From the NCBI RefSeq assembly GCF_008801695.1, contig NZ_VZPF01000004.1:1-64000 (forward strand): DNA of 64,000 nt. The letters are read 5' to 3'. Positions 1-64,000 of the stretch are shown here, piece after piece. The position numbers and the translations under genes are program-made. Position 1 is the first letter of the stretch. Each line of letters opens with the position of its first letter. The DNA is from Pantoea stewartii subsp. stewartii (GTDB lineage: Bacteria; Pseudomonadota; Gammaproteobacteria; Enterobacterales; Enterobacteriaceae). A model generated the notes under the pieces. It saw nothing but the letters and a program-made list of their open reading frames with translations, did not search any database and was not told the origin of the DNA.

Positions 1-182
1 GGACAACAGATTACAACCGTCGCTCGATAGCGGAAACGGCGATGTATCGGATAAAACAGCTGTTCGGAGGTTCACTGACGCTGCGTGATTATGATGTGCA
101 GGTGGCAGAGGCTCTGGCCATGGTTCGGGCGCTGAACAGAATGACAAAGGCAGGAATGCCAGAAAGTGTCCGTATTGCCTGA
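1..182 (+). CDS. IS5-family (IS903 group) transposase, C-terminal part
   Basis: The frame is open from the window start to a TGA at 180-182 and encodes about 59 residues. It contains the NRRSIAETAMYRIKQLFGG and LTLRDYDVQVAEALA stretches near the end of IS903-type DDE transposases; the E in the first stretch is likely the last residue of the DDE catalytic triad. The product cuts the IS ends and joins them to new targets. It is partial because the window starts inside the gene. There is no sign of decay in the visible part: the frame is intact and ends the usual short distance before the inverted repeat. Confidence 0.88.
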   Translation, partial: TTDYNRRSIAETAMYRIKQLFGGSLTLRDYDVQVAEALAMVRALNRMTKAGMPESVRIA

Positions 183-219
183 AACTCTGCCCTGCTACAG
201 GGACACTCGCCCCGAATCT

Positions 220-237
220 GATTTATTCAACAAAGCC
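220..237. repeat. Terminal inverted repeat (right end) of the IS903-like element
   Basis: The 18 bases GATTTATTCAACAAAGCC match the known outer repeat of IS903-type elements. They are the transposase binding and cleavage site and mark the exact IS/chromosome junction after base 237. Confidence 0.88.
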
Positions 238-251
238 AAACTGAGGTTAAA

Positions 252-1211
252 ATGAAAGATTCATGTTCATTTGATGAACTTATAGAAGGATATTTTTTTA
301 GTAAAACTCTTCGAGTTGCAACTGAATGGAGTTACAGAAAAGTATTAAAGACTTTCCTAAACTTTGCTGGAGCAGCCATATCTCCTGCTGATGTTGATGA
401 CAGGTTGGTTTTAAACTGGCGCAGACATGTGATTAATGTGGAGGGTCTGACAAAAACAACATGGAACAATAAGCTCACACACATGAGAGCATTATTCAAC
501 TTTGCGATTGAAGAAGGTTATATTTCGGCAACCAGAAATCCCTTTAATGGCAAGATTGCACGGCCAGATGTAAAGCGAAAGAAAACCCTGACTGATATCC
601 AGATTAATAAAATATATCTTTTAATGGAGGCCAGGGAGGCGGATGAACAGTATGGTAAAAACTATAACTACAGGTCGGCATTGAGGCCTGCATGGTTCTG
701 GCTTACCGTGCTGGATGCTTTACGAAGGACAGGGATGAGGCAGAATCAGCTTCTACATATACGATTATGTGACGTTAATTTTATGCATAACTGGATAAGC
801 CTTCGACCGGAAGGAGCAAAAAACCATCGCGAGCATCTTGTTCCGATCACGCGTCATCTGAGGCCAAGATTAGAAATGCTTTACAACCGTTCTCTGGAAA
901 GAGGAGCAAAGATGGAGGATCAGCTTTTCAATTTATCCCGATTTGATGGTCGCAGAAATGAGACAAGTGAAAACATGGATAATCCACCATTGCGTGCATT
1001 TTTTCGCCGGCTTTCAAATGAATGTGGCTTTGTTGTGAGTCCTCATCGATTCCGGCACACCATAGCTACAAATCTGATGAGTATGCCTGAACGAAACCTG
1101 AAAATGGCTCAGGATCTTCTGGGCCATTCAACGCCTGCAGTCACTCTGCAATACGTTGAGAGCGACATCAACAAGGTCAGGAGCGTTCTCGAACAGCTGG
1201 AGGTGGCCTAA
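252..1211 (+). CDS. Tyrosine recombinase / integrase (319 aa) of a tRNA-Phe genomic island
   Basis: This is a phage-integrase-family site-specific recombinase that would catalyse integration or excision at an att site. An N-terminal SAM-like core-binding domain covers about residues 5-100. The catalytic domain shows the family residues in order: Arg in TGMRQNQLLHIR, Lys in the GAKNHREH turn, HRFRH (H-x-x-R) near residue 272, His in LLGHST and the nucleophilic Tyr in TLQYVES. All five are present, so the enzyme looks functional. The start at 252 has a GAGG at 243-246. The gene points at the 3' end of tRNA-Phe, the usual attachment site. An IS end lies just upstream and may have removed its promoter. 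The subfamily is not recognised. Confidence 0.9.
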   Translation: MKDSCSFDELIEGYFFSKTLRVATEWSYRKVLKTFLNFAGAAISPADVDDRLVLNWRRHVINVEGLTKTTWNNKLTHMRALFNFAIEEGYISATRNPFNGKIARPDVKRKKTLTDIQINKIYLLMEAREADEQYGKNYNYRSALRPAWFWLTVLDALRRTGMRQNQLLHIRLCDVNFMHNWISLRPEGAKNHREHLVPITRHLRPRLEMLYNRSLERGAKMEDQLFNLSRFDGRRNETSENMDNPPLRAFFRRLSNECGFVVSPHRFRHTIATNLMSMPERNLKMAQDLLGHSTPAVTLQYVESDINKVRSVLEQLEVA

Positions 1212-1344
1212 GAGTAATCTTAAGTCAAATCTTAACGATATGATTCTAAAAGAGGAAAAAAAGGGATGGAAACCTTTACAAAAGATTGACAGAAAACTTT
1301 TCTAAAGGTAAATACGATGCTGAAGTATTTTTTAAGGATGTGAG

Positions 1345-1378
1345 AAGTCCAGAGGATGCTACAACATCCTCCGGACTT
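1345..1378. other. Hairpin between the integrase and tRNA-Phe
   Basis: Arms AAGTCCAGAGGATG (1345-1358) and CATCCTCCGGACTT (1365-1378) pair over 14 bases with one mismatch and a 6-base loop. No T-run follows, so it is a weak terminator candidate. It could equally be part of the integrase arm or attachment region. The surrounding 1212-1487 is AT-rich at first and contains no convincing gene. Confidence 0.5.
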
Positions 1379-1487
1379 TAAGTCCCGTGTTCAACAATGG
1401 TGCGGTAAGCAAACTACCAACATCATGCTGGGGACCACTGTCATGCCCGTTAAGGATCTCAACCCCTAACGAACAGGCTCTGAAGAG

Positions 1488-1563
1488 TGGTGCCCGGAGG
1501 CGGAATCGAACCACCGACACGGGGATTTTCAATCCCCTGCTCTACCGACTGAGCTATTCGGGC
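1488..1563 (-). tRNA. tRNA-Phe (anticodon GAA)
   Basis: The minus strand gives a 76-base cloverleaf with a 7-bp acceptor stem (GCCCGAA with the CCGGGC side), anticodon GAA in a loop flanked by GGGGA/TCCCC, a TTCGA T-loop, and an encoded CCA at 1488-1490. It matches enteric pheU/pheV. The 3' end faces the integrase at 252-1211, as expected when a mobile element has inserted into the tRNA 3' end and restored the gene. A distal copy of the 3' end (attR) would lie left of the window; no second copy is seen here. No terminator is obvious just after the tRNA. Confidence 0.97.
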
Positions 1564-1573
1564 AACGGGGCGC

Positions 1574-1602
1574 ATTAAACCGTAAAGGCCGCAGGCCGTC
1601 AA
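1574..1602 (-). promoter_or_regulatory. Sigma-70 promoter of tRNA-Phe
   Basis: On the minus strand, TTGACG (1602-1597) and TTTAAT (1579-1574) are separated by exactly 17 bases and followed by a GC-rich discriminator before the tRNA. A GC-rich discriminator is typical of growth-rate and ppGpp controlled stable-RNA promoters. Confidence 0.75.
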
Positions 1603-1669
1603 CGGCTTTCATGAAAAAACCCTGTAAAACGTGACTGATTGCCTGAATTTCAGTCAAAGGCGTTGAAAC

Positions 1670-2248
1670 TCACGCCAGTGCACCATTTTTACGGCACAGG
1701 GCAATGCTTAATATATCTTCCGCCAGACGTTTGGCGACATCCACATCCTGCACATTGCGCTTGATCAGTAGCTTGCTTAAGCAGCCTTCCAGCACCAGCT
1801 CCATTTGATCGGCCACCATACTCGGGTTATCCAGACCCAGCGCATTTAAAATAGTGTGGGTAAATTCCCAGGAGGCGCGCTTCTGTTTTTCTGCCAGTTG
1901 ATGAATGGGTTGATCGGGATGCGGATAGAAGCTGCAGGCGGCGATAAACAGGCAGCCGGGAAAGCGTCCCTTGGTGACATGCTCATTTAACCCTTCGTAG
2001 CGCGCCATTAACTTCTGTTCGGGTCGCAGTGCGCTGTTTTGTAATACCTCTTGTCGCCAGCTGTCGATTTGCTGGGCATGAAACTGCAATGCGTCATAGA
2101 GCAGTGCGTCGCGGTCAGCCCAGAACTGCTCAAGTTGCTGCTCGCTGAGTCGCATCTCTTCGGCCAGGATTTTCAGCGACGAGGTGGACGCTAAGCCATT
2201 TTGTTCAAGCACGTTTAATGCATGGTCAAGTATCTGTTCACGTTGCAA
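1670..2248 (-). CDS. yjdC: TetR-family transcriptional regulator YjdC
   Basis: This 192-residue one-domain regulator has an N-terminal helix-turn-helix of TetR type (about residues 5-50) and a helical ligand/dimer domain. It follows E. coli YjdC closely, including the PGCLFIAACSFYP stretch and the ending CRKNGALA. The ligand and regulon are not established. It sits upstream of dsbD in the same direction with 64 bases between stop and start in transcription order reversed (yjdC lies downstream of dsbD on the minus strand), the order seen in E. coli (cutA-dsbD-yjdC). Co-transcription with dsbD is likely, which hints at an envelope-redox or metal-linked role, but that is inference. Confidence 0.9.
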   Translation of the reverse strand: MQREQILDHALNVLEQNGLASTSSLKILAEEMRLSEQQLEQFWADRDALLYDALQFHAQQIDSWRQEVLQNSALRPEQKLMARYEGLNEHVTKGRFPGCLFIAACSFYPHPDQPIHQLAEKQKRASWEFTHTILNALGLDNPSMVADQMELVLEGCLSKLLIKRNVQDVDVAKRLAEDILSIALCRKNGALA

Positions 2249-2312
2249 ACCGTTCTCCTCTGCGATGCAGGCCCGTTCAGGTCAACGGGCTGTGTCCAGG
2301 TTCCAGTGTTGT

Positions 2313-4013
2313 TTACTCACGCAGTTTCTGCAAATGTTCGTCAAAATCCTTTGGCTTCAGGAAACCGGTGATACGTGAACCGGGAATTTCTTTTCCCTGA
2401 GCATCAAAGAATAAAATCGTGGGCAGCCCCAGCACGTGAAGATGCTGCAACAGCGCATTGTCGGTAGCCGTGTTCGCCGTGACGTTAGCCTGTAACAGCT
2501 GGACATCCTTAAGACTGGCACGTACCGCACTGTCGCTAAAGGTATACTTCTCAAACTCTTTACAGGCCACGCACCAGTCCGCGTACAAATCCACCATCGT
2601 CATGCGGCCCTGTGTGTGTTGCAGCGCCTGATCTAACTGGCTAACCGTTTGAACAGACTGAAAGGGAAGGTGCGCGACAGTTTGCTGTGGCGCGTCATTG
2701 CCAAACGCCCAGTCCTGCAAAGGGCGAGCGCTGATCAGGGCGGCGATCAGCATGAGCATTTGCACGATGCGCCATTTGCCGCCGCTGGCGCTCAGGCTGG
2801 CACTGAAGGCCCAGGTAAAAAAGGCGACGCCCAGCAGGCTCCATAAGCGCACGCCCCATAGCTCACCCAGCACCCGTTCCAGCAGGAAAACCGGCAGCGC
2901 GAGAATAACGAACCCAAACCCTTCCTTAACGGTCTGCATCCAGGGGCCGCTTTTAGGCAGGAAGCGGCTACCGAACAGCGTCACGGCAATCAGCGGTAAG
3001 CCCATACCGATGGCATACAGCCACAATGTACCGGTACCCGCCAGCAGGTTACCGCTCTGTGCGATATAGAGCAGGATGGCACTGAGCGGCGCGGTGGTGC
3101 AGGGGGAACAAATTAAACCTGCCAGCGCGCCCATCAGGAAAACGCCGGGCAGTGAGCCGCCCTGCTGACGGTTGCTCCACAGCGTCAGACGGGTTTGTAC
3201 GCTGGCGGGTAACTGTAGCGAAAACAGGCCAAACATCGACATGGCCAGCACTACAAACAGCACGGATAAACCGATCAGGACATAGGGATGCTGTAAGGCC
3301 GCCTGAAAACGCAGGCCAGCCGCGGCGACTGTCACGCCGAGCAAGGTATAGGTAAGCGCCATTCCTTGCACATAAACCAGGGCCAGCGCGAACAGGCGAC
3401 CCAGCGAGTTGTTACGCTTACCGCCAAGGATAATGCCCGAAATCAGGGGATACATCGGTAAGACGCAGGGCGTAAATGCCACACCGATACCAATCAGCAA
3501 CGCCCACAATGGCGAAAAGGGGAGCGGGCTGGCGGTGGCGGGCGGGCGCTCCCCTGAGTCTGCATCCTCGCTGGCGACAACGGGTGTGAGTGGAATGCTG
3601 CGCGTTTCAGGTGGATAACAGAAGCCAGCGGCAGCACAGCCCTGATACGTCACGCTCAGCGTACTGCCCCTGGCAGCCTGTTGTAGCGTGACGGGCACGT
3701 TCAGGTTCTGCGGATAAATCTCGCTCTTACCAAAAAATTCATCTTCGTGTGGCTGACCCGCAGGCAAGGCCACAGGCGCGATACGCGCATTGTTGGCGAC
3801 GACCCTGATTTGCTGGCGGTAGAGATAGTAGCCGTCTTTAACCTTCCAGTGCAGATTGAGCTGTGCGCCCTGTTGGTCGAAATCAAAAGCAAAAGCCTGG
3901 TCGACGGGCAAAAAGCGGCTGGTGGTTTTGGGGGCAAACAGGTCAGCCTGCGCCTGCAGGCAGATAAACAGGGCCAGTATCAGGGTAATTAAGCGAGCGA
4001 TGCGTGCAGCCAT
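2313..4013 (-). CDS. dsbD: Thiol:disulfide interchange protein DsbD
   Basis: DsbD carries electrons from cytoplasmic thioredoxin across the inner membrane to DsbC, DsbG and cytochrome c maturation in the periplasm. The 566-residue protein has a signal peptide (residues 1-23), a periplasmic alpha domain with the cysteine pair in [12 protein letters not shown], a hydrophobic eight-helix beta domain with cysteines in [10 protein letters not shown] and ICSPCTTAP, and a C-terminal thioredoxin-fold gamma domain with [10 protein letters not shown]. All three redox pairs are intact. The start overlaps the end of cutA by 25 bases, indicating a cutA-dsbD-yjdC transcript. Confidence 0.97.
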
Positions 4014-4306
4014 GACAAGTATTCACTGTCTCCATGTTGAACCGGAAGCACCAGCAGTTCTGGTACGTCATAAGGATGTGAGCGCTTAAGCAGATCGAGC
4101 AATGCCTGCTGATGAGCTGTATCGCATTTGAGTAACATCTGAACTTCGCTGGCCTGCTCCAGCTGGCCCTGCCAGACGTAGTACGAGGTGGCACCCGGTA
4201 AAAGGGTGACACAGGCGGCCAGTCTGGCCTTCAGCGCCTGGGTGGCAAGCTGCTGCGCGCACGCCTGGTCAGGGGCGGTGCAGAGGATGACAACGGCATT
4301 CATCAT
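3989..4306 (-). CDS. cutA: Divalent-cation tolerance protein CutA
   Basis: CutA is a 105-residue cytoplasmic protein that forms very stable ferredoxin-like trimers with PII-like architecture. It was linked genetically to copper tolerance in E. coli, and its exact job is unsettled. The family stretches are visible: [20 protein letters not shown], the EVQMLLK strand and the [13 protein letters not shown] motif. Two ATGs in tandem (4306 and 4303) could both serve as the start. The gene leads the cutA-dsbD-yjdC group and its end overlaps dsbD. Confidence 0.95.
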
Positions 4307-4360
4307 GAGGCTCCTGTTGAAAATCGCGTCGATGATAGCACGTTCACTGTGCGGCCGGGA

Positions 4361-5662
4361 CTACAGCAGAAGCCCACCAAAAATAAAGCCGAACACGACA
4401 GACAGGGTGATGGCCAGCACGCCGGGAATGATAAAGGCATGGTTGAACACGAACTTACCGATTCGGGTCGAGCCAGTGTCATCCATCTCAACGGCGGCTA
4501 ACAGTGTGGGATAGGTCGGTAACACAAACAGCGCTGACACGGCGGCAAAAGAAGCGATAGCTGTCAAAGGGGTGACGCCAAGGGCTAACGCCGCAGGCAG
4601 CAGGGCTTTCGCGGTTGCTGCCTGAGAATAGAGCAGCATCGAAGAAAAGAACAATACCAGCGCCAGCATCCACGGATAGGTTTTTAAGGTATCCCCCGCC
4701 AGCATCTGGATATCAGCCAGATGGGCTTTGACGAAGGTATCGCCGAGCCAGGCTACGCCCATGACGCAGACGCAGGCACTCATACCGGATTTAAACGTAC
4801 TGGCGCTCAGAATCGCGCCGCTGTCAATATTACAGGTCAGACTAATCAACGTGGCAATAGTGAGCATAAACACCACAATCGCTTCGTTGCGCGGCAGGGG
4901 CGGATTGACGATCAGGTTTACGCTTTCGCTGGTAATGGTCGCATAGATCACCACGGCAGCAATCCCGATCAGGAACAGCAGGACAGACTTTCTGGCGCCA
5001 GGTCTGGCGTGATAGACGGTTTCCCCACGCAGGGCCACGTCGCCTTTCGCCAGGCGAGCCTGATAAACGGCGTCATCTTTCAGCTCTTTTCCCAGGAAGT
5101 TAGTGACCAGCGCGGCAAGAAACAGCCCAACCATGGTAGCCGGAATGGCGATGGCCAGCAGCATGATATAGCTTACGCCGCGCGGTTCGAGCAGCGTGGC
5201 AAAGAAGACGACCGCCGCCGAGATTGGCGAGGCGGTAATGGCAACCTGAGATGCGACAATCGCCATCGACAGCGGACGAGAAGGACGCACGCCTTGCTCT
5301 TTCGCCACCTCGGCGATGACCGGCAGGGTAGAGAAGGCGGTATGACCGGTGCCCGCCAGCAGCGTCATCACATAGGTGACCAGCGGGGCAAGAAAGGTGA
5401 CATAACGGGGATGACGACGCAGCAGGCGTTCGGCAAGGCTGACCAGGTAGTCCATGCCGCCAGCAACCTGCATGGCCGCAATCGCCGCGATGACCGCCAT
5501 GATGATTTCAATCACATCAAACGGAATGGCGCCTGGCTTCATACCAAAGCCAAGCGTCAGGATGAGCACGCCCATGCCGCCCGCAAAGCCAATACCGATC
5601 CCGCCAAGACGCGCGTCCAGCCAGATCGCCAGTACCACGATAAACAGTTCAACCAGGAACAT
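4361..5662 (-). CDS. dcuA: Anaerobic C4-dicarboxylate antiporter DcuA
   Basis: DcuA exchanges aspartate, fumarate, malate or succinate across the inner membrane. The 433-residue protein is almost entirely hydrophobic with about ten or more membrane helices, starting MFLVELFIVVLAIWL. The sequence matches E. coli DcuA throughout, including GTGHTAFSTLPVIAEVAKEQ. It lies just downstream of aspA on the same strand, so uptake of aspartate and its deamination to fumarate are genetically paired. A terminator between the two genes allows separate levels. Fumarate reductase genes, close by in E. coli, are absent from this window. Confidence 0.97.
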   Translation of the reverse strand: MFLVELFIVVLAIWLDARLGGIGIGFAGGMGVLILTLGFGMKPGAIPFDVIEIIMAVIAAIAAMQVAGGMDYLVSLAERLLRRHPRYVTFLAPLVTYVMTLLAGTGHTAFSTLPVIAEVAKEQGVRPSRPLSMAIVASQVAITASPISAAVVFFATLLEPRGVSYIMLLAIAIPATMVGLFLAALVTNFLGKELKDDAVYQARLAKGDVALRGETVYHARPGARKSVLLFLIGIAAVVIYATITSESVNLIVNPPLPRNEAIVVFMLTIATLISLTCNIDSGAILSASTFKSGMSACVCVMGVAWLGDTFVKAHLADIQMLAGDTLKTYPWMLALVLFFSSMLLYSQAATAKALLPAALALGVTPLTAIASFAAVSALFVLPTYPTLLAAVEMDDTGSTRIGKFVFNHAFIIPGVLAITLSVVFGFIFGGLLL

Positions 5663-5717
5663 GTGTCACTCCCGAAATGATGATGAGCCGAAAGCAAACC
5701 CATCCTTTTAACAAACA

Positions 5718-5752
5718 AAAAGGCACATCGTTTTGATTACGATGTGCCTTTT
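5718..5752 (-). terminator. Terminator after aspA, before dcuA
   Basis: A 13-bp perfect stem (AAAAGGCACATCG / CGATGTGCCTTTT) with a 9-base loop; on the minus strand it ends in four T. It follows the aspA stop and precedes dcuA, so dcuA depends on read-through or its own promoter. Confidence 0.85.
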
Positions 5753-5775
5753 ACACCAGTAAGCGCAATTACGCC

Positions 5776-7212
5776 TTACTGTTCGTTTTCATCGGTATAG
5801 CGTTTCGCCTTGTAAACCGGATACATCAGGTTTTGCACAGAGAAAATATCATCCAGCTCGCTTTCGGTCAGCAGGCCGCGCTCCAGCACCACCTCGCGCA
5901 CGCTTTTGCCGGTTTCGGCGCAAATTTTACCCACGATGTCACCATTGTGGTGGCCGATATAAGGGTTCAGATAGGTCACAATCCCAATGGAGTTAAACAC
6001 GTAGGCTTCGCAGACCGCTTTGTTCGCCGTGATACCGTTGACGCATTTTTCCAGCAGGTTATAGCAGGCGTTGGTCAGAATGCTGATCGATTCAAATAGC
6101 GCCTGACCGATGACCGGCTCCATGACGTTGAGCTGAAGCTGGCCGGCTTCCGACGCCATCGTGACCGTCGTATCGTTACCAATCACCTTGAAGCACACCT
6201 GATTGACGACTTCAGGCACCACCGGATTCACTTTGGCAGGCATGATGGAGGAACCGGCTTGCAGCTCCGGCAGGTTAATCTCGTTCAGGCCCGCGCGTGG
6301 GCCGGAAGAAAGCAGGCGCAGGTCATTACAGATCTTCGACAGTTTGACAGCCAGGCGTTTGAGTGATGAATGCACCATGACATAGGCGCCGCAGTCTGAA
6401 GTGGCTTCGATCAGGTCTTCGGCGGGCACTACCGCGAGGTTGCTGACTTCCGCCAGTTTCTGCACCGCCAGCTGCTGGTAACCGTCCGGCGTGTTCAGGC
6501 GCGTACCGATAGCGGTTGCGCCCAGGTTCACTTCCAGCAGCAGTTCGCCAGTGCGCAAAATGCTTTTCGTCTCTTCATTCAGCAGAACGCTGTAGGCATG
6601 GAACTCCTGGCCCAGCGTCATCGGCACCGCATCCTGTAGCTGGGTACGACCCATTTTTAAAATGGTCTGGAATTCATCGGCTTTACGCTGAAACCCGTCC
6701 GCTAACTGACTGATACCGTCGAGCAGTTTCAGCAGTGAGCTGTACACGGCAATACGAAAACCCGTCGGATAGGCATCGTTAGTGGACTGGCATTTATTCA
6801 CGTGGTCGTTCGGGTTCAGATACTGATATTCGCCTTTTTGATGCCCCATCAGTTCCAGACCAATATTCGCCAGTACCTCATTGGTATTCATATTCACCGA
6901 GGTGCCTGCGCCGCCCTGATAAACATCAACCGGAAACTGATCCATGCAGCGACCGTTGTTCAGCACTTCATCGCAGGCCTGAATAATGGTGTTGGCGATA
7001 TCACGCGGTAAGGTCTGTAGCTCTTTGTTTGTCATCGCCGCGGCTTTTTTCACCATCACCATGCCGCGAACAAACTCAGGAATGTCACTGATTTTGCTGT
7101 TGCTGATGTAAAAGTTTTCAATCGCACGCAAAGTATGAACGCCATAGTAAGCATCCGCCGGAACTTCACGCATGCCTAACAGGTCTTCTTCGATACGAAT
7201 GTTGTTCGCCAT
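5776..7212 (-). CDS. aspA: Aspartate ammonia-lyase (aspartase)
   Basis: AspA converts L-aspartate to fumarate and ammonia as a cytoplasmic homotetramer. The 478-residue protein shows the fumarase/aspartase signature [11 protein letters not shown], including the SS loop that carries the catalytic serine, plus [17 protein letters not shown] and the N-terminal [13 protein letters not shown]. The start at 7212 is chosen because the known enteric N terminus begins here; the open frame upstream encodes unrelated sequence. It is followed by dcuA, and a CRP box lies in the upstream region, in line with catabolite control of aspA in E. coli. Confidence 0.97.
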
Positions 7213-7383
7213 GATAACCTTCTTGTTGTCACTGCTAACCATCGCAGATGATGTGTTTGTTTTGTGGGGAAGCGCCAGAACCGCTATTTTATCCGTATTC
7301 AGGCAGGTGAGCACGATCCTATTCTGACAGAGACGCAAAGCGCGAACAGAGATCACCTGTCTGGCCGCGTTACGTTAACAATA

Positions 7384-7399
7384 TGTGAAATCGCTCACA
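7384..7399. promoter_or_regulatory. CRP-cAMP binding site between aspA and fxsA
   Basis: TGTGA-AATCGC-TCACA is a perfect match to the CRP consensus half-sites with the correct 6-base spacer. It lies 171 bases upstream of the aspA start and 141 bases upstream of fxsA, in the 328-base divergent spacer 7213-7540. E. coli aspA is CRP-activated, so aspA is the more likely target. Nothing else definite is seen in the spacer. Confidence 0.8.
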
Positions 7400-7540
7400 A
7401 AAATAACCCGTAAGCAAAAATTTGCCGGGTGCGGTTGAAATTGACGATCAGAATAACCATCTCTGTTTTTTACCTTTTTCACATTCATTTTCCACGCTGT
7501 CGGGTTAACGACCGGGCAGCCTGACTCACAGGAGAATCCG

Positions 7541-8002
7541 GTGCGCTGGTTACCGTTAGTGATCTTTTTCGTACTGGCCTGGATTGAGATCTCACTTTTC
7601 ATTCAGGTTGCACACGTCCTGGGCGTGCTGCTCACCATGCTGCTGGTGGTTTTCACCTCCTGCATTGGCGTGTCTTTAGTCAAAAATCAGGGCATGAAAA
7701 ACTTTATGCTGATGCAGGAGAAGCTGGCACGTAATGAAAGCCCGGCACAGGAGATGATCAAAAGCGTTTCGCTGATCATTGCCGGTTTCCTGCTGCTGCT
7801 GCCTGGTTTCTTTACCGATATGCTGGGGCTGCTTCTGCTGCTGCCACCGGTGCAAAAGCACCTCACGCTGAAGCTGATGCCGCATTTGCGCGTCTGGCGC
7901 GGGCCGGGAGCGGGCCCGGACAGTGGCTATACCATGGATGGCGAGTACGAACGTAAAGATACCGATCGTCTTGAACACCATGACGATCCTAAGGATCGTT
8001 AA
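7541..8002 (+). CDS. fxsA: Membrane protein FxsA
   Basis: FxsA is an inner-membrane protein whose overproduction in E. coli lets F-plasmid cells escape exclusion of phage T7; its normal role is unknown. The 153-residue sequence has hydrophobic segments at about residues 3-20, 24-45 and 75-105 and a charged, histidine/aspartate-rich tail (EHHDDPKDR). It starts with GTG at 7541, with the AGGAG of the bases just upstream as ribosome site. It sits between aspA (divergent) and groSL, the enteric order. Confidence 0.92.
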   Translation: MRWLPLVIFFVLAWIEISLFIQVAHVLGVLLTMLLVVFTSCIGVSLVKNQGMKNFMLMQEKLARNESPAQEMIKSVSLIIAGFLLLLPGFFTDMLGLLLLLPPVQKHLTLKLMPHLRVWRGPGAGPDSGYTMDGEYERKDTDRLEHHDDPKDR

Positions 8003-8118
8003 TCCCCACCCTGCGCGACGTCGGGTCGCGCTTTTTGTTTGTTCACCCGCCCGTTTGCCACCTTTGTTCAAAAAGTCATCAGTCGCATCATCAGGCAAAA
8101 AAATTTGTAGGTTCCCCC

Positions 8119-8147
8119 CTTGAAAGAGGGAAAGCGCGGCCCTATCT
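8119..8147 (+). promoter_or_regulatory. Sigma-32 heat-shock promoter of groSL
   Basis: CTTGAAA at 8119-8125 and CCCTATCT at 8140-8147, spaced 14 bases, match the RpoH consensus (CTTGAAA and CCCATNT). It stands about 85 bases before the groS start, the same layout as the E. coli groE promoter. Confidence 0.88.
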
Positions 8148-8230
8148 CTCTGGTCACGAGGCCGGAAGCCACACAGCCCGGTATTCAACCCAAAAATGAA
8201 TGATTGGACTTCTCAAAGGAGAGCTATCAA

Positions 8231-8524
8231 ATGAAAATTCGTCCATTACACGATCGCGTAATCGTGAAGCGTAAAGAAGTGGAAGCTAAGTCAGCGGGTG
8301 GCATCGTGCTGACCGGTTCTGCTGCAGGCAAATCCACGCGCGGTGAAGTGCTGGCTGTGGGTAAAGGCCGTATTCTTGAAAGTGGCGAAGTGAAGCCGCT
8401 GGATGTGAAAGTGGGTGACGTTGTGATTTTCAGCGAAGGCTACGGTGCCAAAACTGAGAAAATCGACAATGAAGAAGTCCTGATCATCTCTGAAAGCGAC
8501 ATTCTGGCGATTGTTGAAGCGTAA
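8231..8524 (+). CDS. groS: Co-chaperonin GroES
   Basis: GroES is the heptameric lid that closes the GroEL folding chamber. The 97-residue protein starts [14 protein letters not shown] and has the mobile loop around [16 protein letters not shown] that docks on GroEL. The ATG at 8231 is preceded by AAAGGAGAG and is preferred over an upstream in-frame start. It is the first gene of the groSL operon, 48 bases before groL, behind the heat-shock promoter at 8119-8147. Confidence 0.98.
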
Positions 8525-8560
8525 GTTTTACGCGTAATTCACTGAACGAAACGAATTTAA

Positions 8561-10222
<1,662 letters not shown>

Positions 10223-10250
10223 TTGCCCCCTGACCCTTGCGTCACAGGAA

Positions 10251-10282
10251 CCCCCGATCGGAAACGGTCGGGGGTTTTTCTT
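10251..10282 (+). terminator. groSL operon terminator
   Basis: A 10-bp stem CCCCCGATCG / CGGTCGGGGG (one G-T wobble) with a GAAA-type loop, followed by TTTTTCTTTT, 28 bases after the groL stop. Confidence 0.92.
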
Positions 10283-10415
10283 TTGCTGAGGAAAAGGTAT
10301 AAGTAGTGGCGCAACGGTTACGTTGGCACGGATTAGGGCAATGAATGTGCAGAAAAAATGCGTGTTTTTCTGCTACGCTGCCATCCGACTCTGATGATAA
10401 TAAATGGGGATTATA

Positions 10416-10766
10416 ATGCGGATTAACCTCTTGCTCGGTCTGACGGCTGGCGCGTTATTGCTTGCGGGCTGCAGCAGCTCAACCGAACTCTCTTCTGCAG
10501 GTCAGCGCGTCACCTTTACCGATCAGCAGCCTGGCAAACAGTGTCAGCTTCTGGGCACCCTGACCGGCTCACAAAGTAACTGGTTAAGCGGAGCCGGTGG
10601 TGAAACCAGCGCACTGCGTGGTGCGGCTAACGATCTGCGTAACCGTGCAGCAGAAATGGGCGGTAACGTGATTTACGGTGCGACCAGCCCGACACAAAAC
10701 CTGCTTTCAGCGTTTGCACCACTCGACAGTAAAATGACCGGCCAGGTTTATAAGTGCCCTAACTGA
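10416..10766 (+). CDS. yjeI: Lipoprotein YjeI (DUF4156)
   Basis: This 116-residue protein begins with a lipoprotein signal peptide, MRINLLLGLTAGALLLAGCS, with the lipobox LAGC, so it should be lipidated on the cysteine and anchored to the envelope. The rest is a small DUF4156 domain of unknown function containing AAEMGGNVIYG and a paired cysteine (CQLLG and KCPN). The ATG at 10416 is chosen over the in-frame ATG at 10404 because GGGG at 10406-10409 is well placed only for the later one. It stands alone between two terminators. Confidence 0.9.
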   Translation: MRINLLLGLTAGALLLAGCSSSTELSSAGQRVTFTDQQPGKQCQLLGTLTGSQSNWLSGAGGETSALRGAANDLRNRAAEMGGNVIYGATSPTQNLLSAFAPLDSKMTGQVYKCPN

Positions 10767-10795
10767 TCGGGCAATGAACTGGCAAGATTTCTGAG

Positions 10796-10825
10796 ACGAC
10801 CGGCCCGCGTGCCGGTCGTTTTTTT
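10796..10825 (+). terminator. Terminator after yjeI
   Basis: A 9-bp perfect stem ACGACCGGC / GCCGGTCGT with a 6-base loop and a run of about eight T, 30 bases after the yjeI stop. Confidence 0.9.
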
Positions 10826-10921
10826 ATGCGCTGATGAAATGAAAGAGGCTGTATTTGTTTGAAGTGCAACCGTTCCGCGAGGCTTTGCTTCAGTGCCGAA
10901 ACAGGGCTTGTCAGGGCCGGA

Positions 10922-11950
10922 TTATTCCTGCCGAAGTTGCAGATCCAGGGGGGTTTTACTGGGCTCCCCCCCGATTTCGCGCGCCAGCTTCGGTACCAGA
11001 TAACCGGAGACCAAAGGCAGCAGATCGCGCATCAGGGCACGCGCGTCCTGATCCGAAACATAGAAATGCGCCGCGCCCTGCACTTTATCCAGTACGTGCA
11101 GGTAGTAGGGCAGAATGCCCGCATCAAACAGTGCGTTGCTCAATGCCGCAAGGCATTGCGCCCGATCGTTCACGCCGCGCAGCAACACGCTCTGATTGAG
11201 TAACGTTACGCCAGCGCGCTTAAGGCGCGTCATGGCGTCGCAGAGGGCGTCATCGATCTCGTTGGCATGATTGATGTGGGTGACCTTCAGTACCTGAAGG
11301 CGCGTTTCCGCCAGCGTCTGACAGAGCGCCTGCGTAATGCGCGCAGGGATCACCACCGGCAGTCGGCTGTGAATGCGTAACCGTTTCAGATGGGGAATGG
11401 CAGCCAGCGCCTCAATCAGCCAGGCGAGCTCATGATCTTTCGCCATTAACGGATCGCCGCCAGAAAAGATAATCTCATCCAGTTCAGGGTGATCGGCAAT
11501 ATAATCAAGCGCTGCCTGCCAGTTACGCTTATTGCCCTGATTATCCTGATAAGGAAAATGACGGCGGAAGCAGTAACGGCAATTCACGGCGCAGCCACCT
11601 TTGACCAGCAGCAAGGCCCGGTTTTGGTATTTGTGCAGTAATCCCGGCACCACGCTGTTTTGCTCATCTAACGGATCGGTGCTATAACCTGGCGCTTCAA
11701 TGAATTCCTGGCGGCTGGTCAATACCTGAAGCAAAAGGGGATCCTGCGCATCGCCTTTTTTCATCCGCTGGATAAATGCGCGCGGCACGCGCAGGGCAAA
11801 AAGCCGACGTGCATCGCTGCCAGCAGCCAGATCCGGAAGATGATCGAGCGCTAAAAGTTGCAGTAATTCATGAGGATCAGTGACAACATCAGCAAGTTGC
11901 TGCAACCAATCTTCTCTGGAAGGAGAATTTAGGGTTACAATGTGTGCCAT
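10922..11950 (-). CDS. epmB: EF-P (R)-beta-lysine pathway lysine 2,3-aminomutase EpmB
   Basis: EpmB is a radical-SAM, PLP-dependent aminomutase that converts L-alpha-lysine to (R)-beta-lysine, which EpmA then attaches to elongation factor P. The 342-residue protein has the radical-SAM cysteines in NCRYCFRRHF preceded by GGC (C-x3-C-x2-C), and the FSGGDPL motif of KamA-type enzymes. The C-terminal Lys that binds PLP is expected in the LVPKLAREIGGEP region. It is divergent from efp with 40 bases between starts, so the two share a promoter region. Confidence 0.96.
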   Translation of the reverse strand: MAHIVTLNSPSREDWLQQLADVVTDPHELLQLLALDHLPDLAAGSDARRLFALRVPRAFIQRMKKGDAQDPLLLQVLTSRQEFIEAPGYSTDPLDEQNSVVPGLLHKYQNRALLLVKGGCAVNCRYCFRRHFPYQDNQGNKRNWQAALDYIADHPELDEIIFSGGDPLMAKDHELAWLIEALAAIPHLKRLRIHSRLPVVIPARITQALCQTLAETRLQVLKVTHINHANEIDDALCDAMTRLKRAGVTLLNQSVLLRGVNDRAQCLAALSNALFDAGILPYYLHVLDKVQGAAHFYVSDQDARALMRDLLPLVSGYLVPKLAREIGGEPSKTPLDLQLRQE

Positions 11951-11990
11951 TTTTTTGGCTATTACCAGTTAATATCTACAGAGGGCCTTT

Positions 11991-12557
11991 ATGGCGACTT
12001 ATCTTAGCAACGATTTCCGTACCGGTCTTAAAATCATGTTCGAAGGCGAGCCTTATGCCATCGAATCAAGCGAGTTTGTTAAGCCGGGTAAAGGTCAGGC
12101 GTTTGCACGTGTAAAAATGCGTCGTCTGCTGACCGGTTCACGCGTTGAGAAAACCTTCAAATCAACCGATTCTGCCGAAGGCGCAGACGTGAAGGATATG
12201 ACGCTGCAGTACTCTTACAACGACGGCGATTTCTACTACTTCATGCACCCGGAAAGCTTTGAGCAGTACCAGGTTGAAGCTAAAGTGCTGGATGAAGTAC
12301 AGAAGTGGTTGCAGGACAATGCGGAGTGTATCGTAACCTTGTGGAACGATAAACCGATTGCAGTTCAGCCACCGAACTTTATCGAAGCGGAAGTGATTGA
12401 AACTGACCCAGGCCTGAAAGGCGATACCGCGGGTACAGGTGGCAAGCCTGCCACGCTGTCTACCGGCGCCGTCATTAAAGTGCCTTTATTCGTTCAGATT
12501 GGCGAGGTGGTGAAAGTGGACACCCGCTCTGGCGAATACGTTTCACGCGTAAAATAA
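11991..12557 (+). CDS. efp: Elongation factor P
   Basis: EF-P binds ribosomes stalled on polyproline and promotes peptide bond formation. The 188-residue protein has the three-domain EF-P fold. The modified lysine is Lys34 in VKPGKGQAF, the correct context for beta-lysylation by EpmA/EpmB, and both of those genes lie within 2 kb. It is preceded by GAGGGCC at a good ribosome-site distance and followed by a terminator. Confidence 0.98.
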
Positions 12558-12564
12558 TCCTGAG

Positions 12565-12591
12565 AGGCGCATCCTGTGATGCGCCTTTTTT
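12565..12591 (+). terminator. efp terminator
   Basis: Perfect 9-bp stem AGGCGCATC / GATGCGCCT, loop CTGT, followed by a T-run. It begins only 7 bases after the efp stop and ends 15 bases before ecnA. Confidence 0.92.
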
Positions 12592-12606
12592 ATGTGAGTT
12601 TCAACA

Positions 12607-12738
12607 ATGAAAAAGCTGGCAAAACTTATCGCGCTGGCGTTGCTGGTCTCTTCTGGACTGAGCGCCTGTAATACCTTTCACGGTTTTGGCGAGGATGTTT
12701 CTCACCTGGGTGGGGCTATTTCTCGCGCCGCGAAGTAA
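12607..12738 (+). CDS. ecnA: Entericidin A, small lipoprotein (antitoxin-like)
   Basis: A 43-residue lipoprotein with signal peptide and lipobox LSAC (Cys at residue 21) and a short mature peptide NTFHGFGEDVSHLGGAISR, typical of the entericidin family. In E. coli, EcnA is described as the antidote to the bacteriolytic EcnB. It is paired with ecnB, 106 bases downstream. Homology to its neighbour (both have the C-N-T-x-x-G-x-G-E-D-V core) shows tandem duplication. Confidence 0.93.
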   Translation: MKKLAKLIALALLVSSGLSACNTFHGFGEDVSHLGGAISRAAK

Positions 12739-12844
12739 CACGGCAGAATTTCCTTTTTTCAGCGGGTTAGGCTCGCAGCGTGGCGTAATCGGTCTATGCT
12801 TTAAAAGCTGTACTTTTAATGCAACGTAAAAAAGGAACTGGCTT

Positions 12845-12979
12845 ATGTTAAAGAAAAGTATTGTTGCGATTTTTTCTGTGGTGATGTTATCAGCATTGTT
12901 GTCAGGCTGTAATACCACGCGTGGCGTTGGCGAAGACGTTGAAGCAGGCGGTCAGGCGATTCAACGTAGCGCGCAGTAA
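12845..12979 (+). CDS. ecnB: Entericidin B, small lipoprotein
   Basis: A 44-residue lipoprotein: signal peptide [21 protein letters not shown], then lipobox cysteine 22 and mature [18 protein letters not shown] with an amphipathic helix. In E. coli EcnB promotes lysis in stationary phase and is sigma-S dependent. AAAGGA lies 10 bases before the ATG. The multidrug-efflux gene sugE that follows in E. coli is absent; blc comes next. Confidence 0.93.
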
Positions 12980-12989
12980 GCTCCAAAAA

Positions 12990-13018
12990 CCGGTACGAAC
13001 TTCTTTCGTACCGGCTTT
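12990..13018. terminator. Bidirectional terminator between ecnB and blc
   Basis: A 10-bp stem CCGGTACGAA / TTCGTACCGG with a T-rich tail on the plus side and an A-run (T-run for the minus strand) on the other. It serves both convergent genes. Confidence 0.85.
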
Positions 13019-13028
13019 ATTTTCTCTT

Positions 13029-13553
13029 CTATCCCTGTTTTACCCAAATCAACTCGTCTACCGGGAAACCGGCCTGACGTGCCTGCTGTACAAGCTTTTG
13101 CTTCACGTCGTTGTCCAGCTGTGGCGTGCGGGACAGAATCCATAAATAGTGGCGGTTAGGTCCGCAGACCAGCGCATAGCGGTAGTCGGGATCCAGCGCA
13201 ATAACGTTATAGCCACCATAAAAGGGGCCAAAGAAAGAAACTTTGAGCGCGGCGCGTTGTTTGTCGCCGGTAAAGTAAGCTTTGCCCACGCTCTCCTGCC
13301 AGCGCTGCTTTTTCGGGTTATAGCCGCGGTTAACCACCTTGAGGCCGCCGTCTTCCCGAGGACTGTAGTTTGCCGTCACCTGTTCAAGACCGCGTTCAAA
13401 GCCGTGATTCAGCCGGGCAATCTCATACCATTGACCGAGATAACGCTCACTGTCGAAGTGTTCAACGACGGTAACATTCTTCGGCGGTATGGTTGAGCAG
13501 GCAACGGACAAGAAGGTACTCAGGCTGGCGACCAGTGTTTTCCATGGAGACAT
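13029..13553 (-). CDS. blc: Outer-membrane lipoprotein Blc (bacterial lipocalin)
   Basis: Blc is an outer-membrane lipocalin that binds fatty acids and lysophospholipids, made under envelope stress and in stationary phase. The 174-residue protein has a lipoprotein signal ending LSVACS (Cys19), the lipocalin GxW motif in YLGQWYEIARLNHGFERGL, and VNRGYNPKKQRW. It sits between ecnB and epmA on the minus strand; ampC and frdABCD, its E. coli neighbours, are missing. Confidence 0.95.
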   Translation of the reverse strand: MSPWKTLVASLSTFLSVACSTIPPKNVTVVEHFDSERYLGQWYEIARLNHGFERGLEQVTANYSPREDGGLKVVNRGYNPKKQRWQESVGKAYFTGDKQRAALKVSFFGPFYGGYNVIALDPDYRYALVCGPNRHYLWILSRTPQLDNDVKQKLVQQARQAGFPVDELIWVKQG

Positions 13554-13687
13554 AAAAAGATTCCTTTGTTATTTAACCTGTTAATTATAGAACCCGGCCA
13601 GTTTATTGGACAGTTTTGCGCCACGATTGTCTGGCACCGCCATTGCGAGTAGACTTCCCACCCTTATTTGTATCAGGAGTCATCACC

Positions 13688-14665
13688 ATGAGTGAAACGG
13701 CAAGCTGGCAACCGGGCGCGTCCATTGCCAATTTAATTAAACGCGCAGGCATTGTGGCTGAAGTGCGTCGTTTCTTTGCCGATCGTGGCGTACTGGAAGT
13801 GGATACGCCAGCCATGAGTCAGGCGACCGTCACCGATATCCATCTGGTGCCTTTCCAGACGCGGTTTGTCGGCCCCGGCATGTCCGACGGATGCGACCTC
13901 TGGCTGATGACCAGCCCGGAATACCATATGAAACGCCTGCTGGCAGCCGGTAGCGGGCCGATTTATCAGATGGGACGTTGTTTCCGCAATGAAGAGGCCG
14001 GACGGCACCACAATCCTGAATTCACCATGCTGGAGTGGTATCGCCCCCATTATGATATGTACCGGCTGATGAACGAAGTGGACGATTTGCTTCAGGAGGT
14101 GCTGGAGTGCGACAGCGCGGAATCCCTCTCATATCAGCAGGCGTTTATTCGTCATCTTGATCTGGACCCGCTTTCTGCGGATAAAACGCAATTGCGGGAG
14201 GCCGCAGAAAAGCTGGGTGAGGGCGAGCTGGCGAATCGGGAAGAGGATCGCGATACCTTGCTGATGCTGCTGTTTATGTTGGGCGTGGAACCCAAAATTG
14301 GTCAGGATAAGCCCTGTTTTGTCTATCACTTTCCGGCCAGCCAGGCGGCACTGGCGGAGATCAGCACAGAAGACCATCGCGTTGCCGAACGCTTTGAGGT
14401 TTATTACAAGGGCATTGAACTGGCGAACGGCTTCCGTGAACTGACGGACAGCCGTGAACAGCGTCAGCGTTTTGAACAGGATAATCGCCGCCGTGCAGCA
14501 CGCGGGCTGCCGCAGCACCCGATTGATCATTACCTGCTGGCGGCGCTGGAACATGGCATGCCAGCCTGTTCAGGCGTAGCGCTGGGCATAGATCGGTTGA
14601 TTATGCTGGCACTGAAGGCCGACTCGCTGAGTGAGGTTATCGCCTTTCCGGTAGACCGCTGCTAG
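13688..14665 (+). CDS. epmA: EF-P lysyltransferase EpmA (GenX/PoxA)
   Basis: EpmA is a truncated class II lysyl-tRNA synthetase homologue that ligates (R)-beta-lysine to Lys34 of EF-P instead of charging tRNA. The 325-residue protein has only the catalytic core: motif 2 [20 protein letters not shown] and motif 3 [12 protein letters not shown]. The tRNA anticodon-binding domain is absent, as expected. The ATG at 13688 fits the known N terminus ([10 protein letters not shown]) and follows a CAGGAG; an upstream in-frame ATG at 13616 is rejected. Together with efp and epmB this gives the EF-P modification set except EpmC. Confidence 0.96.
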
Positions 14666-14717
14666 TCAAGGCTTCGCGCCAGCTTACGCTGAGAAGCCTA
14701 CTGACCTGAGCCAGAAA

Positions 14718-14757
14718 CAGACAAGGCCGCGCAATGCGCGGCCTTGTCTGTTTTTTT
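14718..14757. terminator. Strong bidirectional terminator between epmA and degS
   Basis: A perfect 15-bp stem CAGACAAGGCCGCGC / GCGCGGCCTTGTCTG with a 3-base loop, followed by seven T on the plus strand. It ends epmA, and with the A-rich left flank could also end degS transcripts. Confidence 0.92.
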
Positions 14758-14791
14758 CCTTGGGACGGGCGTTCCCGTCAAAATATTTTGC

Positions 14792-15853
14792 CTACTGACT
14801 GTTGTCCGGAAACTCCTGAATCGTCACCGGCAGGGTCAGCTTCTTATCATTACGCAGCACCTGGACATCAATCACTGAGCCGGGACGAATTTCGGCAACC
14901 TGGTCCATGGTTTCCTGTGCCGATATAGCCGGTTTTCCGTTTACGCTCAGCAACACATCGTTAGGCTCAATACCGGCTTTATCCGCCGGACCGCCGGGCC
15001 TAACGACGCTGACGATAATCCCCTGAACTCTGTCCAGACTGTTTCCCTGACCGTGCAGCGGGGGCACTTCGCGCCCTGTGATACCGATGTAGCCACGTAT
15101 AACCCGGCCATCGCGAATCAGCTTATCCATGATTTTCGACGCGAGTGCGGTGGGAATGGCAAAACCGATTCCCTCGGGCGTTTCACCGTCGCTGCTTTTG
15201 TCGAAGGTCAGGGTGTTAATTCCCATCAGCTCGCCCAGCGAATTGATTAACGCGCCACCGGAGTTGCCCTGGTTAATAGAGGCATCGGTCTGCAGGAAAT
15301 TCTGGCGGCCTGACGAGCTCAGTCCGACCCGACCCGTTGCGCTGATAATGCCCTGCGTGACCGTTTGCCCAAGGTTATAGGGGTTACCAATGGCCATCAC
15401 GACATCGCCAATGTGTGCGACACGTTTGGGATTAATGGGGATCACCGGCAGATTCGGCGCGGTGATTTTCAGCACCGCTAAATCGGTCATCGCATCCGAC
15501 CCAACCAGCGTCGCCTCGAAGAAGCGGCCATCCTGCAGAGCGACGATGATTTGATCGGCATTATTAATGACGTGCTTGTTGGTCAGAATATAGCCTTTGG
15601 CATTCATGATCACGCCGGAACCCAGCGTGGTGATACCACGGTTATTGTTCCCTTGCGTACTGCGGTTATAAACGTTGACCACGGCAGGCACAGCGCGGCG
15701 CACCCCTTGATTGAAGCCAAAGGGCGTTTCATCGTTACTGTCATTTTGACTATAGAGGGCAGCACCGCCCAAACGCAGTGCGGGCAACGCTGCGAGCAAG
15801 ATGCCCGCAACAATCAGTCCCAACACCACTGAACGCAAAAGTTTAAGAAACAT
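14792..15853 (-). CDS. degS: Site-1 protease DegS, regulator of sigma-E
   Basis: DegS senses unfolded outer-membrane proteins through its PDZ domain and cuts the anti-sigma factor RseA to release sigma-E. The 353-residue protein has an N-terminal membrane anchor (about residues 5-27), a trypsin-like domain with the triad His in TNKHVINN, Asp in AMTDLAVL and Ser in NQGNSGGAL, and a single C-terminal PDZ domain (about 255-345). It follows degQ on the minus strand, 89 bases downstream, probably with its own promoter. Confidence 0.97.
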   Translation of the reverse strand: MFLKLLRSVVLGLIVAGILLAALPALRLGGAALYSQNDSNDETPFGFNQGVRRAVPAVVNVYNRSTQGNNNRGITTLGSGVIMNAKGYILTNKHVINNADQIIVALQDGRFFEATLVGSDAMTDLAVLKITAPNLPVIPINPKRVAHIGDVVMAIGNPYNLGQTVTQGIISATGRVGLSSSGRQNFLQTDASINQGNSGGALINSLGELMGINTLTFDKSSDGETPEGIGFAIPTALASKIMDKLIRDGRVIRGYIGITGREVPPLHGQGNSLDRVQGIIVSVVRPGGPADKAGIEPNDVLLSVNGKPAISAQETMDQVAEIRPGSVIDVQVLRNDKKLTLPVTIQEFPDNSQ

Positions 15854-15942
15854 GGTGTTAAATCACGTCAGGGGAGAACGTTGGGGAGAATACCATGCGC
15901 GGGGCGGACACACACGTGCTTGTGTCCGCCATTATGCGTGGT

Positions 15943-17319
15943 TTATCTCAATAACAGATAGATGCTTTCCTGACCGCGCACGACATTCAGCGCCAGCACA
16001 GGTGGTTTAGCTTCCAGCACTTTGCGCATTTCGGCAATATTCTGGACGCGCGTGCGGTTAACGCCAATGATGACATCATCTTTTTGCAGGCCCACTTGTT
16101 CAGCCGGCGTGCCTTTTTCGATGCCGTCAATCTTCACGCCTTTATCACCGGTTTTCGTCTGACCATCGCTTAGCGTGGCACCCTGAAGAGCCGGTGACAG
16201 CAGTTGTGCGCTGGCGGTTGTCTGAGCACTCTGCTCAAGAGTGACCTCAACGCTGACGGGTTTGCCTTCACGCAGCAGGCCCAGCTTCACTTTCTCGCCG
16301 GGTGCCGTGGTGCCGATTTTTACGCGCAACTCAGCAAAACTGGTGATGGGTTTATCATTCACAGAAACAATGATATCTCCCGACTTAATACCGGCTTTCT
16401 GTGCCGCTGACTGCGGCAGAACTTCAGACACGAAAGCACCGCGCTGGGCATCGACGTTAAACGCCTTGGCCATATCCGCAGTCATTTCCGTGCCTTTAAT
16501 GCCAAGCTGACCGCGTTTGACTTCGCCATACTTAATCAACTGATCGGCCAGGTTGATTGCCATATCGCTTGGAATCGCAAAGCCAATGCCGATATTACCT
16601 CCGCTGGAGGCGAGGATGGCGGTGTTAATACCAATCAGTTCGCCGTTTAAATTCACCAGCGCACCGCCGGAGTTACCGCGGTTGATGGCGGCATCCGTCT
16701 GGATAAAGTTCTCCAGCCCCTCAAGATTCAGTCCGCTGCGGCCCAGTGCCGAAATAATCCCGGACGTAGCCGTCTGGCCCAGCCCAAAGGGATTACCAAT
16801 AGCGACGGCAAAATCGCCCACCTTAAGTTGGTCGGAATCCGCGACTTTAATCTGCGTCAGGTTCTTAGCGCCCTGGATCTGAATCAGGGCAATATCCGTT
16901 TGTTCATCGTGACCGATGAGTTTGGCGTCATATTCACTGCCGTCGCCCAACTGGACATTGATTTTATCGGCGCCGTTGACCACGTGGTTGTTCGTTAACA
17001 CGTAGCCCTTCGCGGCGTCGATAATGACGCCGGAACCCAGGCCTTCAAACGGTTGTGGCTGAGACTGACCGCCGCCAGGCAGTTGGCCAAAGAAACGCTT
17101 TAAGGGTTCAGGAATATCCTGGGCCTGTGAATCCGACTGCGTGCCTTCAACATGCACACTGACCACGGCAGGTAACACTTTTTCCAGCATCGGTGCCAGG
17201 CTGGGCAGTGGCTGCCCCTGAATCTGTGCAGGTAGCGTCGCCATTGCGACGGGCGCAGCGGCAAGACTCATTCCAATACTCAAGGCTAACGCGCTTAACA
17301 GTCGTGCTTGTTTTTTCAT
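15943..17319 (-). CDS. degQ: Periplasmic serine endoprotease DegQ
   Basis: DegQ is a DegP-like periplasmic protease/chaperone cage. The 458-residue protein has a signal peptide cleaved after about residue 27, the triad His in TNNHVVNGAD, Asp in EQTDIALIQ and Ser in NRGNSGGALVN, and two PDZ domains, so it is a HtrA protease with tandem PDZ in contrast to the single-PDZ DegS next door. The pair is an old duplication kept together in enterics. Confidence 0.96.
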   Translation of the reverse strand: MKKQARLLSALALSIGMSLAAAPVAMATLPAQIQGQPLPSLAPMLEKVLPAVVSVHVEGTQSDSQAQDIPEPLKRFFGQLPGGGQSQPQPFEGLGSGVIIDAAKGYVLTNNHVVNGADKINVQLGDGSEYDAKLIGHDEQTDIALIQIQGAKNLTQIKVADSDQLKVGDFAVAIGNPFGLGQTATSGIISALGRSGLNLEGLENFIQTDAAINRGNSGGALVNLNGELIGINTAILASSGGNIGIGFAIPSDMAINLADQLIKYGEVKRGQLGIKGTEMTADMAKAFNVDAQRGAFVSEVLPQSAAQKAGIKSGDIIVSVNDKPITSFAELRVKIGTTAPGEKVKLGLLREGKPVSVEVTLEQSAQTTASAQLLSPALQGATLSDGQTKTGDKGVKIDGIEKGTPAEQVGLQKDDVIIGVNRTRVQNIAEMRKVLEAKPPVLALNVVRGQESIYLLLR

Positions 17320-17428
17320 TGCTACAACGCTCTCGCTGCAAAAAGTGGGGGGAATAAATCAGTGAGACAGCCGTTTGCGGCCGGGGTTCGCAAAAACAGC
17401 GGGCACAGCGTGGCTGTGCCCGATGCGC

Positions 17429-17830
17429 TTAGTCGCGCACGGCGCGTTCACCGCGCAGTAAACCGGAAGCGCCTTCTGAGTAATCGCGTGGCATCTGAAC
17501 CGGTGCCTGATCGTTATCGGCTTCCGCTTCGGTTAGTTGCCAGGCAAAGGGATTTTTGTCGCCAGGCATGTTTGGCAGCAGGTCATTAGATCCTTTCGCC
17601 ATATGCTGGTAAAGCTGACGGTAATCGCGTGCCATGTTGTCAAGCAGCTCGGCGCTTTGCGCAAAGTGGTTGGTCAGCTCTTCACGATAATCAGCCAGTT
17701 CGGCTTTCGTTTTATCCAGCTCATACTGCATGCTGCGCTGCTCGCGCAGTTTCCTGTTGCCAAAACGCATGGCTACTGCGCCGACAATGATACCTACCAC
17801 TAAACCAATTAGCCCGTATTCCCAGGTCAT
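17429..17830 (-). CDS. zapG: Z-ring associated / cell-envelope protein ZapG (YhcB)
   Basis: A 133-residue membrane protein beginning MTWEYGLIGLVVGIIVGAVA, one N-terminal transmembrane segment, then a long charged coiled-coil (about residues 30-95) and a disordered tail. YhcB interacts with divisome and elongasome proteins and affects envelope synthesis. The ATG at 17830 is chosen because the membrane segment starts directly there; the in-frame extension to 17932 looks non-coding. It is divergent from zapE. Confidence 0.93.
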   Translation of the reverse strand: MTWEYGLIGLVVGIIVGAVAMRFGNRKLREQRSMQYELDKTKAELADYREELTNHFAQSAELLDNMARDYRQLYQHMAKGSNDLLPNMPGDKNPFAWQLTEAEADNDQAPVQMPRDYSEGASGLLRGERAVRD

Positions 17831-18007
17831 AATGACTCCCGTGTTATTTCCGTTGTTCCGTAGGGCGTTGCACCACTTAATAATAGTCACTATACCCGTT
17901 AATCTTATGGATGTGGAACTCTGGAGCGCCATGCCTTAGTGTAGAGCGGCCTTTTTTTCGACAAACGATGTGTGAATAAGACAACATTCAGGGACACTGA
18001 GCGAACC

Positions 18008-19135
18008 ATGCAAACCTCATCTCCGCTTGCCCGCTATGAGCAGGCGCTATCGCAGGGCGATTTTAAGCCCGACGATGTACAACGTGAAGCGATCACCCGC
18101 TTAGATGCTATCCAGCAAGGGCTCATCGCCCGCCAGCAGACGACTGAACCTGCCTCGCAGGGGTTGTTTGGTCGTCTGTCGAAGCTGATGGGTAAAGAGA
18201 AATCCCAGTTCAAAACGCCGGTACGTGGCTTGTATATGTGGGGCGGCGTGGGGCGCGGGAAAACCTGGGTCATGGATCTGTTTTTTCAGTCTATTCCTGG
18301 CAACCGCAAGCTGCGCTTACACTTTCACCGCTTTATGCTGCGCGTGCACGAAGAGCTGACCGAACTGCAGGGGCACAGCGATCCGCTGCTGATCATCGCC
18401 GATCGCTTCAAAGCCGAAACCGATATTTTGTGCTTTGACGAATTTTTCGTGTCCGATATTACGGATGCCATGTTGCTGGGCACGTTAATGGAAGCGTTGT
18501 TCGAACGGGGCATCAGCCTGGTCGCCACCTCGAATATTCCGCCCGATAACCTCTATAAAAACGGTTTACAGCGCGCGCGTTTCCTGCCGGCCATTGAGCA
18601 GATCAAGCAACATTGTGACGTCATGAACGTTGATGCGGGCATTGATTACCGTCTGCGCACGCTGACGTCGGCGCATCTGTGGAAGTCTCCTTTAGGGCCA
18701 GAAACCTACGCCGATATGGATCGCATGTTCCAGGCGCTGTCAGGGGAAAAACGCGACAGCGCACCGGTGCTGGAGATCAACCATCGCAAAATGCCCACGC
18801 TGGGTGTCAGTGAAGGCGTGGTGGCAATCGACTTCAAAACCCTGTGTGGGGAAGGGCGCAGCCAGCACGATTACATCGAACTGTCGCGCCGCTTTCACAG
18901 CGTGCTGCTGTTTGATGTGCCGGTCATGATTTATAAAACGGAAGATCAGGCGCGGCGTTTTCTGGCGCTGGTGGATGAGTTTTACGAGCGCCATGTCAAA
19001 CTGGTCGTCGCCGCGGAAACCTCGCTGTTCGAAATTTATCAGGGCACGCGCCTGAAATTTGAATACCAGCGCTGCCTGTCGCGTTTGCAGGAAATGCAGA
19101 GCGAAGAGTATCTGCGGCTGGCGCATTTACCCTGA
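18008..19135 (+). CDS. zapE: Cell-division AFG1-family ATPase ZapE
   Basis: ZapE is an ATPase that associates with the Z ring during constriction under stress. The 375-residue protein has Walker A GGVGRGKT near residue 78, Walker B ILCFDEFFV and the AFG1 signature VATSNIPPDNLYKNGLQR. Start at 18008 gives the known N terminus MQTSSPLARYEQ; an ATG 12 codons upstream lacks family similarity. It lies divergent from zapG and upstream of rplM. Confidence 0.95.
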   Translation: MQTSSPLARYEQALSQGDFKPDDVQREAITRLDAIQQGLIARQQTTEPASQGLFGRLSKLMGKEKSQFKTPVRGLYMWGGVGRGKTWVMDLFFQSIPGNRKLRLHFHRFMLRVHEELTELQGHSDPLLIIADRFKAETDILCFDEFFVSDITDAMLLGTLMEALFERGISLVATSNIPPDNLYKNGLQRARFLPAIEQIKQHCDVMNVDAGIDYRLRTLTSAHLWKSPLGPETYADMDRMFQALSGEKRDSAPVLEINHRKMPTLGVSEGVVAIDFKTLCGEGRSQHDYIELSRRFHSVLLFDVPVMIYKTEDQARRFLALVDEFYERHVKLVVAAETSLFEIYQGTRLKFEYQRCLSRLQEMQSEEYLRLAHLP

Positions 19136-19162
19136 GATTCCGGGTAATAAATGAAAATAGAG

Positions 19163-19192
19163 TTCGATTTTTGTAATCGACTTCTCTATAAT
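19163..19192 (+). promoter_or_regulatory. Promoter of rplM-rpsI
   Basis: TATAAT at 19187-19192 is a perfect -10 box. A -35 candidate TTCGAT at 19163-19168 is spaced 18 bases. The resulting leader of about 160 bases before rplM contains the GGGATTTCACCAACGTGTAA region that I recall as conserved in enteric rplM leaders, where L13 represses its own operon; this match is from memory. Confidence 0.7.
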
Positions 19193-19312
19193 CTTGCGAC
19201 CCCACGTTACGGCACTGGATTTTTTTCCCAAATCCTCTGCGCGCCGGTAACGCTATCCGAAGGGGTGGCTTGCTGGTCAAAATGGTCGTGTGAGCCTCAT
19301 TCGTTTACTTAA

Positions 19313-20197
<885 letters not shown>

Positions 20198-20228
20198 TTG
20201 TTGCTGCTTCGGCAGTCACAGTTGGCAC

Positions 20229-20254
20229 AAAAAACCCGCTTCGGCGGGTTTTTT
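20229..20254 (+). terminator. rplM-rpsI terminator
   Basis: A 7-bp stem AACCCGC / GCGGGTT with a TTCG tetraloop and a T-run; preceded by an A-run, so it may also act on the other strand. Confidence 0.92.
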
Positions 20255-20513
20255 GCTTTTCATGCCAGGCGGCGCAGTCACAGAAAACAACAATGCTGTT
20301 CGCATTTTACCCGCAAAAATGCATTCCCCCGCCCACAAGCTGCCTAAAATCTGGTAAACTCCCTGTCACTTTGCGCCCGCAAGCTGGCGCGTTATGCGCC
20401 TGGCATCAGTCGGGAGTGGTTAGCGCGGATTGCGAGCGAGTTCTATGAGCAGGTGAGTCGCCGTGTGGTTGGCCATTCGCAGTAACTTTTTGTGAACAAA
20501 CTGGGAGGTTTTC
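20255..20513 (+). promoter_or_regulatory. sspA upstream region
   Basis: The spacer from rpsI to sspA is 316 bases. After the rpsI terminator it should hold the sspA promoter. A weak -10 candidate TAAACT is at 20355-20360 but no convincing -35 accompanies it. From 20348 to 20485 one frame stays open and reads like protein (…REWLARIASEFYEQVS…) but has no ATG near its beginning. GGGAGG at 20502-20507 is the ribosome site for sspA. Confidence 0.4.
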
Positions 20514-21155
20514 ATGGCTGTCGCTGCCAACAAACGTTCGGTAATGACGCTGTTTTCTGGTCCTACTGACATTTTTAGCCATCAGGTGCGTATTGTGCTG
20601 GCCGAGAAAGGTGTCAGCGTAGAGATCGAGCAGGTCGAAATGGATAACCTGCCGCAGGATCTGATTGACCTCAATCCGTACCGTACTGTGCCGACGCTGG
20701 TTGATCGCGAACTGACACTGTATGAATCACGCATCATCATGGAATACCTTGATGAGCGTTTCCCACACCCGCCTTTGATGCCGGTTTATCCGGTTGCGCG
20801 TGGCGAAAGCCGTTTGATGATGCACCGTATCGAGCAAGGCTGGTACAGCCTGATGAGAAAGGTCGAGAACAGCAGCGTTCAGGAAGCCGAAGCGGCGCGT
20901 AAGCAGCTGCGTGAAGAGTTACTGGCGATTGCCCCCCTGTTTGGAGGTTCACCTTTCTTTATGAGCGACGAGTTCAGCCTGGTTGACTGCTACCTGGCAC
21001 CGCTGCTGTGGCGCTTACCGTCAATGGGCATCGATCTGCTGGGATCGGGCTCAAAAGAGCTGAAAGGCTATATGAACCGCGTATTTGAACGTGACTCCTT
21101 CCTTGCTTCACTGACTGAAGCTGAACGTGAAATGCGCCTGCAAGCCCGGGGCTGA
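20514..21155 (+). CDS. sspA: Stringent starvation protein A
   Basis: SspA is a glutathione-transferase-fold protein that binds RNA polymerase and helps transcription of stationary-phase, acid-resistance and phage late genes. The 213-residue protein has an N-terminal thioredoxin-like domain (MTLFSGPTDIFSHQVRIVLAEKG) and an all-helical C-terminal domain. The GST active-site chemistry is not kept in the family. It forms an operon with sspB, separated by 3 bases. Confidence 0.97.
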   Translation: MAVAANKRSVMTLFSGPTDIFSHQVRIVLAEKGVSVEIEQVEMDNLPQDLIDLNPYRTVPTLVDRELTLYESRIIMEYLDERFPHPPLMPVYPVARGESRLMMHRIEQGWYSLMRKVENSSVQEAEAARKQLREELLAIAPLFGGSPFFMSDEFSLVDCYLAPLLWRLPSMGIDLLGSGSKELKGYMNRVFERDSFLASLTEAEREMRLQARG

Positions 21156-21158
21156 TTT

Positions 21159-21644
21159 ATGGAAATGTCGCAACTTACGGCCCGTCGCCCCTATTTGCTG
21201 CGGGCTTTTTATGACTGGCTCCTGGATAACCAGCTGACGCCGCATCTGGTGGTCGATATCAACCTGCCGGGCGTTCAGGTTCCGCTGGAATATGCACGGG
21301 ACGGTCAGATCGTCCTCAACATTGCGCCGCGCGCTGTAGGCAATCTTGAGCTGGGTAACGAGGAAGTCTCGTTTAATGCCCGCTTTGGTGGCGTGCCGCG
21401 CCAGGTGAACGTGCCGATGGCGGCCATTCTGGCCATCTATGCGCGTGAAAACGGTGCGGGAACCATGTTTGAGCCTGAACCGGCTTATGAAGGGGCATCC
21501 CAGGCGTTCCCGGAAAACCAGGAAGAGACGGTCATGTCAGTGATTGATGGCGATCGCCCTGACGATGCCAGCGATGACGACAACTCACCTGATGACGATC
21601 CGCCACCGCGCGGCGGTCGTCCCGCACTGCGTGTGGTGAAATAA
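21159..21644 (+). CDS. sspB: ClpXP adaptor SspB
   Basis: SspB tethers ssrA-tagged proteins and cleaved RseA to the ClpXP protease. The 161-residue protein has the folded substrate-binding domain (about residues 1-110), a long acidic flexible linker rich in Asp, and the ClpX-binding tail GRPALRVVK. The last element confirms it is a working adaptor. It links functionally with degS in this window: DegS starts RseA cleavage and SspB-ClpXP finishes it. Confidence 0.96.
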   Translation: MEMSQLTARRPYLLRAFYDWLLDNQLTPHLVVDINLPGVQVPLEYARDGQIVLNIAPRAVGNLELGNEEVSFNARFGGVPRQVNVPMAAILAIYARENGAGTMFEPEPAYEGASQAFPENQEETVMSVIDGDRPDDASDDDNSPDDDPPPRGGRPALRVVK

Positions 21645-21650
21645 ATCAGA

Positions 21651-21678
21651 ATGCCTGTCAGCCGACAGGCATTTTTTT
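21651..21678 (+). terminator. sspAB terminator
   Basis: A 9-bp perfect stem ATGCCTGTC / GACAGGCAT with a 4-base loop and seven T, 6 bases after the sspB stop. Confidence 0.92.
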
Positions 21679-21702
21679 GATCGTCAGAATGATGAGCGAA
21701 AA

Positions 21703-21733
21703 AAAATCCGGGCGCACAGCGTACCCGGATTTT
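21703..21733 (-). terminator. Terminator of the GltB-like/CysJ-like operon
   Basis: A 10-bp stem AAAATCCGGG / CCCGGATTTT with an 11-base loop. On the minus strand it is followed by a T-run, 19 bases after the diflavin reductase stop. Confidence 0.88.
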
Positions 21734-21751
21734 TGCTTTCTGCGGCTGAGA

Positions 21752-23509
21752 TTAGTACACGTCGCGCAGGTAGCGTTTTTCTTTCTTCAACTGATCGATG
21801 TAGTCCGCCGCGCGCTCGCTGGACAGGCCACCAAACTGGCGTACGATTTCATACAGTGCATTATCCACGTCTTTCGCCATGCGTGAGGCATCACCACAGA
21901 CGTAGAAATACCCACCTTCCTGCAACCAGGCGTACAGTTCTGCGCCCTGTTCCAGCATGCGGTTTTGCACGTAGACTTTTTTGTCCTGGTCGCGTGAGAA
22001 CGCCAGATCGAGACGCGTCAGCAAACCGCTCTCATGCCAGGCCGTCAGTTCTTCACGGTAAATGAAGTCATGCTCCTGATGCTGATCGCCAAAGAACAGC
22101 CAGTTTTTGCCTTGCGCACCGGTCACCTGACGTTCCTGCAGGAACGCACGGAAAGGGGCGATGCCGGTACCCGGGCCGACCATGATCATGGGCGCATTGC
22201 CGTTGGCCGGAACCCGGAAGGATTTATTCGGCGAAATAAAGATCGCCGGCTTTTCGCCACGACGCACGCGCTCGGCCAGGTAGGTTGAACAGACTCCGCT
22301 ACGGTTGCGGCCGCCACTGTGATAGCGCACAGCCGCAATTGTCAGGTGAACCTGGTTAGGATGCGCTTTGGAACTGGACGAAATGGAGTAGGCACGATGC
22401 TGCAGCGGACGCAGCAGGGCGACGAACTCAGGCACGCTCAGGCTGCGGGTCAGCTCAAGTTGCAGCAGGTCCAGCGTATCTTTGCCCCACAGCCAGACAC
22501 CCAGGGCATCTTTATCATCGTGCTGAAGTACGTGACGCAGTTCCTGGTTCGTGGTGTTCTGTCCAACCCACTCAATCAGCTTGCGTGAAGGCTCAGAAAT
22601 TTCAAACTGGTAGGTCAGCAGATCGCCAAGACTTCTGTCGAAGCCGGGGACGGGCGTCTGATAATCGGCGTTCAGCTGTGTCAGCAGCAGGCTGACCAGC
22701 GACGGTTCGTTCACCGGGATCACACCCAGCGCATCGCCCGCTTCGTACTTCAGACCGCTGTCAGTCAGATCAAATTCGAAATGGCGAATGTCTTTCGCAG
22801 ACTGCTCACTCGACAGGCGCTTGTTGGTGATGAGTGCTGCGGCATAGGGATTGGATTTGTTGCTGCCGGGGATGACCGGGGCTTCCGGTGCGCTCTCCAG
22901 AACCGTGCCGCTGCTGCCTGCGCTGCTGGCGAACTGTGGCATCGTGCTGTTCAGCCATGCATGCGAAGGCTCTTCATAATCAATATCGCAGTCAATACGA
23001 TCAACAACACGTTTGGCTCCCAGCTGTTCAAGGCGCATATCCAGGAATTTACCGGCCTGGCAGAAACCGTCATAGCCGGTGTCGCCGATAGCCAGAACGG
23101 CAAAGTGCATCTGCTCCAGACGCGGTGCGGTACTGGCGGAGATGGCGTCCCAGAATAGCTGGGCATTGTCCGGCATTTCACCTTCACCGTAGGTCGAGGT
23201 GACGATCAGCACGTGGCGCATTGTGGCAAACACGTCGAGATCCACATCGCCCAGCGCCTGAACGACAGGCACCAGGCCTTTAGCACGGGCCGATTTGGCC
23301 GCAGACTGGGCCAGAGCTTCAGCGTTACCGGTCTGCGAACCATAAAGAATGTGCAGTTGGGTCGTTGCAGCGGCGGCGTTGCCCGCGGCAGGTTGCTGTT
23401 TGTCTTCTAACACCAGCAAACGGGAGTGCAGGCCAGCCAGAAAGCCCGCCAGCCAGTATTTCTGATCACCATTGAAAGGTGCATCTTCAGGAATGTATGG
23501 AATTTTCAT
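21752..23509 (-). CDS. CysJ-like NADPH diflavin reductase paired with a glutamate-synthase-like protein
   Basis: A 585-residue flavodoxin/FAD/NADPH reductase of the CysJ type. The N-terminal FMN flavodoxin domain has YGSQTGNAEALA (about 55-66), TSTYGEGEMPDNA and AIGDTGYDGFCQAG. The FAD domain has RAYSISSS and GVCSTYLAERV; the NADPH domain has GPGTGIAPFRAFLQER, FFGDQHQEHDFIY and YVCGDASRMAKDV, and the protein ends YLRDVY like CysJ. Such proteins pass electrons from NADPH through FAD and FMN one at a time. Sulfite reductase CysJ normally lies with cysI and cysH, which are absent here. Instead the gene follows a GltB-like gene, where gltD would be. I infer it feeds electrons to that protein. Whether a true cysJ exists elsewhere cannot be seen. 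Confidence 0.85.
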   Translation of the reverse strand: MKIPYIPEDAPFNGDQKYWLAGFLAGLHSRLLVLEDKQQPAAGNAAAATTQLHILYGSQTGNAEALAQSAAKSARAKGLVPVVQALGDVDLDVFATMRHVLIVTSTYGEGEMPDNAQLFWDAISASTAPRLEQMHFAVLAIGDTGYDGFCQAGKFLDMRLEQLGAKRVVDRIDCDIDYEEPSHAWLNSTMPQFASSAGSSGTVLESAPEAPVIPGSNKSNPYAAALITNKRLSSEQSAKDIRHFEFDLTDSGLKYEAGDALGVIPVNEPSLVSLLLTQLNADYQTPVPGFDRSLGDLLTYQFEISEPSRKLIEWVGQNTTNQELRHVLQHDDKDALGVWLWGKDTLDLLQLELTRSLSVPEFVALLRPLQHRAYSISSSSKAHPNQVHLTIAAVRYHSGGRNRSGVCSTYLAERVRRGEKPAIFISPNKSFRVPANGNAPMIMVGPGTGIAPFRAFLQERQVTGAQGKNWLFFGDQHQEHDFIYREELTAWHESGLLTRLDLAFSRDQDKKVYVQNRMLEQGAELYAWLQEGGYFYVCGDASRMAKDVDNALYEIVRQFGGLSSERAADYIDQLKKEKRYLRDVY

Positions 23510-23687
23510 GGATACCTTTACTCAATCCCGCTCTTAACCGTCATGTTTCGCACCGCCGTGAGTGTGGCGAAACCCGTCCTCTCAGCGGCCGTCTGCCACA
23601 GAGAGGCTCGGGATTGACCTCCGCCCGGTACCGCGAAACCCTCCGGGTAATCATGATTAAACACAGTTCAGTTTACAGACGCAGCTG

Positions 23688-26600
23688 TCAGGCCAGTTTC
23701 CCTACCGCCGCCGCAATTTCAGGTAATGCCGCACGTGCAAACAACTCTTCAAAATCAGGCAGACGACCAAGGATTTCACGGTTGCAGGCATCCTGATACA
23801 TGATCCAGCCATAGGTGGCCAGGCTGTCCATGGAACGGATGTTGCGTTGCGTCAGTGCCGCTTTGTAATCGGACATACGTTTTGAACCGATCAGGCTGGC
23901 TAATTCGCTGTCGCTGTAGTTCTCAATGGCTGCCCGCGCATGGCGCTGCAGTTTACTGACCAGCGAAAAGTCCTCTGTCATCAGTAAATTACGAACCGCT
24001 TTCTCGACCGCCGGATCCTCAACGTGGGTGCCTTTCGGTAACTTGCCGAGAGCCAGCTGCTGCGCGAAGCTCAATACGGTGTAGTTATTGAGCAATACAA
24101 ACATCTCGACCGTATCTGTCGCGCCATAAGCCGGTACGGCACCGTCTGCAATGGTTTTGCCCTCACGCCACGCGGCTTTGAATTTTGCCACCTGATGCGC
24201 TGCCAGCGCGGTTGAGAGTTCTTCCAGCAAATCCTTACGGGATTTCGCCTTCAGGATTTCACCGCCATCCTGATACAGCAGCAGAGAGCGCGGCATTACA
24301 TACACGAAGTGCTGACATTCGGTTTCCCAGTGCTCCAGCAGCCAGGCCGCACGTGGTGACTGCGTGGCGTCCAGATGCCAGTTCAGCATGGTCAGCACGG
24401 CCTGCTTATGAATCTGTGCCAGCTCATCGGCATCGGCAATGGAACCAAACAGAACGGAATCGCCCGCTGCATGGTTGGCCAGTGAGCCGTACGGATCGTA
24501 CTGGTAAGCAAAGCCGCCGCTCATGCCGTTACCGAAGCCTTTACCAAAGGTGCCCAGGTTCAACACGGCACCGTTGGTCATGTATTCGCAACAGAAGTCA
24601 CCGACGCCTTCCACTACCGCAGTGGCGCCAGAGTTACGCACTGCGAAGCGGTCACCCGCCTGGCCCTGCACGAACAGGCGGCCGCCCGTTGCGCCAAACA
24701 GAGCAAAGTTACCGATCAGGACGTTGCCATCGCTGTCCTGTGCGCCGCCGCCCGGTGATAACACCACCAGCTCGCCGCCGCACTGGCCTTTGCCCACCCC
24801 ATCGTTGCAGGTGCCACGATGTTGCATCAGCATGCCGTCATTGCAGAAGGCACCGAAGGACTGACCGGCTGAGCCGGTGGTCGTAATATGCACCGTGGCC
24901 GGCGCCAGATAGCGACGACCGCGATCGTCCTGCAGCACAGAGGGCATCGCCTGCAGTTGCTCTGCTGTCAGGGTATGATTCAGCATGCGCTCGATATCGA
25001 TCGCCAACTGACCGCCCACGCTTTTATTGCGGTTGTTCAGGACGACATCGTGACCTAACTGCAGCGATGTCTTGCCCGCTGTCACCAGTTGCTGGTTGAG
25101 TTCTTCTACCCAGCCATCATCCAGCTCAAAATCTTTTTCCAGATAAACCGGCTTGTCGATTTTCAGCTCTGGCACCACGGTGAGCATGGCGCGCAGATCC
25201 AGCTTGCCGACTTCCAGCGGGTGAACCATCAAATGGAGCAGGTCAGCGCGCCCACGGGCTTCACGCAGCGAGCGCAGGCCCATACGCGCCAGGATTTCGC
25301 GGACTTCGTGCGCCACATTCAGGAAATACTGTGCGAGCTGACGCGGATCGCCATCAAAGGCTTCGGCGTTCGTGGTTAACCCTGCCGGGCATTTGACGTT
25401 ACAGTTCTTCGCCATCACGCATTTCAGCATCATCAGCGCAGTCGTACCGAATTCAAAGCTGTCACCGCCCAGCAGCGCGGATTTCACCACGTCGCTGCCT
25501 GTCTGCTGTGCACCTGAACAGCGCAGCAGGACTTTGTCGCGCAGGCCGTTCGCACACAGCGCCTGATGAACTTCGGCAATGCCGATTTCCGCGACGCGAC
25601 CGGTATATTTCAGACTGGTCACCGAGGCGGCGCCCGTACCGCCCGTGTTACCGGCGACGTTAATAACGTCAGCACCGGCTTTCGCTACGCCCACGGCAAT
25701 GGTGCCAATCCCTTCAGAGGACACCAGCTTCACAATGACGCGAACACGCGCCGCTTTGCAGTCGTGAATCAACTGGGCCAAATCTTCGATAGAGTAGGTG
25801 TCGTGGTGCGGTGGTGGCGAGACCAGCTCAACGCCCGGTGTGCCGCCACGTGCCGCCGCGATTTCGACGGTGACTTTAGCCGCAGGCAACTGGCCACCTT
25901 CACCAGGCTTTGCACCCTGACCAATTTTGATCTCCAGCTCTTCCAGCATCGGATCGGCCAGGTACGCCGCCCAGACGCCGAAACGACCTGACGCCAGCTG
26001 CTTGATACGGGACGCACGGATAGTGCCATGACGGGAATAATGCTCGCCGCCTTCCCCGCAGTTGCTCATGCCGCCGACCATGTTGGTGCCATGTGCGACA
26101 GCTTCATGTGCCGGAGCCACCAGCGCGCCGTGACTCATCGCCCCGGAGGCGAAAGTGCGAGTGATTTCACAGGCAGGCTGAATTTCGCTTAACGGCAGTG
26201 AGGGCAGCGCAGTAAAAATGCGCGACAGATAGTCGGCAGCTTTACCTACGGCGGTGATTTTCAGGCCGCCTGCGACCACGTCCGCCGATTCGATTTCGTC
26301 ACTGAAGCGGGCTTTCAGAGCCCGTGACAGATTCAGCAGACGTTCGCTTTCCGGCTTCAGCCCAGCGATGGCATCGGTCAGCCGCAGCATAAAGGTGTTC
26401 GGGCTGCCTTCGATGGCCTCGCATTCCAGGCCGCGAGTAGCAAATCCGTTGTTGGTCAGCGAATAACGGCCCAGTTTACGGCGGAATTCCGCTTCGCTGT
26501 CGATATGCGTCAGATCGGCCGGGAAGGCCAGAATGTCACGCAGCGCAGCAGGGCGGCGTTTACGCTCTTCATACATCAGGCTGGAGAACTGACGGTAATC

Positions 26601-29219
26601 GGCTGTGATGGTAAAGTTATTCATCACGTCATCAGGAATGCGCTCAAAGCTGCTGTCCTTGAACGTGTCAGGCTTGATGCCAAACGCATTATCCAGACGG
26701 GCCAGCGTCATCAGACGAATGAAATTGTCCTCTTCGCGCGCTTTGTCCGCAAAGCGAATCGGCTCTTCCGTCATATCAATAAAGGTACGCACGGCAATGG
26801 TGCCGTAGGAGTGGCCTGCGCCCTCTGCGCGCTCTTTAAACAGCCCCAGCAATGGCACTTCTGATTCGCCCTGAATTTTCAGCGCGCTTTGATGCCAGTC
26901 CACTGCCATTTGCGCGATGGTGGCAAAGCCCGCGCCACCAACAGGTGTTTTGATATTCGGGAAATACTTCTTCAGCACCGGATCGTCAGTGTTAAGGAAG
27001 TTAGGTTCAAAGAACTCACCGCTACTGTAGCTTTCAACGGTACACAGGCCCACTTTACCCATGGTCTTCATCAGGGCCTTTTCGGCGGCTTTGGCATAGC
27101 GTTTAAAGGCTTTATTGCCTTCTTCACCTTCACCAAATTTCTCTTCGGCACGCATCTGTACGCCGAGCGGATAGACAGCAGAGGCACCAAAGCCCAGCGT
27201 CGCGGCAATGTGATGCGACGAGATAATCTGCCCACTCTCCACCACCAGGGACACGTCAAGACGTAATCCTTCCTGGACCAGGCGCTGGTTCACCGCAGAA
27301 ACCACCAACAGCATGGGCAGGGCGGCATGGGTGGACGAGATGTGGCGGTCGGTCAGGACGGCGATCCCGCCCTGGGAACGCGCGAAATCCACGACCTGCT
27401 GAGCCAGATCGTCAATCGCCTTCTCCAGCGCAGTGGCGTTGGCCGTACGGCTGAGCAGGTCTTTGCCGGTGACAGGTTCGTACAGCATGTCAAAACGGGC
27501 ATAAGGTGCGACGTTCTGTTCGCGCAGCTGTAGCATGTCCAGGTGCGTCAGAATAGGCGTCGGCACAATAATCTGACGGCCTTTACTGCGTCCCAGGTGC
27601 GGTTTGGCTCCCAGTGCCACGCGCAGCGTCATACCGTCCGCTTCACGGATGGAGTCCAGCGGTGGGTTAGTGACCTGTGCAAAACGCTGCGAAAAGTAGT
27701 GCGCCATGCCGCCTTCGTGATCGGACAGACCATTGATCGCGTTGCCGTAACCCATAGCAGAGATTTTCTCGGCCCCGGTGTTCAGCATCGGGTCCATCAT
27801 GAATTTGAAGCTTTCCTGGTTATAGTAGTAAGCCACAAAGCGCTGATAGGTTTTCAGATCGCCGCGATAGCGCAGAGGCGACCCTTGTTTCTCAGCAGGG
27901 ATGACAGGCAACTCATTGAGATCGAAACGAGATTTGCCGAGCAGTGCAGCGTAATCTTTTTCCGCAGCCAGCTTTTCCAGCGCTTCATGCGTGGTATAGC
28001 TGCGTTTTTCGCGATGATCAAAATAGAGCATGCCGCCGGCTTCGATACGACCACGGCGCAGTACGCTTTCCGGGGGAAAGGCAATCTGGCCGGCTTCCGA
28101 CATGGCACCAATATACTCGGCGGTTTCAACCGAACGCAGTGGACGAAGACCCAGACGGTCAAGACGTGCGCCAATCACTTCCCCATTACCAAAGATCAAC
28201 GCCGCAGGGCCGTCGTTCTTCTCTTCATAGAGTGAGAAATATTCCAGCATGTCACGCACCACCGGAGAGAGCGCGGTGTCATTTTCCCATGCAGGTGGCA
28301 TCATCGACACTACGGCGGTGATTAAGTCGAGATCGTCTTCCATCAGGCGGCTGTGAATGCTCTGGTCAAGACGGGAACTGTCTGACTGACCTTTCGGGCG
28401 AACGATAGTTTTTCCACGCGCAGAGGCCAGCGCGGATTCAGCAATCCGGTTTTTACGATCGGTATTCAGCTCACCGTTATGGGCCATTAACCGGAAAGGT
28501 TGCGCCATAGTGGTGTGCGGATCGGTATTGGTTGAGAAGCGGGTATGGAAAAACAGCCCACGGACCTGATGATCGGGATCGGTCAGATCTTTGAAATAAG
28601 GAATGACCTCATTGGAATTCAGACGGGCTTTGAATACTTGGGTACGGGACGAAAGCGACAGCGGATACAAACCGCCAAACTCACTTTTCGTAAAGGCCTC
28701 TGCCTCAATCGCCAGCAGGGCGCGATAAATCCGTTTTTCAAAATCGTTCTGGTGGCTGACATCCTGAGGCGCAGCAAAAATCCATTGCACGATGGGCAAC
28801 TGAAACTGGACAGCGGCTGGACGCGTCACGCTGTTATCCAGCGGCATTTCGCGTTTCATGATCACCGGCAGATTAAAATGACGCAGCGTCTCTTCTACCA
28901 GGCGCTCCGCATTGGCACGCAGTTCAGCATCTTTAGGAACGAAGAAGTTACCCACGCCAAAGCGACCGGCTTCCAGCGCCTGACCGGTAATTTTACGGAA
29001 AAAGTGCAGTGAAAGATCGACGTTGACACCCGCGCCATCACCCACGCCTTCAGCGGACATGCCACCACGGTGCGGAACCGTGCAGAGTGCACTGTGCGCC
29101 ATACGCAGAATGTCGTGGGTCTGCTCGCCGTCCTTACGGGTAATGAAACCTACACCACAGCTGTCACTTCCTGCTGCTGGGTTATATAAGCCATAGGATT
29201 CAGGTTTTTTAGTGGACAT
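23688..29219 (-). CDS. Large non-canonical glutamate-synthase-like protein (1843 aa)
   Basis: The domains are those of GltB in order. The class II glutaminase has predicted nucleophile Cys21 (DSCGVGF), so a 20-residue propeptide, then HRGG, AHNGELNT and SDSSRLD. A central domain follows, then the FMN domain with GAMSHG near residue 1026, SNCGEGGEH, GQGAKPGEGGQLP and VSPPPHHDTYSIEDLAQ. Next are three cysteines at 1267, 1273 and 1277 in CVMAKNCNVKCPAG, then a GXGXG-type beta-helix. Glutamate synthase makes two glutamates from glutamine and 2-oxoglutarate. Enteric GltB has about 1486 residues; this has about 165 more before the cysteines and 190 more after. The cysteine spacing is C-x5-C-x3-C, not the usual x4. 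AAGGAG precedes the ATG. GltD is absent and a CysJ-like reductase follows. Confidence 0.85.
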   Translation of the reverse strand: MSTKKPESYGLYNPAAGSDSCGVGFITRKDGEQTHDILRMAHSALCTVPHRGGMSAEGVGDGAGVNVDLSLHFFRKITGQALEAGRFGVGNFFVPKDAELRANAERLVEETLRHFNLPVIMKREMPLDNSVTRPAAVQFQLPIVQWIFAAPQDVSHQNDFEKRIYRALLAIEAEAFTKSEFGGLYPLSLSSRTQVFKARLNSNEVIPYFKDLTDPDHQVRGLFFHTRFSTNTDPHTTMAQPFRLMAHNGELNTDRKNRIAESALASARGKTIVRPKGQSDSSRLDQSIHSRLMEDDLDLITAVVSMMPPAWENDTALSPVVRDMLEYFSLYEEKNDGPAALIFGNGEVIGARLDRLGLRPLRSVETAEYIGAMSEAGQIAFPPESVLRRGRIEAGGMLYFDHREKRSYTTHEALEKLAAEKDYAALLGKSRFDLNELPVIPAEKQGSPLRYRGDLKTYQRFVAYYYNQESFKFMMDPMLNTGAEKISAMGYGNAINGLSDHEGGMAHYFSQRFAQVTNPPLDSIREADGMTLRVALGAKPHLGRSKGRQIIVPTPILTHLDMLQLREQNVAPYARFDMLYEPVTGKDLLSRTANATALEKAIDDLAQQVVDFARSQGGIAVLTDRHISSTHAALPMLLVVSAVNQRLVQEGLRLDVSLVVESGQIISSHHIAATLGFGASAVYPLGVQMRAEEKFGEGEEGNKAFKRYAKAAEKALMKTMGKVGLCTVESYSSGEFFEPNFLNTDDPVLKKYFPNIKTPVGGAGFATIAQMAVDWHQSALKIQGESEVPLLGLFKERAEGAGHSYGTIAVRTFIDMTEEPIRFADKAREEDNFIRLMTLARLDNAFGIKPDTFKDSSFERIPDDVMNNFTITADYRQFSSLMYEERKRRPAALRDILAFPADLTHIDSEAEFRRKLGRYSLTNNGFATRGLECEAIEGSPNTFMLRLTDAIAGLKPESERLLNLSRALKARFSDEIESADVVAGGLKITAVGKAADYLSRIFTALPSLPLSEIQPACEITRTFASGAMSHGALVAPAHEAVAHGTNMVGGMSNCGEGGEHYSRHGTIRASRIKQLASGRFGVWAAYLADPMLEELEIKIGQGAKPGEGGQLPAAKVTVEIAAARGGTPGVELVSPPPHHDTYSIEDLAQLIHDCKAARVRVIVKLVSSEGIGTIAVGVAKAGADVINVAGNTGGTGAASVTSLKYTGRVAEIGIAEVHQALCANGLRDKVLLRCSGAQQTGSDVVKSALLGGDSFEFGTTALMMLKCVMAKNCNVKCPAGLTTNAEAFDGDPRQLAQYFLNVAHEVREILARMGLRSLREARGRADLLHLMVHPLEVGKLDLRAMLTVVPELKIDKPVYLEKDFELDDGWVEELNQQLVTAGKTSLQLGHDVVLNNRNKSVGGQLAIDIERMLNHTLTAEQLQAMPSVLQDDRGRRYLAPATVHITTTGSAGQSFGAFCNDGMLMQHRGTCNDGVGKGQCGGELVVLSPGGGAQDSDGNVLIGNFALFGATGGRLFVQGQAGDRFAVRNSGATAVVEGVGDFCCEYMTNGAVLNLGTFGKGFGNGMSGGFAYQYDPYGSLANHAAGDSVLFGSIADADELAQIHKQAVLTMLNWHLDATQSPRAAWLLEHWETECQHFVYVMPRSLLLYQDGGEILKAKSRKDLLEELSTALAAHQVAKFKAAWREGKTIADGAVPAYGATDTVEMFVLLNNYTVLSFAQQLALGKLPKGTHVEDPAVEKAVRNLLMTEDFSLVSKLQRHARAAIENYSDSELASLIGSKRMSDYKAALTQRNIRSMDSLATYGWIMYQDACNREILGRLPDFEELFARAALPEIAAAVGKLA

Positions 29220-30111
29220 TGAGGGTCTCCTTAAACTGCTTTTGACATTACCTGCATTGTTTCAGGCACTGAGCCTGGTTAAACACTTTTCCCAGCGCGC
29301 ATTCTTTTATTCCCGCGCCTGACAGCCTGCGCGATTTCGTTTTACGCACTTTTCATCGGCAGGAGGATAAGTCCGTGGATGTGTAGCGCGTGGTGTTTCC
29401 GTTCTCGAAAGGAGATGACTCAAACCATGCGGGCGTCATGTTGCATAGATATGCCGTGACGCTTGCCCATCATGAAAGCTTTCAGCGGAATTCCAACTTA
29501 TCGGGAAAGCGAATCAAGGTCAAATAGCGAGCCTGACACAGTTTAATCACGTCTTTATGTCGATAACCAAATGAATTTATTATGCTTTTGTGTCTAAATT
29601 GTGTCAGTTTTTCATTAAGCGGCAGAGAGGGAAATGTGAACTCTATCACTGTGCCAGTGGCGTGAAATCGCTGAAGTATGCTGGCGACAGGGTACTAAAC
29701 AGCATCAAATGCTGCTACAGGCAGTGGAAGCGCAGGATGTATCTGTTTTTCTTATAGCAGCAAATTTGAATCAATAAGAGGCATGTGATTAGTAAAATTA
29801 ATCAGGTCGCGTTGCTTAAAACTTCGAATAATGTGAATGGCTATGCATGAAAAACAGGGCGTCGTGACAATAAAGCCTTGTCAGACGGAAAAGAAGAGGT
29901 TGGATACGCGCGTCTGTTTAGCAGACGGCCCTACAGATTCATTGAGTTAGCACAATTAGTCAAGGGTTTTAGCAATAATGGGGCAAACGTCGGCGAAGCA
30001 ACGGCGTTTTGCACCATATAAGTGCATGACGGTCGCGATCTCGCCGGATGCACTAAGACGACGGTGACCTAAATACGCTATCATGTGGCTGTTCTCACCC
30101 AGGGAGTGTTT
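29220..30111. other. Long spacer between the GltB-like gene and arcB
   Basis: This 892-base divergent spacer stands where E. coli has yhcC. I see no convincing gene on either strand. It holds a leader hairpin CAGGC/GCCTG at 29263-29277 ahead of the GltB-like gene, and a 13-base inverted repeat with one mismatch (29533-29545 and 29595-29607) flanking an AT-rich stretch, with TTGTGTC occurring twice 11 bases apart near 29588-29605. There is a small hairpin CGTCTG/CAGACG near 29910. A weak minus-strand promoter candidate is TTGACC at 29523-29518 with TAAGTT 17 bases further. Promoters for both flanking genes must lie here. The start of arcB is supported by AGGGAG at 30101-30106. Confidence 0.5.
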
Positions 30112-32448
30112 ATGAAACAGATTCGCCTGCTGGCGCAATATTATGTTGATTTAATGGTCAAGCTTGGCCTGATCCGTTTTTCGCTGCTGCTGGCGTCTGC
30201 ACTGGTCGTGCTGGCCATGATTGTGCAGATGGCGGTGACCATGGTACTGCGTGGTCATGTCGAAAGTATTGATATGGTGCGATCGGTCTTTTTCGGTCTG
30301 TTGATCACGCCCTGGGCGGTTTATTTTCTTTCCGTGGTGGTCGATCAGCTGGAAGAGTCACGCCAGCGTCTTGCCAGGCTGGTGGATAAGCTGGAAGAAA
30401 TGCGTACGCGCGATCTTGAGTTGAATCAGCAGATGAAAGAGACCATTTCCCGACTCAATCAGGAAATTGCCGATCGTAAAAAAGCGGAGCAGGCACGTGA
30501 GCAGGTCATGGCTAAGCTACGCGAAGAGGTGGCGCGGCGCGAGCAGGCGCAAATAGAGCTGGAACAACAGTCGTCTTTCCTGCGCTCTTTTCTGGATGCA
30601 TCGCCAGATCTGGTCTTTTATCGCAATATCGACAAGCAGTTCTCAGGCTGTAACCGCGCCATGGAGCTGCTGACCGGTAAAAGTGAAAAACAGCTTATCG
30701 GGCTCACGCCACATGATATTTATGACAATGACACGGCGACTAAAGTGTTGGAAACCGATGAAAAAGTCTTTCGTCATAACGTCTCGCTCACCTATGAGCA
30801 GTGGCTGCAGTATCCCGATGGGCGGAAAGCCTGTTTTGAAATTCGTAAAGTGCCCTATTACGACCGGGTCGGTAAGCGCAGCGGCCTGATGGGCTTTGGC
30901 CGCGATATAACCGAACGTAAACGCTATCAGGACGCGCTGGAGAATGCGAGCCGGGAAAAGACCACCTTTATCTCTACGATCAGCCACGAGCTTCGTACGC
31001 CGCTTAACGGCATTGTCGGTCTGAGCCGCATTTTGCTGGATACCGATCTGAATCAGGAGCAGCTCAAGTACCTGAAAACCATCCATGTCTCTGCCATCAC
31101 CCTGGGCAATATCTTTAACGACGTCATCGAAGTGGACAAAATCGAGCGACGCAAGGTACAGCTGGACAACCAGCCGCTGGATTTCACCAGTTTCCTGGCC
31201 GATCTGGAGAATCTCTCTGGCTTGCTGGCGCAGCCAAAAGGCCTGAAGTTTGTCATGGCCCCGCAGTTACCGCTGCCTCATAAAATCTCAACGGATGGTA
31301 CACGACTACGGCAGATCCTGTGGAACCTGATCGGCAATGCCGTGAAGTTTACTCAGCAGGGTGAAATCATCGTGCGTATCGCCTATGAACAGGATGAAAC
31401 GCTGCGCTTTGAGGTACAGGATTCCGGGCAGGGCATTCGCGAGGAAGAGCAGGACAAAATTTTTGCCATGTATTATCAGGTTACCGATCAGCATGGCGGC
31501 AAACCGGCAACCGGAACCGGTATCGGCCTGGCGGTCTCCCGCCGTCTGGCGCAGGCGATGGGCGGGGATATCAGCGTCAGTAGTGCACCGGGCCAGGGCT
31601 CCTGTTTTACCGTGGTGATTAAAGCGCCGCGTATTGCCGAGGAAGTAGAAGATGAAGGCGTTGACGATACGCTGCCGCTTCCGGCCCTGCACGTGCTGTT
31701 GGTGGAAGACATTGAGCTGAACGTCATTGTGGCACGCTCGGTTCTGGAAAAACTGGGATGCAGCGTTGACGTTGCCATGACGGGGCAAGCAGCGCTTGAG
31801 ATGTTTGACCCGCTGGAGTTCGATTTGGTGATGCTGGATATTCAGTTACCGGACATGACCGGCATGGACGTGTCGCGTGCCATTCGTCAACGGTATCCTG
31901 ATGCGCATTTGCCGCCGCTGGTTGCCTTAACCGCCAACGTATTGAAAGACAAAAAAGAGTATTTTGACGCGGGCATGGACGATGTGCTCAGTAAACCGCT
32001 TGCCGTACCTGCGTTAACGGCCATCATCAAAAAGTTTTGGGATGACCAACCCGGAAACGATGATCAGGCCGTTATGACGCCGGGCAGTCGTCAGTCCGAT
32101 ACCTTGCTGGACATTCCAATGCTTGAACAGTATCTGGAACTGGTGGGACCCGGTCTGATTACGCAAAGCCTGACCATCTTCGAACAGATGATGCCGGGCT
32201 ACCTCGATGTACTGGACTCCAACCTGATGGCACGCGACGAAAAAGGCATTGCTGAAGAGGGCCATAAAATCAAAGGTGCCGCAGGGTCCGTTGGCTTACA
32301 GCATCTGCAACAGATCGCGAAACAAATTCAAAGCCCAGAATTACCGGCCTGGTGGGATAACGTGGGCGAATGGGTGGAAGAGCTGAAGCGTGAATGGCGG
32401 CACGATGTGCAGATATTGCGCGAGTGGGTGGCTGAGAAACAGCGGTGA
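30112..32448 (+). CDS. arcB: Aerobic respiration control sensor kinase ArcB
   Basis: ArcB is the tripartite inner-membrane histidine kinase that senses quinone redox state and phosphorylates ArcA under low oxygen. The 778-residue protein has two membrane segments (about 24-46 and 57-77), a coiled coil (about 80-150), a PAS domain (about 155-265), the transmitter with His292 in STISHELRTP, an ATPase domain with GTGIGLAVS, a receiver with Asp576 in MLDIQLPD, and an HPt domain with His718 in HKIKGAAGS. All phosphorelay residues are present. The ATG at 30112 has AGGGAG upstream and gives the known N terminus MKQIRLLAQYY. The small RNA ArcZ is encoded just after it on the other strand. Confidence 0.97.
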   Translation: MKQIRLLAQYYVDLMVKLGLIRFSLLLASALVVLAMIVQMAVTMVLRGHVESIDMVRSVFFGLLITPWAVYFLSVVVDQLEESRQRLARLVDKLEEMRTRDLELNQQMKETISRLNQEIADRKKAEQAREQVMAKLREEVARREQAQIELEQQSSFLRSFLDASPDLVFYRNIDKQFSGCNRAMELLTGKSEKQLIGLTPHDIYDNDTATKVLETDEKVFRHNVSLTYEQWLQYPDGRKACFEIRKVPYYDRVGKRSGLMGFGRDITERKRYQDALENASREKTTFISTISHELRTPLNGIVGLSRILLDTDLNQEQLKYLKTIHVSAITLGNIFNDVIEVDKIERRKVQLDNQPLDFTSFLADLENLSGLLAQPKGLKFVMAPQLPLPHKISTDGTRLRQILWNLIGNAVKFTQQGEIIVRIAYEQDETLRFEVQDSGQGIREEEQDKIFAMYYQVTDQHGGKPATGTGIGLAVSRRLAQAMGGDISVSSAPGQGSCFTVVIKAPRIAEEVEDEGVDDTLPLPALHVLLVEDIELNVIVARSVLEKLGCSVDVAMTGQAALEMFDPLEFDLVMLDIQLPDMTGMDVSRAIRQRYPDAHLPPLVALTANVLKDKKEYFDAGMDDVLSKPLAVPALTAIIKKFWDDQPGNDDQAVMTPGSRQSDTLLDIPMLEQYLELVGPGLITQSLTIFEQMMPGYLDVLDSNLMARDEKGIAEEGHKIKGAAGSVGLQHLQQIAKQIQSPELPAWWDNVGEWVEELKREWRHDVQILREWVAEKQR

Positions 32449-32451
32449 TCC

Positions 32452-32571
32452 AAAAAAAATGACCCCAGCCGAGGCCGGGGTGCGCTAATACTGCGCCAAC
32501 ACCAGGGAAAAAGTCGCTGCTGCTATGCTTAGTGTTTTTCAAGGCAACAACGGGTATTGGTTAACACATGC
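32452..32571 (-). ncRNA. arcZ: Small regulatory RNA ArcZ
   Basis: On the minus strand the 3' part reads CCCTGGTGTTGGCGCAGTAT followed by GCGCACCCCGG, which matches the conserved core of E. coli ArcZ. It ends in a rho-independent terminator (stem ACCCCGGC / GCTGGGGT with CTCG loop, 32481-32462) and a run of eight T. The predicted start near 32571 gives about 120 bases, against 121 in E. coli. It is located, as in E. coli, beside the 3' end of arcB on the opposite strand. ArcZ is an Hfq-dependent RNA that activates rpoS translation and represses flhDC and others, and it is repressed by ArcA-P. The 5' half is less conserved than the 3' half. Confidence 0.92.
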
Positions 32572-32576
32572 AACAC

Positions 32577-32605
32577 CTTATCAAATTCGAATTAGCTTGT
32601 GACAA
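32577..32605 (-). promoter_or_regulatory. Promoter of ArcZ
   Basis: On the minus strand TTGTCA (32605-32600) and GATAAG (32582-32577) are spaced exactly 17 bases and place the transcription start about 6 bases on, near 32571, matching the expected length of ArcZ. Confidence 0.75.
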
Positions 32606-33322
32606 GATTCATTAAAATTTGTGATGTTGAACAGCGTTTAAATACAGGAAACATTAATTTGCCAACATAGTCAAGAAAGGAATCAATTTTACCGTTACAT
32701 TGGTTGTTTTTTTGAACAAAAGTTCTGTTTTTTGTACGGGTTTAACCCAAATTTGTTAACAAAGCCTGTGTTAAGCCTCTTAACACAAATGATTCGTCAC
32801 TGATGCGAACTGAATTGACTATAAACTTATGATAATAAAGAATAATGAAAGGATCGGGTCAGGAAGGTCCAAAACGTTTCGGAAAACGTCATCCGCCCTT
32901 GCGCTTAAAAGGTTTTATCAATAGAAAAGTTTGTAATGTTTGGGGAAACATATTAATAAAAAAACATGCATTGCGGTTAAGAAATGACATAAGTACGTTA
33001 ATGCCTGCAGCATTGCTGCAACCTGTATTCAGGCGCGCCCGAAATAAAATATAAGTTTTATGGAACATTGATGGCTGCAATTATCACGAATTAGTCTCAT
33101 CGCCCTGCAAGGAATGGTGTGAGACTTCGTAAATGGAACCGATTCCTTTTTAAGGGAACTTATTGAACTCATTCATACTATTGTTGCATCGCAGATGCAT
33201 TTTCTTTGCCATATCATAAAGGTGACAGGCCCGGACGGCGAATTTTTCAGGAACGCTTTTTATCATCAGGGGTGATTACACCTGAAATTAATTAAAAAAC
33301 GACATAATGATGAGACGATTGT
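32606..33322. other. AT-rich spacer between arcZ and mtgA
   Basis: In E. coli this interval holds elbB; no trace of elbB is seen. It carries a cluster of palindromes: TTTGTTAACAAA at 32752-32763 and TGTGTTAAG-CCT-CTTAACACA at 32767-32787, with GTTAAC-like words repeated. A further GTCTCA/TGAGAC hairpin is at 33094-33125 and a TGCATC-GCA-GATGCA hairpin followed by TTTTCTTT is at 33185-33207, a possible short terminator. Just before mtgA a CAGG/CCTG imperfect hairpin lies near 33268-33285. The composition differs clearly from flanking genes. One short open frame is listed separately. Confidence 0.5.
32845..33054 (+). CDS. Uncharacterised small open frame (69 aa), doubtful gene
   Basis: The frame would encode a strongly basic peptide beginning MKGSGQEGPKRFGKRHPP, with no membrane segment or motif I recognise. 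No good ribosome site precedes the ATG, and a promoter-like TTGACT is present about 30 bases upstream without a well-spaced -10. It lies in an AT-rich spacer. It could be a decayed or horizontally acquired gene, or chance. I would not rely on it without expression or conservation data. Confidence 0.2.
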   Translation: MKGSGQEGPKRFGKRHPPLRLKGFINRKVCNVWGNILIKKHALRLRNDISTLMPAALLQPVFRRARNKI

Positions 33323-34042
33323 ATGAGTAAGCATAAAGGGAAGCTTTGGCAGGGTGTAAAGCGCATTGTGCTGCGCATTCTGCTGATTTGGGCAGGGCTG
33401 TGGCTGGCAGGTATTTTACTTTTTTCCTTTCTCCCGGTGCCTTTCTCTGCCGTGATGGCTGAACGCCAGATCGGTGCCTGGCTGCGTGGCGATTTCAGCT
33501 ATGTCTCACATTCGGATTGGGTGGGGACACAGGCGATGTCGCCCTGGATAAGGCTGGCCGTTATCGCGTCGGAAGACCAAAACTTTCCTCACCACTGGGG
33601 CTTTGATGTGGCAGCCATTCAGTCTGTACTGGACAGCGATGATAACCGGATGCGCGGTGCGTCAACGCTGTCACAGCAAACGGCTAAAAATCTGTTTTTG
33701 TGGGATGGACGTAGCTGGATGCGTAAAGGACTGGAAGCGGGTCTGACGGTCGGCCTGGAAACCGTTTGGACTAAACGCCGTATCTTAACGGTTTACCTGA
33801 ATATCGCGGAGTTTGGTAAAGGGACCTTTGGTGTTGAGGCTGCGTCCCGGCGTTTTTTCAACAAGCCTGCCAGTCGCTTAAGCATGTCAGAAGCGGCGTT
33901 ACTGGCGGCCGTTTTACCTAACCCGCTGCGCTTTCGTGCCGACGCGCCGTCAGGCTATGTGCGCCAGCGCCAGCAATGGATACTCCGACAGATGCGCCAA
34001 CTGGGAGGAGAGGGCTTCCTGCAGCGCAATCATCTGGACTGA
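33323..34042 (+). CDS. mtgA: Monofunctional peptidoglycan glycosyltransferase MtgA
   Basis: MtgA polymerises lipid II into glycan strands at the inner membrane, mainly at the division site. The 239-residue protein has one N-terminal membrane segment (about residues 15-37) and a GT51 domain with the catalytic [12 protein letters not shown] motif and [16 protein letters not shown]. No transpeptidase domain follows, as expected for the monofunctional class. Its stop is only 2 bases from the npr stop on the other strand, so the two are tightly convergent. Confidence 0.96.
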
Positions 34043-34044
34043 TG

Positions 34045-34317
34045 TTACTCTTCGTCGAAACCGGCTTCGAAGAGTTCAATGACGGCGGCCAGCGCGTCAG
34101 TTTCCTGGGGGCCGCTGGCTTCGATCTCAATATGGCCGCCCTTGGCGGAATCCAGCATCAGCAACGCGATAACGCTGCTGGCTTCGGCTTCTGTGCCGGC
34201 CTCGTTGCGTAACAGCACTTCGGCATCGAAACTTTGCACCAGTTCAAACAGCTTCATGGCGGGGCGTGCATGCATGCCCAGCTTGTTTCTGATTTCCACG
34301 GTTTGCTTAACGGTCAT
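34045..34317 (-). CDS. npr: Nitrogen-PTS phosphocarrier NPr
   Basis: NPr is the HPr-like protein of the nitrogen-related phosphotransferase system, passing phosphate from EI-Ntr (PtsP) to EIIA-Ntr (PtsN). The 90-residue protein has the phosphorylated His16 in the motif GMHARPAMK. Its start overlaps the rapZ stop by 4 bases (ATGA), showing translational coupling. It ends the rpoN-hpf-ptsN-rapZ-npr operon. yrbL, its neighbour in E. coli, is missing. Confidence 0.96.
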
Positions 34318-35168
34318 GATTTACGTTTTTCCAGTGTGCGATGACGGGACTGTACATTTTTACCCCGGGAGCGGAAATAATCAGCGAGCTGTTCTGCAAT
34401 ATACACCGAGCGGTGTTTGCCACCGGTGCAACCAATCGCCACGGTGAGATAGCTGCGGTTGTTCGTTTCCAGCATGGGCAGCCAGAGTTCCAGATAACTG
34501 CGTGTCTGATAAATGAAGTTATGGACTTCGGTATGACGATCCAGAAAAGCCGCGACGGGACGATCCAGCCCCGTCATCGGGCGCAGTTTGGGATCCCAGT
34601 GTGGATTGGGCAGGAAACGCACGTCAAAGACGTAGTCCGCATCAATGGGGATACCATGTTTGAAGCCAAACGACTCAAACACCATAGTCAGCTCCCGCTC
34701 GCGTTTACCCAGTAAGCGGGTACGCAACATCTCAGCCAGTTCATGCACCGACATCTCTGACGTATCAATGATCAAATCGGCCCGCGAGCGCAGCGGCTCG
34801 AGCAGGTCACTCTCTTCATCAATCGCGCTTTCCAGCGACAGATTTTTGCTGGACAGGGGATGGAGGCGACGCGTATCACTGTAACGGCGGATCAGCGTAT
34901 TGCGGTCGGCATCAAGAAACAGCAACTGGGGCGAGAATCCGGAAGGCAGATTATTGAGCGCGGTTTCAAAAATTTCAGGCGACTCAGGCATGTTACGCAC
35001 ATCGATACTCACCGCCGCAGAGATATTGCGCTCAACCAGTGATTCTGCCAGCTGAGGCAACAACACGACCGGCAGGTTATCCACGCAGTAAAAACCCATG
35101 TCTTCCAGCGCGCGCAGCGCCACTGATTTTCCTGAGCCTGACCGACCGCTGACGATCATCAGCACCAT
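34314..35168 (-). CDS. rapZ: RNase adaptor RapZ
   Basis: RapZ binds the small RNA GlmZ and brings it to RNase E, so tuning glmS and amino-sugar synthesis; it also binds glucosamine-6-phosphate. The 284-residue protein has a P-loop [16 protein letters not shown] near the N terminus and the C-terminal RNA-binding/phosphatase-like domain with [17 protein letters not shown] and basic tail [11 protein letters not shown]. It is coupled to npr by overlap and 49 bases after ptsN. It ties to glmM in this window through UDP-GlcNAc precursor supply. Confidence 0.97.
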
Positions 35169-35217
35169 GACCTTCTCTCCCGTTTTAAAGCCGGCTCACG
35201 CCGGTAAATCACGCGCT

Positions 35218-35697
35218 TTATTGCTCTGTTTGTTCTTCGGTAATGATGGCATACAGCTCTTCATCGCTCTGCGCAGCACGCAGACGGCGGCAAACCGTTT
35301 TATCCGTCAGCCGTTTGGCGACTAACGACAGTGTATGTAAGTGAGTTTTACACTGGTCCGCGGGCACGAGGAGCGCAAAAAGGAGATCGACAGGCTGATT
35401 ATCCACGGCATCAAATGCGATGGGTTGCTCAAGGCTGATAAAGACACCGACGGCACGTAACGTATCCTCCTCCAGCTTGCCATGCGGAATAGCAATACCG
35501 TTGCCAATACCGGTACTTCCCATGCGCTCGCGGGTCAGTATCGCTTCAAACAGCGTTTGATGCGGCAGGTTGAGCTGCTTAGCGGCCAGTTCACTGATAA
35601 TTTCCAGCGCCCGTTTTTTGCTTTGGCAGTGTACGCTGCTGCGGGTGCAGTCTGGCGAAAGCACTGTGCTCAGTTCCAGTGTTAAATCATTGTTCAT
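35218..35697 (-). CDS. ptsN: Nitrogen-PTS EIIA component PtsN
   Basis: PtsN (EIIA-Ntr) accepts phosphate from NPr and in its unphosphorylated form modulates potassium transport (TrkA, KdpD) and other targets. The 159-residue protein has the active His in the motif GIAIPHGKLEED. The ATG at 35697 gives the known N terminus (MNNDLTLELS); the frame extends upstream to 35763 but without similarity. It lies between hpf and rapZ in the rpoN operon. Confidence 0.95.
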   Translation of the reverse strand: MNNDLTLELSTVLSPDCTRSSVHCQSKKRALEIISELAAKQLNLPHQTLFEAILTRERMGSTGIGNGIAIPHGKLEEDTLRAVGVFISLEQPIAFDAVDNQPVDLLFALLVPADQCKTHLHTLSLVAKRLTDKTVCRRLRAAQSDEELYAIITEEQTEQ

Positions 35698-35849
35698 TTT
35701 CGTTTCACTTGCGAGTTCACTTAGCCAGTAAACCGGTACGCGGTAATCACGTAGCGGAATCATGGCGCTGGCACAGATGACAAAACGGGGCGGTTAATCC
35801 GCCCCATCCTTTCAGCTCTGCGCGCCCGGCGCGCCTGCCAGCGTGAAGG

Positions 35850-36137
35850 TTAGTGTTTTTTTAACTTGTCTTTATATTTGGTCAGTTGACGGGCCAGCTT
35901 GTCAATCAGCCCGTCAATTGCCGCATACATATCTTCCGCTTCCGATGTGGCGTGCAGCTCGCCCCCGTTAACGTGCAATGTGGCATCAGCAACCTGTGTC
36001 ACCTTCTCAACGTTCAGGACAACATATACCTGGTTGATATGATCAAAGTAGTGTTCCAGTTTGGCAAATTTCGCCGTGACGAATTCACGCAGTGGCTCGG
36101 TGATTTCAACATTTTGCCCGGTAAGGTTCAGCTGCAT
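35850..36137 (-). CDS. hpf: Ribosome hibernation promoting factor (short HPF)
   Basis: HPF binds the 30S decoding site and helps form inactive 100S ribosomes in stationary phase. The 95-residue protein is of the short type used with RMF: MQLNLTGQNVEITEPLREFV at the start and LARQLTKYKDKLKKH at the end. There is no C-terminal dimerisation domain. It follows rpoN by 18 bases in the same operon. Confidence 0.97.
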   Translation of the reverse strand: MQLNLTGQNVEITEPLREFVTAKFAKLEHYFDHINQVYVVLNVEKVTQVADATLHVNGGELHATSEAEDMYAAIDGLIDKLARQLTKYKDKLKKH

Positions 36138-36155
36138 AGGTCTTCCTTCTCTCTG

Positions 36156-37592
36156 TTAAACCAACTGCTTACGTTGGTTTGAAGGCGGTATGGACAAAGA
36201 CTCTCGATATTTTGCAACGGTACGACGTGCCACTATGATCCCTTGATCAGATAACATGGAGGTCAGTTTACTGTCACTCAAGGGCTTAGCGGGATTTTCC
36301 GCCGAGATTAATTTTTTTACCAGTGCCCGTATCGCAGTAGATGAGGCTTCGCCTCCTCCTTCAGTATTAACATGACTGGAGAAAAAATACTTCAGTTCAA
36401 AAATGCCACGCGGGCTGTGAAGATATTTTTGCGTGGTGACGCGGGAAATCGTGGATTCATGCATATCCACCGCCTGGGCAATATCGGCCAGCACCATCGG
36501 ACGCATAAACTCTTCGCCCTGCTCAAAAAAGGCCTGTTGCTGTTCAACAATGCAGCGTGAGACTTTTAACAGCGTCTCATTGCGACTTTCCAGACTTTTG
36601 ATCAGCCAGCGCGCCTCCTGCAAATTACTGCGGATAAACTGACTGTCACTGTCATTACGCGCAGCACCGCCCATGGCGGCATAGTGCTGATTGATTTTAA
36701 GCCGCGGCAGACTGTCGGTATTAAGTTCCACCGTCCAGCGCGTCGCAGCTTTACGGACCAGCACATCAGGAATAACGTATTCAGGTTCGCCAGTATTGAT
36801 CGACTGGCCCGGACGTGGATCGAGCGACTGAATCAGCAGCATTGCCTCTTTCAGTACGTCTTCCTTTAAACGCGTGACGCGCATCAGGCTGCGGAAATCA
36901 TGGTTGGCCAGCAGATCAAGATGATGGCTGACGATCAGGCGGGCTTCAGAGAGCGTTGGCGTTTCAGGCGCATACTGCGACAACTGTACCAGCAGGCAAT
37001 CACGCAAATCACGTGCACCTACGCCGATCGGATCAAAATGTTGAATGCGCTTTAAAACGGCCTCAACTTCGTCCATTTCCAGCTCATCATCGCCGATACT
37101 GTCGAGAATGTCTTCAAGCGAAACGGTAAGATAACCCGTATCGTCAATGGCATCGACGATAGACGTCGCGATCGCCCGATCGGTATCGCTAAACGGCGTC
37201 AGCTCAACCTGCCACATCAGATAATCTTGCAGCGACTGGGTGGTTTCGCCCTGGTAGATGGGCAGTTCGTCATCCTGATAGTCCGTACCGGTTCCTGATG
37301 GCGTTCCCGCGGTATAGATTTCATCCCAGGTCGCGTCGAGCGGCAGCTCTTCGGGCATATCCTTTTGTTCCAGCGCTTCACGCGTATCAAGTCCCGCTTC
37401 GCCTTCCTGATACTCTTTTGCGTCTATTTCTTCATGCTGTTCAGTCTGTTCAAGCAGGGGATTACTTTCCAGGGCCAGCTGTAGCTCTTGCTGAAGTTCA
37501 AGCGTAGAAAGCTGCAACAGACGTATCGCCTGTTGCAGTTGTGGGGTCATCGCCAGTTGCTGGCTGAGCCGGAGTTGTAAACCTTGCTTCAT
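36156..37592 (-). CDS. rpoN: RNA polymerase sigma-54 factor RpoN
   Basis: RpoN directs RNA polymerase to -24/-12 promoters of nitrogen and other regulons and needs enhancer-binding ATPases. The 478-residue protein has the glutamine-rich region I ([19 protein letters not shown]), an acidic region II, the core-binding region and the C-terminal RpoN box [10 protein letters not shown] that reads the -24 element. It is placed after lptB, in the standard lptB-rpoN-hpf-ptsN-rapZ-npr order. Confidence 0.98.
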
Positions 37593-37640
37593 AGACAGGA
37601 TGAATATTCCCGGGTAACCATCAGTATTAACGACACCTTA

Positions 37641-38366
37641 TCAGAGTCTGAACTCTTCACCCAAATAAACACGTTTAACCTGCTCATCTGCAAGGACTTC
37701 ATTCGGCGTACCGTGAGCAATCAGGTTGCCCTGGCTGACAATATAGGCCCGTTCACAGACCGCCAGCGTTTCACGCACGTTGTGGTCAGTGATTAACACG
37801 CCAAGCCCACTGTCGCGCAGATGTTCAATAATCTTTTTGATATCAATAACGGAAATCGGGTCAACACCGGCAAAAGGCTCATCCAGCAGAATGAATTTGG
37901 GATTTGCGGCCAGCGCACGGGCAATTTCCACACGGCGACGTTCACCGCCCGACAGTGACTGTCCCATATTGTCGCGCAGATGTGCAATATGGAACTCATC
38001 CATGAGCTCATTCGCCCGATCCTGTCGCTGTTCTTCGGTTAAATCATCACGAATTTGCAGCACGGCCATCAGGTTGTCGTAAACGCTCAGACGCCGGAAG
38101 ATTGACGCTTCCTGGGGCAGGTAGCCGATACCGCGACGCGCACGCGCGTGGAGCGGCAGAATACTGATGTCTTCATCGTCGATGACAATGCGGCCCGCAT
38201 CGCGCGGAACAATCCCGACCACCATATAGAAGGTGGTGGTTTTACCGGCACCGTTTGGGCCGAGCAGGCCGACGATTTCACCGGATTTTACCTGCAGACT
38301 GACGTCTTCAACCACGCGACGGCCTTTGTACGCCTTCGCCAGGTTCTCTGCGATTAATGTGGCCAT
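37641..38366 (-). CDS. lptB: LPS export ABC transporter ATP-binding protein LptB
   Basis: LptB powers LPS extraction from the inner membrane with LptF/LptG and LptC. The 241-residue ATPase has Walker [11 protein letters not shown], the signature [16 protein letters not shown], Walker [14 protein letters not shown] and a switch His in DHNVRET. It comes 5 bases after lptA in the lptC-lptA-lptB series and precedes rpoN. Confidence 0.98.
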
Positions 38367-38371
38367 AGTGA

Positions 38372-38926
38372 TCAGTTACTCTTTTTTTCGCTATTGGTTG
38401 ACGCGGGCTTGTCCTGCAACTGCGACGGCACCAGAACTGTGGTCACGCGCTTGCTCTGGCCCTGGCTGTAAGCCTGCATTTTTTGCTCTTTGACCAGGTA
38501 AGTAATGCGGTCGCCTTTAATATTGCTGTCCAACTGCTCAATGTACGCATTGCCCGTCAGCTCAACAAAGTGATTAGCAAGCTCGTAATGCAGTTTGGAC
38601 GCGTGTCCCTGTACCGGTTTACCGTTGTCCTGCATCTGATAGAAGGTCGCCGGATTGCCGTAAGCATCAACGATAGTTTTTTTGCTGTCGCCGCCCGGAC
38701 GTGTCACCACGACTTTATCTGCCGTAATCTTGATCGACCCTTGAGTTACGACCACATTACCGGTAAAGGTCGCGACGTTGCCTTGCAGATCCAGCGACTG
38801 ATTTTCAGAGTCGATATTAACGGGTTTGTCCGAGTCACCGGTCAGCGCCAGCGCCGGCAGGCTGGCTGCAAGCAGCAGGCTGGCCAGTAAAAACTTAATG
38901 CTGTTTTTGTTCATTTTGAATTTCAT
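38372..38926 (-). CDS. lptA: LPS transport periplasmic bridge protein LptA
   Basis: LptA forms the beta-jellyroll bridge that carries LPS from LptC to LptD. The 184-residue protein has a signal peptide ([20 protein letters not shown], cleaved near ALA) and the OstA-like domain with [15 protein letters not shown] and [17 protein letters not shown]. The ATG at 38926 is the known enteric start and overlaps the lptC end by 32 bases; an open frame extends further up but within lptC. A sigma-E controlled promoter is known upstream in E. coli; I did not find a clear one here. Confidence 0.96.
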
Positions 38927-39476
38927 AAGAGGTTTTGACCTTTTCGAGTAACTCGGCTTGCTTTGTCCGTAAATTTCCACGCATTTTCATGCCGGTAGAG
39001 TTAAAACTGCGGCCATATAACGTCACCTGATCGTCCGAGGCGACGTCCTGAGTGACAAGATTGACCTGAGCGTTATCCGTTTTGATGCGCTCCAGTTCAG
39101 AATCTGGCGCCAGCGCATTCAGCTCAACATGACCATATAAATACAGCATACGATCTTTAGTGAGCTTTGCTTTATCTGAACGTACCGTCCAGGTCGGCAT
39201 TTTATTCTCGTCGTAGGTTGTCATGACCGGATTATCAAACCAGCTGGTTCCCGTATTTTCGAAATACGTAACTTTGTCCGAGATTAGCTTATAAGCCAGG
39301 CCACCCTGAGGGTTGTAAACTACGGTATGCGAATTGGCACTGGTGTAGGTTGGCGTTTGATCATTATTCATTACCGGTGCGCCATCGTCGCTGTCCCGGT
39401 TAGTGAAATTCCAGCCAATGAGCACCAGCGCAATCAAGGCCAGCCCCAACGTTATCCAACGCCTGCTTTTACTCAT
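38895..39476 (-). CDS. lptC: LPS export protein LptC
   Basis: LptC is an inner-membrane single-span protein that receives LPS from LptFG and hands it to LptA. The 193-residue protein starts MSKSRRWITLGLALIALVLIGWN, which is the membrane anchor, followed by a periplasmic beta-jellyroll. It overlaps kdsC by 4 bases (ATGA) and lptA by 32, so the three are translationally coupled. Confidence 0.96.
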   Translation of the reverse strand: MSKSRRWITLGLALIALVLIGWNFTNRDSDDGAPVMNNDQTPTYTSANSHTVVYNPQGGLAYKLISDKVTYFENTGTSWFDNPVMTTYDENKMPTWTVRSDKAKLTKDRMLYLYGHVELNALAPDSELERIKTDNAQVNLVTQDVASDDQVTLYGRSFNSTGMKMRGNLRTKQAELLEKVKTSYEIQNEQKQH

Positions 39477-40039
39477 ACTGATTGCCCTTTGGCATCCTCA
39501 AATTTATTTTGCGCCATCAAAATGAGATCGCACAGTTCACGCACTGCGCCGCGCCCAGCGGCAATACGTGTGACGTAACGCGCTCGCGCTAACAGCAGCG
39601 GGTGCGCATCGGCCACCGCTACGCTGAGCCCTACTTTTGCCATAACTGGCCAGTCGATCAGATCGTCACCAATATAAGCCACCTGCTCGTCAGAGAGCGA
39701 CAGTGTATCCAGAAGTTCGCGATAGGCCAAAAGCTTATCTGATTGCCCCTGATAAAGATGGCGAATCCCCAGCGTTTTGCAGCGGTCTTCCAGTAACCGG
39801 GCCGTGCGGCCGGTAATAATAGCCACTTCAATGTCCGAGGTCAGCAGGCAACGAATGCCGTAACCGTCGCGCACATTAAAGGTTTTCAGTTCTTCTCCAC
39901 TGTTACCCATGTAGATCAGGCCATCAGACATCACGCCGTCCACATCGCAAATCAGCAGGCGAATGTGCCCGGCACGGGCCATAATGTCGGCACTGACCGG
40001 GCCGTAACATGTTTCTATAGCGGCAATCTCAGACTGCAT
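39473..40039 (-). CDS. kdsC: KDO 8-phosphate phosphatase KdsC
   Basis: KdsC removes phosphate from 3-deoxy-D-manno-octulosonate 8-phosphate to give KDO for the LPS core. The 188-residue protein is a HAD-family C0-type enzyme: DVDGVMSDG carries the nucleophilic Asp, followed by ITGR and GDDLIDWPVM. It lies between kdsD and lptC, linking KDO synthesis with LPS export. Confidence 0.97.
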   Translation of the reverse strand: MQSEIAAIETCYGPVSADIMARAGHIRLLICDVDGVMSDGLIYMGNSGEELKTFNVRDGYGIRCLLTSDIEVAIITGRTARLLEDRCKTLGIRHLYQGQSDKLLAYRELLDTLSLSDEQVAYIGDDLIDWPVMAKVGLSVAVADAHPLLLARARYVTRIAAGRGAVRELCDLILMAQNKFEDAKGQSV

Positions 40040-40052
40040 TGTGTCTTCCTGT

Positions 40053-41039
40053 TTACACTACGCCTGCGCGCAGCATGTCATGCATATGTACCACACCCAG
40101 CAGATGGTCGTCATCGGCTACCAGCAGGGAGGTAATGTTTTTGGTTTGCATTAAATTCAGCGCATCGACGGCCAGCACGTTCGGACGTACGCGGATGCCG
40201 CCACGCGTCATGACTTCTGCGATGGTCGCTTTTTGAAAATCGATGCCCATGTCAAAGATGCGGCGCAGGTCACCATCAGTAAAAACGCCTTCAATCTTCA
40301 TCAAATCGTCAACAATCACGGTCAGGCCCAGATTTTTACGGGTTATCTCCAGCAACGCATCCCGCAATGATGCATCCCGCGTGACGTGCGGTAACTCATC
40401 ACCGCTGTGCATGATGTCGCTCACGTGCAGCAGCAGTTTACGGCCCAGCGCACCGCCCGGATGCGACAGCGCGAAATCTTCAGGCGTGAAGCCGCGTGCC
40501 TCCAGCAGCGAGACCGCCAGTGCATCGCCCATCACCAAAGCTGCGGTGGTACTGGTTGTAGGGGCCAGGCCCATTGGACAGGCTTCCTGCGGCACCTTGA
40601 CGCAAAGATGGATATCGGCCGCCCGGGCCATGGCGCTTTCAGGTCGACTGGTCAGACAGATCAGTTTAATCTGCTGGCGTTTCACCACCGGAATCAGCGC
40701 CAGAATCTCGCTGGATTCGCCGCTATTGGAAATGGCAAGCACCACGTCGTCTTTACCCACCATTCCCAGGTCGCCGTGGCTGGCTTCCGCTGGATGCACA
40801 AAGAAAGCCGGCGTGCCGGTGCTGGCAAAGGTCGCCGCCATTTTTTTACCAATATGACCTGACTTGCCCATCCCCATAACCACCACTTTTCCCTTACAGG
40901 CATAAATCATGGCGCAGGCGTCGGAAAAAGCCTCGTTGATATACTGGTCAAGCTGCTCAAGGCCTTCGCGCTCAATGCGCAGAACCGTTTTACCGGCTCG
41001 CTGAAAATCAAACTCTACCGTTGGTTGCTGATGTGACAT
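40053..41039 (-). CDS. kdsD: D-arabinose 5-phosphate isomerase KdsD
   Basis: KdsD converts ribulose 5-phosphate to arabinose 5-phosphate, the first step towards KDO. The 328-residue protein has a SIS domain (about residues 40-190, with GMGKSGHIGKKMAATFASTG and SNSGESSE) and two CBS domains (about 205-325). It follows yrbG by 16 bases and precedes kdsC by 13, a yrbG-kdsD-kdsC-lptCAB operon. Confidence 0.97.
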   Translation of the reverse strand: MSHQQPTVEFDFQRAGKTVLRIEREGLEQLDQYINEAFSDACAMIYACKGKVVVMGMGKSGHIGKKMAATFASTGTPAFFVHPAEASHGDLGMVGKDDVVLAISNSGESSEILALIPVVKRQQIKLICLTSRPESAMARAADIHLCVKVPQEACPMGLAPTTSTTAALVMGDALAVSLLEARGFTPEDFALSHPGGALGRKLLLHVSDIMHSGDELPHVTRDASLRDALLEITRKNLGLTVIVDDLMKIEGVFTDGDLRRIFDMGIDFQKATIAEVMTRGGIRVRPNVLAVDALNLMQTKNITSLLVADDDHLLGVVHMHDMLRAGVV

Positions 41040-41055
41040 GGCAAATCTGTCCTTT

Positions 41056-42036
41056 TTAGCCGCCCATAAACGCTGGCTGTAGCCACAGCAACGTTACCCA
41101 GACGAAGAAACCACAGAGTAAAAGCGTCCCCGCCGTACGGCCAATGCGGCGGTGGCGCAACAGACAAAGCATGGCGAACAGTACGCTTACGCCAAGCATT
41201 ATCCAGTAATCGCGTGCAAAAGCGTGATAATCGACGCTGCCGGGGTGAATCAGTGCCGGCAGGCCCAACACGATAGCGAGGTTATAAATATTGGCCCCAA
41301 TCAGGTTACCTATCGCAATATCATCTTCGCCTTTCAACGCACCGGCGATGACCGTGGCCAGCTCCGGCAGACTGGTGCCGACGGCGATAAGCGTCAGCCC
41401 CATAACCAGTTCACTCACGCCAAAGTAGTCGGCAAAGACCGTCGCATTATCAATCACCATGTGTGTTGACATGGGCAGGATAATCAGGGCGACAGCCAGC
41501 CAGAGAAAGGCCACGGTGTTACCCGTCTCTTCGCGTGGCAGCTCAGCCAGTTGTTCACGCGTCAGCGTATCGTTATTGTCATTTTCTGCTTTACGCGCGA
41601 TGCGAATAGTCACAATCAGATAAATCGCGGCGATGGCAATCAGGGCGATACCGTCCAGTCGACTAAGATAGTTATCAAACAGCGTAATACCGCTCAGTAA
41701 TGAGACCAGCACCATCAGCGGCAGTTCACGGCGAATTAAGTTGGAATGGATGCTGAGCGGATGCAACAGCGCCGCGCCGCCGAGAATCAAAAGTATATTG
41801 GTGATGTTCGAACCAAGCGCGGTGCCCACCGCCAGATCCATTTGGCCATACTGCGCAGCGGAGAAGGAAAGGATGATCTCCGGAAGCGAGGTACCGATAC
41901 TGACGACGGTCATGCCGATGATTAACGGTGGGATCCCGAACGATCGGCAAAGTATTGCAGCACTAAACACCAGACGATCGGCACCATAAGCCAGTAAAAG
42001 CAGTCCGATAATCAGCAGTGCGGTTGCGACGAACAT
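41056..42036 (-). CDS. yrbG: Calcium/sodium:proton antiporter-like protein YrbG
   Basis: A 326-residue inner-membrane cation exchanger of the CaCA family with two inverted halves. The two alpha repeats are visible: TVVSIGTSLPEI in the first half and TLIAVGTSLPEL in the second, each with the ion-binding Glu. About ten membrane helices are predicted by eye. The function in E. coli is not established. It is first of the kdsD-kdsC-lpt series and divergent from mlaF. Confidence 0.94.
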   Translation of the reverse strand: MFVATALLIIGLLLLAYGADRLVFSAAILCRSFGIPPLIIGMTVVSIGTSLPEIILSFSAAQYGQMDLAVGTALGSNITNILLILGGAALLHPLSIHSNLIRRELPLMVLVSLLSGITLFDNYLSRLDGIALIAIAAIYLIVTIRIARKAENDNNDTLTREQLAELPREETGNTVAFLWLAVALIILPMSTHMVIDNATVFADYFGVSELVMGLTLIAVGTSLPELATVIAGALKGEDDIAIGNLIGANIYNLAIVLGLPALIHPGSVDYHAFARDYWIMLGVSVLFAMLCLLRHRRIGRTAGTLLLCGFFVWVTLLWLQPAFMGG

Positions 42037-42248
42037 GAAAAATCCTTGCTTAAAACCCCTGTTGGCTTGCCTTCAGGTTCGATGTGACAAAACAGGCGCT
42101 GATTTTGACCGTCCGAGCGACAAAAGTAAATTTTATGACCGTTTTCGCCAAATCTTTGCATTAAGTTTCTGTAAAGCTATCGTGCGTTTAACCTTAACAG
42201 GGTACCATCGTACCCTATGTTTACGCCCGATCCGTAATAGAGGTGATA

Positions 42249-43064
42249 ATGATCCAACAAAAAACGAACCTGGTTGAGGTTCGTGGCGTGAGTTTCTCAC
42301 GTGGCGATCGCAAAATTTTCGACGATATTTCCCTTACGGTACCCAAAGGCAAAGTGACGGCGATCATGGGGCCGTCAGGGATCGGGAAAACAACGCTGCT
42401 GCGCTTGATTGGCGGGCAACTTCAGCCTGACAGCGGCGAGATCTGGTTCCGGGACGAGAACATTCCGACATTGTCGCGCACCCGATTGTATGAAGCGCGT
42501 AAAAAGATGAGCATGCTGTTTCAGTCCGGTGCACTTTTTACCGATTTAACCGTCTACGAAAATGTGGCCTGGCCGCTTCGTGAACACACACGGTTGCCGG
42601 CGGCGCTTCTGCACAGCACCGTCATGATGAAGCTGGAAGCCGTGGGGTTACGGGGTGCCGCGCAGTTGAAACCTGCGGAGCTTTCGGGCGGAATGGCGCG
42701 CAGGGTGGCCCTGGCTCGGGCTATTGCTCTGGAGCCCGAGTTAATTATGTTCGATGAGCCGTTTGTGGGTCAGGATCCTATTACCATGGGCGTACTGGTT
42801 AAACTGATTGATGAGCTTAACCATGCACTGGGACTGACATGCATTGTGGTGTCGCATGACGTGCCTGAAGTGTTAAGTATTGCCGATTATGCTTATATCG
42901 TTGCGGGACAAAAAATTATCGCGCACGGGACCACGCCCGATTTGCGTGCCAACAATGACCCACGCGTGCGCCAGTTTATCGACGGCATCGCGGACGGGCC
43001 CGTACCGTTTCGTTTTCCGGCGGGCGATTATTTGGCCGATTTAACCGGGTCAGGGAGAAGCTAA
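42249..43064 (+). CDS. mlaF: Phospholipid ABC transporter ATP-binding protein MlaF
   Basis: MlaF drives the MlaFEDB inner-membrane complex, which maintains outer-membrane lipid asymmetry. The 271-residue ATPase has Walker [12 protein letters not shown], signature [16 protein letters not shown] and Walker [14 protein letters not shown]. The start at 42249 fits the AGAGG at 42239-42243; a GTG two codons upstream is also in frame. It starts the mlaFEDCB operon. Confidence 0.96.
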
Positions 43065-43068
43065 GCTG

Positions 43069-43851
43069 ATGTTGTTAAAAGCACTGGCGTCATTAGGACG
43101 TCGGGGGATTGGAACCTGCGCCAGCTTTGGGCGTGCCGGATTGATGCTTTTTCATGCGCTGGTCGGTAAACCCGCGTTTCGCAAACACTTCCCGCTGTTA
43201 GTCAAACAACTCTACAGCATTGGCGTCCTGTCTTTGGTGATCATTGTGGTCTCCGGGTTATTTATCGGCATGGTGCTGGGGTTGCAGGGCTATCTGGTAT
43301 TAAACACCTATGGTGCAGAAACCAGCCTGGGCATGTTGGTGGCACTGTCATTGCTACGTGAACTGGGGCCGGTTGTCACAGCCCTGCTGTTTGCAGGTCG
43401 GGCAGGGTCGGCGTTAACGGCTGAGATTGGGCTGATGAAGGCCACGGAACAGCTGTCCAGCATGGAGATGATGGCGGTCGATCCTCTGCGCCGTGTTGTC
43501 TCACCACGTTTTTGGGCAGGTTTTATCAGCATGCCGCTGCTGGCGCTCATCTTCACCGCCGTAGGGATTACCGGCGGCGCGCTGGTGGGCGTGAGCTGGA
43601 AAGGTATTGACCCTGGCTTCTTCTGGTCGGCGATGCAAAATGCCGTCGATTTTCGTAGCGATGTGGTTAACTGCATTATTAAAAGCGCCGTTTTTGCCGT
43701 CACGGTTACCTGGATCGCGCTGTTTAATGGTTACGATGCGATTCCGACCTCTGAAGGTATTAGTCGCGCCACGACGCGCACCGTGGTGCATGCATCACTG
43801 GCGGTCCTCGGTTTAGATTTTGTGCTGACAGCACTGATGTTTGGGAATTGA
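43069..43851 (+). CDS. mlaE: Phospholipid ABC transporter permease MlaE
   Basis: MlaE is the membrane permease of the MlaFEDB complex. The 260-residue protein has an N-terminal amphipathic part and about five hydrophobic segments, with the family stretches [22 protein letters not shown] and [12 protein letters not shown] (coupling helix to MlaF). It is 4 bases after mlaF and 4 before mlaD. Confidence 0.97.
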
Positions 43852-43855
43852 TGCG

Positions 43856-44407
43856 ATGCAAAGCAAAAAAAGCGAAATTTGGGTTGGCGTTTTTATGATC
43901 ATGGCACTGTTAGCGGTGCTGTTCCTTTGCCTGCGCGTGGCGGATCTTAAATCGCTGGGGACAGAACCCACCTGGAAGCTGTATGCCACCTTCGATAATA
44001 TCGGCGGCCTGAAAGTCAGTTCGCCTGTTAAAATTGGTGGTGTCGTGATTGGTCGGGTGACAGATATTTCACTTGAACCGAAAACATTACTGCCACGCGT
44101 CACGATGGATATCAGCGACAAGTATGCCAACCAGATTCCGGACACCAGTTCGCTGGCCATCCGTACTCAGGGCTTGCTGGGCGAGCAGTTTCTGTCGTTA
44201 AACGTTGGCTTTGACGATCCTGAGCTTGGCTCGGCGATGTTAAACGATGGTGGCACGATACGTGATACCAAGTCGGCGATGGTACTGGAGGACCTGATAG
44301 GCCAGTTCCTGTATAAAAGCGGCGACAACAAAGGTAACAAGCAAACCGGTGACAGTAAGGATGCGCAGGGTGGCGATACTGCCGCTCCCGCAGCCGCTCA
44401 ACCTTAA
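43856..44407 (+). CDS. mlaD: MCE-domain lipid transport protein MlaD
   Basis: MlaD forms a hexameric periplasmic ring on MlaE through which phospholipid passes. The 183-residue protein has one N-terminal membrane segment (MQSKKSEIWVGVFMIMALLA) and an MCE domain with DNIGGLKVSSPVKIGGVVIG. The tail is low-complexity (Lys, Gly, Asp, Ala). The ATG at 43856 is the known start, directly after the mlaE stop. Confidence 0.96.
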   Translation: MQSKKSEIWVGVFMIMALLAVLFLCLRVADLKSLGTEPTWKLYATFDNIGGLKVSSPVKIGGVVIGRVTDISLEPKTLLPRVTMDISDKYANQIPDTSSLAIRTQGLLGEQFLSLNVGFDDPELGSAMLNDGGTIRDTKSAMVLEDLIGQFLYKSGDNKGNKQTGDSKDAQGGDTAAPAAAQP

Positions 44408-44419
44408 CAGAGGGATAAC

Positions 44420-45055
44420 ATGATGTTTAAACGTTTTCTGATGATTGCCATGCTGGCGATCGCGCCATTGGCGGCGACAGCAGCCGATCAAAGCAATCCT
44501 TATACGTTGATGAATGAAGCGGCTAATAAAACTTTTACCCGCCTGAAAAGCGAGCAGGCGAAAATCAAGCAGGATCCCAACTACCTGCGTGATATCGTCC
44601 GCCAGGAGCTGCTGCCTTATGTGCAGATTAAATATGCGGGGGCGTTAGTCCTGGGCCGTTTCTATCGGGAAGCCACACCGGCACAGCGCGAAGCCTATTT
44701 TAAGGCTTTTGGTGATTATCTGGCTCAGGCCTATGGCCAGGCGTTAGCGCTTTATCACGGTCAGACTTACCAGATTGAACCTGCGAAACCGCTGGGCAAC
44801 GCCAATATTGTCGCCATCCGTGTGACGATCATCGATCCTCAGGGCCGTCCGCCAGTGCGCCTGGATTTCCAGTGGCGTAAAAACAGCCAGACCGGTAACT
44901 GGCAGGCGTTCGATATGATCGCAGAAGGGGTCAGCATGATCACCACGAAACAAAATGAGTGGGGCGATCTGTTACGTACGAAAGGGATTGATGCACTGAC
45001 TGCGCAACTTGAAGCGTCAGCGAAACAGCCAATCACACTGGATCAAAACAAATAA
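44420..45055 (+). CDS. mlaC: Periplasmic phospholipid-binding protein MlaC
   Basis: MlaC shuttles phospholipids between the MlaA-OmpC outer-membrane complex and MlaFEDB. The 211-residue protein has a signal peptide cleaved after ATA (about residue 22) and the Ttg2D-type domain with [15 protein letters not shown]. Two ATGs (44420 and 44423) are possible starts with AGAGGG upstream. Its stop overlaps the mlaB start in TAATG. Confidence 0.96.
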
Positions 45056-45351
45056 TGCAGCCCTCACTGCACTGGAGCCGCGAGGCGAACACGCTACGGC
45101 TGGAAGGTGAGCTGGATCGTGACACGCTGCTGGATCTCTGGGAGCAGCGTGAAACGTTGATTAGCGGGGCGACGCTGATCGACGTTTCAGCTCTGGAACG
45201 GGTGGATACCTCAGGCCTGGCGCTGTTGGTCCACCTGCGGGAAATCGTCTCGCAGCAGGGCGGCGCGCTGCAGTTTGTTGGCATCGGTGACAAACTGCAG
45301 TCGTTGATCACCCTTTACAACCTGCAACAAATTATTGTTTCTGCGGATTAA
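45055..45351 (+). CDS. mlaB: STAS-domain protein MlaB
   Basis: MlaB is the cytoplasmic STAS-domain subunit that binds MlaF and is needed for activity of the complex. The 98-residue protein has the conserved VDTSGLALLVHLREI around the phosphorylation-like Ser/Thr site. It overlaps mlaC by one base (TAATG), so it is translationally coupled. Confidence 0.94.
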   Translation: MQPSLHWSREANTLRLEGELDRDTLLDLWEQRETLISGATLIDVSALERVDTSGLALLVHLREIVSQQGGALQFVGIGDKLQSLITLYNLQQIIVSAD

Positions 45352-45472
45352 AGCGCTCTATTCGCCTTCTCAGCCTTAGCCCCGGTCGCCGACAGGGGCT
45401 TTTGCGTATTTAAGAATCAGGCACTTTCCTCTACTATGTCAGCCTTATTATTATTAAGTGAAGTTAAGAGCA

Positions 45473-45730
45473 ATGGAAAACAGTGAAATTCAGGCTGTGC
45501 TGATGGCAGCACTGCCTTTAGAAGAAGTTCATGTCATGAGCAACGATGGCAGCCATTTCCAGGTGATCGCCGTGGGCGAACTGTTTGGTGAGTTAAGCCG
45601 CGTTAAGAAACAGCAGGCTGTTTATGCGCCGCTGATGGAATTCATTGCGGATAACCGCATTCATGCGGTATCCATCAAAACCTACACGCCTGCAGAGTGG
45701 GCGCGTGACCGTAAACTGAACGGTTTCTGA
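45473..45730 (+). CDS. ibaG: BolA-family protein IbaG (YrbA)
   Basis: IbaG is a BolA-like protein that interacts with monothiol glutaredoxin GrxD in iron-sulfur handling and is acid-induced in E. coli. The 84-residue protein has the BolA fold with the conserved [13 protein letters not shown] and the FxG-like region. The ATG at 45473 ([10 protein letters not shown]) matches the known start. It precedes murA by 63 bases, as in E. coli. Confidence 0.95.
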
Positions 45731-45778
45731 TCCCCGCAAGGGCTGCGCCACCTGCGCGACCGTTTAATAGCCAGTTAA

Positions 45779-47053
<1,275 letters not shown>

Positions 47054-47075
47054 TGTTTCGGACAGGCCTGTAAAA

Positions 47076-47106
47076 AACCAGCCTGGCATACGGGCTGGTT
47101 TTTTTT
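47076..47106 (+). terminator. murA terminator
   Basis: An 8-bp stem AACCAGCC / GGCTGGTT with a 9-base loop and a T-run, 22 bases after the murA stop. An A-run on the left could let it also serve sfsB on the minus strand. Confidence 0.88.
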
Positions 47107-47126
47107 CGTCTGGCACTAACCCGATG

Positions 47127-47408
47127 TTAGTTTTTGGTCGTCTGATCGGACGATCGCACACGTTTTTTTCGATCCAGTAGGCTGTTCGTTTCAGGATCGT
47201 AATAGCGGCTTGGCCATATCTCTGATGGGTGGACATTGATCGCATCAGCAATCAACCATTCCCCTTTTGGCCATGGCCGTGAAAGGGCGTTAGCCAGTGT
47301 TGATGAGCTTAATCCTGCCTGGCGGGACAATGCCGCCAGCGTTGTACCACGTTTGCGCAGTGCGGCAATAATATCGGCAGGATGCCAGTCCTCTGTCCTT
47401 TTTTGCAT
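47127..47408 (-). CDS. sfsB: Ner/Nlp-family DNA-binding regulator SfsB
   Basis: A 93-residue helix-turn-helix protein related to the phage Mu Ner repressor. E. coli SfsB (Nlp) stimulates maltose genes in a crp* background. Visible features are DWHPADIIAALRKRGTTLAALSRQ and the recognition helix region SSSTLANALSRPWPKGE, ending in a basic tail. It lies between murA (convergent) and ispB (same strand). Confidence 0.92.
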   Translation of the reverse strand: MQKRTEDWHPADIIAALRKRGTTLAALSRQAGLSSSTLANALSRPWPKGEWLIADAINVHPSEIWPSRYYDPETNSLLDRKKRVRSSDQTTKN

Positions 47409-47629
47409 TACTGTTTTCTCCTTGTCAGTGCGAAGCGCGCGGGGGGATTCTGACGTGCTTTAAAATACATCTGGAAACTTATGGTGGTTTATATCAGAAA
47501 ATTTCCATAAGGTTCCAGTAATATTTCCGTAAGCAGACAGAACTGCGCGGCCTGACGCAAAAGGATGGTAATGACTGCAACCGCGGCGGGGGAAAGAAAG
47601 AAGACGAGGCCGTCAGGCCCCGTCAGCGA

Positions 47630-48601
47630 TTAGAAATCGCGTTGAACCGACATGTGAGCCAGAGATTCCAGCGCTGTGCGCCATGGGGTTTCAGGCAGGA
47701 TTTGTAATGCCGCGATGGCCTTATCCGCTTCCTGCTCAGCACGCTTGCGCGTCCATTCCAGAGAGCCGCACTGGTTCATCGCTTCCAGAACGGGAGCCAG
47801 TAAATGGCGGCCGTTCCCCTGTTCAATCGCCTCACGGATCATTTTAGCCTGTTCAGGCGATCCGTTGTTCATAGCATGAAGCAGAGGCAGCGTGGGTTTA
47901 CCTTCGCTGAGATCGTCACCGGTATTTTTGCCCAGGGTTTCACCATCGGCACTGTAGTCCAGTAAGTCATCGATTAACTGGAAAGCCGTTCCCAAATAAC
48001 GTCCGTAATCCTGCAGCGCTTTTTCCTGCGCTGGCGTCGCTTCCGCCAGAATCGCCGAGGCCTGAGAGGCGGCTTCAAATAAGCGCGCGGTTTTGCTGTA
48101 TATCACCCGCATATAGCTCTCTTCGGTGATGTCGGGATCGTTGACGTTCATCAGCTGGAGCACTTCTCCTTCAGCGATCACGTTCACCGCCTCGGACATC
48201 AGCGCCAGAATGCGCAACGAGCCCATGCTGGTCATCATCTGGAAAGCGCGGGTATAAATAAAATCACCGACCAGTACGCTGGCCGCGTTACCAAATGCGG
48301 CGTTCGCGGTGGCTTTTCCACGGCGCATATCGGATTCATCCACGACATCGTCATGCAACAGCGTGGCGGTGTGGATAAATTCGATCAGCGCCGCGTTGGT
48401 CACGTGTAAATCGCCCTGGTAACCCATGGCGCGAGCAGACAGCACGGCAATCATGGGCCGGATGCGTTTACCGCCGCCACTGATGATGTAATAACCCAGC
48501 TGGTTGATGAGCGAGACATCTGAATTCAGCTGGTCGAGTATGGTCTGGTTAACGGCAGCCATGTCCTGTGCGGTTAATTCGTTAATCTGTTCTAAGTTCA
48601 T
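47630..48601 (-). CDS. ispB: Octaprenyl diphosphate synthase IspB
   Basis: IspB builds the C40 side chain of ubiquinone and menaquinone from farnesyl and isopentenyl diphosphate. The 323-residue protein has the two aspartate-rich motifs LLHDDVVDES and LIDDLLDYS, and the GGGKRIRP substrate motif. It is divergent from rplU, with a 255-base spacer that contains the rplU promoter. Confidence 0.97.
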   Translation of the reverse strand: MNLEQINELTAQDMAAVNQTILDQLNSDVSLINQLGYYIISGGGKRIRPMIAVLSARAMGYQGDLHVTNAALIEFIHTATLLHDDVVDESDMRRGKATANAAFGNAASVLVGDFIYTRAFQMMTSMGSLRILALMSEAVNVIAEGEVLQLMNVNDPDITEESYMRVIYSKTARLFEAASQASAILAEATPAQEKALQDYGRYLGTAFQLIDDLLDYSADGETLGKNTGDDLSEGKPTLPLLHAMNNGSPEQAKMIREAIEQGNGRHLLAPVLEAMNQCGSLEWTRKRAEQEADKAIAALQILPETPWRTALESLAHMSVQRDF

Positions 48602-48756
48602 TCGTCTTTTCAGCTATGACTCGTTTCTCTGCCATGGTAAGCGGTTTTACCCAGCCAGCGTTCAGTAATCTGTTACTGATTGTACTTGAATTTTCAGGTT
48701 GAGAAACGTTTGCATTGAGCCTGTGTTTTTTTTCTGCAAGAGTGTGCAAAGTGCTC

Positions 48757-48785
48757 TTGTCTTCTGTTTGAGTTTTGCGTAGAAT
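48757..48785 (+). promoter_or_regulatory. Promoter of rplU-rpmA
   Basis: TTGTCT (48757-48762) and TAGAAT (48780-48785) are spaced exactly 17 bases, about 72 bases before the rplU start. Confidence 0.78.
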
Positions 48786-48829
48786 TCGCGCCCTATTGTG
48801 AATATTTAGCGCGCCGCCTGATGAACTAA

Positions 48830-49168
<339 letters not shown>

Positions 49169-49180
49169 GAGGAGATCTGA

Positions 49181-49441
<261 letters not shown>

Positions 49442-49487
49442 GGTTGTCGTGACGCAGACGGCTACCGTCTGAACGCACGAATTGAAG

Positions 49488-49513
49488 GCCCCGCAACTCT
49501 TGCGGGGCTTTTT
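49488..49513 (+). terminator. rplU-rpmA terminator
   Basis: An 8-bp stem GCCCCGCA / TGCGGGGC with a 5-base loop followed by five T, 46 bases after the rpmA stop. Confidence 0.93.
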
Positions 49514-49672
49514 ACATTCTGCGACCTGTCGCCAGACAGGCGACATAGCCTGGCTGCGTGTTGTACACTTTATGTACATGCTGGCGAGAGCCAGTTTTGA
49601 TTTATCCGCCGCTGGTCAGCGCAGAACGACCCTGGCGGACCCGTTTGCAGCCTGTTGCAGACGATTGTGTGA

Positions 49673-50857
<1,185 letters not shown>

Positions 50858-51256
50858 CACACTTTGCTGACCCCTTCTGCCGGAATGGGGGCAGTTTTCT
50901 TTCCGGCCTGTCTTTGCCCGCTATCACGCCTTGCCGTTGATAACTCAAATGCCGCAGGCAGGGGACAAACCTCCTGCTACCCGCTTCGACGTATACGCCG
51001 AAATCCAGCGGGCAGGCGCTGGGTTCACCCGCGCAGCCCTGGCGTATGTCTGCCAGTTTCTTCATACAGCCTATATCTCACTATGCTTTCCCTCCTTCGC
51101 ATAAAAGCCTGAGGTTCACTTACGTGGCTAACGTATCGCGGCTCACGGCGTGTTTAATGGCCCGTGGCGTCAGTCAGAGGAACGTCACTAACGCGATGGC
51201 AATAAGAATAAAACAGTGAGGCAAAGGGGAAGGGTGAACGCCTGTCAGGCCAATAA
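50858..51256. other. Spacer between obgE and dacB
   Basis: The 444 bases between the two convergent stops hold no gene I can support. An imperfect CTGA-CCCC/GGGGG-CAG hairpin with a short T-run at about 50867-50897 may end obgE. Two open frames cross the interval (minus 50841-51065 and plus 50864-51112) but neither resembles a known protein nor has a ribosome site. Confidence 0.4.
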
Positions 51257-51290
51257 AAAAGCGCAGCGGCGTTAATCCCACTGCGCTTTT
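51257..51290 (-). terminator. dacB terminator
   Basis: A 10-bp stem AAAAGCGCAG / CTGCGCTTTT with a 14-base loop and a T-run on the minus strand, 12 bases after the dacB stop. Confidence 0.88.
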
Positions 51291-51301
51291 ATCGACATCA
51301 G

Positions 51302-52735
51302 TTAGTAGTTCTTGTTGATATCGCGATAGAGCCGACTTTCGAACCGCACCAGTGGAATACGGCGCGTGCGCTGATCTTCAGGCGGTACAGCATAGCCGGA
51401 CAGGAACTGCACAAACGCAACGCGCGCCCCGCTGGACGTGGTGATAAAACCGGCAAGGTTGTAAACGCCCTGCAGTGAACCCGTTTTGGCAGAGACTTTG
51501 CCATCCAGACCGGCTTCATGGAGGCCGCCGCGATATTGCAGCGTGCCGTCATGACCCGCCAGGGGCAGCATGGAAATATAATCCAGCTTGCTGTCATTTT
51601 GCGCAATGTACTGCAGCACCTGCATCATGGTGGCAGGAGAGATGAGATCGTGGCGCGACAAGCCGGAACCATCAACCTGGATACTGTTACCCAAATCGAT
51701 ATTCGCTTTTTCACGCAGGATACGGCGCACCGCGTCTGACCCAGCGCGGAAGGTGCCCGGCACATTAAAGTAATGATGGCCAATGGTGCGGAACACCGTG
51801 TCGGCGATCATATTGTCGGACTTCTTCAGCATCATATGCAGCAGCGTATGCAGCGGCGCAGACTGGGTTGAGGCCAGCACGGTGCCCGGCTCAGTGACCT
51901 GTGTCTGGCGCAGCAGATGTCCGCTGTAATCAATACCGGCGGAACGCAGTTCAGATTTCAGAATCTCGCCGGCCCAGGCGGCACCATCCTGAACGGCAAA
52001 GGCCAGCGGAAGGGGATCGCTACGCTGACGCAGACAGCCGGTCAGGGTATAGCGGTTCAGCTCACCCGGCACCACATCCAGTTCGCAATACTGACCCTCG
52101 CCACTGTTGCGCCCAATGGTGCGCACCTGGCTCAGCATGTGCGCCGGATAATAAGAGGCGATGCGCACGAAGGCGTTTTCGCCGGGCTTATCCGCACTGT
52201 AGAGCGACACGGAGAAACAGTTTTTATCGACGATAGCCGCAGCGGGCGGTGCGCTAAAGCACTGCGTCATATCGTTCCACGGCCAACCCGGCGCCGCATC
52301 ATGGCTGGCAAACACCGAGGTATCAATGACCAGATTGCCTTTGATATGCGTGATGCCTTGTTTTTTTAAGGCTGCGACCATATTACGCAGATCCTGGCGG
52401 CCCAGCGTGGGATCGCCAGCGAAACAGGCAACAAGATCGCCATTCAGTGTGCCATCGATCAGCGCACCTTTGGTCTCAAAGGTCGTTTGAAAACGATAAT
52501 CACCGCCCAGTTCCAGTAATGCCGCCAGCGCGGTGATGACTTTCATGGTACTGGCGGGAAGCGCCATCTGTTTCCCGTGGTAATCAATGATCGGCGTAGT
52601 TGCGCCCACTTTTTGCACCAGTAAAGCCAGGTTGGCACCATCTGGCAGATACTGCATGTATTCATCAACGGGTGCTGCTTGTGCCTGCAGCATAAACGCA
52701 CAGGTTAATCCGGTAACAAGTCGTGAAAATCGCAT
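51302..52735 (-). CDS. dacB: D-alanyl-D-alanine carboxypeptidase/endopeptidase DacB (PBP4)
   Basis: PBP4 trims and cleaves peptidoglycan cross-links in the periplasm. The 477-residue protein has a signal peptide (MRFSRLVTGLTCAFMLQAQA), the SxxK motif in ASTMKVI with the catalytic Ser, SxN in KKSDNMIAD and KTG in SAKTGSLQG, with the large inserted domain of class C PBPs between the first two. The ATG at 52735 is chosen because the signal peptide begins there; the frame runs further up but through the promoter region shared with greA. Confidence 0.96.
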   Translation of the reverse strand: MRFSRLVTGLTCAFMLQAQAAPVDEYMQYLPDGANLALLVQKVGATTPIIDYHGKQMALPASTMKVITALAALLELGGDYRFQTTFETKGALIDGTLNGDLVACFAGDPTLGRQDLRNMVAALKKQGITHIKGNLVIDTSVFASHDAAPGWPWNDMTQCFSAPPAAAIVDKNCFSVSLYSADKPGENAFVRIASYYPAHMLSQVRTIGRNSGEGQYCELDVVPGELNRYTLTGCLRQRSDPLPLAFAVQDGAAWAGEILKSELRSAGIDYSGHLLRQTQVTEPGTVLASTQSAPLHTLLHMMLKKSDNMIADTVFRTIGHHYFNVPGTFRAGSDAVRRILREKANIDLGNSIQVDGSGLSRHDLISPATMMQVLQYIAQNDSKLDYISMLPLAGHDGTLQYRGGLHEAGLDGKVSAKTGSLQGVYNLAGFITTSSGARVAFVQFLSGYAVPPEDQRTRRIPLVRFESRLYRDINKNY

Positions 52736-52980
52736 AATCTCGCGGCAACTGACAGGTGAAGGCGACAATACTACGTCCCTGGACGGTGCAAAGTAAACGA
52801 TGACCCGCAGGGAACTCTGGGGTAAAATACGTATCAAATTGCAAAACCTTTTCTGGCCTGGAACATTTCCGGGTCAGTCTTCTTTTATTTGCAAAATGAG
52901 GCATGGCGCCGCAGAACGCTTTTTTCTGCAGTCACCGGTCAGGATGCACCGTGAAACAGGATTGATGACGAGGAGCTAAA

Positions 52981-53457
52981 ATGAACCAGATTCCGATGAC
53001 GTTAAGAGGCGCTGAAAGGCTGCGCGAAGAGCTGCATGAGCTGAAAACGGTGAAACGCCCGCGCATTATTGCCTCCATCGCGGAGGCCCGCGAGCACGGC
53101 GATTTGAAAGAGAATGCCGAATACCACGCTGCGCGTGAAGAACAGGGGTTCTGTGAGGGACGTATTCAGGAGATTGAGGCCAAACTCTCTAATGCGCAGG
53201 TTATCGACGTCACCCAAATGCCTAAAACCGGCCGCGTCATTTTTGGCGCGACGGTGACGGTCCTGAATGTGGATACGGATGAAGAGTTTACGTACCGCAT
53301 CGTAGGTGACGATGAAGCAGACTTTAAGCAAAATCTGATTTCTGTTAACTCGCCAATGGCGCGTGGCCTGGTGGGGAAAGAAGCCGATGACGTAGCGATT
53401 ATCAAAACGCCGGGCGGCGATGTGGAGTACGAAATCCTGAAGGTGGAATACATCTGA
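52981..53457 (+). CDS. greA: Transcription elongation factor GreA
   Basis: GreA enters the RNA polymerase secondary channel and stimulates transcript cleavage to rescue backtracked complexes. The 158-residue protein has an N-terminal coiled coil (about 10-75) with the acidic tip Asp41/Glu44 region in [17 protein letters not shown], and a C-terminal FKBP-like domain with [10 protein letters not shown]. It is divergent from dacB and followed by a terminator. Confidence 0.98.
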
Positions 53458-53505
53458 CAGGTGGCAACCTTTTGTAACGGGTTGCAGTACAATGTAAAGA
53501 AAGGA

Positions 53506-53528
53506 AAAAGGCCGCGCTGCGGCCTTTT
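53506..53528 (+). terminator. Terminator between greA and yhbY
   Basis: A 10-bp stem AAAAGGCCGC / GCGGCCTTTT with a 3-base loop. T-runs on both strands mean it can serve greA and the convergent yhbY. Confidence 0.9.
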
Positions 53529-53563
53529 ATCCCATGTAAGAGCATGGCACTTTCTTTGCCCAC

Positions 53564-53857
53564 TTAACGTGGCAGAGAAATCTTGCTCTCTTTAGCGGGG
53601 CGATACAGCACCAGCGTTTTACCTATCAACTGAACGTTGACGGCGCCAGTTTCACGTACGATAGCGTCGACGATCAGCTGCCGGGTCTCACGATCTTCAG
53701 AGGCGACTTTCACCTTGATTAACTCGTGGTGTCCCAGCGCGTGTTCGATCTCTGCCAGCACACCTTCGGTCAGGCCATTGCCTCCGAGCATGACGACTGG
53801 CTTGAGCGGATGGGCGAGGCTTTTCAGGTGCTGTTTTTGTTTGGTACTTAGATTCAT
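53564..53857 (-). CDS. yhbY: CRM-domain RNA-binding protein YhbY
   Basis: YhbY is a 97-residue CRM-domain protein associated with pre-50S ribosomal particles. The family GGNG loop is in VVMLGGNGLTEGVL, and the ending has IGKTLVLYRP. It is divergent from rlmE, with 126 bases between starts. Confidence 0.96.
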   Translation of the reverse strand: MNLSTKQKQHLKSLAHPLKPVVMLGGNGLTEGVLAEIEHALGHHELIKVKVASEDRETRQLIVDAIVRETGAVNVQLIGKTLVLYRPAKESKISLPR

Positions 53858-53983
53858 CGTATTATTTACTTACTCGGGGATTGAAAACGGTTCATTCTAC
53901 CGCCATCTCGGGTATATCGCCAAATCGACGCAACCTACTGCGTGCAGATTTATCGCTACGATGACGATTTAGTTGGAAATTTT

Positions 53984-54613
53984 ATGACCGGTAAAAAGCG
54001 TTCAGCCAGCTCCAGCCGCTGGCTACAGGAACACTTTAGCGATAAATACGTGCTCCAGGCACAGAAAAAAGGGTTGCGTTCGCGCGCCTGGTTTAAACTT
54101 GATGAAATACAACAGGGTGACAAGCTTTTCAAACCCGGTATGACCGTGGTAGATCTGGGTGCTGCACCCGGTGGCTGGTCGCAATATGTGGTACAGCAAA
54201 TTGGGTCCAAAGGGCGTGTCATTGCATGTGATATCCTGCCTATGGATCCTATTGTTGGTGTCGATTTTCTTCAAGGCGATTTTCGTGAAGAATCGGTGAT
54301 TAACGCGTTGCTTGAGCGTGTGGGCGATCAGAAAGTCCAGGTCGTCATGTCTGATATGGCACCGAATATGAGTGGTACACCTGCCGTAGATATTCCCCGG
54401 TCGATGTATTTGGTTGAGCTGGCGTTAGAGATGTGTCGTGACATTTTGGCTCCCGGCGGGAGTTTTGTAGTGAAAGTGTTCCAAGGGGATGGCTTTGATG
54501 AATACCTGCGTGAAATTCGATCCCTGTTCACGAAAGTGAAAATACGTAAGCCTGACGCTTCACGTTCACGTTCACGTGAAGTTTATATTGTGGCGACTGG
54601 GCGCAAGCTGTAG
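53984..54613 (+). CDS. rlmE: 23S rRNA 2'-O-ribose U2552 methyltransferase RlmE (RrmJ)
   Basis: RlmE methylates U2552 in the A loop of 23S rRNA, a late 50S assembly step, and is heat-induced. The 209-residue protein has the SAM motif [13 protein letters not shown] and the catalytic K-D-K-E tetrad spread through [28 protein letters not shown] and SREVYIV. Start at 53984 ([11 protein letters not shown]) fits the family and GGAA upstream. It precedes ftsH. Confidence 0.97.
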
Positions 54614-54717
54614 CCAACGTGGTGGATCATCCAGCCTTCCCGCTGCGATTCCATGTACGAAGGATCTATAGTACCCTACGCTATCTGTTAACACCGTTGT
54701 AATATGAGGTTAATCCC

Positions 54718-56655
54718 TTGAGTGACATGGCGAAAAACCTGATTCTCTGGCTAGTCATCGCGGTTGTACTGATGTCAGTCTTCCAGAGCTTTGGGCCCAG
54801 CGAGTCAAATGGCCGTAGGGTTGATTATTCAACCTTCCTGTCGGAAGTGAACCAGGATCAGGTCCGCGAGGCACGTATTAACGGGCGTGAAATTAACGTA
54901 ACCAAAAAAGACAGTAATAAATACACCACCTACATTCCTGTCAATGATCCCAAGTTACTCGATAACCTGTTGACCAAGAACGTTAAAGTGGTTGGTGAGC
55001 CGCCTGAAGAGCCGAGCCTGCTGGCGTCGATCTTCATTTCCTGGTTCCCAATGTTACTGCTGATTGGTGTGTGGATTTTCTTCATGCGGCAAATGCAGGG
55101 CGGTGGCGGCAAAGGCGCAATGTCCTTTGGTAAGAGCAAAGCCCGCATGCTAACGGAAGATCAGATTAAAACCACTTTTGCTGACGTAGCAGGCTGTGAC
55201 GAAGCGAAAGAGGAAGTCGGTGAGCTGGTCGAATACCTGCGTGAACCGAGCCGTTTCCAGAAGCTGGGGGGTAAAATCCCGAAAGGCGTTCTGATGGTCG
55301 GCCCGCCGGGTACCGGTAAAACCCTGCTGGCGAAAGCCATTGCCGGTGAGGCGAAAGTACCGTTCTTTACCATTTCAGGTTCTGACTTTGTTGAAATGTT
55401 CGTCGGTGTGGGTGCGTCTCGCGTCCGTGACATGTTTGAACAGGCTAAGAAAGCGGCACCGTGCATTATCTTCATCGATGAGATCGATGCCGTTGGTCGC
55501 CAGCGTGGTGCCGGTTTAGGGGGAGGGCACGATGAGCGTGAACAAACTCTGAACCAGATGCTGGTTGAAATGGATGGCTTTGAAGGTAACGAAGGCATCA
55601 TCGTGATTGCCGCGACAAACCGTCCAGACGTACTTGACCCTGCGCTGCTGCGCCCTGGCCGCTTTGACCGTCAGGTTGTCGTGGGCTTGCCAGACGTACG
55701 TGGTCGTGAGCAGATTCTGAAAGTGCATATGCGTCGTGTACCCTTGGCAACCGACATTGATGCGGCCATCATTGCGCGCGGTACGCCAGGCTTCTCCGGT
55801 GCCGATCTGGCGAACCTGGTGAACGAAGCGGCGCTGTTTGCTGCACGCAGCAATAAACGCGTTGTGTCGATGGTGGAATTCGAAAAAGCCAAAGACAAAA
55901 TCATGATGGGTGCAGAGCGCCGTTCCATGGTGATGACCGAAGCACAGAAAGAGTCTACGGCTTACCATGAGGCCGGCCACGCGATTATTGGTCGTCTGGT
56001 ACCGGAACACGATCCGGTGCACAAAGTGACCATTATCCCGCGCGGTCGTGCATTAGGTGTGACCTTCTTCCTGCCTGAAGGCGATGCGATTAGCGCAAGC
56101 CGTCAGAAGCTGGAAAGTCAGATTTCGACCCTGTACGGCGGTCGTCTGGCGGAAGAGATCATCTACGGTGCAGAACATGTCTCTACCGGTGCCTCTAACG
56201 ATATCAAAGTGGCAACCAACCTGGCCCGTAACATGGTTACCCAGTGGGGCTTCTCTGAGAAACTGGGCCCGCTGCTGTATGCTGAAGAAGACGGTGAAGT
56301 GTTCCTGGGCCGTTCAGTGGCAAAAGCCAAGCATATGTCAGATGAAACTGCCCGTATTATCGACCAGGAAGTTAAACACCTGATTGATACGAACTATCAG
56401 CGCGCTCGCCAGATCCTGGGCGAAAACATGGACATTCTTCACGCGATGAAAGATGCGCTGATGAAGTATGAAACCATTGATGCACCGCAGATTGACGACC
56501 TGATGGCACGCCGTGAAGTGCGTCCGCCAGCAGGCTGGGAAGATCCGGGCAGCAGCAATTCAGACAGTAACGGTACGCAAAAGGCCCCGCGTCCGGTCGA
56601 TGAACCGCGTACGCCGAATCCAGGCAATACCATGTCAGAACAGTTCGACAAATAA
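54718..56655 (+). CDS. ftsH: Membrane-bound AAA+ metalloprotease FtsH
   Basis: FtsH degrades membrane and cytoplasmic proteins, among them sigma-32 and LpxC, so it balances heat shock and LPS synthesis. It has two membrane segments (about 5-25 and 98-120), Walker A GPPGTGKT, Walker [12 protein letters not shown], and the zinc motif HEAGH. GAGGT at 54706-54710 is well placed for a TTG start at 54718 (645 residues), whereas ATG at 54727 (642 residues, MAKNLILW) is the N terminus usually given for E. coli; both remain possible. Confidence 0.97.
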
Positions 56656-56673
56656 GACGTCAGGTCTTTTAAT

Positions 56674-56700
56674 AAAACCCCGGCTGGTCCGGGGTTTTTT
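56674..56700 (+). terminator. ftsH terminator
   Basis: A 9-bp stem AAAACCCCGG / CCGGGGTTTT with a short loop and a T-run, 19 bases after the ftsH stop. Confidence 0.92.
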
Positions 56701-56735
56701 ACATCTATACATTGAACCACAAGGAGTTTTTCACC

Positions 56736-57569
56736 ATGAAACTGTTCGCCCGTGATTCCCATCTCGATTTGTCATTTCCACATGTGATGGGCATTCTCAA
56801 CGTCACGCCGGACTCTTTTTCCGATGGTGGTAAACACAATGCGCTGGTCGATGCGTTAACGCACACTAACGAGATGGTGAACGCTGGCGCAACAATCATT
56901 GACGTGGGGGGCGAGTCCACGCGTCCGGGCGCTGATGAAGTGAGCGTTGAGGAGGAGCTTGAACGGGTGATTCCGGTGGTCGAAGCTATCGCTCAACGCT
57001 TTGAGGTATGGATATCAGTCGATACGTCCAAAGCCGACGTGATTCGTGAAGCCGCCAGCGCAGGGGCTCACATTATCAATGATGTGCGCTCGCTGTCTGA
57101 GCCTGGCGCGTTGGCAGCGGCAGCGGCAACGGGCTTACCGGTTTGTCTGATGCATATGCAGGGCGAACCGCGTACGATGCAGCAGGCACCAGCCTATAAG
57201 GATATTGTAAGCGAAGTGGACACTTACTTCGTTGAACAACTGGCCCGCTGCGAAGCCGCAGGAATAAAAAAAGAAAATCTGTTACTCGACCCGGGCTTCG
57301 GTTTCGGTAAGAATCTCAGCCACAATTATGAACTGCTGGCCCACCTCAGTAAATTTCACCGTTTTGCGCTGCCGCTGTTGGTTGGCATGTCACGCAAATC
57401 AATGATTGGACAACTGCTGAATGTGGGGCCTTCCCAGCGCCTGACGGGCAGCCTGGCCTGTGCGGTTATTGCCGCCATGCAGGGCGCGCACATTATTCGC
57501 GCCCACGATGTAAAAGAAACCGTCGAAGCGATGCGGGTGGTTGAAGCGACACAAAGAGCGAAAGGATGA
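56736..57569 (+). CDS. folP: Dihydropteroate synthase FolP
   Basis: FolP joins p-aminobenzoate to the pterin diphosphate in folate synthesis and is the sulfonamide target. The 277-residue protein has the two signatures [15 protein letters not shown] and [10 protein letters not shown] and the C-terminal [18 protein letters not shown] at 56721-56726 supports the ATG at 56736 over an upstream in-frame ATG. It is 5 bases before glmM, one operon. Confidence 0.97.
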
Positions 57570-57574
57570 AGAGG

Positions 57575-58909
57575 ATGAGCGAACGTAAATATTTCGGTAC
57601 CGATGGGATTCGCGGCAAAGTCGGTGAGTCACCGATTACCCCTGACTTTGTATTAAAGCTCGGCTGGGCGGCGGGTAAAGTACTGGCCCGTCACGGCTCC
57701 AAAAAAATTATCATTGGTAAAGACACGCGCATTTCAGGCTATATGCTGGAATCCGCGCTGGAAGCCGGTCTCGCAGCCGCAGGGTTGTCCGCGGCGTTTA
57801 CCGGCCCAATGCCCACGCCCGCTATTGCCTATCTGACCCGCACGTTCCGTGCCGAAGCCGGCATCGTGATTTCCGCGTCGCACAATCCGTTTGATGATAA
57901 CGGCATTAAGTTTTTCTCCGCCGAAGGGACGAAACTGCCCGATGACGTGGAAGAGGCGATCGAACTGGAAATGGAAAAACCGCTTACCTGCGTGGAATCC
58001 GCCCAGTTGGGGCGTGCCAGCCGTATTGTTGACGTGGCCGGGCGTTACATTGAATTTTGTAAAGGTACGTTCCCCAGCGAACTCAGCCTCAGTGGCCTGA
58101 AAATTGTCGTCGACTGTGCAAACGGTGCCACTTATCACATTGCGCCTAATGTCCTGCGTGAACTCGGTGCGACGGTGATTGCAGTTGGCGTCCAGCCTGA
58201 TGGCATGAACATTAATAAAGCATGCGGTGCGACCGATCTCAGGATGCTGCAGGAACGCGTACTGGCTGAAAAAGCGGACATCGGTCTGGCCTATGACGGT
58301 GACGGCGATCGCATCATGATGGTCGACCACCTTGGCAAGAAAGTGGATGGGGACCAGATTCTGTATATCATCGCCCGCGAAGGTCTGCGTCAGGGACAGT
58401 TGCGCGGTGGTGTGGTCGGCACGCTGATGAGCAACATGGGCCTGGAGCTGGCGCTGAAACAGCTGGGTATTCCGTTTGTTCGTGCAAAAGTGGGCGACCG
58501 CTATGTACTGGAAAAAATGCAGGAAAAAGGCTGGCGCCTGGGAGCGGAAAACTCCGGTCATGTGATCCTGCTGGATAAGATCGCTACGGGTGACGGCATC
58601 GTTGCAAGTTTGCAAGTACTTACAGCTATGGTTCGTAACCATATGAGCCTGCACGATCTCTGCACCGGCATGAAAATGCTGCCTCAGGTGCTGGTAAATG
58701 TCCGCTTCGCCGGCGAGCACGATCCGCTGGAAAGCGATGCCGTTAAAGCGGTAGCCGAGGACGTGGAAAAAGCCCTGGCCGGAAAAGGACGCGTGCTGCT
58801 GCGTAAATCGGGCACGGAACCGCTAATCCGCGTAATGGTAGAGGGTGAGGATGAAACCCAGGTGACGGCGCTGGCGAATCGAATTGCCGATGCGGTTAAA
58901 GCCGTCTGA
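57575..58909 (+). CDS. glmM: Phosphoglucosamine mutase GlmM
   Basis: GlmM converts glucosamine-6-phosphate to glucosamine-1-phosphate for UDP-GlcNAc, feeding peptidoglycan and LPS. The 444-residue protein has the phosphoserine Ser102 in [15 protein letters not shown], the metal loop [13 protein letters not shown] and the C-terminal [15 protein letters not shown] phosphate loop. The ATG at 57575 follows GAAGAGG. Confidence 0.98.
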
Positions 58910-59127
58910 GGCAGCTGGCAGGCGGGGACATCGCAGTGAACCTGCCTGCAAAATCATCGCACTGGCGCTTTTTTCTGCAATCAGCGTGCCGCATGTAAAT
59001 TGCACTTGCAGAGGTATGCGCCATTGGTTAGTATTCACACCCGCTTCTGATGGGTGATGAAGAAACTCCCCGTCAAATTGGTTGAAGCTTTAACTGTGCG
59101 GATTACGCGCAAGGAAACAGGTTGATT

Positions 59128-59463
59128 ATGTACGAAGCTCTGTTGGTTGTTTTCCTTATTGTAGCAATTGGCCTTGTGGGTCTTATCATGCTGCAGCAAG
59201 GCAAAGGCGCTGATATGGGTGCATCATTCGGTGCAGGCGCGTCAGGTACGCTGTTCGGTTCAACCGGGTCAGGTAATTTCATGACTCGCATGACCGCCGT
59301 ACTGGCTACGCTGTTTTTCGTCATCAGCTTGATTCTGGGTAACCTGAACAGTAATAAAACAGCCAAAGGAAGTGAGTGGGATAACCTCACTGCGCCAGCT
59401 CAGTCTCAACAGCAGACTCAGCCAGCTAAACCGGCTACGCCGGGCAACGATATCCCGCATTAA
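59128..59463 (+). CDS. secG: Sec translocon subunit SecG
   Basis: SecG is the small subunit of the SecYEG channel and aids protein export at low temperature. The 111-residue protein has two membrane helices (about 2-22 and 52-72) with GADMGASFGAGASGTLFG between, and a polar Gln/Pro-rich tail. AAGGAAACAGG precedes the ATG at 59128. It is followed by tRNA-Leu. Confidence 0.96.
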   Translation: MYEALLVVFLIVAIGLVGLIMLQQGKGADMGASFGAGASGTLFGSTGSGNFMTRMTAVLATLFFVISLILGNLNSNKTAKGSEWDNLTAPAQSQQQTQPAKPATPGNDIPH

Positions 59464-59511
59464 TAGCGTTAAGCGTCATAAGCGGCAGTTCAGCGTCGCA
59501 GTCAGTGCAGT

Positions 59512-59598
59512 ACCGAGGTGGTGAAATTGGTAGACACGCTACCTTGAGGTGGTAGTGCTCGAAAGGGCTTACGGGTTCAAGTCCCGTCCTCGGTACCA
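59512..59598 (+). tRNA. leuU: tRNA-Leu (anticodon GAG)
   Basis: An 87-base type II tRNA with long variable arm (TAGTGCTCGAAAGGGCTTAC region), anticodon GAG in the TTGAGGT loop, TTCAAGT T-loop and encoded CCA. It matches enteric leuU, which follows secG in E. coli. Confidence 0.97.
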
Positions 59599-59657
59599 AA
59601 TCTTAGTTAGACTTGCATTTTATGCATGATCGGAGTAACATTCGCCGCGTTTTCGGA

Positions 59658-59734
<77 letters not shown>

Positions 59735-59864
59735 CTTTCCCTTAGAGTTCTTTTTCAAATATACTGTATGCATCGACGGGCGCATTAGCAGCGAATTTTG
59801 AAAAAAATTCTTTTGGATGGGCGTCCGGGCCGCAATGCGGCATACAGGGTCCAGTGATAAAAAG

Positions 59865-59886
59865 CCCCGACTATTCGGGGTTTTTT
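59865..59886 (+). terminator. Intrinsic terminator between metY and rimP
   Basis: A 6-bp stem CCCCGA / TCGGGG with a CTAT loop and a run of six T, about 60 bases upstream of rimP. It separates the tRNA from the translation genes or reduces read-through to them. Confidence 0.82.
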
Positions 59887-59945
59887 GTTATTAGCGAATC
59901 GTAATACTGGGCTATAGGCCCTTTTTTTATGTCTTGGGGGTGGGC

Positions 59946-60398
59946 TTGTCCACATTAGAGCAAAAATTGACAGAGTTGGTATCTGCTCCGGTAGAAGCGC
60001 TCGGCTACGAACTGGTCGGAATTGAATTCGTTCGTGGTCGCACATCAACCCTGCGCATCTATATTGACAGTGAAGATGGCATCAATGTTGACGATTGCGC
60101 GGACGTCAGCCACCAGGTGAGTGCCGTGATGGATGTGGAAGATCCCATCACCGTCCCTTACCACCTTGAAGTGTCCTCACCGGGGCTCGACCGTCCTCTG
60201 TTCACTGCAGAACATTATGCACGCTTTACCGGCGATGAGGTGAGCCTGGTGCTGCGTATGGCCGTTCAAAACCGCCGTAAATGGCAGGGAATCATCAAGT
60301 CTGTAGAAGGCGAGATGATAACGGTAAACGTTGAGGGTAATGACGAGGTGTTCGCGCTGAGTAATATTCAGAAAGCGAACCTGGTCCCCCACTTTTAA
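59946..60398 (+). CDS. rimP: Ribosome maturation factor RimP
   Basis: RimP assists 30S assembly. The 150-residue protein begins (TTG start) [20 protein letters not shown] and contains [22 protein letters not shown] start at 59946 with the purine-rich GGGGGTGGG at 59936-59944 gives the known enteric N terminus; another TTG four codons upstream is less likely since it overlaps the ribosome site. It leads rimP-nusA-infB. Confidence 0.96.
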
Positions 60399-60422
60399 AA
60401 GTCCGGATTGAGGCTAACCAGG

Positions 60423-61910
60423 ATGAACAAAGAGATCTTAGCTGTTGTAGAAGCCGTTTCTAACGAAAAAGCCCTGCCGCGTGAGAAAATCTTCGAAGCG
60501 CTGGAGAGCGCGCTGGCGACTGCGACCAAGAAAAAGTACGAGCAGGAAATTGACGTCCGCGTCAGCATCGACCGCAGAAGTGGCGACTTTGATACGTTCC
60601 GCCGTTGGGAAATCGTAGAGCAGGTCACTCAGCCAACGCGTGAGATCACGCTGGATGCGGCTCGCTACGAAGATGAGTCCCTCAATCTGGGCGACTACGT
60701 TGAAGATCAGATTGAATCTGTCACCTTTGACCGCATTACTACCCAGACCGCAAAACAGGTTATCGTGCAAAAAGTACGTGAAGCCGAGCGCGCAATGGTC
60801 GTGGATCAGTTCCGTGAGCAGGAAGGCGAAATCATCACCGGCGTGGTGAAAAAAGTTAATCGTGACAATATTTCACTGGATCTGGGCAACAATGCTGAAG
60901 CGGTAATCCTGCGTGAGGATATGCTGCCGCGCGAAAACTTCCGCCCTGGTGACCGTATTCGTGGTGTTCTGTATGCCGTTCGCCCGGAAGCGCGTGGTGC
61001 ACAGCTGTTTGTGACCCGCTCAAAGCCAGAAATGCTGATCGAACTGTTCCGCATTGAAGTACCAGAAATTGGCGAAGAAGTGCTTGAAATTAAAGCCGCA
61101 GCCCGCGATCCGGGTTCACGCGCTAAAATTGCAGTAAAAACGAACGACAAACGTATTGATCCGGTGGGTGCCTGCGTCGGTATGCGCGGTGCGCGTGTTC
61201 AGGCCGTGTCCAGTGAACTGGGCGGCGAGCGTATCGATATCGTGCTGTGGGACGACAACCCGGCACAGTTTGTTATTAACGCCATGGCTCCGGCTGATGT
61301 GGCGTCAATCGTGGTTGATGAAGACAACCACACGATGGATATCGCCGTTGAGGCTGGCAATCTGGCCCAGGCGATCGGCCGTAATGGCCAAAACGTGCGT
61401 CTGGCTTCACAGCTGAGTGGCTGGGAGCTGAACGTGATGACCGTCGATGATCTGCAGGCGAAGCATCAGGCTGAAGCCCATGCAGCGATCGATATGTTCA
61501 CTAAACATCTCGACATCGACGAAGAGTTCGCCACCATTCTGGTGGAAGAGGGCTTCTCATCGTTGGAAGAACTGGCCTATGTGCCAATTAACGAGCTGTT
61601 GGAAATCGACGGCCTCGACGAAGAGACCATTGAAGCCCTGCGTGAACGAGCAAAAAATGCGTTAACCACCCTGGCACTGGCTAAAGAAGAGAGTCTGGGG
61701 AATCAGGAACCTGCAGAAGACCTCTTGAATCTTGAGGGTCTGGATCGTGCACTGGCTTTCCGCCTGGCATCCAAAGGCGTTTGCACGCTGGAAGACCTTG
61801 CTGAGCAAGGTGTTGACGATCTGACTGATATTGAAGGGCTGACTGATGAGCAAGCTGGCGCGCTGATTATGGCCGCACGCAATATCTGCTGGTTCGGCGA
61901 TGACGCGTAA
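60423..61910 (+). CDS. nusA: Transcription termination/antitermination protein NusA
   Basis: NusA binds RNA polymerase and affects pausing, termination and antitermination. The 495-residue protein has an N-terminal RNAP-binding domain (1-130), S1 domain (about 135-200), KH1 and KH2 (with [22 protein letters not shown] and [12 protein letters not shown]), and two C-terminal acidic repeats of helix-hairpin-helix type. The start [12 protein letters not shown] at 60423 is the family start. Confidence 0.98.
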
Positions 61911-61927
61911 TAACAGGAAGGAACAGC

Positions 61928-64000
61928 ATGACAGATGTAACCGTAAAATCGCTGGCAGCAGAAATTCAGACTTCGGTCGATCGCCTGGTACAGCAGTTTG
62001 CTGATGCGGGGATCCCAAAGTCTGAAAATGATGCGGTGACCCAGCATGAGAAAGAAACCTTACTGTCTCACCTGAAGCATGGTCAGGCCGGTTCAGGCAA
62101 ACTGACCCTGCAGCGCAAAACGCGTAGTACCTTGAATATTCCTGGCACCGGGGGTAAAAGTAAATCGGTGCAAATCGAAGTCCGCAAAAAGCGCACGTAT
62201 GTAAAAGGTGATGCAGAGTCTGAGCAAGCTCAGGCAGAAGCAGAAGCCGAGGCGCAGCGTGAAGCGGAAGAGCAGGCGCAACGCGAGGCCGCTGAACAGG
62301 CGCGTCGTGAAGCGGAACAAAAAGCGCAACGTGAAGCCGAAGAGAAAGCCAGGCGCGAAGCCGCTGAAAAGGCTAAGCGTGCAGCAGCGGAAAATGAGAA
62401 AGTGACTAATCAACCTACCGACGAAGTGACCAAGGCCGCCCAGTCCGATAAAGCACGTCGTGAAGCTGAAGCCGCTGAACTGAAGCGTAAAGCGGAAGAA
62501 GAAGCGCGTCGTAAGCTGGAAGAGGCTGCCCGCCTCGCCGCGGAAGAAGCCCGCCGTTTAGCCGAAGAAAAAGCGGCTGAATGGGAAAAGCCTGAAGAAG
62601 AGGATAAGGGCGACTATCACGTCACCACCTCAACACATGCCCGTCAGGCCGAAGACGAGAACGATCGTCAGGTCGAAGCGGGTCGTGCCCGCACGCGCAG
62701 TGCTAAAGCCGCGCGTCCGGTGAAAAAAGGCAACAAGCATTCAGAAGCCAAAACCGACCGCGAAGAAGCCCGTGCGCAGGTTCGTGGTGGTAAAGGTGGT
62801 AAGCATCGTAAGCCAAGCGCTCTGCAGCAGGGCTTCAACAAGCCAGCACAGGCGGTTAACCGCGATGTGGTGATTGGCGAAACCATCACCGTTGCTGAAC
62901 TGGCTAACAAAATGGCCGTTAAAGGTTCACTGGTCATCAAAGCGATGATGAAAATGGGCGCTATGGCGACCATCAACCAGGTTATCGACCAGGAAACCGC
63001 ACAGCTGGTTGCCGAAGAAATGGGCCACAAGGTGACCCTTCGTCGTGAAAACGAGTTGGAAGAAGCGGTAATGGACGATCGTGATACCGATGCAGCGCAG
63101 GAAGCGCGTGCGCCGGTCGTGACCATTATGGGCCACGTTGACCACGGTAAAACCTCACTGCTGGATTACATCCGCTCGACCAAAATCGCCTCTGGCGAAG
63201 CGGGCGGGATTACACAGCACATCGGTGCATACCACGTCGAAACCGACAACGGTATGATCACCTTCCTGGATACCCCGGGCCACGCCGCGTTTACCGCGAT
63301 GCGTGCACGTGGTGCGCAGGCAACGGATATCGTTATCCTCGTGGTGGCGGCAGATGATGGTGTGATGCCACAAACCATCGAAGCGATTCAGCACGCCAAA
63401 GCCGCGAAAGTGCCGGTTGTGGTTGCTGTCAACAAGTGCGATAAGCCAGAAGCCGATCCGGATCGTGTTAAAAATGAACTGACACAGTACGGCATCATTC
63501 CGGAAGAGTGGGGCGGCGAAAACATGTTCGTCAACGTCTCTGCGAAATCGGGTACCGGTATTGACGATCTGCTGAACGCGATTCTGCTGCAGGCAGAAGT
63601 GCTTGAGCTGACGGCCATTCGTGCCGGTATGGCCAGCGGCGTTGTGATCGAATCGTTCCTCGACAAAGGTCGTGGTCCGGTTGCGACCGTTCTGGTACGC
63701 GAAGGTACGCTGAACAAAGGCGATATCGTTCTGTGTGGCTTTGAATACGGCCGTGTTCGTGCAATGCGTGACGAACTGGGACGTGAAGTCATGGAAGCGG
63801 GCCCGTCTATCCCGGTTGAGATCCTCGGCTTGTCCGGTGTTCCGGCGGCAGGTGATGAAGCGACCGTGGTGCGTGACGAGAAGAAAGCCCGTGAAGTGGC
63901 ACTGTATCGTCAGGGCAAATTCCGCGAAGTGAAACTGGCACGTCAGCAGAAATCTAAGCTGGAAAACATGTTTGCTAACATGACCGAAGGCGAAGTATCT
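61928..64000 (+). CDS. infB: Translation initiation factor IF-2, 5' 691 codons (cut by the window end)
   Basis: IF-2 positions initiator tRNA and promotes subunit joining with GTP. The visible part starts [20 protein letters not shown], has a long charged helical region rich in Ala, Glu, Arg and Lys (about residues 100-230), and the G domain from residue about 402 with [20 protein letters not shown] and NKCD. The C-terminal end with the fMet-tRNA domain lies beyond the window; E. coli IF-2 has 890 residues. A GTG at 62402 (residue 159) corresponds to the alternative IF2-beta start known in E. coli. The G4 motif reads NKCD where E. coli has NKID. Confidence 0.98.

Follow-up and report, generated by a model that had tools for sequence, protein, structure and literature searches.

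A candidate built-in lock in the precursor of the small RNA ArcZ of Pantoea and related Erwiniaceae

What does selection hold on to in the half of a small RNA that processing removes? The question is raised by an ArcZ locus of Pantoea stewartii subsp. stewartii, which lies in a 64,000-nucleotide stretch of DNA (contig NZ_VZPF01000004.1, positions 1 to 64,000; hereafter the window). RNase E processing of ArcZ to a 3' RNA of 56-60 nt has been published for other genera, as recounted in a 2024 review that aligns the P. ananatis ArcZ and describes its 3' part as conserved (PMC11331407). The initial annotation of the locus likewise noted a conserved 3' seed and a diverged 5' half, and took the variable half to suggest that selection acts on the processed 3' form alone.

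Identity and surroundings of arcZ

As the initial annotation had proposed, the RNA at about 32453-32567 is ArcZ, an Hfq-dependent small RNA, here from a Pantoea species. The covariance-model search (cmscan against Rfam) gave a full-model match to ArcZ, RF00081, on the minus strand at 32567..32468 with 67.5 bits (E 1.1e-12), the gathering score being 66, and this was the sole match at E <= 0.001 in its own 4.9-Mb genome. The gene lies in the arcB-mtgA gap, downstream of arcB on the opposite strand. The seed elements GTGTTGGCGCAGTAT and GCGCACCCCGG and the terminator were all present as claimed, the conserved seed reading CCCUGGUGUUGGCGCA. The RNA from 32567 to 32453 folded at -43.7 kcal/mol (z -3.82), which was equalled by 0 of 200 shuffles. 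A permissive Rfam search of 32400-33400 returned, besides ArcZ, just a below-threshold ctRNA match that overlaps ArcZ. A match to ArcZ was found in 36 of the 36 genus genomes searched; none was found in a further member of the genus (G369), whose genome is 1.4 Mb.

32453..32567, minus strand: ArcZ small RNA, precursor of about 115 nt (Rfam RF00081; only match in the genome; fold energy)
30112..32448, plus strand: arcB, the convergent neighbour (open reading frame table; E. coli order arcB, elbB, mtgA, with arcZ after arcB)
33323..34042, plus strand: mtgA, the next gene past the position of the lost elbB (open reading frame table)
32452..32481, minus strand: Rho-independent terminator and U tract, an Hfq site by analogy (terminator search; helix 4 of alignment A1, below)

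The likely start of arcB is the ATG at 30112; the listed reading frame opens with GTG at 30085. MtgA is 90% identical to that of Pantoea allii and 87% to that of P. ananatis, the nearest named organisms. The terminator stem spans 32481-32462 and is followed by a T run at 32459-32452. Two other RNAs of the window, the greA leader (52765-52885) and the rimP leader (59828-59928), scored well over their Rfam cut-offs.

ArcZ of E. coli and Salmonella (also RyhA or SraH; RF00081) is alike in its position beside arcB, 3' seed, terminator, length of about 120 nt and extended -10-like promoter. The P. ananatis locus is near-identical, and that of strain LMG 2665 (L032) has the same anatomy. The P. ananatis RNA was found by small RNA sequencing as the Hfq-dependent pPAR063 and checked by qRT-PCR (PMC6749038). 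Its deletion slightly lowers carotenoid production, and ArcZ was placed upstream of RpoS (PMC7883899). The identity of the RNA in the window is therefore ordinary; what would be new is the proposed precursor architecture only, ArcZ in Pantoea as such being already known. In the available text of PMC6749038 and PMC7883899 we found no description of the structure of the P. ananatis precursor. In the related genus Erwinia, ArcZ of E. amylovora is reported as a regulator of virulence, motility and EPS (PMC4070566), and the available text of that paper and of PMC6538786 gave no treatment of precursor folding or masking.

The initial annotation had expected automatic protein-based annotation to miss ArcZ. 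At the gathering score Rfam finds this copy with 1.5 bits to spare. In a related genus (g144, probably Erwinia) 36 of 37 genomes have a match though only 3 of 37 reach the gathering score, so that in practice the Rfam cut-off leaves most ArcZ copies of that genus below threshold and threshold-based annotation misses them. A record titled Enterobacter ludwigii EnVs2 (L033) has an ArcZ stretch identical to that of a Pantoea-genus genome (L020) and is probably misnamed.

32575..32583, minus strand: extended -10 element TGATAAGGT of the arcZ promoter (conserved as TG.TAAGGT)
32598..32605, minus strand: -35 region TTGTCACA (sequence; side-by-side reading with E. coli and relatives)
32591..32680, strand not assigned: non-coding block conserved upstream of arcZ, once the divergent upstream region of elbB and arcZ (genus conservation profile)

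Judged by the Rfam model and by the homologous promoter of E. coli, the start of ArcZ probably lies at 32567-32569, for a precursor of about 115-117 nt; the initial annotation had given 120 bases. A TTGTCA-17-GATAAG promoter had been suggested as well. That string is present and in the right place, but its register is off by two bases: of 34 distinct upstream sequences from Pantoea, 33 had TG.TAAGGT and 1 had GATAAG, and we rejected the string as the conserved promoter register. These counts point to GTCACA, 17 bases and TGATAAGGT as the homologous promoter, and the -10 element of arcZ is better read as TGNTAAGGT than as GATAAG. GTCACA (32603-32598) aligns with E. coli GTAACA at a 17-base spacer to TGATAAGGT; as -35 candidates, GTCACA and TTGTCA were found in 15 of the 34 each. 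Judged by conservation, ArcZ has its own promoter on its strand, which a generic sigma-70 scan did not list at the scan threshold. The P. ananatis ArcZ was published as 181 nt from small RNA sequencing (PMC6749038). In the available text of that paper 5'-RACE is reported for other RNAs (FnrS, GlmZ and three novel ones) and ArcZ is not among them, which makes the long 5' end uncertain. By our arithmetic, a 181-nt ArcZ would begin at about 32633, inside the conserved block upstream of arcZ.

The gene elbB, present in E. coli, is gone here, as the initial annotation had stated: a search with E. coli ElbB was negative in the arcB-mtgA gap and in the whole of its own genome. ElbB was absent from 59 of 61 genus genomes, and the same query matched homologues in the other two (E 5e-65 and 9e-65), so the search can detect them. 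Those two homologues (G006 contig 3 and G029 contig 2) are about 50% identical to the E. coli protein and lie on a contig other than that of arcZ. Among the loci compared, E. coli ElbB had no match in 53 of 54 from Pantoea, Erwinia and Winslowiella, the exception being a Winslowiella locus (L047), and none in 10 of 10 from Rahnella; it matched in 77 of 77 others. Measured from the ArcZ core, mtgA lies at a distance of 813 in the window (32510-33322), 833 in E. coli, and 811-871 in 20 of 23 named loci lacking elbB (583, 742 and 746 in the others). It is odd that elbB should be undetectable in a gap still near the E. coli length, a loss without shrinkage.

The two 30-base bins of the block at 32680-32621 were 0.93 and 0.97 conserved, level with the 3' half of ArcZ (0.96) and above its 5' arm (0.79). 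In Winslowiella iniecta (L047) the same block lies directly before the start codon of an intact elbB. The upstream side of elbB has thus outlived the gene, perhaps because it serves arcZ. At 32676-32710 of the window, an RBS-like AAAGGAATCAATTT is followed by apparent remnants of the first elbB codons, the start codon being gone; the remnants are clearer by eye in two other loci (L025 and L039). The arcZ-mtgA gap has two conserved islands, 32861-32890 and 33131-33160 (0.80 and 0.87), one with the palindrome-like GGAATCGGTTCC and one with CCGAAACGTTTTGG, which we take to resemble LacI-family operators.

Hairpin and anti-seed motif of the 5' arm

32553..32560, minus strand: anti-seed motif CCAATACC, complement of the seed at 32496-32503 (motif counts; minimum-energy and consensus folds)
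32544..32552, minus strand: 5' strand of the covarying hairpin, CGTTGTTGC (pair changes in A1)
32515..32523, minus strand: 3' strand of the covarying hairpin, GCAGCAGCG (pair counts in A1; RNAalifold consensus)
32508..32514, minus strand: probable RNase E site ACTTTTT, predicted to be single-stranded (position from the RN/WUU rule)
32496..32503, minus strand: seed GGTGTTGG, within the conserved CCCTGGTGTTGGCGCAGTAT (no variation among the 47 aligned sequences)

The structure of the arm was examined in an alignment, A1, of 47 distinct ArcZ sequences, 34 from the genus of the window, 12 from Erwinia or outlying named Pantoea, and one from Winslowiella iniecta. From the alignment alone, RNAalifold returned two hairpins, an inner one and a GCGC one, together with the terminator and an outer helix (CAAUACC:GGUGUUG). 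The structure used for counting was drawn from single-sequence folds and differs by one pair more (the outermost of the hairpin) and one pair less (the innermost of the terminator). The inner hairpin changed on both sides in 7 of its 9 pairs and was paired in 93.4% of cells, its outermost pair failing in 20 of the 47 sequences. The terminator helix was 99.7% paired, with 2 pairs changing on both sides. Over the whole structure, 101 cells were changed on both sides as compared with a shuffled mean of 34.9, and covariation was 0.264 against 0.125 in shuffles and at most 0.057 in slid versions of the structure; 0 of 500 shuffles reached either value. Cells were paired at 97.7% against 90.7% (again 0 of 500). 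Nine pairs changed on both sides, a number that 13 of 500 shuffles reached, and further pair types numbered 26, reached by 18 of 500. Relatedness can inflate the shuffle control, and on cells paired a structure derived from the A1 sequences tends to beat its slid versions; the both-side changes are the firmer evidence.

These changes bear directly on the reading that selection acts on the processed 3' form only while the 5' half drifts. The primary sequence of the arm is indeed less conserved than the 3' half in the 30-base bins of the genus profile, in line with the review's description of conservation in the 3' part (PMC11331407). The compensatory changes in the hairpin and the covariation above shuffles argue instead that the 5' half is under structural selection, and together with the near-invariant CCAATACC they contradict the early conclusion and lead us to reject a freely drifting arm, which we regard as very improbable. 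Conservation plots drawn from sequence only can thus misjudge the 5' half of a processed small RNA.

The 5' flank of the hairpin bears CCAAUACC, which is complementary to the seed GGUGUUGG. In the window, CCAATACC (32560-32553) pairs antiparallel with the seed GGTGTTGG (32503-32496), one U-G pair included. By pattern search, 54 of 61 genus genomes contain the unaltered motif at a distance of 36-64 bases before TTCCCTGGTGTTGGCGC; in two more (G368 and G370) the motif is present and the CCCTGG part of TTCCCTGGTGTTGGCGC differs by one base, for a total of 56 of 61. Three genomes (G007, G026 and G374) carry CCGATACC and one (G013) carries TCAATATC, and all eight pairs are still possible in each. 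In the wider family the pattern was found in 18 of 295 genomes, from 10 of 154 genera, an ArcZ match of any kind being present in 186 of the 295. The label Erwiniaceae used here is the taxonomy that we take to apply to the named members, and the family grouping behind these counts is wider.

Among 121 Erwiniaceae-type loci, 119 keep all eight pairs, 113 with the exact motif and 6 as fully paired G-U wobble variants (CCGATACC, TCAATATC); some genomes are counted twice (L163/L208, L164/L211 and others), and 18 of the loci (L145-L162) were fetched by the motif itself, the exact count without them being 95 of 103. The remaining two (L051 and L165), apparently one species, have one broken pair. A 28-bit second match in G368 (L212) was left out because it has no seed. 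To weigh the motif against chance, we counted distinct arms of 62 bases, a length that misses motifs further upstream. An 8-base seed complement with at most one G-U pair was found in 81 of 92 Erwiniaceae-type arms, as compared with 1.6% of shuffled arms; with any number of G-U pairs the count was 85 of 92, against 23%. In contrast, the arms of other Enterobacterales lack the CCAAUACC motif, with 0 of 72 at no more than one G-U pair (shuffled 1.3%) and 7 of 72 with any (shuffled 19%).

The predicted folds agree with these counts. Seven of the eight anti-seed pairs were found in the minimum-energy folds of 46 of the 47 A1 sequences, L051 having none of them. The folds of all 18 of L145-L162, a set with widely divergent hairpin sequences, contain seven of the pairs as well. 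The anti-seed helix also appeared in the RNAalifold consensus fold of the 47 sequences. The window thus has, in this order, CCAAUACC, the covarying hairpin, a probable U-rich cut site and the seed, the arrangement that we propose for Erwiniaceae-type pre-ArcZ, and its own predicted fold adds seven lock pairs, GUGUUAA with UUAGCGC. The mean probability that the seed is paired to the arm was 0.93 in Pantoea as compared with 0.75 for shuffled arms, and shuffles reached the observed pairing in 10% of cases on average (15% in the Erwinia group). Shuffled arms also pair with the seed because it is rich in G and U, which makes this probability test weak. E. coli-type arms gave 0.49, below their own shuffles (0.71), so masking of this part of the seed is not a general rule. 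With an invariant seed side, the pairs of the anti-seed helix cannot covary. The case for an anti-seed rests on a conserved complementary motif within a variable arm and not on energy.

The cleavage site and a possible lock

By the RN/WUU rule for RNase E (PMC11331407 and PMC5222698), the cut would be expected between 32513 and 32512, and the site is common to ArcZ of E. coli and Salmonella by homology. In the predicted fold the precursor is probably locked, with the seed within a helix and the RNase E site single-stranded. The hairpin of the 5' arm would bring the preceding CCAAUACC into pairing with the seed GGUGUUGG, leaving the RNase E site single-stranded between the hairpin and the seed helix. 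RNase E, with Hfq, would cut this single strand and the 5' arm would depart; a 3' RNA of about 60 nt would then be free to pair with mRNAs such as rpoS. The model suggests that removal of the arm acts as the unlocking step. We give a probability of roughly 60% to the reading that the ArcZ precursor is self-locked, a hairpin-positioned anti-seed masking the seed until RNase E cleaves. The wider proposal is that Erwiniaceae ArcZ precursors have a built-in lock, a conserved 8-nt anti-seed held by a covarying hairpin with RNase E cleavage as the key, and that the P. ananatis/P. allii clade of the window extends it by the seven predicted pairs; to this we would give about even odds.

The hairpin is the directly covarying part of the arm and lies immediately upstream of the presumed cut site. 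The arm might accordingly be kept only as a guide for RNase E, with the hairpin beside the U-rich site serving to position the cut and CCAAUACC pairing with the seed only incidentally, and the frequent covering of the seed by shuffled arms fits this as well. Such a guide leaves unexplained why an 8-base stretch outside the hairpin is near-invariant across 10 genera when the sequences of hairpin and loop do change, and why motif variants mostly preserve the pairing, and we consider it unlikely, if the strongest of the alternatives. Another reading accepts the conservation of CCAATACC but ascribes it to something other than masking, be it a DNA element where transcription starts, a contact with Hfq or a second region for pairing with targets. 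The motif does lie about 8-15 bases past the inferred start, beside a highly conserved promoter region, and the invariant seed side precludes covariation at these pairs. The complementarity to the seed, which a shuffled arm attains with 1.6% chance, would then be a coincidence. Pairing is also kept by three of the four kinds of base change in the motif, too few for a test, and in E. coli 330 of 335 interactions are reported to go through the 3' seed (PMC11331407). A role for the motif apart from masking thus appears improbable.

Self-locking of the precursor would accord with what has been published on ArcZ elsewhere. In Salmonella, uncleavable pre-ArcZ is reported to be inactive and to bind tpx poorly, whereas mature ArcZ has a KD of about 15 nM (PMC5222698). 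In Dickeya solani, a naturally occurring change of one base in the 3' region of ArcZ prevents processing, with a predicted effect on how the precursor folds (PMC10168573). RprA and MicL are likewise Hfq RNAs whose precursors are cut by RNase E to a 3' form (PMC5222698, PMC11331407); they are RNAs different from ArcZ, and the likeness is one of published description. Among the titles and abstract openings of the listed papers on ArcZ, none described an anti-seed element. Our own inference is that, in Erwiniaceae, the seed is masked by the anti-seed helix.

Targets and the meaning of cleavage

The initial annotation had taken the conserved seed to imply that rpoS and flhDC are retained as targets; rpoS is supported and flhDC is not. 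The rpoS site, at -91 to -63 according to the review (PMC11331407), is identical to E. coli in 27 of 29 bases in the own genome of the window, and the P. ananatis genetics points the same way. The duplex at the published site was -17.0 kcal/mol in Pantoea, with 39 of 500 shuffles as good, and -17.4 in E. coli, with 86 of 500, so the support comes from site identity and not from energy. A blind duplex scan of the rpoS leader cannot see the known site, as E. coli itself is no better than shuffled leaders (185 of 200 at least as good; 153 of 200 in Pantoea). For flhD, no pairing above background was seen in this genome, where 113 of 200 shuffles equalled or bettered the best duplex, while the same scan recovered E. 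coli flhD (3 of 200); the review calls the flhD site less conserved (PMC11331407). The conserved seed therefore supports rpoS and not flhDC, for which pairing was found in E. coli only.

Why ArcZ has to be cleaved has so far been answered in the literature by a hypothesis, the review naming masking by the 5' region as the most likely reason (PMC11331407). A locked precursor would explain why cleavage activates ArcZ, as shown in Salmonella, and a short anti-seed found clade-wide makes the masking hypothesis testable by eight base changes.
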